From Geminicoccaceae bacterium (GTDB lineage Bacteria > Pseudomonadota > Alphaproteobacteria > Geminicoccales > Geminicoccaceae), in contig JAGRGG010000206.1 in NCBI GenBank assembly GCA_020445645.1, positions 1 through 34,220 on the forward strand: a stretch of 34,220 nt of DNA, read 5' to 3'. The position numbers and the translations under genes were made by a program. Under the pieces are notes generated by a model that was not told the origin of the DNA, searched no databases, and saw nothing but the letters and a program-made list of their open reading frames with translations. This document shows positions 1 to 34,220 of this stretch, piece after piece. The first letter of the stretch is position 1. Every line of letters starts with the position of its first letter.

Positions 1-1271
1 ATCGTGTCGCGCGGCAGGACCAGGAGACGGTTGTTCTGGACGTGGTTGATCTCGGGCCGGCCATCCTGCCAGCCGATCTCGGCTCCGGCATAGTCGAAGG
101 CGACCCGCGCGAGCGGGCAGTCGACCTCCTGCTCCTCGCGCCGCCAGCCCGTGCCGCGATGCACGACGAGGCTGGGGCAGTGCAGCAGCAGGATCGGCTG
201 CGGCTTGGTCTCGAGCCGCTCGCGCTTCTTCAAAGGCTCGGGCAGCGGCAGGCGCTCGCCGCTCGGGATCAGCCGCTGGCGGACGATGGTGGCGGCCGCC
301 GCCGGGATCGCCGGCGCGTTGACGAGATGGCCGGCAAGCGCGGCATCGACACCGGTCTCGACCCGGCCGACCTCGCTCGTGGCGAGATCGATGTACCAGG
401 GCTCGCCGAGCGCCACGACCACGAGGTCGTCGTGCCGGTCGTCGACCTCGCAGACCAGATGCTGCTGACCCTCGCTGTCGAACCGCCAGAAGAAGCCGCC
501 GCGCCGCGGCTCGGCGACGAAGCGGAGCGGCGGGCCCGCGGCGTTGCGCCAGTGGCAGCGGCCGGTCTCCAGCACGCGGATCAGGGCCTCGCCATCGGCC
601 CGGCTGCCGAGCCGGCGGCTCTGGCCGGTGCCGCCGCCGAGCAGGCGCCCGATCACCTGGTCCTGCAGGCCGACATAGCCGGGGGCAGGATCGGCGAGGA
701 GATTGGCGATGGCAATCGGGTTCTCGCGGCCATAGGCGTTCGAGCGCAACCGCTTGGCCCGGGCGGTGTTGATCAGCACCGGCTGCGCGAGGCTGCCGTC
801 ACGCCAGGAGCGCTGGGCCGGCTCGAGCAGATAGAGGACGACGTCCGCCGCATCGGCATGGCCATTGCGGGTCGCGGCGTTGACCGCGGCAACCCAGCTC
901 TCGAGCTCGGCTTCGACGACCACCGAGCCGTCCTCGGGGTCGAGCGTGGTCGACTGGTCGAGCAGGCCGAGCAGGGTGGCGGCGGCGTGCTCGCATTCTG
1001 GATAGAAGCAGGAGCAGGTGCTCGACAGTCGAACCCGGCCGCCCCGGCCATTGGCGATCTTGATCCGCGTGAGAAAAGGCGTCCGCCGACCGCCCTTGAT
1101 CTGGCCGGTGATCGACTTGCCGTCCCGCTCGACGCTCACATCGACCACCGCCCCGTCCCCGACGAGATGCTCGGCCTTGAGCCAGATCGCTTCGGAGAAC
1201 AGGCGTTCGAGATCGGTTCGGTTGAAGGCGAGCATCAGTCTGCCGTTGCTCTTCGTCTTATTGATTGTCAT
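1..1271 (-). CDS. SWIM zinc-finger protein, N-terminal part of an SNF2-type helicase (runs off left edge)
   Basis: This reading frame starts at ATG 1271 and stays open for 423 codons to the window edge, so only the N-terminal part is visible. A SWIM-type zinc-binding motif (CxC-x4-CxH; C86, C88, C93, H95) lies in an N-terminal region of the kind found in bacterial SNF2/DEAD-like helicases. After it comes a long region rich in W, R and acidic residues with no recognisable catalytic motif. In the SNF2 family the ATPase core (Walker A, DEGH) follows this part, so here it would lie left of base 1. The likely role is ATP-dependent remodelling of nucleoprotein or RNA polymerase complexes. That function is inferred from the SWIM motif and layout only. 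A SWIM protein without a helicase core is the main alternative. Confidence 0.7.
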   Translation of the reverse strand, partial: MTINKTKSNGRLMLAFNRTDLERLFSEAIWLKAEHLVGDGAVVDVSVERDGKSITGQIKGGRRTPFLTRIKIANGRGGRVRLSSTCSCFYPECEHAAATLLGLLDQSTTLDPEDGSVVVEAELESWVAAVNAATRNGHADAADVVLYLLEPAQRSWRDGSLAQPVLINTARAKRLRSNAYGRENPIAIANLLADPAPGYVGLQDQVIGRLLGGGTGQSRRLGSRADGEALIRVLETGRCHWRNAAGPPLRFVAEPRRGGFFWRFDSEGQQHLVCEVDDRHDDLVVVALGEPWYIDLATSEVGRVETGVDAALAGHLVNAPAIPAAAATIVRQRLIPSGERLPLPEPLKKRERLETKPQPILLLHCPSLVVHRGTGWRREEQEVDCPLARVAFDYAGAEIGWQDGRPEINHVQNNRLLVLPRDT

Positions 1272-1677
1272 TGCCGGGGCGAGCGGCGCACTGATCGGCG
1301 TAGATGGCAGAGTTTGGAAGAAGCGCCAAGCGCAAATATGAAAAAGCGATGCGCGCTGCCGCGGGCAATGTCGCGAAAACCGGCGGAGTCGGGCTTGCGG
1401 AAGCGAAAACTACGACCGATCCGACGGCGCTTGGACGCGCCGGCGTGACTGCGAGTATCGGCAAGCATCGCGCTCAGCGGGAACTCACGAGGAACCAATG
1501 ATCCTTGGGAGATTTGCCCTTGTCGGAGGCAGGCTTCATTCGCTGCGCGCAAAGCTTGCGCCCGCGTTCGTCGAAATCGCCAAATGGAATCTGCCCTCGA
1601 CACCTTGCCGCTGCCGCACAGCACGGTGAGCATTCGGCGAGGCGAGGTCGTGCATCGACATCGCCTCGCTGCTTCGT
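1272..1677. other. 406-base stretch without a convincing gene
   Basis: I see no recognisable gene here. A 65-codon plus-strand frame (ATG 1304 to stop 1501) is divergent from the SWIM/SNF2 gene and rich in Ala, Lys and Thr, but it has no clear Shine-Dalgarno sequence and no family I recognise. Minus-strand frames through the same stretch are arginine-rich and look like noise. Composition is slightly less GC-biased than in the flanking genes. The stretch may hold the SNF2 gene's promoter and remnants of lost genes. Confidence 0.4.
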
Positions 1678-2010
1678 TCAGGGAAACCCGTGCTGCTGCA
1701 TCAGGAGGTAGTGCCGCACGCCTTCGACATCGACGAAGAGCCCGGCGAACAGGCTCGCCGCATAGAGGGCGGCAGCGATGTCCCAGCGCGTGAGATGGGG
1801 TGCTAGGGGCTCTTCCCGGGCGAGGAGTGCCACCGTTGCAACGATCCCGGCGCCGATCCCGGTGAACGAGCCGAAGGTCGCGGCGAAGAGAATGCTCGGC
1901 AGGGAAAGGGCCAGAGCGAGTCCGCAGCCAAGGATCCAGGCGAACCGATTGAGGGCCCGCCGGTTGACCATCGCCAGGGACATTTCGTCTAGAGGCCTCG
2001 AGCTCAACAT
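1678..2010 (-). CDS. small hypothetical membrane protein (110 aa)
   Basis: This is a 110-residue protein with two or three hydrophobic segments: a long one at about residues 23-65 that could form two helices, and another at about 78-98. It ends in a short polar tail. I chose ATG 2010 because GGGAGCGG sits five bases upstream; a second ATG at 1983 is possible. I do not recognise the family. It lies downstream of the deaminase operon on the same strand, 54 bases after the deaminase stop, so co-transcription is possible but nothing links it to that pathway. The hydrophobic pattern and ribosome-binding site make it more likely real than not. Confidence 0.5.
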   Translation of the reverse strand: MLSSRPLDEMSLAMVNRRALNRFAWILGCGLALALSLPSILFAATFGSFTGIGAGIVATVALLAREEPLAPHLTRWDIAAALYAASLFAGLFVDVEGVRHYLLMQQHGFP

Positions 2011-2064
2011 CCAACCGCTCCCGAGAGACAGCCTCGAAGCTGCCACAAGAGAGTTAAGCGTCGG

Positions 2065-3363
2065 TTAGTGGGCGCTCGATTCAGGCGCCGAGCGGCGCGC
2101 CGAGACGCTCGGCGGCCGGTCGGGGAGATGAAGCCGGCTGACCGCGGCCGGCGTCTCGGCGACGATCCGGCCGCGACGGACGACGACGAGCCGTGTCGCC
2201 TTCAGGCGGATCGCCTCGATCGGGTCCTCGGCGTCGAGCAGGACGAGGTCGGCGTGGCAGCCGGGCTCGAGGCCGTAGCCGTCGAGCCCGAGGATGCCGG
2301 CCGGCACGCTCGTCACCGCGGCGAACGCGGCCCGCATCGCCTCGCGGCTGGTGAGCTGGGCGGCATGCACCGCCATGTGCGCCACCTCGAGCATGTCGCC
2401 CGAGCCGAGCGAATACCAGGGGTCCATGACGCAGTCGTGGCCGAACGCGACCGGGACGCCGGCCGCCTGAAGCTCCTGGACGCGGGTGAGGCCGCGCCGC
2501 CTGGGGTAGCCGTCGTGACGGCCCTGGATCATCAGGTTGATGAGCGGGTTCGAGATGGCGGCCACGCCGGATTCGGCGATGAGCGGGATCAGCTTCGAGA
2601 CGTAATAGTCGTCCATGCCGTGCATCGAGGTGAGGTGCGAGCCGGCGACGCGGCCACTCAGCCCCAGGCGGTGGGTTTCGGCGGCCAGGGTCTCGACGTG
2701 GCGGGAGAGGGGGTCGTCGGTCTCGTCGCAGTGCAGGTCGACCCGCAGGCCCCGCTCGGCGGCGATCTCGCACAGGTCGACGACGGAGCGGCGGCCGTCT
2801 TCCATCGTCCGCTCGAAGTGGGGGATGCCGCCGACGACCTCGACGCCCCTGTCGAGGGCGCGGACGAGGTTGGCCCTGGCGCCCGCCGAGCGGTAGAGGC
2901 CGTCCTGGGGAAAGGCCACCAGTTGAAGGTCGAGGTAGGGGGCGACGCGGCGCTTCACCTCCAAAAGGGCGTCGACGCCGACGAGGCGGTCGTCGCAGAC
3001 GTCGACGTGGCTGCGGATGGCGAGGATCCCCTGCGCCACGGCCATGTCGCAATAGGCGAGCGCCCGCCCGACGACGGCCTCGACGGTGAGGGTCTCCTTG
3101 AGTTCGCCCCAAAGGGCGATGCCTTCCAAAAGCGTGCCCGAGACGTTGCGGCGGGGCAGGCCGAGGGAGAGGGTGGCGTCCATGTGGAAGTGGCAGTCGA
3201 CGAAAGGGGGGGCGACGAGGCAGCCCGAAGCGTCGATCTCGCGCCGCCCCTTCGCCTCGATGCCGGGGCCAACGGCCTGGATGATCCCGTCGGCGACGAG
3301 GATGTCGACCCCCTCCCGGCCGTTCGGCAGGGCGGCGCCGCGCAGGATCAGGTCGGGCTGCAT
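2065..3363 (-). CDS. codA: cytosine deaminase-like amidohydrolase (CodA family)
   Basis: This 432-residue metal-dependent amidohydrolase closely follows the pattern of CodA, which hydrolyses cytosine to uracil and ammonia in the cytosol. The metal and catalytic residues are in place: HFH (H58, H60), HCDE (H211, E214), the SH pair at H243 and GHD (D310). The typical CodA stretches SGTLLEGI, HVDVCD, AFPQDG and DPWYSLG are also present. ATG 3363 is preceded by GGAGG that overlaps the end of the permease gene, leaving a six-base gap. It is the last gene of a BMP-type uptake operon, which suggests the imported compound is a pyrimidine base or nucleoside or a close analogue. Relatives acting on other cyclic amidines cannot be excluded. 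Confidence 0.87.
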   Translation of the reverse strand: MQPDLILRGAALPNGREGVDILVADGIIQAVGPGIEAKGRREIDASGCLVAPPFVDCHFHMDATLSLGLPRRNVSGTLLEGIALWGELKETLTVEAVVGRALAYCDMAVAQGILAIRSHVDVCDDRLVGVDALLEVKRRVAPYLDLQLVAFPQDGLYRSAGARANLVRALDRGVEVVGGIPHFERTMEDGRRSVVDLCEIAAERGLRVDLHCDETDDPLSRHVETLAAETHRLGLSGRVAGSHLTSMHGMDDYYVSKLIPLIAESGVAAISNPLINLMIQGRHDGYPRRRGLTRVQELQAAGVPVAFGHDCVMDPWYSLGSGDMLEVAHMAVHAAQLTSREAMRAAFAAVTSVPAGILGLDGYGLEPGCHADLVLLDAEDPIEAIRLKATRLVVVRRGRIVAETPAAVSRLHLPDRPPSVSARRSAPESSAH

Positions 3364-3369
3364 GGGGGT

Positions 3370-4311
3370 CTACCTCCGTCCACGGATGAAGGGCCGCATG
3401 AGGGCCTGGGGATAGCTTGCCCGGCGGGAGACCAGGACGAGGGCCACGATGCTCAGAAGGTAGGGGAGCATCAGGAACACCTGATAGGGTATGGCACCGC
3501 CGACGGCCTGCTGGAGGCGGACCTGGAAGGCGTCGAAGGCGCCGAAGAGGAGGGCGCCGAGCAGCGCCTTCGCCGGGTTCCAGCCGCCGAAGACGACGAG
3601 CGCGATGCAGATCCAGCCGCGCCCGTTGACCATCTCGAAGAAGAAGGCGTTGAAGGCGGAAAGCGTGAGGAACGCGCCGCCGACGCCCATGAGCGCGCTG
3701 CCCGCGAGGACGGCGCCCATGCGAAGGGCGTGGACGTGGAGCCCCTGCGCCTCGGCGGCGATGGGGTTCTCGCCGACGGTGCGGACGGCAAGCCCGAGGG
3801 GGGTGCGGTAGAGGAGCCAGACGAGGACGGGGACGAGGGCGAATGCCAGGAAGGTCAGCGCCGTCTGGCCCGCCAGGACGGGGCCGATGCCGGGCACGGC
3901 CTTCAGCCAGGGCCAGTCGACCGGGGGGAAGGGGGCGATGCGGGGCGGGCTCGTCGCGTCGGGGAGGATCACGCGGTAGGCGAAGTAGGTGGTGCTGGTG
4001 GCAAGGAGGGTGATGCCGATCCCGGCGACGTGCTGCGAGAGGCCGAGGGGTATGGTGAGGACGCCGTGGAGGGATCCCAGGAGGAGGCCGGTGAAGGCCG
4101 CGAGCGCCACCCCCGTCCAGAGGTCGGCGCCCATGTGGACGGCGAGCCAGCCGGTCATGGCGCCGGCCGTCATGATCCCCTCGATGCCGAGGTTGAGGAC
4201 GCCCGCCCGCTCGCAGAGGAGTTCGCCCAGCGTGCCGAAGACGAGGGGCGTGGCGATGCGAAATGCCGCGACCCAGAAGCCGGTCTGGAGGAGGATGTCG
4301 AGGAGGTCCAT
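3370..4311 (-). CDS. ABC transporter permease, BMP/nucleoside-type (second permease)
   Basis: This 313-residue multi-pass inner-membrane permease resembles YufQ/NupQ, the shorter of the two permeases in BMP-family (purine or nucleoside) importers. Family hallmarks include ERAGVLNLGIEGIM near residues 34-47, the VRTVGENP segment that contacts the ATPase, and a C-terminal part with FGGWNP. About eight to nine hydrophobic helices are visible. ATG 4311 shares one base with the stop codon of the EamA gene upstream (TGATG), so the two are probably translationally coupled. It should pair with the permease at 5204-6286, but the EamA gene separates them. Confidence 0.9.
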   Translation of the reverse strand: MDLLDILLQTGFWVAAFRIATPLVFGTLGELLCERAGVLNLGIEGIMTAGAMTGWLAVHMGADLWTGVALAAFTGLLLGSLHGVLTIPLGLSQHVAGIGITLLATSTTYFAYRVILPDATSPPRIAPFPPVDWPWLKAVPGIGPVLAGQTALTFLAFALVPVLVWLLYRTPLGLAVRTVGENPIAAEAQGLHVHALRMGAVLAGSALMGVGGAFLTLSAFNAFFFEMVNGRGWICIALVVFGGWNPAKALLGALLFGAFDAFQVRLQQAVGGAIPYQVFLMLPYLLSIVALVLVSRRASYPQALMRPFIRGRR

Positions 4312-5207
4312 CAGGGCGCCCTCGGGCGAAGTTCGGGGCGGCCCCGGCCGCGCTCGAAGAGGAGGAGGCCCGACGCCACGACGACGGCGGCGCCGAACAG
4401 GGTGACGGCGCCGTGCCGCTCGCCGAAGACCAGGGCGCCGAAGACGAGGGCGAAGGGAATGGTGCTGTAGCGGAAGGGGGAGAGGAACGACGCCTCGCCC
4501 AGGCGGTAGGCGGCGACGATGGTGACGTAGGCGAGGGCGATGGCAAGGCTGCTCAAGGTCACGAGGCCGAGGATATGAGGGGGCGGCGCCGTCCAGGCGG
4601 GGGCCAGGGGGGTGAGCGCGCCCAGCGGCAGGGTGGCGAGGCCGACGAGGCCCACGGCGCAGGCCGTCGTCAGCCCCACGGCGGCGGCGTCGAGGCGGGG
4701 GTCGACGTAGCGGGTCATCAGGTCGCGGACCGAGACGAAGACCGCGGCGACGAAGGGGAAGAGGAGGGCGAAGCTCCAGGCGCCCTGGGGCCGGGCGACG
4801 AAGAGGACGCCGACGAAGCCGACGAGGACGGCGGCCCAGCGCCGCCACGACACCCGCTCGCCGAGGCCGAACGCGGCCACGGCGGTCATGATGAGCGGGG
4901 CCGTGAACAGGACGACGGAGCAGACGGCGAGCGGCAGGCGGGCGAGGCCCATGAAGAAGGCGACGGCGGTGGCGGCCTCGCTGAACGCGCGCAGGAGGTT
5001 GAACCGGTCGAGGCAGCCCTGGAGGTTCCCGGCGCGGCGGCGCCAGAGGAGCCAACCGAGGAGGAGGGCGAAGATGATGGCGCCCCGCATGGCGAGGATC
5101 TGCCCCACCGGCATGTGGCGGAGCGCGAGCTTCATCAGCGTGTCGCTCGACGCGAACAGGCCCATCGTGAAGGCGAGGAGGAGGGCGCCGCGGGCGTTGT
5201 CGCTCAC
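4311..5207 (-). CDS. EamA/DMT-family transporter embedded in the ABC operon
   Basis: This 298-residue protein has about ten hydrophobic helices arranged as two EamA repeats. Typical features are the N-terminal SSDTLMKLAL, the MRGAI and LLRAFSEA segments, and a C-terminal GALVFGE followed by a final helix. Members of the drug/metabolite transporter superfamily are secondary carriers for metabolites, amino acids or nucleosides. I chose GTG 5207 because it overlaps the upstream permease stop by four bases (GTGA), and the downstream permease overlaps this gene's stop by one base. It therefore reads as an integral member of the operon, which is unusual for an ABC importer. It could export a product or by-product of the deamination pathway; the substrate is unknown. 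Confidence 0.88.
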   Translation of the reverse strand: MSDNARGALLLAFTMGLFASSDTLMKLALRHMPVGQILAMRGAIIFALLLGWLLWRRRAGNLQGCLDRFNLLRAFSEAATAVAFFMGLARLPLAVCSVVLFTAPLIMTAVAAFGLGERVSWRRWAAVLVGFVGVLFVARPQGAWSFALLFPFVAAVFVSVRDLMTRYVDPRLDAAAVGLTTACAVGLVGLATLPLGALTPLAPAWTAPPPHILGLVTLSSLAIALAYVTIVAAYRLGEASFLSPFRYSTIPFALVFGALVFGERHGAVTLFGAAVVVASGLLLFERGRGRPELRPRAP

Positions 5208-6286
5208 CGGACGGGCCTCAGGCGGACGAGAAGGCCGGCGAGCAGCATGCATAAGAGCGAGAGCGCGACGATGAGGTTGGCCGTGTAGCTGGACACGTCG
5301 AGCGCGCGGCCCATGCTGTCGGCGCCGACGAAGACGGCGGCGACGAAGACGGCGGCGAGGACGACCCCGAGCGGGTTGAGCCGGGCGAGCGTGGCGACGA
5401 CGATCCCGGCGTAGCCGTAGCCCGGCGAGAGGTCGAGGGTGAGGTAGCCCTTGAGCCCGGCCACCTCGACGGCGCCGGCGAGGCCAGCGAGGCCACCCGA
5501 GAGGAAGGCGACGCCCAGGAGCACGCGCCCGGTACGGATGCCGGCGAAGCGGGCGGCGGCGGGGGCCTCCCCGGTCGCGCGGACCTCGAAGCCGAACACG
5601 CTGCCGCGCAGGACGAACCACAGGGCCAGCGCGAGCGCGAGGGCGAGGGGCAGGCCCCAGTGGACGCGGGAACGGGCGAAGAGGCGGGGGAGTTCGGCGG
5701 CTTCCAAAAGCGGCGCGCTCTGCGGCCAGCCGAGGCTCATCGGGTCCTGCATCGGCCCCTCCAGCATCATGCCGACGAAGAGGAGGGCGACGAAGTTGAG
5801 GAGGAGGGTGGTCACGACCTCGTCGACGCCGAAGCGCAGGCGCAGCCACGCGGGGCCGAGCATGAACAGGCCTCCGGCAAAGGCGCTGGCGAGGAGGACG
5901 ACGGCGCAGGCGGTCCAGGGGGGCCACGTATCGAGCGGGAAGAAGCCGGACCCCACGGCGACGGCGGCGAGCGCGCCGAGGTAGAGCTGGCCCTCGGCGC
6001 CGATGTTCCAGAGGCGGGCGCGAAAGGCGATGGCGACGGCGAGGCCGGTGAGGACGAGGGGGGTCGCACGGCTGAGGGTCTCGCCGATGGCGAACGCGCT
6101 GCCGAGGCTGCCCTTCAGGATGAGCGCGTAGGCGTCGAGGATCGGGGCGCCGGCAAGCGCCAGCGGGATCGCCGCGAGGCCCAGCGCCGCGACGACGGCG
6201 ACGAGGGGGGCGAGCGCCGCGAGCAAAGGCGGCGCCGCTTCGCGCCGTTCGAATCGTATCGGCGGCCCGCGCCGCTCAGGCCGCAT
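5204..6286 (-). CDS. ABC transporter permease, BMP/nucleoside-type (first permease)
   Basis: This 360-residue inner-membrane permease resembles YufP/NupP. It has an N-terminal cytoplasmic stretch followed by about ten helices. Family features include ETLSRATPLVLTGLAVA, the FRARLWNIGAEGQ segment, GVDEVVTTLLLNF and the LDLSPGYGYAGI segment near the C-terminus. Its ATG overlaps the end of the ATPase gene by eleven bases, and its stop overlaps the EamA start by four. With the other permease at 3370-4311 it should form the translocation pore of the importer. Confidence 0.92.
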   Translation of the reverse strand: MRPERRGPPIRFERREAAPPLLAALAPLVAVVAALGLAAIPLALAGAPILDAYALILKGSLGSAFAIGETLSRATPLVLTGLAVAIAFRARLWNIGAEGQLYLGALAAVAVGSGFFPLDTWPPWTACAVVLLASAFAGGLFMLGPAWLRLRFGVDEVVTTLLLNFVALLFVGMMLEGPMQDPMSLGWPQSAPLLEAAELPRLFARSRVHWGLPLALALALALWFVLRGSVFGFEVRATGEAPAAARFAGIRTGRVLLGVAFLSGGLAGLAGAVEVAGLKGYLTLDLSPGYGYAGIVVATLARLNPLGVVLAAVFVAAVFVGADSMGRALDVSSYTANLIVALSLLCMLLAGLLVRLRPVR

Positions 6287-7844
6287 CGGCGACCTGCCCG
6301 GTCATCATGAGGCCGAGGCGCCGGAGGGTGGCGGCCTCGCGGGCGAGGGGGCGGCTGAGGCGGCCCCGGTGGATCACGGCGATGCGGTCGGCGAGTTGCA
6401 GCAGCTCGTCCAGGTCCTCGGTGAGGAGGAGGATGCCGGCGCCGCGCGCGCGGGCCTCCAGGAGGCGGCGGTGGATTTCGGCGACGGCGCCGATGTCGAG
6501 GCCGCGCGTCGGCTGGGCGGCCAGGAGGAAGCGGGGCTCGCGGTCGAGGACGCGGGCGAGGATCAGCTTTTGCATGTTGCCGCCGGAAAGCTCGGAGGCC
6601 GGCACGTCGACGCCCCGGCAGCGCACGTCGTGCAGGCGGACGAGGCGCTCGGCGTCGTCGATCAGGTGCCGGCGGCGCAGGAGGCCGAGGCGCTGCGAGG
6701 CGCGCAGGCGCACGGTTTCGATCGCGGCGTTCTCCCAGACGGTCATGGCGCCGACGACGCCCTCGGCGTGGCGGTCCTCGGGCACGCGGCCGACGCCGGC
6801 CCTCGTCAGGTTGAGCGGCCCGCCTTTGGGCCAAGCGACGCCGCGCAGGCGGATCTGCCCCGAATCGGGGACCAGCGTGCCGGAGAGGACGGCAGCAAGG
6901 CTGCGCTGGCCGTTGCCGGCGATCCCGGCGACGCCGAAGATCTCCCCTTCCAGGACCGAGAGCCGCACGTCGTCGAGGGGTTCCCGCCCCGGCGCCGCCC
7001 CGACCCGCACCGCCGACATCTCGACGACGACGGCGCCGGGCTGGCCCCGCAGGCGGGTCGGCGCCTGGACCGGCCGGTCGACCATCGCCTCGGCGAGCTC
7101 GGCCTTCGTCACCCGGTCGGCCGCCGCCTCCCGCACCTTTTGCCCGTGCCGGAGGACGACGACGCGGTCGCAAAGCGCCAGGACCTCGTCGAGCTTGTGG
7201 CTGATGAAGACGACCCCGAGGCCGCGCGACGCGAGGCCGCGCAGCGTGTCGGCGAGGCGCTCGGCCTGCTGGGGGGTGAGGACGGCGGTGGGCTCGTCGA
7301 GGACGAGGACGCGGGCGCCGCGGTAGAGCGCCTTCAGGATCTCGACCCGCTGCCGCTCGCCGACCGAGAGCGCGCCGATGGCGGCGTCCAAGGGCACGTC
7401 GAGCCCGGTCTCGTCGACGAGCGTCCGCAGCCGCCGCCGGGCGTCTCGCCGCCCTTGCCAGGGCCGGAACAGGGGCTCGGTGCCGAGCGTGACGCTCTCG
7501 ATCACGGAGAGGTTGGCGGCGAGCGCGAAGTGCTGGTGGACCATGCCGACCCCCGCCGCCAGCGCCCTTCCGGGCGATCCCCCCGGCAGGGGGCGAAGGC
7601 GGCCCCGCCGGTCGGCGACCAGGATCCGGCCGGAGTCGGCGGCGTAGTGGCCGAACAGGATGTTCATGAGCGTGGTCTTGCCGGCGCCGTTCTCGCCCAG
7701 GAGGCCCAGGATCTCGCCTTGGGCGAGGTCGAGGTCAACGGCGTCGTTGGCGAGGAGGGCGCCGAAACGCTTCGTGACGCCTTCGAGACGCAGGAGGGGG
7801 GACGCGCCGCCCTCCCTCGCGTCCCCGCCCGACGGCTCGATCAC
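6276..7844 (-). CDS. ABC transporter double ATPase, BMP/nucleoside-type
   Basis: This 522-residue protein has two fused nucleotide-binding domains, as in YufO/NupO and sugar-type ABC importers. The first half has a full Walker A (GENGAGKT, residues 50-57), signature LSVGE and Walker B VLVLDEPTA. The second half has the family's usual variant Walker A (GIAGNGQR), signature LSGGN and LAAQPTRGLD, with Q in place of the catalytic E; this degeneracy is normal for the family. I chose GTG 7844 because it overlaps the stop of the binding-protein gene by four bases (GTGA). It would energise uptake of the ligand bound by the adjacent BMP protein. Confidence 0.92.
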   Translation of the reverse strand: MIEPSGGDAREGGASPLLRLEGVTKRFGALLANDAVDLDLAQGEILGLLGENGAGKTTLMNILFGHYAADSGRILVADRRGRLRPLPGGSPGRALAAGVGMVHQHFALAANLSVIESVTLGTEPLFRPWQGRRDARRRLRTLVDETGLDVPLDAAIGALSVGERQRVEILKALYRGARVLVLDEPTAVLTPQQAERLADTLRGLASRGLGVVFISHKLDEVLALCDRVVVLRHGQKVREAAADRVTKAELAEAMVDRPVQAPTRLRGQPGAVVVEMSAVRVGAAPGREPLDDVRLSVLEGEIFGVAGIAGNGQRSLAAVLSGTLVPDSGQIRLRGVAWPKGGPLNLTRAGVGRVPEDRHAEGVVGAMTVWENAAIETVRLRASQRLGLLRRRHLIDDAERLVRLHDVRCRGVDVPASELSGGNMQKLILARVLDREPRFLLAAQPTRGLDIGAVAEIHRRLLEARARGAGILLLTEDLDELLQLADRIAVIHRGRLSRPLAREAATLRRLGLMMTGQVADAA

Positions 7845-8818
7845 CGGCTCGCCTTGGGCTCCGTGTCGTCGACGGGGATGACGAGGCTGCCGTCCCGGAT
7901 CGCCGCCTCCTTCGCCGCCACCATCTTCTGCACGTCCAAGGGCACCATCCCCTCCTGCATCGGCGCCACGGTGCAGCCGCCCTCGCCCAGGCTGCTGTAG
8001 GGGCCGTAGTCCTCGGCGGTGAAGGTGCCCGCCTTCACGGCCCCGATCGCCCGGTCGATCGAGGGCTCCATGTGCCAGAGCGCGCTGGCGACGATGGTGC
8101 TGGGGTACTCCTTTTGCGTGTCGATCACGTTGCCGACCGCCATGACGCCCCGCTCCCTGGCCGCGTCCGAGACGCCGTAGCGCTCGGCGTAGAGCACGTC
8201 CGCGCCCGAGTCGATCATGGCGAACGCCGCCTCCTTCGCCTTCGGCGGGTCGTACCAGGAGCCGATGAAGCTGACGAGGAAGGTGGCTTCCGGCTTCGTC
8301 TCGTTCACGCCCTGCATGAAGGCGTGCATCAGGCGGTTCACCTCGGGGATCGGATATCCCCCCACCATGCCGATCAGGTTCGACTTCGTCAGCGAGCCCG
8401 CGACGAGGCCCGTCAGGTAGGAGCATTCCTGGATGTAGTTGTCGAAGACGGCGAGGTTCGGTTCCTGCGGGGGAAAGCTGGAGCCCATCAGGAACGCCGT
8501 GTCCGGGTAGTCCTTCGCCACGTCGCGCGCCGCCCGCTCGACGCCGAAGATCTCGCCGAGGATCAGGTCCTTCCCCGCCTCGGCGTACTCCCGCATCACC
8601 CGCTCGTAGTCGGTGTTGGCGACGTTCTCCGACCACGTATAGGTGATGTCGCCCCTGGCGGCCGCCGCCTGGAGCGCCTCGTGCAGCCGCCCGACCCACT
8701 GCTGCTCGACGGGCACGGTGTAGACGCCGGCCACCTCGATCGGCTCCTGGGCGTGCGGGGAGGCCAGCGGCAGGACGGCGAAGGCGGCGGCCAGAAGGGT
8801 GCGGCGGGGCAGGGGCAT
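7841..8818 (-). CDS. BMP-family ABC substrate-binding protein
   Basis: This 325-residue periplasmic protein of the basic membrane protein (PnrA/Med-like) family is the ligand receptor of the importer. Residues 1-24 form a Sec-type signal peptide (RR, hydrophobic core, SPHAQ before the mature chain). The visible family pattern includes the NVANTDYERVMREYA segment, ECSYLTGLVAG and GMVGGYPIPEVNR. ATG 8818 is preceded by AAAGG at a spacing of six bases. It is the first gene of the six-gene operon. BMP proteins typically bind nucleosides or related compounds, and the CodA-like enzyme at the operon's end supports a nucleobase-related ligand. Confidence 0.92.
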   Translation of the reverse strand: MPLPRRTLLAAAFAVLPLASPHAQEPIEVAGVYTVPVEQQWVGRLHEALQAAAARGDITYTWSENVANTDYERVMREYAEAGKDLILGEIFGVERAARDVAKDYPDTAFLMGSSFPPQEPNLAVFDNYIQECSYLTGLVAGSLTKSNLIGMVGGYPIPEVNRLMHAFMQGVNETKPEATFLVSFIGSWYDPPKAKEAAFAMIDSGADVLYAERYGVSDAARERGVMAVGNVIDTQKEYPSTIVASALWHMEPSIDRAIGAVKAGTFTAEDYGPYSSLGEGGCTVAPMQEGMVPLDVQKMVAAKEAAIRDGSLVIPVDDTEPKASR

Positions 8819-8898
8819 GGACGGCCTTTCAAGGGGGTTCGAGCCACCCGCGATCTTTGCCGTTCGCGGCGAACAAGGGAAGGGTTTTTCAAGTCGGA

Positions 8899-8932
8899 GG
8901 ACACGCCCCGCGCAGCGGCGCGAAGCGCGTCT
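8899..8932. repeat. degenerate copy of the GACGCGAAGCGT hairpin repeat
   Basis: The 114-base gap between the hydrolase stop and the BMP gene contains a stretch resembling the repeat in the palindrome at 27518-27680: a GC-rich block, then GCGCGAAGCGC and GTCTTC. The core can form a small hairpin with a GAA loop. The match to the other copies is imperfect but extends over about 30 bases. Confidence 0.4.
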
Positions 8933-9850
8933 TCAACCTTTGGGATCGGCGAGAAAGGCCAGGATCAGCCCGGCGGCGTCGACGTCTTTCTGGTTGAGGA
9001 GGTTGTGGATGCCGCCTTCGAGGACGACGCGGCGGGTCGGCGCCTTCATGACGGCCTGGAGGCCGTCGATGGCGGCCTCGGGGAGGATGGGATCGGCGGT
9101 GCCGTGGAGGAGGAGGGTGGGGGCCGTGATCCGGGGCGCCGCTTTGAAGGCGTCGTCGGCGAGGCCGAGGATGCCGTCGTAGGCGGCGACCGTCATCCGG
9201 CGGACGACGCGGGGGTCGTTCCGGAACAGGCGGTTCGCGCGCTCGGTGAGGCGGGGGTCGTCGTGTTCGACGGCGAGGCCGAGCCACGGCAAGACGCGGG
9301 CGCCGAGGCCGAGGAGCGCGTCGAGGAACGGCTGCCGCCCGGCGGGGCCGCGCGCGGCCGGGGCGGCGAGGACGAGGCCGGCGAGGTCGGATCGTCCCGC
9401 CGCGGCGTCGATGGCGACGGCGCCGCCCATGCTGACGCCGAGGAGAAAGCGGGGCAGGTCCGGGTCGGCGTCGTCCGCCGCCCGAATGAAATCCCGCGCG
9501 TCGGCAACGAGACGCCCGCCGCCGGGCCAGCTTCCCCTGTCCGGATCGTCGCCGAAGCCGCGCTGGTCGATGGCGAGCAGGGCGTAGCCCTCGCCCGCCA
9601 GCCGTTCGCCGAGGCCCTGGAACACGAGGCCGAAGCCGCCGAAGCCGTGCAATGCCAGGACGACGGCCTTGGGCGCGCCCTCCGGTCCCCAGCGGCGGAG
9701 CGGCAGCCGCCGGCCGTCCGAGGCGACGAGGGCCGCCGCCTCCAGCTTCGGCGTCACGACGGGCGGCTCGGGCGCGGGCGCGCAGGCGGCGAGCCAGAGC
9801 AGGGAGAGCAGCGCCGCAAGAACGCCGCGACGTGAGGGACCATGCGCCAT
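8933..9850 (-). CDS. alpha/beta hydrolase lipoprotein (lysophospholipase/monoacylglycerol lipase-like)
   Basis: This 305-residue serine hydrolase has a lipoprotein signal peptide; the lipobox LAAC puts the lipidated cysteine at C23, so it is likely membrane-anchored on the periplasmic side. The triad is visible: nucleophile S140 in GVSMGG, acid D253 in HGTADPI and base H282 in GGIHNLL. HGFGG near residue 68 gives the oxyanion region. The pattern fits the Hydrolase_4 group acting on monoacylglycerols or lysophospholipids. ATG 9850 follows GGAGG at four bases. It lies 114 bases upstream of the BMP gene on the same strand, so it may share transcription with that operon, though no functional link is evident. 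Confidence 0.85.
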   Translation of the reverse strand: MAHGPSRRGVLAALLSLLWLAACAPAPEPPVVTPKLEAAALVASDGRRLPLRRWGPEGAPKAVVLALHGFGGFGLVFQGLGERLAGEGYALLAIDQRGFGDDPDRGSWPGGGRLVADARDFIRAADDADPDLPRFLLGVSMGGAVAIDAAAGRSDLAGLVLAAPAARGPAGRQPFLDALLGLGARVLPWLGLAVEHDDPRLTERANRLFRNDPRVVRRMTVAAYDGILGLADDAFKAAPRITAPTLLLHGTADPILPEAAIDGLQAVMKAPTRRVVLEGGIHNLLNQKDVDAAGLILAFLADPKG

Positions 9851-9969
9851 CGTTCCTCCAGGGAGCCGGCAGGCAGATGGCGCGCGGGGCGGGGGTTTCC
9901 AGGTCGTGCTTCCTTGCGGGGCGGGGGCGGGTCCGTCCGTGTCGACCGTCGAGGACGCCCCCGCCGGCC

Positions 9970-9981
9970 GACGCGAAGCGT
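9970..9981 (+). repeat. GACGCGAAGCGT hairpin repeat, copy 1
   Basis: An exact 12-base copy lies in the 196-base divergent gap between the lipoprotein hydrolase and the EamA gene. It is preceded by a GC-rich block like that next to the other copies. GACGC and GCGT can pair around GAA. Confidence 0.6.
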
Positions 9982-10046
9982 ATGGACAATCCAGCCGGCC
10001 AGAGGCTAAGGCTTCGGATCCTCCTCTACCGCAAGGAACCGCCCGG

Positions 10047-10973
10047 ATGGGCTCGCTTCCGCTCGGCACCGGGAAGGCGCTGGCCCGGCCCGACCTCGTC
10101 GGCATCGGCGCCGCCGTGCTGGGCGCCGCCCTGTTCGGGACCAAGCCCGTCTTCATCAAGCTCGCCTACGCCGACGGGACGGGGGCGCTGACGCTGCTCT
10201 TCTGGCGGATGGCGTTCGCGCTGCCGGCCTACCTCGTGATCGGCGGGCTCGAACTCCACAAGCGCCGCCGGGGGGGCGGCCTGCCGGGGCAGAGGATCGT
10301 CCTGCTGGCCGCGCTCAACGGCCTGCTCGGCTACTACGTCGCCAGCCTGCTCGACTTCACGGGCCTCGAACACGTGACGGCGCAGCTCGAGCGGCTGATC
10401 CTCTTCACCTACCCCTTCTGGGTCGTGATCCTGGGCACCCTGTTCTTCGGCCAGAAGCTGCGCGCCGTCACCTTCCCGGCCTTCGCCGTCGCCTACGCCG
10501 GGCTCGGCCTCATCTTCTGGCGGGCGATGGGAACCACGCGGGGCGCCGACCTCGTCGCCGGGAGCATCCTCGTCCTCGGCGCCGCCTTCGCCTTCGCGCT
10601 GGCGCAACTCTTCGGGCGCGGGCTCATCGTCCGGATCGGGGCCGGCCTCTACACCTCGATCGCCATGACGGCGGCGGGGCTCGGCGTCGTGGCGCACGTC
10701 CTCCTGGCGCAGCCCTTCGCCGACCTCGCCGTCTCGGGCCACGTCCTGGCGTTGGCCTTCTGCCTCGCCGTCGTCTCGACGATCCTGCCCTCCTACATCC
10801 AGAACTTCGCCCTCGGCCGGATCGGCGCCGACGGCGCCGCGATGGCCGGCAACGCCGGCCCCGTCTTCACGATCCTCCTCGGCGTCTGGCTCCTCGCCGA
10901 ACCCTTCGGCCCGTTCGAGGCGCTGGGCACGCTGCTCGTCATCGGCGGCGTCGCTCTGTTCACGCGCCGGTAG
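10047..10973 (+). CDS. EamA/DMT-family transporter
   Basis: This 308-residue inner-membrane protein has ten predicted helices and two EamA repeats. The first begins LFGTKPVFIKLAYADG and the second covers roughly residues 165-306. The C-terminal LGVWLLAEPFGPFEALG is typical of the family. ATG 10047 is preceded by AAGGAA at eight bases. The longer upstream frame is rejected because it is arginine-rich and not protein-like. It is divergent from the lipoprotein hydrolase and convergent with the next gene, so it is probably transcribed alone. The substrate is unknown, and it is not closely similar to the EamA protein at 4311-5207. Confidence 0.88.
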   Translation: MGSLPLGTGKALARPDLVGIGAAVLGAALFGTKPVFIKLAYADGTGALTLLFWRMAFALPAYLVIGGLELHKRRRGGGLPGQRIVLLAALNGLLGYYVASLLDFTGLEHVTAQLERLILFTYPFWVVILGTLFFGQKLRAVTFPAFAVAYAGLGLIFWRAMGTTRGADLVAGSILVLGAAFAFALAQLFGRGLIVRIGAGLYTSIAMTAAGLGVVAHVLLAQPFADLAVSGHVLALAFCLAVVSTILPSYIQNFALGRIGADGAAMAGNAGPVFTILLGVWLLAEPFGPFEALGTLLVIGGVALFTRR

Positions 10974-10985
10974 ACGCTTCGCGTC
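10974..10985 (-). repeat. GACGCGAAGCGT hairpin repeat, copy 2 (between convergent genes)
   Basis: This exact copy, in reverse orientation, fills the 12-base gap between the stop codons of the EamA gene (10973) and the alpha/beta-hydrolase-like gene (10986). With the neighbouring G it makes GACGC-TTC-GCGTC, a perfect five-base-pair hairpin. It could serve as a transcription barrier, but it has no T-run. Confidence 0.6.
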
Positions 10986-11855
10986 CTATGCATAAGCTTC
11001 CACGCCGGGCGCAAGGCGGACGCGGCGCTGCCAGGGGCGGGTGCCGGGGATGTCGCCGGTGCGGAGGGCGGCCTGGAGGTGGGCGAGGACGGGGCCCGGC
11101 CGGCCCGCGCCGTCGGGCAGGTGGTAGGCGTGGGCCTTGGGGTCGCAGCCCGCCGCGACCGCGCCGGCGTCGACGGCGGCGGCCCGTTCGGGGAGGAGGT
11201 CGACGAGGGCGGGGCCGGTGCGGCCGAGCGCGGCTTCGTCTCCCAGCCCCGCCAGCACCGCGTCGGCGGCGGCGTGGTAGAGGACGAGGCGGCGGGCGGC
11301 GGCGAGGGGTCCGCCCGCCTCCAGCGCGTCGTCGGGCAGAGCGGGGGCGGCGAGGAAGGCGGCGTCGAGGCGGGGGACTCCCGACCGGCGCAGGGCCTCT
11401 TGCAGGACCCTGGCGCCCATCCCGTGCGCCAGGACGGCGGTCGGGCGGGCGTCGTCGGCGCCGAGGCGGGCGAGCGCGCGGGCGAGTGCCAGGCCGCCCT
11501 GCGCCGCGAGCAGGGGTTCGTCCCCGGCGCCGGGGGATCCTTCGCGGCAGGGCCAGAGCACGGGCACGACCCTGACCCCGTCCTCGGCGAGCGCGCGTTG
11601 CAGGATCGCCGCCTCGCGGAACGCCCCTTCCTCCGGCCGGCGCCCGCCGTCGTGCAGATAGAGGAGGGCCTGCCGCGCCGTGCCCAGGCGGGCGAGGAAC
11701 GGGGCTTCCGTCGCCTCCTCGTAGACGTGGGCGGCGTGGCGCTTGCAGAAGTAGGGGGCAATGCCGGGCTCGCCGTTCGGCAGGTCGAAGGACAAGGGGC
11801 GGCCGGGCGTGGAACGCGGCCCTTCGATGGGACGGCTGAGCGAGAGGAACAGCAA
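10986..11855 (-). CDS. alpha/beta-hydrolase-like protein with glycine at the nucleophile position
   Basis: This 289-residue protein resembles the DUF900-type alpha/beta hydrolases: a strand with LLYLHDGG near residues 64-71, a VPVLWP segment, then AHGMGARVL around residues 143-151. In the usual AHSMGxRVL elbow the serine is the nucleophile; here codon 145 is GGG (Gly), so a canonical serine hydrolase reaction is not expected. A later LYHAAADAVL segment occupies the usual acid region. The start is TTG 11855, supported by AAGGAG seven bases upstream. No signal peptide is apparent, so it is probably cytosolic. It may be a pseudoenzyme or binding protein; the function is unknown. Confidence 0.65.
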   Translation of the reverse strand: MLFLSLSRPIEGPRSTPGRPLSFDLPNGEPGIAPYFCKRHAAHVYEEATEAPFLARLGTARQALLYLHDGGRRPEEGAFREAAILQRALAEDGVRVVPVLWPCREGSPGAGDEPLLAAQGGLALARALARLGADDARPTAVLAHGMGARVLQEALRRSGVPRLDAAFLAAPALPDDALEAGGPLAAARRLVLYHAAADAVLAGLGDEAALGRTGPALVDLLPERAAAVDAGAVAAGCDPKAHAYHLPDGAGRPGPVLAHLQAALRTGDIPGTRPWQRRVRLAPGVEAYA

Positions 11856-11862
11856 GGGCGGG

Positions 11863-11868
11863 CTCCTT
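11863..11868 (-). promoter_or_regulatory. ribosome-binding site AAGGAG that fixes a TTG start
   Basis: A consensus-like AAGGAG lies seven bases before TTG 11855, and no ATG or GTG in frame nearby has a comparable site. It decides the start of the alpha/beta-hydrolase-like gene. Confidence 0.6.
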
Positions 11869-12005
11869 GGCGACGGGGCGGCGTTATAGGTTTATAAACT
11901 TCTTAACAGGACTTCAAGCCGCAATCGTGAGAACGTAGGGCATGCCCGCGCCGAAGCGTCATAAAACGTTACAGGCGAACGAAACGCGACCGCGCCCCTG
12001 GAAGC

Positions 12006-12707
12006 TCAACCCGTCTTGGCGTCGTAGCGGCAGACCGTCCGGATCGGGCAGGCGGGGCAGAGGGGCTTTCGCGCCTTGCAGACGTAGCGTCCGTGCAGGA
12101 TCAGGCGGTGGTGGGCGTCCTGGCGGTGGCGGTCCGGCGTCACGGCGACGAGCCCCGCCTCCACCTCGGCGGGGGTGCGGCCGGGGGCGAGGCCGGTGCG
12201 GTTGGATACGCGGAAGATGTGGGTGTCGACGGCGATCGTCGGTTCTCCGAACGCCACGTTGAGGACCACGTTCGCCGTCTTGCGGCCGACGCCGGGCAGG
12301 GCCTCCAGGGCTTCGCGCATCGGCGGCACCGCGCCGCCGTGGCGCTCGACGAGGAGGCGGGACAAGGCCGCAACGTTCTTCGCCTTGGTGCGGTAGAGAC
12401 CGATCGTGCGGATGAGGGCCGCGATCCCCTCCTCGCCCAGCGCCGCCATCGCCTCCGGCGTCGGTGCGGCGGCGAACAGGCCGGGGGTCGCCCGGTTGAC
12501 GCCGGCGTCGGTCGCCTGCGCCGAGAGCACGACGGCGACCAGGAGGGTGAAGGGGTCTTGGTGGACGAGTTCGGTGCGGGCGTCGGGCGTTGCCGCCGCG
12601 AGTGCTTCGTAGAGCGCCTCGACGGCGTCCCCGTCGAGGCGGGTCCCGCCCCGGCCTCGGCCCCCGCCTCGATCCCCGCCTCGACCCTGGCCTTCGTCGG
12701 CGTCCAT
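12006..12707 (-). CDS. nth: endonuclease III
   Basis: This is a DNA glycosylase/AP lyase of base-excision repair that removes oxidised pyrimidines. The 233-residue protein carries the helix-hairpin-helix LPGVGRKTANVVL with catalytic lysine K143, the catalytic aspartate D161 in VDTHIFRV, and a C-terminal [4Fe-4S] motif C-x6-C-x2-C-x5-C (C210, C217, C220, C226). The start at ATG 12707 follows GGGGAGA. The first 22 residues form a Gly/Arg-rich tail not found in typical Nth proteins, which are about 210-220 residues long; this tail may be a true extension. It is divergent from the DUF2244 gene, 39 bases away. Confidence 0.95.
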   Translation of the reverse strand: MDADEGQGRGGDRGGGRGRGGTRLDGDAVEALYEALAAATPDARTELVHQDPFTLLVAVVLSAQATDAGVNRATPGLFAAAPTPEAMAALGEEGIAALIRTIGLYRTKAKNVAALSRLLVERHGGAVPPMREALEALPGVGRKTANVVLNVAFGEPTIAVDTHIFRVSNRTGLAPGRTPAEVEAGLVAVTPDRHRQDAHHRLILHGRYVCKARKPLCPACPIRTVCRYDAKTG

Positions 12708-12746
12708 CGCATATCTCCCCCGATAAAGCCCAACGGAACGAGGCCC

Positions 12747-13214
12747 GTGCCGCCCAGCGCCCCCTTCGAGGCCACCCTCTACCCGAACGGCCCCCTGCCG
12801 GCCCAGGGTTTCTGGCTGCTCGCCTGCGGCACCCTCCTCGCCTCGTCGGCGATCGGCGGCGGCTTCTTCCTTGCCGGCGCTTGGCCCGTCGCCGGGATCA
12901 TGGGGGTCGAGGTGCCCCTCTTCGTCGTCCTCCTCGCCTACGCCCGCCGTACCACCCGGCGCCGGGAACTGGTGCGGCTCGACGAGGAGGGGCTGCACAT
13001 CCAGGCGATCGACCCTTACGGGCGGACGCGGCGCTGGCGCTTCGAGCCGTCCTGGACCCGGGTCCACATGGACGACCCGCCAAGGCGCGCGAGCCGCCTC
13101 GTCGTCACGAGCCGGGGCCAGAGCCTCGCGCTCGGTCACTTCCTCACGCCGGAGGAGAAGCTCGACTTCGCCCGCGCCCTCAAGGCCGCGCTGCGCGACT
13201 ACCGCCCCTTCTAG
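12747..13214 (+). CDS. DUF2244 membrane protein
   Basis: This 155-residue protein matches the DUF2244 pattern. A short N-terminal part with FEATLYPNGPL is followed by two adjacent hydrophobic helices (about residues 23-43 and 46-66). A C-terminal cytoplasmic domain contains WRFEPSWTRV and ends in LRDYRPF. The family is common in alphaproteobacteria and has no established function. GTG 12747 was chosen because no ATG exists in frame before the conserved region, and GAGG lies just upstream. It is divergent from nth. Confidence 0.8.
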   Translation: MPPSAPFEATLYPNGPLPAQGFWLLACGTLLASSAIGGGFFLAGAWPVAGIMGVEVPLFVVLLAYARRTTRRRELVRLDEEGLHIQAIDPYGRTRRWRFEPSWTRVHMDDPPRRASRLVVTSRGQSLALGHFLTPEEKLDFARALKAALRDYRPF

Positions 13215-13533
13215 GCCGTCCGGCCGGGACATAACCCATAGGGGACGGCCGAAACCGTGTCGGTCGCCTTGACAGTTCATGAAGGGATCCCCGTCCCACG
13301 CGGTGGAAGGGTACGGTAGAGACGTATCATGATAGGTATTCTACAGGTTTAGAGGTCGAGCAGAAACGCCCGCTTCCCGATGCCGGCCCCCGTTCGCCTT
13401 CAAGGAAGGGTTTCTGGCCGCTTTCATTCCCCGTTGGATACGGCTGTCGTCGTCTCTGGCATGTCGATTGCTAGGTCTTAGACCTGGAACCGGGATGGCG
13501 TAGGCGTTGACCGGGGAAAGAGAAAGACAACGG
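13215..13533. other. 319-base intergenic stretch, no gene seen
   Basis: I see no coding signal. It is less GC-rich in the middle. It contains the palindrome TATCATGATA, the small inverted repeat AGGTCTTAGACCT shortly before the DUF4332 gene, and a TTGACA near 13270 without a convincing -10 partner. It probably carries the DUF4332 promoter. Confidence 0.4.
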
Positions 13534-13998
13534 ATGGCCCAGGATCCCTCGCGCTCGGATTGGCCCGCCTGGTCCCTGCCGATCAGCAAGCTGCGCGGCG
13601 TGCCGCAGACGGCCAGGGTGCGGCTGAAGTCGCGGCGGATCACGAATTGCGGCCAGCTCCTGGCGGCGGCCGCCGTCGCCGAGCGGCGGCAATCGCTCGC
13701 CCGGGCGACCGGCATCGACCCCCTGGTGCTGGAGGCCGTCGTCCGGCGCGCCGACATGTCGCGCGTCAACGGCATCGGCGCCGTGTTCGGGATGATGCTG
13801 GAGGAGCTGGACATCCTCGACGTGGGCGCGCTCGCCCGGCAGGACCCCGCCCGCCTGCACGGGTCGCTGCGCGACTACAACCGGCAGGAGCGCATCGCCC
13901 GGCGCTCGCCGACCCCGGAGGAGGTCGAGGACTGGGTCCGGCAGGCGCGCGCCCTGCCCCAGGTCGTCACCTGCCCCGAAGAGGAACCTTCGTCCTAG
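13534..13998 (+). CDS. DUF4332 helix-hairpin-helix protein
   Basis: This 154-residue cytosolic protein fits the DUF4332 pattern: two helix-hairpin-helix-like segments (LRGVPQTARVRLKSRRI and the VNGIGAVFGMMLEELDI region), a DYNRQERIARRSP stretch, and VEDWVRQARAL near the C-terminus. The family is thought to bind nucleic acid or act as an adaptor, but its function is not established. ATG 13534 is preferred; an upstream TTG at 13507 would add nine residues without homology. It is convergent with dapB, with a long hairpin in between. Confidence 0.78.
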   Translation: MAQDPSRSDWPAWSLPISKLRGVPQTARVRLKSRRITNCGQLLAAAAVAERRQSLARATGIDPLVLEAVVRRADMSRVNGIGAVFGMMLEELDILDVGALARQDPARLHGSLRDYNRQERIARRSPTPEEVEDWVRQARALPQVVTCPEEEPSS

Positions 13999-14012
13999 GC
14001 ACCTATCCTGGA

Positions 14013-14065
14013 AGGACCCTCACCCCAGCCCGCTCCCCGAGGGAGAGGGCTGGGGTGAGGGTCCT
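14013..14065. terminator. long hairpin between convergent DUF4332 gene and dapB
   Basis: There is a perfect 19-base-pair stem (14013-14031 with 14047-14065) starting AGGACCCTCACCCC. A smaller CTCCC/GGGAG stem nests in the loop. There is no T-run. This type of CCCTCACCCCAGCCC palindrome is widespread between genes in proteobacteria and is likely a dispersed repeat acting as a bidirectional transcription barrier. Confidence 0.75.
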
Positions 14066-14070
14066 CGAAC

Positions 14071-14874
14071 TCAGCCCTTGAGGCCGAGCACGTCGGCCAT
14101 GCCGTAGAGGCCGGGGGCGCGGCCTTCGGTCCAGCGCGCCGCGCGCACGGCCCCCTTGGCGTAGATGGCGCGGTCGCCCGCCTTGTGGGCGATCTCGATC
14201 CGCTCGCCCGCGCCCGCGAAGACCACCGTGTGGTCGCCGACCACGTCGCCGCCGCGCAGGACGGCGAAGCCGATCCCGCCCTCGGGCCGGGGGCCGGTGT
14301 GCCCGTCGCGCGCCCGGATCGCGGCGCCGGCGAGGTCGATCCCCCTGCCCCGCGCGGCCGCCTCGGCAAGCGCGAGGCCCGTGCCCGAGGGGGCGTCGAC
14401 CTTGTGCCGGTGGTGCATCTCGACGACCTCTATGTCGAACGCGGGGTCGAGCGCCCGCGCCACCCGCTCGACCAGGGCGAGGACGAGGTTGACCCCCTGG
14501 CTCATGTTGGGCGCCCAGACGACGGGCACCCGCCTCGCCGCCGCTTCGAGCGCCGCCCGCCCTCCTTCGTCCAGCCCCGTCGTGCCGACGACGTGGGCGC
14601 ACCCCGCCTCGGCGCACAGGGCCGCGTGGCGCACCGTCGCGTCCGGCGAGGAGAACTCGATCACCGCGTCCGACGCCCCGACGAGCGCCTTCACGTCGCC
14701 GGTCGCCCCGATCCCGATCGGCTCGCCGCCGGCGAGCACGCCGAGGTCCTGCCCCAGAAGCGGGCTGTCCTTCCGCTCGCTGCCGCCCGCAAGCTCCACC
14801 CCCGCCGTCGCCAGCACCTCCTTGAGGTTCGTCCGCCCCATCCGCCCGCCGCAGCCGATGATCCCGATCCGCAT
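14071..14874 (-). CDS. dapB: 4-hydroxy-tetrahydrodipicolinate reductase
   Basis: This cytosolic enzyme of the diaminopimelate/lysine pathway reduces 4-hydroxy-tetrahydrodipicolinate with NAD(P)H. The 267-residue length is normal. Motifs are the dinucleotide-binding GCGGRMGR (7-14) and the catalytic EMHHRHKVDAPSGTG with H154, H155 and K158, the key catalytic residues of DapB. GTTG at 97-100 and the APNMSQGVN stretch are also conserved. ATG 14874 follows GGAGG at five bases; a longer upstream start would add non-conserved residues. It is divergent from the isochorismatase-family gene. Confidence 0.96.
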   Translation of the reverse strand: MRIGIIGCGGRMGRTNLKEVLATAGVELAGGSERKDSPLLGQDLGVLAGGEPIGIGATGDVKALVGASDAVIEFSSPDATVRHAALCAEAGCAHVVGTTGLDEGGRAALEAAARRVPVVWAPNMSQGVNLVLALVERVARALDPAFDIEVVEMHHRHKVDAPSGTGLALAEAAARGRGIDLAGAAIRARDGHTGPRPEGGIGFAVLRGGDVVGDHTVVFAGAGERIEIAHKAGDRAIYAKGAVRAARWTEGRAPGLYGMADVLGLKG

Positions 14875-14965
14875 GGTTTCCTCCGCTCGTCCCGCAACGC
14901 CCTCCTTGTCCCGGATCGACGGCTTAGGCAAGGTGGGGGAACGCGAACCGCGAGGGGGAACGGGG

Positions 14966-15709
14966 ATGGACGAGACGGCGCTGGTCGAGGCGATGCGGTC
15001 GCACCTGCCGATCCGGGTCGCGCCCTACGACATCGGCGCGAAGGCCGCGGGACTCGTCGTCGTCGACGAGGTCGTCGGCTTCTGCGCCGTCGGCGGCGGC
15101 AACCTCGCCCCCACAGCCCCCGACGAACAGGTGCGCCGGATGGTCGAGGAGACCGACCGCCTCGCCCGCCGCTTCGCCGAATACCGCCGCCCGATCCTCG
15201 CCTTCCTCGACACCCACGAGCCCGGCGTCCCCGAGCCCCCCTACCCGCCGCACTGCGAGCGGGGCACGGGCGAGGAGGACCTCGTACCGGAACTGCGCTG
15301 GCTCGAGGACTGCAACGAGGCGACGCTGATCCGCAAGGACTGCATCAACGGCTTCGTCGGCGCGATCGAGGCCGCCTACAGGGGCCACGGCCTCAGCCAC
15401 AACAAGGCCGTCGACTGGGTGAACCGCCACCGCCTCGAATCCGTCCTTGTCACCGGCATCTGCACCGACGTCTGCGTCATGGACTTCGTGCTGACCCTGC
15501 TCTCGGCCCGCAACCACCGGCTGATGCCGACGCTCAAGGACATCGTCGTCGTCGAGCCCGCCACCGCCACCTACGACCTGCCGCAAGCGGCGGCGGCGGG
15601 CCTCGGCCTGCCCGAGACAGCGAGCCACCCGAAGGCGCCCACGCACCACATGGGCCTCTACTTCATGGCCTCGCGGGGGGCGGTGCTGGCGGATCACATT
15701 ATTGTTTAA
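14966..15709 (+). CDS. isochorismatase-family cysteine hydrolase (nicotinamidase-like)
   Basis: This 247-residue cytosolic hydrolase has the isochorismatase/nicotinamidase triad: D34 in VVVDEV, K124 in LIRKDCINGF and C170 in GICTDVCV. Metal-type residues D82 and H84 (LDTHEPG) and H96 (PPHCERGTG) point to nicotinamidase-like amide hydrolysis. ATG 14966 follows GAGGGGG. The last codons (HIIV and stop) switch abruptly to AT-rich DNA that continues into the next gene, so the native 3' end may have been altered by an insertion. Confidence 0.82.
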   Translation: MDETALVEAMRSHLPIRVAPYDIGAKAAGLVVVDEVVGFCAVGGGNLAPTAPDEQVRRMVEETDRLARRFAEYRRPILAFLDTHEPGVPEPPYPPHCERGTGEEDLVPELRWLEDCNEATLIRKDCINGFVGAIEAAYRGHGLSHNKAVDWVNRHRLESVLVTGICTDVCVMDFVLTLLSARNHRLMPTLKDIVVVEPATATYDLPQAAAAGLGLPETASHPKAPTHHMGLYFMASRGAVLADHIIV

Positions 15710-15735
15710 ATAGAACATTCAAAGGCGCAATTCTA

Positions 15736-16413
15736 ATGTCAGAAATCTCAAGAAAATTGGATATAACTTGTAATCAATGCAATACAAGATTTATTGCTGA
15801 TGTTTATGAAGGACGAACAATATACTTAGGGGAAGATCAATATCCCAATTTGTCCTTTAGCTTAATTCAATGCTCAACATGTAATATACCATTGCTGGTC
15901 GAGCAAGATGTTGAATATGATCTTGATCGAATTGGACATGGCCCAGCAAAATTAATATTTCCAATAACAAGATTTAATATAGATACAGCTATTCCTAAGT
16001 TTATAAAGGTAGCACTTGAAGAAGCCATTATTTGCTACAGAGCAAAAGCATACACAGCAAGCGCCATCATGTGCAGAAAAGTGTTAGAAGGCGTATGTAA
16101 TCACTTCAATATGAAAGGTGGTTCTTTAGCAGACAGGCTAAGAAAAATGAGAAGCGACGGAATTATTGATAATACATTAACAGAATGGTCAGAAGTGCTT
16201 AAAGCAGCTGGCAATGAAGCAGCTCATGATGTGCAGATGCAGGTAAATCATAATGATGCCAAGGATTTACTCGAATTTGCTATTGCAATAAATGATTATT
16301 TGTTTTCATTTAGAAAAAAATTCGAGTCTTTTAAAGCGAGAATAAGTAAAAGGCAGATATCTTCTGATAAGCAAGAAAGTATCAAAAAGGCAGAATCTGC
16401 GGAGGGAGTTTAG
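15736..16413 (+). CDS. DUF4145 protein with zinc-ribbon, AT-rich and probably acquired
   Basis: This 225-residue protein starts with a four-cysteine zinc-ribbon (C12, C15, C46, C49). It is followed by a DUF4145-type helical domain (about 85-200) with KVALEEAIICYRAKAY, CRKVLEGVC and a final AGNEAAHD motif. DUF4145 proteins occur alone or fused to restriction and other defence proteins; a molecular function is not established. The codons are strikingly A/T-rich compared with every neighbour, which indicates recent transfer. ATG 15736 is 26 bases after the isochorismatase stop; no strong ribosome-binding site is visible. The stop codon lies inside the loop of a terminator hairpin. Confidence 0.8.
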   Translation: MSEISRKLDITCNQCNTRFIADVYEGRTIYLGEDQYPNLSFSLIQCSTCNIPLLVEQDVEYDLDRIGHGPAKLIFPITRFNIDTAIPKFIKVALEEAIICYRAKAYTASAIMCRKVLEGVCNHFNMKGGSLADRLRKMRSDGIIDNTLTEWSEVLKAAGNEAAHDVQMQVNHNDAKDLLEFAIAINDYLFSFRKKFESFKARISKRQISSDKQESIKKAESAEGV

Positions 16414-16430
16414 CCTCCCTCCGCATTTTG
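16399..16430 (+). terminator. intrinsic terminator of the DUF4145 gene
   Basis: A perfect ten-base-pair stem (TGCGGAGGGA paired with TCCCTCCGCA) encloses the stop codon in its loop and is followed by TTTT. It lies between the convergent DUF4145 gene and acsA. Confidence 0.8.
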
Positions 16431-16435
16431 ATGTG

Positions 16436-18370
16436 CTATGCCGCCCCCCGCCGGTTCGCCACCAGATCGTCGACTACCCCCGGATCGGCGAGCGTCGAGG
16501 TATCTCCCAACTGGTCCTGCTCCTCGGCCGCGATCTTGCGCAGGATCCGGCGCATGATCTTGCCGGAGCGGGTCTTGGGCAGGCCCGGCGCGAACTGGAT
16601 GAAGTCGGGGGACGCGATCGGGCCGATCTCGTCGCGGACGTGCTTGACCAGCTCCTTCTTGAGGTCGTCGGAGGGCTCGAAGCCCTGGGTCAGGGTCACG
16701 TAGCAGTAGATGCCCTGGCCCTTGATGTCGTGGGGGAACCCGACGACGGCGGCCTCGGCGACGGCGGGGTGCAGGACGAGGGCGCTTTCCACCTCGGCCG
16801 TGCCCATGCGGTGCCCGGAGACGTTGATCACGTCGTCGACCCGGCCCGTGATCCAGTAGTAGCCGTCCCCGTCGCGCCTCGCGCCGTCGCCGGTGACGTA
16901 GGCGGCGCCGAAGGTGCCGAAGTAGGTCTGCACGAAGCGCTTGTGGTCGCCGTAGATCGTGCGCATCTGCCCCGGCCAGCTGTCGAGGATGACCAGGTTG
17001 CCCTCGGCGGCGCCTTCGAGGCGGTTGCCGTCGTTGTCGACGATGGCGGGCTGGACCCCGAAGAAGGGTAGCGTCGCCGAGCCGGGCTTCAGGGCGGTGG
17101 CGCCCGGCAAGGGGGTGATGAGGATCCCGCCCGTCTCGGTCTGCCACCACGTATCGACGACGGGGCAGCGGCCCTCGCCTACGACATCGAAGTACCAGCG
17201 CCACGCCTCGGGGTTGATCGGCTCGCCAACCGAGCCCAGGACGCGCAAGGAGGCCCGCGACGTGCCCTTCACCGGCCCGTCGCCCTTTTGCATGAGCGCC
17301 CGGATCGCCGTCGGCGCCGTGTAGAAGATCGTCACCTTGTGCTTGTCGACGACCTCCCAGAAGCGGGACACGGTCGGGTAGTTCGGCACGCCCTCGAACA
17401 TGAGCGAGCGGGCGCCGTTGGCGAGCGGGCCGTAGACGATGTAGCTGTGGCCCGTGACCCAGCCCACGTCGGCGGTGCACCAGTAGACGTCGTCCTCCTG
17501 GAGGTCGAAGACGTAGTAGTGCGTCATCGCGGCGAACAGCAGGTAGCCGGCCGTGGTGTGGAGGACGCCCTTCGGCTTGCCGGTCGAGCCCGAGGTGTAG
17601 AGGATGAAGAGGGGGTCTTCCGCGTTCATCCGCTCGGGGGGGCAGTCGGCGTCGGCCCCGGCCATCAGGGCTTCGAGGTCGTGGTCCCGCCCCTCTTGCA
17701 TGGCGACCCCGCCCCTCGTGTGCGGCCAGCAGAGGACGGGGACGTCCTTGCCCGCCCGTTCCAGCGCCCGGTCGACGTTCGCCTTCAAGGGCACCTTGCG
17801 CCCGCCGCGCAGCCCCTCGTCCGCCGTGATGACGAGGGTGGCGTCGCTGTCGACGATCCGGTCCTTCAGGGCGTCCGGCGAGAATCCCCCGAAGACGATC
17901 GAGTGGACCGCGCCGATCCGGGCGCAGGCGAGCATGGCGTAGGCGGAGACGGGGATCATCGGCAGGTAGATGATGACCCGGTCGCCTTTCTTGACGCCCT
18001 GGGCCTTCAGGACGTTGGCGAGCCGGCAGACCCGCTCGTGCAATTGCCGGTAGGTGATCGTCGCGTCCTGCGCGGGGTCGTCGCCCTCCCAGATGATCGC
18101 CGCCTGGTCGCCGCGCTCGTCGAGGTGGCGGTCGACGCAGTTGACGCAGACGTTGAGTTCGCCGTCCTCGAACCATTTGATCGACACGTCGCCCGAGAAC
18201 GAGGTGTTCTTGATCTTCGTCGGCGCCTTCATCCAGTCGAGCCGCTTCGCCTGCTCGCCCCAGAACCCCTCCGGGTCCTCGACTGAACGCCTGTAGAGGC
18301 GCTGGTACCCTTCCTTGTCGACGTGCGCCGCCTTGGCCAGCGCGTTCGGAACCGGGTAGACCTGATCCAT
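16436..18370 (-). CDS. acsA: acetyl-CoA synthetase
   Basis: This 644-residue AMP-forming acetate-CoA ligase makes acetyl-CoA from acetate, ATP and CoA in the cytosol. Motifs are the P-loop-like [11 protein letters not shown] (A3), TWWQTETGG (A5), [17 protein letters not shown] (A8) and [11 protein letters not shown] near the C-terminus, whose lysine (A10) is the usual acetylation site. The N-terminal [11 protein letters not shown] is typical. ATG 18370 follows GAGGGAGGG. The 5' gap to tesA holds unusual palindromes that may be regulatory. Confidence 0.97.
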
Positions 18371-18461
18371 GCTCGTTGCCCTCCCTCGAACGGTCACGAC
18401 GTGGTCGCATGGAAGCGGGGCGGGCTCAACGATTCAAGGACGTTTTGCCGCAAAACCGGGG

Positions 18462-18473
18462 GACGCGAAGCGT
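18462..18473 (+). repeat. GACGCGAAGCGT hairpin repeat, copy 3
   Basis: An exact 12-base copy lies in the gap upstream of acsA, preceded by a small CGTTTTGCCGCAAAACCG inverted stretch. Confidence 0.6.
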
Positions 18474-18503
18474 GTGCCCACGCGAACGATTGCAACCAGT
18501 CCT

Positions 18504-18543
18504 AGGACTCTATCCCAGGACTTATCCACAGAATGTGGGTAAG
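18504..18543. promoter_or_regulatory. direct and inverted repeats including a DnaA-box match
   Basis: AGGACTCTATCC (18504-18515) and AGGACTTATCC (18517-18527) form a near-direct repeat. The second overlaps CTTATCCACA, which is mirrored by TGTGGGTAAG three bases later (one mismatch). TTATCCACA at 18522-18530 matches the DnaA-box consensus exactly; the mirrored TTACCCACA differs at one position. They lie between acsA and tesA. They could be DnaA-dependent regulation or an operator for acsA; function not shown. Confidence 0.4.
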
Positions 18544-18576
18544 TGTTTGATGGATCGCGCCCCCAAGCGGGTTCAT

Positions 18577-18593
18577 CTAACGTAATACGTTAG
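18577..18593. promoter_or_regulatory. 17-base palindrome, candidate operator
   Basis: CTAACGTA-A-TACGTTAG is a perfect hyphenated palindrome in AT-rich sequence downstream of tesA and upstream of acsA. Its size and symmetry fit a dimeric regulator's operator. The partner regulator is unknown, and none is encoded nearby. Confidence 0.45.
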
Positions 18594-18632
18594 CATGACC
18601 TTATATGTTAAGCTCGGAAGCGATATCCGCCC

Positions 18633-19286
18633 TCAGCCCCGCTTCTGTCCCGTCGCCTCCAGCCAAGCGGTCACGAGGGGCAGGATCCGCGCGACGATCC
18701 GCTTCACCCCTTCGGGGTTGGGGTGGATGCCGTCGCCCTGCATGAGGCCCCGCCCGTCGATGGCGCCCTTGAGGAAGAAGGGGTCGAGGGGCACGCCGTG
18801 GGCGGCGGCGGTGTCGGCGTAGGCCTTGCGGAACGCCGTCGTGTAGGCCGTGCCCATGTTCGGGGGGGCCTCCATGCCGGCGAGGAAGGCCGGGACCCCG
18901 GCCGCCTCGGCGCGGTCGAGGATGGTGTCCAGGTTGCGCTCGAGCGCGTCGACCGGCAGCGCGCGCAGGCCGTCGTTGCCGCCGAGTTCGACGACGAGGT
19001 GCGAGGGGTCGTCGGCGAGCACCCAGTCGAGCCGGGCGAGCCCGCCGGCCGAGGTGTCGCCGGAGACCCCGGCGTTGACCACCTCGCAGGCGAAGCCCTC
19101 GGCCTTGAGCGCGTCTTCCAGGCGCGAAGGGAAACTGTCCTCCAGGGGCACGCCGTAGCCGGCGGCGAGCGAGTCGCCGAGGACCGCGATCCGGCACGGT
19201 TCGGCCCCCCGGGCCGTCGTCGCCGGGGCCGCGCCGAGGAGGACGAGCAGGAGGACGAGCTTGCCCGCGCCGGACCATCGAACCAT
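18633..19286 (-). CDS. tesA: GDSL-type esterase/lysophospholipase TesA-like
   Basis: This 217-residue secreted SGNH hydrolase (arylesterase/thioesterase I/lysophospholipase L1 type) has a signal peptide at about 1-28. It has the GDSL block with nucleophile S39, GGND (102-105) and the DGIHP motif with D185 and H188. ATG 19286 has AAGG five bases upstream; GTG 19298, preceded by GAGGG, is an alternative that adds four residues. It is divergent from the ATPase-permease pair, the same grouping as tesA-ybbA-ybbP in Escherichia coli, which supports the assignment. Confidence 0.92.
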   Translation of the reverse strand: MVRWSGAGKLVLLLVLLGAAPATTARGAEPCRIAVLGDSLAAGYGVPLEDSFPSRLEDALKAEGFACEVVNAGVSGDTSAGGLARLDWVLADDPSHLVVELGGNDGLRALPVDALERNLDTILDRAEAAGVPAFLAGMEAPPNMGTAYTTAFRKAYADTAAAHGVPLDPFFLKGAIDGRGLMQGDGIHPNPEGVKRIVARILPLVTAWLEATGQKRG

Positions 19287-19325
19287 CTGTGCCTTCACGT
19301 TCCCTCTTTCCCCGCCCGGACCCGC

Positions 19326-20039
19326 ATGATCCGCCTGAACGACGTCCACCTCACACTTAAGAGCGCCGCCGGCCCCGTCCATATCCTCAAGGGGATCGAC
19401 CTCGGCCTGGACGCAGGATCGTCGCTCAGCATCGTCGGCCCGTCGGGGTCGGGCAAGTCGAGCCTGATGGCGCTCATCGGCGGCATCGAGCGGCCGACGG
19501 GGGGGCGGGTCGAGGTGGCGGGGCGGGATCTGGGCGACCTCGACGAGGACGGGCTCGCCCTGTTCCGCCGCGAGCGGGTCGGCATCCTCTTCCAGTCGTT
19601 CCACCTCCTGCCGAACATGACGGCGGTCGAGAACGTCGCCCTGCCCCTGGAGCTGCGCGGCGCTTTCGACGCGCTGGACCGTGCGGCGGCGGGGCTGGAC
19701 GCGGTCGGGCTCGGGCACCGCCGCGACCACTACCCGGCCGAGCTGTCCGGCGGCGAGCAGCAGCGGGTGGCACTCGCCAGGGCCCTCGCCAACGATCCCC
19801 CCCTTCTGCTTGCCGACGAGCCCACCGGCAACCTCGACCAGCGGACGGGCAGGGAGGTGATCGACCTTCTCTTCCGCACCCAGGCCGAGCGCGGCGCCAC
19901 CCTCGTCCTCGTCACCCACGACCCCGCCCTCGCCGGCCGCTGCGACGGGAGCGTGCGGCTGGAGGACGGGCGGGTCGTCGCCCCCGCGACGGGCGGCGCC
20001 GCCCCGGCCCCCGCACCGGCCCCGGCCGTCGCGTCTTGA
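19326..20039 (+). CDS. ybbA: ABC transporter ATPase, YbbA-like
   Basis: This 237-residue ATPase belongs to the MacB/LolD/YbbA group. It has Walker A GPSGSGKS (38-45), Q-loop FQSFHLLP, signature LSGGEQ (140-145), Walker B LLLADEP (D164, E165) and H-loop VTHD. A Pro/Ala-rich tail ends the protein. It overlaps the permease start by four bases (TTGA) and is 39 bases from the divergent tesA. With the permease it is thought to form a complex that extrudes or remodels lipids or hydrophobic compounds; the physiological substrate is not established. Confidence 0.93.
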   Translation: MIRLNDVHLTLKSAAGPVHILKGIDLGLDAGSSLSIVGPSGSGKSSLMALIGGIERPTGGRVEVAGRDLGDLDEDGLALFRRERVGILFQSFHLLPNMTAVENVALPLELRGAFDALDRAAAGLDAVGLGHRRDHYPAELSGGEQQRVALARALANDPPLLLADEPTGNLDQRTGREVIDLLFRTQAERGATLVLVTHDPALAGRCDGSVRLEDGRVVAPATGGAAPAPAPAPAVAS

Positions 20040-22528
20040 GGACCGGCACCCTCCTTCGCCTCGCGTGGCGCGACCTCAAGGGCGGCCTCGCCCGCCTCTG
20101 GGTGGTGCTCGCCTGCCTCGCGCTGGGCGTCGGCCTCATCGCCGGCGTCGGCGGGATCAACGCCGCCCTCGTCGACGCGCTCGGCCGCGACGCCGCGAAG
20201 CTGCTCGGCGGCGACCTTGCCCTCGAAGCCACGAACGTGCCCGTGCCCGACGCCGTGATCGGGGCCGTGTCGCCGGGTGCCGGGATCTCGCGCACGCTGC
20301 GCACGAACTCGATCGCGTTCGGGGCGGACGGGCGCAGCGCGCCGATCGAGGTCAAGGCGGTGGACGGGGCCTACCCGCTCGTCGGCAGACTCAGGCTTGA
20401 TCCCGTCCTGCCGGGCCTCGCCGCAGGGGAGGTCGCCGTCGAACCCCTCCTCCTCCCCCGCCTCGGCGTCGCCGTCGGCGACACCCTGCGGGTCGGCGAC
20501 GGTACGGTACGGATCGCCGCCACGATCGGGGACGAGCCGGACCGGCTCGCCAGCTTCGTCGGCACCGGGCTCCGCGTCCTGATGCGAAGGGAGACGCTGG
20601 ACGGGCTCGGCGTGCTGCGTCCCGGCGCCCTTGCCCGTTACAGCGACCGCATCCTCCTGCCGCCGGGCCTCGCCCCCGCCGGGGAAGCGGCGCGGCTGCG
20701 CGCCGTCGACCCCGACGCCGCCTATCAGGTGCGGGAAGCAAGCTCGGTCCAGCCGCGCATCGAGCGGGTCGCGTCCAGGATCGCCGCATGGCTGACGCTG
20801 GCCGGCCTCGCGTCCCTTCTCATCGGCGGGCTCGGCATCGGCCTCGCGGTCGGCACGTGGCTCGACGGCAAGACGGCGGCGATCGCCACCCTGAAGTCGA
20901 TCGGCGCCCGGAGGCGCGACGTCGACCGCCTCCTCGGGGTCGAGGTCGGGCTCATGGTCGCCTTTGGGATCTTCTGCGGCCTCGTGCTGGGCACCCTCCT
21001 TCCCCAAGCGGTGCGGCTGCTCCCGGCGGGGCTCGTGCCGATCAGCCTGAACCCCACGCTCTACCCCGGACCCCTCCTGCTCGCCGCCCTCGTCGGCCTG
21101 CTCACGGCGGCCCTCTTCACCCTCATGCCGCTCGCCCGCGCCGGCAAGGTGCCGCCGGCCCGCCTGTTCCGCGACGCCAGCCTCGGCGGCGGGCCGGTCG
21201 GCCGGGCGGCGTGGCCCCTCCTCGCCGCGCTGGCAACCGTCCTCGCCCTCACCGTGGTCCTCGCCTTGCCCGAACGCTGGCTCGGCGCCGGGTTCGTCGG
21301 CGTCGCAGCATTCGCGGCGGGCCTCCTCTACCTCCTTGGCCGCCTCGTCCTCGGGCGGCTGAAACACCTCGCGCCTCTGGCCCCGACGTGGCTCCGCCTG
21401 CCCCTTCGCCGCCTCGCCCGGCCGGGCTCGGGCGCGCTCGCCGTCACGGGGGCGCTCGCGGGCGGGCTCGCCGCCCTCACCCTCGTCACCCTGATCGACG
21501 CCACGCTCCGCGCCGAGATCGAGGGCGGGCTGCCCTCGCGCGTGCCGGACCTCGTCTTCATCGACATCCAGCCGGACCAGCGGGCGGGCTTCGGGCAGGA
21601 GGTCGAGGCGGCGGGCGGCGAGGTGTTGCAGATGACGCCGATCCTGCGGGGCCGGGTCGTCCGCATCAAGGGCGCCGTGCCCGAGCCCGAGAAGATCGGC
21701 CCCGAGGGGCGCTGGACCGTGCAGAGCGACCGGGGCCTGACGTGGCAGGACGCGAAGCCCGCCACGACCGAACTCGTCGCGGGCGACTGGTGGCCGAAAG
21801 GCTACGACGGCCCGCCCCTCGTCTCGGTCGAGGACGAGGTCGCCCACGCCTACGGGGTCACGGTCGGCGACACGCTGGGGTTCAACATCCTGGGCCGGGT
21901 CGTCGAGGCCAGGGTCGCCTCGTTGCGCCGCGAGATCGACTGGTCGGAGGGGCGGCTCGACTTCATCTTCGTCTTCAGCCCCGGCCTCGTCGCCAAGGCG
22001 CCCCACACCCTCGTCGCCGCCGTCGACGTGCCGAAGGACAAGGCGGCGCCGCTCATGGCGGCGACGGCGCGGGACATGCCGAACCTCACCCCGATCGCCG
22101 TGGGCGAGGTCGTGGAGCGGGTCGCGCGGATCATGGCCCAGGTCGGCACCGCCCTTCGCGCCGTCGCCGGCGTCACCCTCGTGGCCGGCGGGCTCGTGCT
22201 CGCCGCCGCGATCGGCGCCGCCCGCGCCCGGCAGGCGAAGGAGGCCGTGCTCCTCAAGGTCATCGGCGCGACGAGACGGCAGATCCTCGCGCAGATGCTG
22301 GCCGAACTCGCCTTGCTCGGCGCCGTCGCGGGCGCGCTCGGCGTCCTGATTGGCGCGGGCGGCGCTTGGCTCGCCGCCCGCTTTGCCCTCCATCTGCCGC
22401 TGGCCCCGGCCCCGCTTGCCGTGCTCGGCATCCTCGGCCTCGCGCTCGTCCTCACGCTCGCCGTCGGCAGCCTCGGCCTCGGCCGGCTCCTAGCACTCCC
22501 GGCGGCGCGGGCGCTGCGTGCCGCCTGA
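20036..22528 (+). CDS. ybbP: FtsX-like ABC permease, YbbP-like
   Basis: This 830-residue inner-membrane protein has the YbbP layout: an N-terminal helix, a large periplasmic domain (about 45-245), three helices with GTWLDGKTAAIATLKSIGA (FtsX core), further helices, a second periplasmic domain (about 490-690), and a C-terminal FtsX core with AVLLKVIGATRRQIL. TTG 20036 is used because it overlaps the ATPase stop by four bases, and the conserved LLRLAWRDLKGG follows directly. It should partner with the adjacent ATPase. Confidence 0.92.
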   Translation: MRTGTLLRLAWRDLKGGLARLWVVLACLALGVGLIAGVGGINAALVDALGRDAAKLLGGDLALEATNVPVPDAVIGAVSPGAGISRTLRTNSIAFGADGRSAPIEVKAVDGAYPLVGRLRLDPVLPGLAAGEVAVEPLLLPRLGVAVGDTLRVGDGTVRIAATIGDEPDRLASFVGTGLRVLMRRETLDGLGVLRPGALARYSDRILLPPGLAPAGEAARLRAVDPDAAYQVREASSVQPRIERVASRIAAWLTLAGLASLLIGGLGIGLAVGTWLDGKTAAIATLKSIGARRRDVDRLLGVEVGLMVAFGIFCGLVLGTLLPQAVRLLPAGLVPISLNPTLYPGPLLLAALVGLLTAALFTLMPLARAGKVPPARLFRDASLGGGPVGRAAWPLLAALATVLALTVVLALPERWLGAGFVGVAAFAAGLLYLLGRLVLGRLKHLAPLAPTWLRLPLRRLARPGSGALAVTGALAGGLAALTLVTLIDATLRAEIEGGLPSRVPDLVFIDIQPDQRAGFGQEVEAAGGEVLQMTPILRGRVVRIKGAVPEPEKIGPEGRWTVQSDRGLTWQDAKPATTELVAGDWWPKGYDGPPLVSVEDEVAHAYGVTVGDTLGFNILGRVVEARVASLRREIDWSEGRLDFIFVFSPGLVAKAPHTLVAAVDVPKDKAAPLMAATARDMPNLTPIAVGEVVERVARIMAQVGTALRAVAGVTLVAGGLVLAAAIGAARARQAKEAVLLKVIGATRRQILAQMLAELALLGAVAGALGVLIGAGGAWLAARFALHLPLAPAPLAVLGILGLALVLTLAVGSLGLGRLLALPAARALRAA

Positions 22529-22665
22529 AGCGCCGCGCGTTCACGAAACCTTAATTTAGCCGGGGCTAAAATCCTGACCCTGCCCGCTTGCGCCCGGCGG
22601 GGAAATCCTTAAATCTAACCCTGCAAACTTCCATCCGAACGGTCCACCTGGAGAAAGGCAACCCG
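22529..22665. promoter_or_regulatory. 137-base gap with small hairpin upstream of the Bax1 gene
   Basis: TTTAGC-CGGG-GCTAAA (22555-22570) is a six-base-pair hairpin just after ybbP without a T-run. An AT-richer stretch (TTAAATCTAA) follows. The ribosome-binding site GGAGAAAGG precedes ATG 22666. The gap probably holds the promoter for the next gene. Confidence 0.35.
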
Positions 22666-23391
22666 ATGGCAATCCGTGCTGGCCAGACATATGCGCGGCC
22701 GGGGGTCGACAGCGCACAGATCGACGCCGGCCTGCGCAGCTACATGGTGTCGGTCTACAACTACATGATGCTCGGCCTCGCGCTGACGGGCATCGTCGCG
22801 TTCGCCACCGCAAGCTCGCCCGCCATGCTGCAGCTGATCTTCGGTTCGCCGCTCGCCTACGTGGTGATGCTGGCGCCGCTCGGCTTCGTCCTCTTCCTCA
22901 GCTTTCGCATCCAGAAGATGAGCCCGCAGGCGGCGCAGATCACCTACTGGGCCTACGCGGCCCTGATGGGTCTGTCGCTCGCGTCGATCTTCATCGTCTA
23001 CGCCGGCGAGAGCATCGCGCGCGTGTTCTTCATCACGGCGGCGACCTTCGGCGCCACCAGCCTCTACGGCTACACGACGAAGACCGACTTGTCGAAGTTT
23101 GGCAGCTTCCTGTTCATGGGGCTGATCGGCATCGTCATCGCGTCGATCGTCAACATCTTCCTCGGCAGCACCGCGCTCCAGTTCGCCATCAGCGTGATCG
23201 GCGTGCTCGTCTTCACGGGCCTCACCGCCTACGACACGCAGTCGATCAAGGAGCAGTACGTCGGCGGGCTCGAATACGCCGACGGCGGGGTGCGGACCAA
23301 GGGCGCCATCATGGGCGCCTTGCGGCTCTACCTCGACTTCATCAACCTCTTCCTCATGCTCCTCCAGCTCTTCGGCGGCAACCGCCAGTAG
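22666..23391 (+). CDS. Bax inhibitor-1 / YccA family membrane protein
   Basis: This 241-residue protein has seven hydrophobic helices and the family's typical segments: LRSYMVSVYNYMMLGLALTG at the first helix, FITAATFGATSLYGY, the late FTGLTAYDTQ and a C-terminal ALRLYLDFINLFLMLLQ. The two aspartates of the pore-type dyad lie in the last third. Family members are inner-membrane channels or proton/calcium leak proteins and modulators of FtsH; the role in this organism is unknown. ATG 22666 follows GGAGAAAGG; a longer start would add a non-conserved tail. Confidence 0.93.
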   Translation: MAIRAGQTYARPGVDSAQIDAGLRSYMVSVYNYMMLGLALTGIVAFATASSPAMLQLIFGSPLAYVVMLAPLGFVLFLSFRIQKMSPQAAQITYWAYAALMGLSLASIFIVYAGESIARVFFITAATFGATSLYGYTTKTDLSKFGSFLFMGLIGIVIASIVNIFLGSTALQFAISVIGVLVFTGLTAYDTQSIKEQYVGGLEYADGGVRTKGAIMGALRLYLDFINLFLMLLQLFGGNRQ

Positions 23392-23421
23392 GCGCGGGCG
23401 CGGGCGCTGGCCGACGCGACG

Positions 23422-23450
23422 GGGCGGGTCCTTCGGGACTCGCCCTTTTT
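23422..23450 (+). terminator. intrinsic terminator with UUCG tetraloop
   Basis: GGGCGGGTCC and GGACTCGCCC pair over ten positions (one G-T) around a TTCG loop, closed by C-G, and are followed by TTTTT. This ends the Bax-inhibitor-1 transcript. Confidence 0.88.
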
Positions 23451-23525
23451 CGTGGCCCGGCGCCAGGACGGGAACATGCCGGCAACACCGCCGTTCATGC
23501 CCGGAACCGAACGGAAGGGAACGGC

Positions 23526-24335
23526 ATGGACCTCGGCATCAAGGGCAAGGTCGCGGTGGTGACGGGCGGCGACAGCGGCATCGGCCGCGCGACGGCGAAG
23601 CTCCTCGTCGCCGAGGGGGCGAAGGTGGTGCTCAGCGACGTGAAGGCGGACGACCTGAAGAAGGCGGCGGACGAGGTTGGGGGTGCCGCGGCGGACGGCG
23701 GCGAGGTGACGGCGGTCGTGGCCGACCTCGCCGACGGAGACGCCGTCGAGGCGCTGGCCTCGAAGACCACCGAACGCTTCGGCCCCGCCCACATCCTCGT
23801 CAACTGCGCGGGCGCGCGCGGCGCGGCCGGCGACTTCCTCGGCCTCTCCGACGACGACTGGAGGGCGACGATCGAGGTCGACCTGATGGCCGCCGTCCGC
23901 CTCTGCCGCGCCTTCATCCCGCAGATGCGGGGACACGGCTGGGGCCGGATCGTCCTCATCGGCTCCGAGAACGCGGAGCAGCCCTACCCCGAGGAATCCC
24001 CCTACAACGCCTGCAAGGCCGCCGTCATCAACCTGACCAAGAGCCTCTCCAAGGCGTACGGCAAGGACGGCGTCCACGTCAACGTCTGCTCCCCCGCCTA
24101 CATAGCGACGCCCATGACCGACGCGATGATGGAGGAGAAGTCGAAGGAACTCGGCAAGAGCTTCGACGAGACGGTACAGTGGTTTCTGAGGACCAACCGC
24201 CCCGGCATCATCGTCGAGCGCCGCGGTCGCCCGGACGAGGTCGCCGGCGTCATCGCCCTCCTCTGCTCCGAGCGCGCCAGCTACGTCACCGGCGCCAACT
24301 ACCGCGTCGACGGCGGGGCGGTGATGACGATCTGA
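23526..24335 (+). CDS. SDR-family oxidoreductase
   Basis: This 269-residue classical short-chain dehydrogenase/reductase has cofactor motif TGGDSGIG (13-20), NCAG (93-96, NNAG variant), S147 and the YxxxK pair Y160/K164. The C-terminal VTGANYRVDGGAVM is typical. An aspartate at the end of the second strand (LSDV) hints at NAD preference. ATG 23526 follows GGAAGGGAACGGC. The substrate cannot be read from the sequence, and the neighbours give no pathway context. Confidence 0.9.
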   Translation: MDLGIKGKVAVVTGGDSGIGRATAKLLVAEGAKVVLSDVKADDLKKAADEVGGAAADGGEVTAVVADLADGDAVEALASKTTERFGPAHILVNCAGARGAAGDFLGLSDDDWRATIEVDLMAAVRLCRAFIPQMRGHGWGRIVLIGSENAEQPYPEESPYNACKAAVINLTKSLSKAYGKDGVHVNVCSPAYIATPMTDAMMEEKSKELGKSFDETVQWFLRTNRPGIIVERRGRPDEVAGVIALLCSERASYVTGANYRVDGGAVMTI

Positions 24336-24338
24336 AGG

Positions 24339-25043
24339 TTACGCCATCTCTCCCACGCAGGCCGCGACCACGTCCGGATCGTCCCGGAGGTCCTCCGCCG
24401 GCCCTTCGCCGACGATCTCGCCCCGCACCATGACGAAGCCCAAATCGGCGACCCTGAGCAAAGGGCCGGCGTAGCGTTCGGCGGCGAGGAGGGTGCGGCC
24501 GCCCTGCTTCAGCGCCAGGAGGATCTCGACCGCGCGCTCAGGGCCGAGGTCGAGGGCGAGCTCGTCGACGAGGAGGAGGCGGGGCTGGCCGCAGAGGGCG
24601 CGGGCGAGGTCGACGATCCGCCGCTGCCGCCGGTCGAGGGCGGGGGGCTTCAGGCCGCCCAGCCCCTCCAGTTCCGGCAGCAGCCGCATCAGGCGGTGCT
24701 CCAGCGCCGCGTCGAGGCGGTTGCCGGCGTCGGCGCCGAGCAGCAGGTGCTCGCGGACGGTGAGCGGCGCCAGGAGGGCGGGAACCTGGAAGGCGATGCC
24801 GAGGCCGTGGCGGCGGCGCTCGAACGGGTCCATCCCCTTGATGTCGACCCCGCCCGCCCGGACCGTGCCGGCGCGGAGGCCGTCGCCCGGCAGCACCGCC
24901 TCCAAAAGCGCCGACTTGCCCGCACCCGTGCCGCCGAGGAGCACGGCGAACGCGCCCTGCGGCACGGCGAGGGAGGCCCCCGCGACCCGCTGCCGCCCCC
25001 GGCGCACCACGTCCGCTTGGCGGACCTCCAGGGTCAGGCTCAC
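24339..25043 (-). CDS. LivF-like ABC ATPase, catalytic half of an asymmetric pair
   Basis: This 234-residue ATPase has the size and layout of LivF/UrtE proteins. Walker A is intact (GGTGAGKS, 37-44), the Q-loop glutamine Q86 is present (IAFQVP) and Walker B keeps D160 and the catalytic E161 (LLLVDEL). The signature, which should read LSGGE or similar, is LDRRQ (136-140) and so is lost. GTG 25043 overlaps the stop of the LivG-like gene by four bases. Its intact Walker motifs would pair with the intact signature of the partner, giving one competent ATP site per heterodimer. It ends convergent to the SDR gene. Confidence 0.85.
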   Translation of the reverse strand: MSLTLEVRQADVVRRGRQRVAGASLAVPQGAFAVLLGGTGAGKSALLEAVLPGDGLRAGTVRAGGVDIKGMDPFERRRHGLGIAFQVPALLAPLTVREHLLLGADAGNRLDAALEHRLMRLLPELEGLGGLKPPALDRRQRRIVDLARALCGQPRLLLVDELALDLGPERAVEILLALKQGGRTLLAAERYAGPLLRVADLGFVMVRGEIVGEGPAEDLRDDPDVVAACVGEMA

Positions 25044-25876
25044 CCGCCCGCCCCACCCGTGCCCGCCTCGCCCGTGCCCGCCTCGCCCGTGCCCGCCTCG
25101 CCCGTGCCCGCCTCGCCCGTGAAGGCGCGCAGGACGGCCGGGTTTCCGCCGACCTCCTCCGGCGGGCCGTCGGCGATCAGCCGGCCCCCGTCGAGGACGA
25201 GGATCCGGGCGGCGAGCCCGGCGAGCGAGGAAACGTCGTCGTCGGCGAGGAGGACGGCCATGCCTTCGGCAGCCAGCATCCGGATCAGGGTCGCCGCATG
25301 CGTGCGGCCGGCCACGGCGAGGCCGGCGAAGGGGTGGTCGAGGAGGAGCACGGCGGGGCGGCGGACGAGCGCCCTGGCAAGGTCGGCGAGGCGCCGCTCG
25401 CCCGGTGACAGGGCGGCGAGCGGCCGATCGGCGGCGCCGCCGAGGCCGACGAAGGCGAGCACGGCGAGCGCGTTCCGCCGCTCCTCGCCGCCCGTCCAGC
25501 CGAGCGGCAGCAGCAGGCGGCCCCAGTGGCGCGGCGCCTGGCCAAGGCGGAAGGCGAGGACGGCGAGGTCCGTCGGCGTCAGCCCGTCCAAAAGGCGGGG
25601 TTCGGCAAAGGTGCGGGCGAGCCCGGCCCCGGCGAAGCGGCCGGCCCGGCCGAGCCGCATTTGCCGGCCGAGCACCCAGGCGGCGCCGGCCGAAGGCCGG
25701 TGCAGCCCGCTCAGTACGTCGAGGAGGAGGGGCACCCCCGCTCCGGTCGGCCCGATCACCCCCAGCACCTCGCCGTGGGCGAGCCCGAAACCTACGTCGT
25801 GCAGGCCCTCGCCCCCGGGCACCCCGGCGGCGAGGCCGCGGCAGGCGAGGACGGCCGGGAAGCCGTCCCCGCTCAA
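25040..25876 (-). CDS. LivG-like ABC ATPase with dead Walker motifs
   Basis: This 278-residue protein has the LivG/UrtD layout but lacks the ATP-hydrolysis residues on its own face. Walker A reads GPTGAGVP (42-49), with K replaced by V48 and S/T by P49. The Q-loop position is A91 (RTFAEP). Walker B is LLLDHP, with H181 for the catalytic E. The switch histidine region is ADDD. Its signature LSPGE (156-160) is intact. TTG 25876 is used because it overlaps the permease stop by four bases. The C-terminus ends in four GEAGT repeats coded by a 15-base tandem repeat. Confidence 0.85.
   Translation of the reverse strand: MSGDGFPAVLACRGLAAGVPGGEGLHDVGFGLAHGEVLGVIGPTGAGVPLLLDVLSGLHRPSAGAAWVLGRQMRLGRAGRFAGAGLARTFAEPRLLDGLTPTDLAVLAFRLGQAPRHWGRLLLPLGWTGGEERRNALAVLAFVGLGGAADRPLAALSPGERRLADLARALVRRPAVLLLDHPFAGLAVAGRTHAATLIRMLAAEGMAVLLADDDVSSLAGLAARILVLDGGRLIADGPPEEVGGNPAVLRAFTGEAGTGEAGTGEAGTGEAGTGGAGG
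25056..25120. repeat. 15-base tandem repeat inside the LivG-like gene
   Basis: The unit CCCGTGCCCGCCTCG occurs four times in perfect tandem (25056-25115) plus a partial copy. On the minus strand it codes the GEAGT repeats at the C-terminus. It is a likely site of slippage-driven length variation, and it keeps frame because the unit is a multiple of three. Confidence 0.9.
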
Positions 25877-26769
25877 GGCCGCACCCTGAGCACGGGCGGA
25901 TCCTCCCGGCGAGCCAGGAACAGCCCGAGCACGAGGCCCGCCGCCGTCACGGGCAGCGAGAGGTCCGGCAGCCCCGGCGCCAGATCGATGGCGAGGCGGG
26001 GGAGGACGAGGAGGGGGACGAGCGACGCGCAGGCGAGCCCCTGCGAGCCGCCGCCGATGAGGACGGCGCCCGCCGCGACGAGGGAGAGGACGCCCCAGTC
26101 GGGGCGGGCGATGCCCGGCTCCTGCGGCAGCGCCTGGAGCGACACGATCCCGCCCGCGAGCCCGGCCATGAGCCCGGCGGCGAGGAGGGCGGCGGCGCGG
26201 CCGAAGCCGCCCTTCGTCCCGAGCCCGAGCAGGGCGCCGAGGCGGGGGTCGGCCCCAGCCGCGCGCAGGCCCACCGCCAGCGCCGTCCGCCCGAGCCAGA
26301 GGCGGACCGCCCCGGCCGCCGCGACGGCGAGGAGGAGGGGGACGACGTCCCCCGGCACGTCCGGGCGCCCGGGCCAAGGCAGGTCGGTCGGCAGGAGGAG
26401 GAGCGCCGCCTGCCCGAGCGCCAGCGACAGGGCGGCGGCCCGCCAGGGACCCCCTTCCCCGCCGGCCAGGAAGCCGAGGAGGGCCAGCGCCAGCGCCGCC
26501 GGGAGCGCCAGCGCCACCGCGAGCGGCAGGAGGAGGGCCGGCTCCGGGGTGAGGGCGAGGCCGAGCGGCGCCGTCCAGGCGGCGACGGCGCCGAGGCCCA
26601 GCACGAGGCAGCCCCCCTCCCGCAGCGCCGCGTGCGCCGCCAGGGTGAGGACGAGGGCGCCCGCCGTCTCGACGAGGAGCATCCAGGCCCCGCCCCCGGC
26701 GACGTGGAGGGCGAGCGGCAGGGCGAGCGCCGCGACGACGCCGACGAGGAGCCGCAGCGCCTCAGCCAA
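25873..26769 (-). CDS. LivM-like ABC permease (diverged)
   Basis: This 298-residue, very hydrophobic protein has about eight to nine helices and the general course of LivM/UrtC permeases. These include LRAAGADPRLGALLGL, the segment that contacts the ATPase, and a later GGIVSLQALPQEP. Conservation is weak, and Leu/Ala content is extremely high. TTG 26769 follows GAGAGG and overlaps the upstream permease gene by eight bases. The order permease, permease, ATPase, ATPase matches the branched-chain amino acid/urea transporter group. No binding protein is seen in the window; substrate unknown. Confidence 0.7.
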   Translation of the reverse strand: MAEALRLLVGVVAALALPLALHVAGGGAWMLLVETAGALVLTLAAHAALREGGCLVLGLGAVAAWTAPLGLALTPEPALLLPLAVALALPAALALALLGFLAGGEGGPWRAAALSLALGQAALLLLPTDLPWPGRPDVPGDVVPLLLAVAAAGAVRLWLGRTALAVGLRAAGADPRLGALLGLGTKGGFGRAAALLAAGLMAGLAGGIVSLQALPQEPGIARPDWGVLSLVAAGAVLIGGGSQGLACASLVPLLVLPRLAIDLAPGLPDLSLPVTAAGLVLGLFLARREDPPVLRVRP

Positions 26770-27388
26770 GGCCGGCGACCTCTCGCCTCGGCCGGGGCAG
26801 GAGCGCCAGGAGCGCCACGGCGAGGAAGGGGGCCAACGCCCACGGCCCGCCGAACACGAGCGGGAGCGCGAGGAAGCCGAGCAGGCCCGCCGCCGGCAGG
26901 AGGAAGGAAAGGCGCCGCCCGAGCAGGCCGACGAGCAGGGCGAGCAGCGGCAGGACGGCGTCGACCGTGCCGAGTTCGGCGAGGAGGAACCCCGCGAGCA
27001 GGGCGGCGGCGAAGGCCAACCCCCGCGCCCGCAGCCGGGCGCCGACCGTGTCGACCCCCATCCGGCGCAGGAGGTCCGGGTCGGTGCGCAGGCCCCGCCA
27101 CACCCGGCCGGCCCGGTCGAAGCGCCACGTCTTCAGGGTCCAGAGCAGGAGCCCGGTGCCGAGCGCCAGGAGCGGCAGGAAGAGCCGGGGGCCGGACGGA
27201 AGAGGGGCCGCGACGCCGGCGACGAGGAGGACCGGCAGGAGCACCGCCGCCGCCGCTGCCGGGCGGCGCGCGATCGGGGCAGCCGCCCCGTCGGGGGCGA
27301 GCCCGACGAGGAGAAGGACAGTCGCCAGCGCCGCGAGGACGAAGGCGAGGCCGAGGCGCAGGGCGACGAGGAGGAGGGCTGCGTCCAT
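26762..27388 (-). CDS. LivH-like ABC permease, shortened
   Basis: This 208-residue membrane protein has about six helices. The segment FDRAGRVWRGLRTDPDLLRRMGVD around residues 92-115 resembles the cytoplasmic coupling loop of LivH/UrtB, where GRAxRAxxxDxxxAxxxGI is usual. LivH proteins are usually about 290-310 residues; the typical INFAHG N-terminal stretch is absent. Either the gene is a reduced variant or its 5' end was lost at the palindromic insertion just upstream. ATG 27388 has no strong ribosome-binding site. It is the first gene of the diverged operon and divergent from the phytase-like gene. Confidence 0.55.
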   Translation of the reverse strand: MDAALLLVALRLGLAFVLAALATVLLLVGLAPDGAAAPIARRPAAAAAVLLPVLLVAGVAAPLPSGPRLFLPLLALGTGLLLWTLKTWRFDRAGRVWRGLRTDPDLLRRMGVDTVGARLRARGLAFAAALLAGFLLAELGTVDAVLPLLALLVGLLGRRLSFLLPAAGLLGFLALPLVFGGPWALAPFLAVALLALLPRPRREVAGLG

Positions 27389-27484
27389 GAGGTCCCAAGG
27401 ATCCGGGCCGGCGGATCGGGCACGACGAGGAAGGGCCTTGCCTTCCGCGGGTCCGAAAGGCCACAAGCGGCGAAACCGCGTTCT

Positions 27485-27490
27485 AAGGGG
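27485..27490 (+). promoter_or_regulatory. ribosome-binding site AAGGGG for a GTG start at 27497
   Basis: AAGGGG lies six bases before GTG 27497. It is the best translation start signal in frame with the phytase-like gene and is placed before the inverted repeat. Confidence 0.45.
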
Positions 27491-27496
27491 ATTGGC

Positions 27497-28606
27497 GTGT
27501 CCGTGTCCAGAAAGCCGGGGCGGGAGGACACGCTTCGCGTCCGCTGGCGCGGGGCCTTTTTTCTCTTTTTTTGTCTGTTGGTTGCGCTTGGCTCGAACGC
27601 CCGTGCCACGCACGGTCAACAGACGAAAAAAGAGAAAAAAAGGCCCCGCGCCAGCGGACGCGAAGCGTGTCTTCCCGCCCTGTGCCTCCTCCTCGCCGGC
27701 TGCGTCGCGCACGCGGCCGGGGCCGGTCTGGTCGCCATCCCCTTCGTCGACGGCGCCGACCTGCCGCTCGCCGACGAGGGCGGTCCGAACCGCCTCGGCC
27801 CTTTCGCCGTCGCCGGCAGCTTCGAGCTGGAGGGGCCGAAGGGGCTGGGCGGGATCTCGGGCGCCCTCGTCGACGGCGGCGGCCTCTACCTCCTGAGCGA
27901 CCGGGCGCGGCTCTGGCGGGCGACGATGGTGCTGGACGCCTCGGGCAACCTGAAGGCGCTGCGGGGCTGGCGGGACTGGCGCCTCGTCGATCCCGCCGAC
28001 TCTGCGCGCGACCTTGACACCGAGGACCTCGCCCGCCTCCCCGACGGCCGCCTCGTCGTCACCGACGAGGGCACGAACGGCCTCGGGATCCTGGGTGTGC
28101 CCGAGGGCGACGCCATCCCCGTCGATTTCAGCACCCTGCCTGCCGCCTTCCCCGTGACCCGCCCCAACAGGGGCGCCGAGGCGCTGACCGCCCTGCCGGA
28201 CGGGCGCCTCCTGGCCCTGAGCGAGGGCGAGCCCGCGCCGGACGGCCTCCTCGGCGCCGTCGTCGGCCCCGAGGGCAGCGCCCCCCTCGCTTGGCCCGAC
28301 GACGGCTTCAACCCCACCGCCGCCGACCTGGACGGCGAAACCCTCTACGTCCTGGAGCGCCGCTTCGGCCTCCTCGGCGGCTTCAAGGCCCGCCTCCTCC
28401 GCCTCGACGCCGCCGCCGTCCGCCCGGGCGCGAAGCCCCGCCCCGACCGCCTCGCCGCCATCGGCCCCGGCCTCGCCGTCGACAACTACGAAGCCTTGGC
28501 ATTCCGCCGCGACCCTGCCGGCCGCCCCCGCCTCCTCGTCGTCAGCGACGACAACTTCAACGTCCTCCAGCGCACGCTCGTGCTCGATCTGGTGCTCGAT
28601 CTGTGA
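27497..28606 (+). CDS. phytase-like esterase lipoprotein, 5' end read through a palindromic element
   Basis: The body of this protein (from about residue 69 of a 369-residue reading) fits the 'esterase-like activity of phytase' family: LLSDRARLW, DTEDLARLPDGRLVVTDEG (near 175), GAEALTALPDGRLLALSE, NYEALAF (near 331) and a final SDDNFN before the end. Such proteins are exported beta-propeller-like domains; enzymatic activity is poorly established. A lipobox LLAGC puts a lipidated cysteine at residue 69 if translation starts at GTG 27497. That is far too deep for a normal lipoprotein signal, because the palindrome 27518-27680 lies in between and is read in frame. No start codon exists between the palindrome and the lipobox, so the true start is uncertain. 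Confidence 0.7.
   Translation: MSVSRKPGREDTLRVRWRGAFFLFFCLLVALGSNARATHGQQTKKEKKRPRASGREACLPALCLLLAGCVAHAAGAGLVAIPFVDGADLPLADEGGPNRLGPFAVAGSFELEGPKGLGGISGALVDGGGLYLLSDRARLWRATMVLDASGNLKALRGWRDWRLVDPADSARDLDTEDLARLPDGRLVVTDEGTNGLGILGVPEGDAIPVDFSTLPAAFPVTRPNRGAEALTALPDGRLLALSEGEPAPDGLLGAVVGPEGSAPLAWPDDGFNPTAADLDGETLYVLERRFGLLGGFKARLLRLDAAAVRPGAKPRPDRLAAIGPGLAVDNYEALAFRRDPAGRPRLLVVSDDNFNVLQRTLVLDLVLDL
27518..27680. repeat. 63-bp-arm inverted repeat (palindromic element)
   Basis: The arms 27518-27580 and 27618-27680 match almost perfectly over 63 bases, with differences at three positions or fewer and a one-base shift in a T-run. They enclose 37 bases. From the outer end each arm reads GGGCGGGA, then GACACGCTTCGCGTCC, then GGCGCGGGGCC, then two T-runs split by CTC and a final GTCTGTTG. 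The arms contain copies 4 and 5 of the GACGCGAAGCGT repeat in opposite orientation. There is no transposase in or near it. It may be a MITE-like or REP-like composite. Confidence 0.93.
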
Positions 28607-28872
28607 GCACAGCCCGTGCCCAGAGGGTTCACCCCTTGGTACGGCAGGCCGAAGGTCACTCCCGTTCGAGAGGATGTAGGCATGGCCGACGCTCATGACG
28701 GACGTATCGCGGCGCATTTTTGTCGCTTTCGCGCCTCGGTAGGATTCAAGGGTTTAGGAGGAGGTTATTTGGGGCGACAAACCAACCGTTTTTGAACGAG
28801 GGATTTTGTCCAAAGAGTTTACGTCTGTCAGCGCTCTGACTACAATCACTCTACGCTACAAGGGGTAGAGAA
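28607..28872. other. 266-base transition into AT-rich DNA, no gene seen
   Basis: The GC-rich composition of the phytase-like gene gives way at about 28690 to AT-rich sequence that continues to about 29720. I see no gene, tRNA or terminator. A TTTAGGAGGAGG stretch resembles a ribosome-binding site but has no open frame after it. Confidence 0.4.
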
Positions 28873-29578
28873 TTGACTATTTCAAATAGCGAGCTTGATG
28901 TCATGGGATTGGAAAGATTGCTCAAGCCATTCCAGAGGTGGGGTGGAAGAAAGCAAATGATACCGCCTGTGAAACATTTTCCGACTTAATATCACCAATT
29001 ACGAAAACGACCGCAGGATCCAGAGGACTTGTTCAGGCTAAGTTTGGATGTACAAAAGATTTTTGCCGCCGATGCTGTTCAGCGTGCTCGACTGAAAATT
29101 CAGTATGTTTCTGCGCCGAAAAGGATTCCGCCATCGGCACGGAGATTAGTTTCCGCGATTGAGGAAGCATCCGTTGAAAGTGATGAAAACCTCAGGGATA
29201 TTTGGGCTAATTTGATTGCAAACGAGATGTCTGTTGGCGGCGTGCATCCTGAATTTCCAAGAATTCTGTCACGTCTAAGCACACAAGGACGCACTTGTAT
29301 TGTCTACGATTGCTGAACAGCATTCGATGGCGAGCATTAGAACTTATGCTGCAGAATTCACTAAAATTTTGGAGGCATCAATCCCCGGCATAGGGGTCAC
29401 CATTTCTGCCTTATTAGGGCAAGCGGTAATCAAAAGGACTGACGCACACCATGAACAGCTTGAGCGACTAGCTTTGATTTGGAAAAACAATACTTTCTGG
29501 AGCCTAATTTACTTCGGAGAAAAATTTGTAGCTGCGGTTACTAACTTATCCATTGCAACTGACCAAACATTCTCCTAA
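28873..29578 (+). pseudogene. DUF4393 (Abi-alpha-like) gene broken by three frameshifts
   Basis: Joining three frame changes restores a protein of about 235 residues with the DUF4393 pattern: ISNSELDVMG, IGKIAQAIPEVGWKKAND, SDLISPITKTTAG, QAKFDVQKIFAADAVQRA, IPPSARRLVSAIEEAS, IWANLIANEMS, HPEFPRILSRLS, then QDALVLSTIAEQH and a C-terminal YFGEKFVAAVT. DUF4393 includes the phage-resistance protein Abi-alpha. The shifts are one missing base in GGG at 28905-28907, one extra G at 29046-29047 and one extra G at 29287-29288. The likely start is TTG 28873 after AAGGGG. AT-rich composition suggests transfer. All three indels fall in short G runs, so sequencing error is a real alternative to decay. Confidence 0.75.
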
Positions 29579-29598
29579 GGCCAAATCTTAAATCCATA

Positions 29599-29629
29599 AA
29601 TCTCTTTTACGAGCGGAGATTAGATTTTT
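29599..29629 (+). terminator. weak terminator-like hairpin after the DUF4393 pseudogene
   Basis: AATCTC and GAGATT pair over six bases around an 11-base loop, with TTTTT a few bases later. The stem is short, so the call is weak. Confidence 0.3.
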
Positions 29630-29730
29630 GCCCAGCCAAACTACCTTGCTCGGCCTTTGCAGACGTGCCGCTCTACCCTGAATTTCCAACGGCTTTTGTG
29701 AAATGTCGCAATCTCCCCACCTCAACCCGA

Positions 29731-30060
29731 CTACCCCCGAAACGCCCCCATCAGAACCTCCCGCATATCGGGCTCCAGCGTGAAGGCGAGCCGCAGCCCC
29801 TCGGGGCCGATTCCGACGACGCGGCCCCTGAGCCCCTGCGGGTGGCCGAGGTCCCGCCACCAGAGGAGGACGCGGCGCCCCGGCAGCCCCGCGGGCCAAG
29901 CGTCTCGCGGTGCCAGGAGAGCGCCCTCCAGCCCGAGGGCGGTGAGCGACGCCGGGACGGTGCCGTCGCAGAAGCGAAGCTCCGCCCGCCGCCCCTTGCG
30001 GAAGCGAAGGCAAAAGCGCCCCTTGAGCGGCGTTTCGGCGTCGACGAGTTGGATCTGCAC
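29731..30060 (-). CDS. small PilZ-like protein
   Basis: This 109-residue protein has the beta-strand pattern of PilZ-type domains: CDGTVPASLTALGLEGALL, LPGRRVLLWWRDLG and a strand ending GRVVGIGPEGLRLAF. The RxxxR c-di-GMP-binding motif is not clear, so nucleotide binding is uncertain. GTG 30060 follows GGGAG at five bases. It is divergent from yebC. I treat the family assignment as a suggestion only. Confidence 0.5.
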   Translation of the reverse strand: MQIQLVDAETPLKGRFCLRFRKGRRAELRFCDGTVPASLTALGLEGALLAPRDAWPAGLPGRRVLLWWRDLGHPQGLRGRVVGIGPEGLRLAFTLEPDMREVLMGAFRG

Positions 30061-30271
30061 GGCTGCTCCCCGCCCTCACCGCGGCCTCGCCGCCACAGGG
30101 CCGGCCTTCGGATAGGATCGGGCTTGAAACGTGCCACACGTTCATGAACAAAGAATGAACGGGCGCCGCTTTTACCGCGGCGGGGCGGCCGGGGGCGGAA
30201 CCCTTCCGGGACGGGGTGCCGCCTGCTATAGGGTGCCGCGCTTCCCTCACCCGAACGAATCGACGCGAGAC

Positions 30272-31018
30272 ATGGCCGGTCATTCCCAGTTCAAGAACAT
30301 CATGCACCGCAAGGGGCGCCAGGACTCGATCCGGGCGCGCCGCTTCACCCGCCTGCTGCGCGAGGTACAGATCGCGTCCAAGAACGGCCTGCCCGACCCC
30401 GCGCACAATCCTCAGTTGCGAACGGCGATCCAGGCGGCGAAGGCCGAGAACGTGCCGAAGGACAACATCGACCGGGCGATCAAAAGGGGGCAGGGGGCCG
30501 ACGGCGAGGCCTACGAGGAAGTGCGCTACGAGGGCTACGGGCCGGGCGGGGTCGCCGTCATCGTCGAGGCGCTGACCGACAACCGCAACCGCACGGCGAG
30601 CGAGGTCCGCTCGGCCTTCAACAAGAACGGCGGGTCGCTCGGCGAGACGAACTCGGTGAGCTTCCAGTTCGACCGCGTCGGCGAAATCCGCTTCGACGCC
30701 GCCGTCGCCGACGCCGACACCGTCCTGGAGGCCGCGATCGAGGCCGGGGCCGAGGACGCGCGCTCGGACGAGGAGAACCACACGATCCTCTGCGCGCCCG
30801 ACGACCTCGCCTCGGTGCGCGACGCGCTGGAGGCCCGCTTCGGCCCGCCCGAGGAGGCCCGCCTCGGCTGGAAGCCGCAGGCGCTCGTCCCCGTCGACGA
30901 CGACAAGGCCGAGACCGTGTTCCGCCTCCTCGAAACCCTCGACGACAGCGACGACGTGCAGCGGGTGATCGCCAACTTCGAGGTCTCGGACGAGGCGCTC
31001 GCCCGCCTCTCCGGCTGA
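30272..31018 (+). CDS. yebC: YebC/PmpR family protein
   Basis: This 248-residue cytosolic protein has the start [15 protein letters not shown] typical of YebC, the [14 protein letters not shown] and [11 protein letters not shown] segments, and [19 protein letters not shown]. YebC proteins were long described as transcription regulators and more recently as factors that help translation of proline-rich stretches. It lies 14 bases upstream of ruvC, the common arrangement, so it heads the DNA-repair operon. ATG 30272 has a weak ribosome-binding site; earlier ATGs give no homology. Confidence 0.96.
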
Positions 31019-31032
31019 AGGGCGGCGGTCCC

Positions 31033-31533
31033 GTGCGCCTCATCGGCCTCGACCCCGGCCTCCAGCGCACCGGCTGGGGCGTGATCGAGGCCGTGGGCAA
31101 CCGCCTCGGCTTCGTCGCGTCCGGCGTCGTCGCCAGCGCCGCGAGCGACGACCTCGCAACGCGCCTCGACCGCCTCTACGTCGGCCTCGCCGGCGTCATC
31201 GAATCCTACAAGCCTTGCGAGGCCGCCGTCGAGGAAACGGTCGTCAACAAGAACGCGCTCTCGTCCCTGAAGCTCGGCCACGCGCGGGGCGTCGTGCTCC
31301 TCGCCGCCGCCCGCCACGGCCTTCACGTCAGCGAGTACGCGTCCCGGTCGGTGAAGCGCGCCGTGACCGGGACCGGGGCGGCCGAGAAAGAGCAGGTCGC
31401 GGTCATGGTGCGGATGCTCCTCCCCGAGAGCGGCCCCGTCACCGGCGACGCCGCCGACGCCCTTGCCGTCGCCTTGTGCCACGCGCATATCCGCCTCACC
31501 CATTCCCGCATCATGGCCGGAGTACGAGCTTGA
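31033..31533 (+). CDS. ruvC: Holliday junction endonuclease RuvC
   Basis: This 166-residue endonuclease resolves Holliday junctions made during recombination repair. The acidic catalytic residues are D7 (LDPGLQRTGWG), E67/E68 (AVEETVVNKN), and D139 and D142 (GDAADALAVAL). GTG 31033 is used because no upstream start fits the conserved N-terminus. Its stop overlaps the ruvA start (TTGA), so the genes are coupled. Confidence 0.97.
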   Translation: MRLIGLDPGLQRTGWGVIEAVGNRLGFVASGVVASAASDDLATRLDRLYVGLAGVIESYKPCEAAVEETVVNKNALSSLKLGHARGVVLLAAARHGLHVSEYASRSVKRAVTGTGAAEKEQVAVMVRMLLPESGPVTGDAADALAVALCHAHIRLTHSRIMAGVRA

Positions 31534-32135
31534 TCGCGCTGCTGCGCGGGCGCGTCGCCCACATCGCCGAGGACAGCGTCGTCCTGGACGTGAACGGCGT
31601 CGGCTACCTCGTCCACTGCCCCGCCCGCGTGCTGGGCCGGCTGCCGAGGAACGGCGACGCCGTGGAACTGCGCGTCGTGACGCAGGTGCGGGAGGACGCG
31701 ATCACCCTCTACGGCTTCCTCGACGCCTCGGAGCAGGCGTGGTTCCGCCTCCTCCAGGGCATCCAGGGCGTCGGCGCCCGCTCGGCACTGGCCATCCTCG
31801 GCGTGCTCGGCCCCGACGAGATCGCCCAGGCCGTCACGGCGGGCGACCGCACCGCCCTCACCCGCGCCCCCGGCATCGGCGCCCGCATCGGCACCCGGAT
31901 CGTGAGCGAGCTGAAGGAGCGCGTCGGGGGCCTGCCCGCCGTGCAGCCGATGGTGATGGCGCCGGGCAGAAGCGGCGGCGGCGACCCCGGCGGCGACGCG
32001 CTCTCCGCCCTCGTCCAGCTCGGCTACGGCCGCAGCGAGGCCTACGCCGCCGTGGCGAAGGTGCAGGAGCGCCTGGGCGACGCGGCCAAGCTCGACGCCC
32101 TCATCCGTGACTCCCTGAAGGAACTGGCCCGATGA
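31530..32135 (+). CDS. ruvA: Holliday junction DNA helicase subunit RuvA
   Basis: This 201-residue junction-binding subunit starts with the OB-fold [25 protein letters not shown]. It has tandem helix-hairpin-helix motifs ([17 protein letters not shown] and [19 protein letters not shown]) and a C-terminal domain III ([16 protein letters not shown]) that contacts RuvB. Its TTG 31530 start lies in the four-base overlap with ruvC. It overlaps ruvB by four bases (ATGA). Confidence 0.96.
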
Positions 32136-33163
32136 GCGAGCGCCCCCTCGACCCCGAGGTCCAGCCGGACGACCTCGACCTCGGCCTGCGCCCCCGCCGC
32201 CTGAAGGACTTCCTCGGGCAAAAGCAGTTGAAGGCGAACATGGGCGTCTTCATCGACGCCGCCCGCTCGCGCCGGGAGCCGCTCGACCACGTTCTGTTCG
32301 CCGGCCCCCCCGGCCTCGGCAAGACGACGCTGGCGCAGATCGTCGCCGCCGAACTCGGCGTGGGCTTCCGCATGACCTCGGGGCCGATCATCGCCCGCGC
32401 CGGCGACTTGGCGGCGCTCCTGACGAACCTCCAGCCGCGCGACGTGCTGTTCATCGACGAGATCCACAGGCTCTCGCCTGCCGTCGAGGAGATCCTCTAC
32501 CCCGCGATGGAGGACTTCCAGCTCGACCTGATGATCGGCGAGGGGCCGGCGGCGCGCTCGGTCCGGATCGACCTCCAGCCCTTCACCCTCGTCGGCGCCA
32601 CGACCCGGACGGGGCTGCTCACGACGCCTTTGCGCGACCGCTTCGGCATCCTCCAGCGCCTCGCCTTCTACGACGTCGACGAGCTGGAGGAGATCGTCCA
32701 CCGCGGCGCGCGCGTGCTGCGCTTCGCCATCGCCCCCGACGGCGCGCACGAGATCGCCAAGCGCTCGCGCGGCACCCCCCGCATCGCCGGGCGCCTTCTC
32801 CGCCGCGTGCGCGACTTCGCCACCGTCCAGGGCAGCGCCACCGCCGACGCGAAGCTCGCCGACGCGGCCTTGGGGCAGCTCGACGTGGACAGGCTCGGCC
32901 TCGACACGCTGGATCGCCGCTACATGCGCGCCATCGCCGAGAGCTACGGCGGCGGACCCGTCGGCGTCGAGACCCTGGCGGCGGCCTTGTCCGAGCAGCG
33001 CGACACGCTGGAGGAGACGGTCGAGCCCTTCCTCCTCCAGCAGGGCCTCCTCCAGCGGACGCCGCGTGGTCGCCTCCTCACCCGCTCCGCCTGGGCGCAT
33101 CTCGGCCTCGCCATGCCGATGAGCGCCCGCGAGCAGGCCGACCTGTTCGGCGCCGATACGTGA
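32132..33163 (+). CDS. ruvB: Holliday junction branch migration ATPase RuvB
   Basis: This 343-residue AAA+ ATPase drives branch migration. It has Walker A GPPGLGKT (58-65), Walker B VLFIDEIH (D109, E110), sensor 1 (GATTRTGLL) and the arginine-containing PLRDRFG. A C-terminal winged helix follows (about 265-330). The start overlaps the ruvA stop, and its own stop overlaps the ybgC start, so ruvA-ruvB-ybgC are translationally linked. Confidence 0.98.
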
Positions 33164-33567
33164 AGGGGGAGGCGCACGCCTTTCCCGTCCGCGTCTACTA
33201 CGAGGACACCGACGCCGCCGGGATCGTCTACTACGCGAACTACCTGAAGTTCGCCGAGCGCGCCCGCACCGAATGGTTGCGGGGTCTGGGGCTCGATCAC
33301 CCGGCGCTCCTCGCCCTCCACGGCGGGCACTTCGCCGTCCGCCGCTGCGCCGCCGACTACAGGAGGCCCGCCCGGCTCGACGACCTCCTTCGCGTCGAGA
33401 GCCGCCTGCTGCGGGCGAAGGGCGCCCGTCTCACGCTGGCCCAGGACGTGCGGCACGAGGACCGCGGGCTCCTGGTGGCGATCGAGGTCGAACTCGTCTT
33501 CCTCACCCTGGCCCTCCGCCCTGCCCGGCTGCCGGACGCGCTGCTTCTTCGCCTCGAGGTTGCATGA
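33160..33567 (+). CDS. ybgC: tol-pal system acyl-CoA thioesterase YbgC
   Basis: This 135-residue hot-dog-fold thioesterase hydrolyses short acyl-CoA or acyl-ACP thioesters. The catalytic motif [17 protein letters not shown] contains the key aspartate D18, followed by the helix [14 protein letters not shown] 33160 overlaps the ruvB stop by four bases. It precedes tolQ by 172 bases, the usual place in the tol-pal cluster. Confidence 0.95.
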
Positions 33568-33739
33568 AATCTGGCAGATCGCCGGTTCGGCGCTTGACAG
33601 GACGGGGGCCTTGCCTGTTAGTTCAGCCGCTTCACCTTCAAGGTCTCACCTTCATAACACAGGCTAACATCCTGCCTTGACGGCGTTTTTTTGGCCATCC
33701 CCTCGGGTGGCCCCGCCGCAGGATGTCCCGGACAGGTAC
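33568..33739. promoter_or_regulatory. ybgC-tolQ gap, probable tolQ promoter region
   Basis: This 172-base gap has TTGACA at 33594-33599 with a weak -10-like TGTTAG about 16 bases later. It also has a CCTTCAAGGTCTCACCTTCAT near-direct repeat, a T7 run and a GGCCA/TGGCC hairpin. The promoter call rests on a good -35 with a poor -10. Confidence 0.35.
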
Positions 33740-34220
33740 ATGGAACCAACCATCGGCAGCGTCGGCCTTGATGCGGCGGCGGGGACGAGCATCCTCGCCC
33801 TGGTCTGGCAGGCCGACATCGTCGTCAAGCTCGTCATGCTCGTCCTCCTCCTGGCATCCCTCTGGTGCTGGGCCGTCATCGTCGACAAGTCGTTCCGGCT
33901 CCTGCGGCTGCACCGCAAGGTCGGCGCCTTCGAGAAGGCGTTCTGGTCCGGAATGCCCTTGGAGGAACTCTACCGCCAACACGTCAAGCGGGCCGATCAC
34001 CCGATGGCGCTCATGTTCGCGGCGGCGATGGAGGAGTGGCGGGAGGCGCCGCGCCAGGCCTCGGCCGAGGCCGCGTCCCGGCTCGTCGGCCGGATCGGGC
34101 AGGTGATGCGCCTCACGATGGACCGGGAGGTGGGCCTTCTGGAGCGCGGCATCCCCTCGCTCGCCACCATCGGCTCGGTCGCCCCCTTCGTCGGCCTCTT
34201 CGGCACGGTCTGGGGGATCA
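33740..34220 (+). CDS. tolQ: TolQ, N-terminal part (runs off right edge)
   Basis: The visible 160 residues match the N-terminal part of TolQ, the inner-membrane motor subunit that, with TolR, energises TolA and outer-membrane constriction. There is a transmembrane helix at about 28-48 and a cytoplasmic stretch with AFWSGMPLEELYR. The conserved LLERGIPSLATIGSVAPFVGLFGTVWGI begins the second helix at the edge. ATG 33740 was chosen over an out-of-frame ATG at 33723. Confidence 0.94.
   Translation, partial: MEPTIGSVGLDAAAGTSILALVWQADIVVKLVMLVLLLASLWCWAVIVDKSFRLLRLHRKVGAFEKAFWSGMPLEELYRQHVKRADHPMALMFAAAMEEWREAPRQASAEAASRLVGRIGQVMRLTMDREVGLLERGIPSLATIGSVAPFVGLFGTVWGI

Follow-up and report, generated by a model that had tools for sequence, protein, structure and literature searches.

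Described DUF4145 and HEPN proteins

The extract of Anantharaman et al. 2013 (PMC3710099) on which we draw places DUF4145 in the HEPN superfamily, gives Rx4-6H as the HEPN motif, puts the share of DUF4145 members that conserve it at 80%, and lists both zinc-ribbon fusions of DUF4145 and HEPN families that are without the motif Arg. PD-T7-4 is a single-gene anti-phage system of E. coli in the portion of PMC9519451 used here, and we infer that PD-T7-4 is meant by item (7) of that portion, a zinc-finger-like domain fused to a ribonuclease-family domain. BxaP is presented in the extract of PMC10799925 as a DUF4145-containing, BREX-associated protein with tested phage protection.

The window, i.e., the whole stretch of 34,220 nt that was analysed, is one complete contig; the genome assembly is fragmented (3.78 Mb, 291 contigs) and 95.8% complete, with an estimated contamination of 1.41%. 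The window carries an AT-rich segment with a gene whose protein, encoded at 15736-16413, is termed P0002. The features of the locus are as follows.

14071..14931, minus strand (putative start): dapB, native divergent neighbour of iso (PF05173, PF01113)
14966..15709, plus strand: iso, native isochorismatase-family hydrolase (PF00857, 56.3 bits), with its last 2-4 codons at the left junction
15693..16398, no strand: AT-rich inserted segment, best composition fit, with the true right edge between 16398 and ~16435
15736..16413, plus strand: inserted gene (P0002), an intact open reading frame of 225 aa, zinc ribbon plus DUF4145/HEPN
15769..15882, plus strand: four-cysteine zinc-ribbon-like region (C12, C15, C46, C49), two CxxC pairs at residues 12-15 and 46-49 of the translation
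16033..16278, plus strand: DUF4145 match with predicted HEPN fold, residues 100-181 (PF13643, 57.4 bits against a curated cut-off of 23.1)
16210..16227, plus strand: GNEAAH motif, residues 159-164, His kept and Gly at the canonical HEPN Arg position
16398..16425, no strand: perfect 11-bp hairpin followed by TTTT, terminator-like, overlapping the 3′ end of the inserted gene
16436..18397, minus strand: acs, acetyl-CoA synthetase, native convergent neighbour (PF00501, PF13193, PF16177)

P0002 is like the DUF4145 (PF13643) branch of HEPN proteins in its above-threshold domain match and in its predicted HEPN fold, but differs in having Gly for the motif Arg, and Lys at a position where all nine aligned relatives have Arg. 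HEPN toxins of the HepT and AbiV types have the HEPN fold in common with P0002 in the structure comparison; unlike them, P0002 has an N-terminal zinc-ribbon-like region, and its insert has no room for a partner gene. BxaP, in the extract cited above, is similar in its DUF4145 domain, and its phage protection has been tested; it differs in that this domain is N-terminal, that a weak HEAT-like match lies at the C-terminus, and that the context is BREX.

PD-T7-4 is the best PADLOC match of P0002 and covers residues 10-198, but the score is 27.4 bits. Strong PD-T7-4 matches have CxxC pairs ahead of the DUF4145 part, a layout similar to that of P0002. In a scan of 398 Pseudomonadota genomes the PD-T7-4 model found eight loci at 165-296 bits, all of them aligned to 170 or more of the 211 model positions, and six weaker loci at 45-74 bits; P0002 gave no match to the model at E <= 1e-8 in that scan. 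A tree built from 34 proteins sets the seven PD-T7-4-like rows apart on a branch of their own (support 99/98). The P0002 group is separated from the other labelled rows by one change with modest support (86/79), and it includes some unlabelled rows and a Balneolaceae member on a long branch. Identity of P0002 with PD-T7-4 was rejected on the difference in score, 27 bits against 165-296, and on the separate tree branch. P0002 may nevertheless work like PD-T7-4.

Composition of the AT-rich segment

The bulk of the window has about 71% GC, whereas GC between iso and acs is about 0.35. In bins of 40 nt, the left step is from 0.68 (15661-15700) to 0.30 (15701-15740), and on the right side GC is back to 0.68 at 16421-16460. 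A two-state composition fit has its optimum at 15693-16398, with a log-likelihood gain of 129 over one state. GC at third codon positions is 0.26 in the inserted gene, compared with 0.94 in iso, 0.95 in acs and 0.95 in dapB, and nine of the 13 Arg codons of the inserted gene are AGA, with CGC, CGG and CGT absent. Thus the abrupt change to AT-rich composition at the end of iso, proposed in the first-pass annotation, is real by the 40-nt bins, the two-state fit and the third codon positions. The same annotation had the composition reverting after a terminator. The return to host GC is confirmed, but the break falls at the start of the hairpin and not past the terminator.

The insertion site in relatives

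Genes matching iso at 62-78% identity are found in 26 of 30 other genomes of the same family, the match in one of them (G006) being partial at a contig end. A divergent dapB lies beside iso at 15 of the 29 iso loci of relatives, as counted in the fetched stretches, some of which stop at contig ends. The gene acs lies within the fetched stretch at two of the 29 loci, in genomes G013 and G015, and the uninterrupted pair is found in one. In G013 the order is that of the window, with iso between divergent dapB and convergent acs, and only 27 nt separate the iso and acs stop codons, compared with 726 nt in the window; the G013 iso is 63% identical to that of the window. In G015 (locus L025) acs is also convergent but about 1 kb from iso, with one other gene in between. 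The genome nearest by iso (G002, 78% identity) has no acs in the 8.4 kb fetched. From one relative, G013, we infer that the short iso-acs gap is ancestral here. Up to 700 nt 3′ of iso, the 29 loci of relatives have GC of 0.56-0.76, as against 0.35 in the window.

It had been proposed that iso acquired a new C-terminus from the insertion. The tail of iso past the conserved RGAxxA block has 5 residues in the window, and 4-9 residues at all 29 loci of relatives. The tail thus lies within the range of the relatives, so no meaningful new C-terminus was acquired, and iso is unchanged up to its short variable tail. A changed iso C-terminus was therefore rejected.

An assembly artefact should also be considered, by which an AT-rich fragment of another organism would have been joined into a contig of metagenome type; the number of contigs and the estimated contamination of the genome give some room for it. 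Against it, two false joins would be needed at the same place, both flanks run on as native genes in the G013 order, and other AT-rich islands lie in GC-rich contigs of the same genome (window ~28.7-29.7 kb, L002, L093 and L095). We regard such an artefact as highly improbable.

Edges of the insert and expression signals

The hairpin at 16398-16425 has a folding energy of -24.8 kcal/mol (z -5.8 against shuffles); in the terminator scan 1.4 terminator-like sites are expected by chance in the region of the hairpin. Its core, with arms of 8 nt, has no second exact copy in the genome. Because the composition break falls at the hairpin start, the host may be the source of the hairpin, and with it of the final four or five codons of the inserted gene. 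The hairpin may equally have arrived together with the gene.

No direct repeats of 9 nt or more span the two junctions. A target-site duplication of at least 9 nt was thus rejected, shorter repeats being below the limit of the test. A perfect 11-nt inverted repeat does flank the insert, at 15673-15683 and 16441-16451 (GCGGGGGGCGG and CCGCCCCCCGC). Both arms are host codons, of iso and of acs, and the repeat is only mildly unusual, as 0.65% of 4000 GC-rich flank pairs of the window reach 11 nt. It was therefore set aside as an element end. No terminal repeats belonging to the insert, and no recombinase beside it, were found. End joining of the Ku type was rejected, since a Ku match is absent from the genome.

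The start codon of the inserted gene is 26 nt past the iso stop, and a search of 15400-16700 with the sigma-70 consensus gave no promoter match on the plus strand. Read-through is the simplest guess on these two grounds; expression would most likely be by read-through from iso, ending at the hairpin.

The first-pass annotation had described the gene as a compact transfer unit with a terminator of its own. This description is unsupported, since the insert shows neither element ends nor a long target duplication, has no recombinase at its side and gave no complete attC; the terminator itself may belong to the host.

The inserted protein

The architecture of a zinc ribbon followed by DUF4145, which had been read from the translation, is borne out by the two CxxC pairs and by the DUF4145 match above its cut-off; none of the Pfam zinc-ribbon models reaches cut-off on P0002. 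Both CxxC pairs are present in five of eight aligned relatives. The relative at locus L089 has one CxxC and one Cx4C, and those at L082 and L083 are missing the first pair and look shortened.

A structure model of P0002, built from nine aligned sequences, is of moderate confidence (mean pLDDT 79.8, pTM 0.56). In a Foldseek search of the PDB with this model, ranks 1-29 are HEPN or HEPN-family entries with probabilities of 0.89-1.00, all with E-values above 0.001. Among these entries are 2hsb, at probability 1.00, and 7bxo and 5yep, which we take to be HEPN entries. Alignment to 2hsb with VIA-align gave Z 15.5 and rmsd 2.7 over 112 aligned positions, just over the level that the tool names as chance for helical bundles. 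HepT, AbiV, HepS, sacsin and Csm6 rank below 2hsb in the structural comparison. A search of solved structures with the P0002 sequence returned nothing relevant. The model supports a predicted HEPN fold for the inserted protein.

The catalytic motif Rx4-6H is not intact in P0002, where the corresponding stretch is G159-N160-x3-H164, with the His present and the Arg absent. Gly is found at the catalytic Arg position in P0002 and in all aligned relatives of its set, and the motif of the set is G-N-E-A-A-H or near, His, Asn and Glu being invariant in the nine aligned proteins. Three residues before the motif Gly, the nine aligned relatives have Arg and P0002 has Lys156. Another relative, at locus L068, has the canonical R-N-L-V-A-H at the same position. 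As HEPN families without the Arg are listed in the extract of PMC3710099, its loss argues against a standard active site and not against the fold. With Gly for the canonical catalytic Arg, ribonuclease activity of P0002 is only putative.

These residues bear on an alternative in which the gene was acquired horizontally but does not serve defence, being instead a nucleic-acid-binding regulator of phage or plasmid origin with a catalytically dead HEPN domain. The Gly shared by P0002 and all its aligned relatives is consistent with this, as is the best PHROG match of P0002, phrog_1305 at 91 bits, which is labelled 'DNA binding protein'; related genes sit in Lactobacillus phage KC5a and Virgibacillus phage Mimir87 with ordinary genes around them. 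However, the invariant His, Asn and Glu suggest an active site that is kept, three relatives lie beside strong defence genes (see below), and the strong PD-T7-4 matches share a similar layout of CxxC pairs and DUF4145. A dead regulator is therefore a possible but rather doubtful reading of the gene.

Distribution and relatives of P0002

In the set of related genomes, one of 59 others has a match to P0002 at E <= 0.001, and this match is weak (E 5e-4); it is also the count for the same family, one weak match (E 5e-4) in 30 other genomes. In a sample of the class, one of 384 other genomes matches at E <= 1e-8, with 29% identity and an internal stop. These two sample matches have 28-29% identity to P0002.

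A collection of genome contigs, one genome for each of 84,980 species, gave no relative when scanned with P0002 alone. A further scan, for which patterns shared by P0002 and a copy from Azospirillum served as query, gave at least nine loci at 28-46% identity, in Terriglobia, Thiobacillus, three Pseudomonas, Acidimicrobiia, Polaromonas, Alcaligenes (broken) and Balneolaceae. Nine is a lower bound, as the scan depends on two short peptide patterns. The relatives at 28-46% identity are thus scattered over several phyla. Neither P0002 nor A3 gave a relative when run against viral contigs.

In the plasmid collection P0002 matched one record, from Azospirillum lipoferum, at 37% identity over 76% of its length. 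This plasmid copy is frameshifted, has 0.38 GC in surroundings of 0.70 GC, and is preceded by a recombinase gene and followed by an IS5 transposase. It is sister to P0002 in the tree (support 92/88, on a long branch). When the L085 protein was the query, four actinobacterial plasmids matched as well, at 28-32% identity.

The phrog_1305 family is present in 39 of 398 Pseudomonadota genomes, the present genome included, with 45 matches. Of these, 30 loci were examined, and 27 have lower GC than their flanks, the mean difference being -0.06. Such common AT-richness would fit an old vertical trait of the lineage whose low GC was simply kept. Yet the drop at the window insert, about 0.36, is larger than that at any of the 30 phrog_1305 loci (maximum 0.18), a single same-family genome has a match, and the iso-acs site of G013 is uninterrupted. 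Relatives with the same gene at low GC, as a vertical trait, would have counted against the first-pass reading; among the 30 genomes there is just the one weak match. Vertical inheritance was rejected on the near-absence in the family and the short iso-acs gap in G013, and we give it a negligible probability.

Because of the 27-nt gap in G013 and the one weak match among 30 same-family genomes, the inserted gene is, as judged from sequence comparison, horizontally acquired. The foreign origin proposed for the AT-rich gene in the first-pass annotation is borne out by its composition, its sporadic distribution and the short gap in G013.

Neighbourhoods of relatives

Ten chosen neighbours from six loci of relatives (L081, L082, L084, L085, L086 and L089; L083 and L087 were left out) were scanned with PADLOC. 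Strong defence neighbours are present at three of the six. At L086 they are GajA (653 bits) and a type II restriction-modification pair (restriction enzyme 247 bits, methylase 189 bits), at L089 AbiU (162 bits), and at L084 a C5 methylase (251 bits). At L081 the match, to CapP, is weak (41 bits), and the scanned neighbours at L082 and L085 have no PADLOC match. Among 10 proteins of the window, scanned as a control, PADLOC matches only an HhH-GPD glycosylase (61 bits) and an ABC ATPase (98 bits). As housekeeping proteins reach 98 bits in this control, matches below about 100 bits, such as that to CapP, are uninformative. No defence island surrounds the inserted gene, only such housekeeping look-alikes matching among these 10 nearby window proteins. 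The expectation that DUF4145 genes lie near defence genes thus holds at three of the six scanned loci of relatives but fails around the window gene itself.

At L082, in a Thiobacillus metagenome-assembled genome, the shortened relative comes second in the row of genes that follows an integron integrase (TIGR02249, 393 bits, cut-off 265). The stretch at 4215-6519 of this locus has the integrase, one cassette-like gene, and then the relative, which ends in GCCTAAC at its stop codon. An apparent attC there seems to be split by a long palindrome. The core consensus of attC is RYYYAAC. By reading and without a chance control, RYYYAAC was found at the stop codon or within 10 nt of it in four of the eight relatives with a complete 3′ end, three of the four being close to each other. 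Because of the position of L082 after the integrase and the RYYYAAC motifs at stop codons, some members of the set may have been transferred as integron cassettes.

The window gene could likewise be a gene cassette that entered at a secondary site and whose attC has since decayed. Both observations on relatives agree with this, and the inserted gene stands alone, with a short leader and no clear promoter. Against it, neither a complete attC nor an attC core was found at either window junction, a weak negative because the strict scan also missed L082, near an integron integrase. The hairpin at 16398-16425 is without attC boxes, and the genome, at its level of completeness, has no match to the integron integrase model PF13495 at E <= 0.001. 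A decayed cassette is an unlikely origin for the insert.

Proposed explanation

We consider it reasonably likely that a single AT-rich gene was transferred horizontally into the iso-acs gap by illegitimate insertion, and that it encodes a stand-alone zinc-ribbon HEPN protein acting as a one-gene anti-phage protein. The inserted gene is probably a defence gene. Its landing place would be the gap that separates the converging core genes iso and acs, where no more than the variable end of iso would have been cut back or exchanged; illegitimate recombination of a short fragment is the most likely route. Infection would be stopped in two steps: the zinc ribbon would recognise a nucleic acid or a ligand triggered by phage, after which RNA would be cut or bound by the HEPN domain, probably in dimeric form.

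More tentatively, P0002 and its relatives might be an undescribed, phylum-crossing clade of one-gene defence proteins, in which a zinc ribbon is joined to a GNEAAH-type HEPN domain without the canonical Arg, and which would move as a bare gene and partly in integron cassettes. RNA could be cut in such proteins by the shifted Arg or Lys, or the domain could act as a non-catalytic, RNA-binding block.

As a case of defence-gene transfer the locus is sound, though fairly ordinary. It clearly illustrates how one defence-type gene can enter a GC-rich genome with no mobile element in sight, and it provides a coherent group of relatives in which to ask whether DUF4145 proteins with Gly for Arg still protect against phage.

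Other AT-rich islands in the same genome

A second AT-rich island of the window, at 28626-29800 with GC of about 0.48, has a phytase-like esterase gene on one side and a short minus-strand gene on the other. It contains an apparently broken gene, one frame of which matches Abi_alpha (PF14337, 51 bits) and PADLOC PDC-S47. This is probably a decayed defence gene.

Another contig of the genome (C151, locus L002, ~1360-2150) has an AT-rich island with a DUF4145 gene that is interrupted by internal stops and belongs to another subfamily, of the LRKLGNIGAH type. It adjoins an antitoxin-like gene and a rimO-like gene, both named by reading of their translations. In about 205 kb of unmasked contigs of the genome, sampled by number, AT-rich single-gene islands were seen at 1473-2198 of L095, with an orphan protein of 242 aa, and at 1715-2287 of L093, with a pentapeptide-repeat protein; the sample also has a further, marginal island at L074. 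AT-rich genes standing alone seem to be a recurrent feature of this genome.
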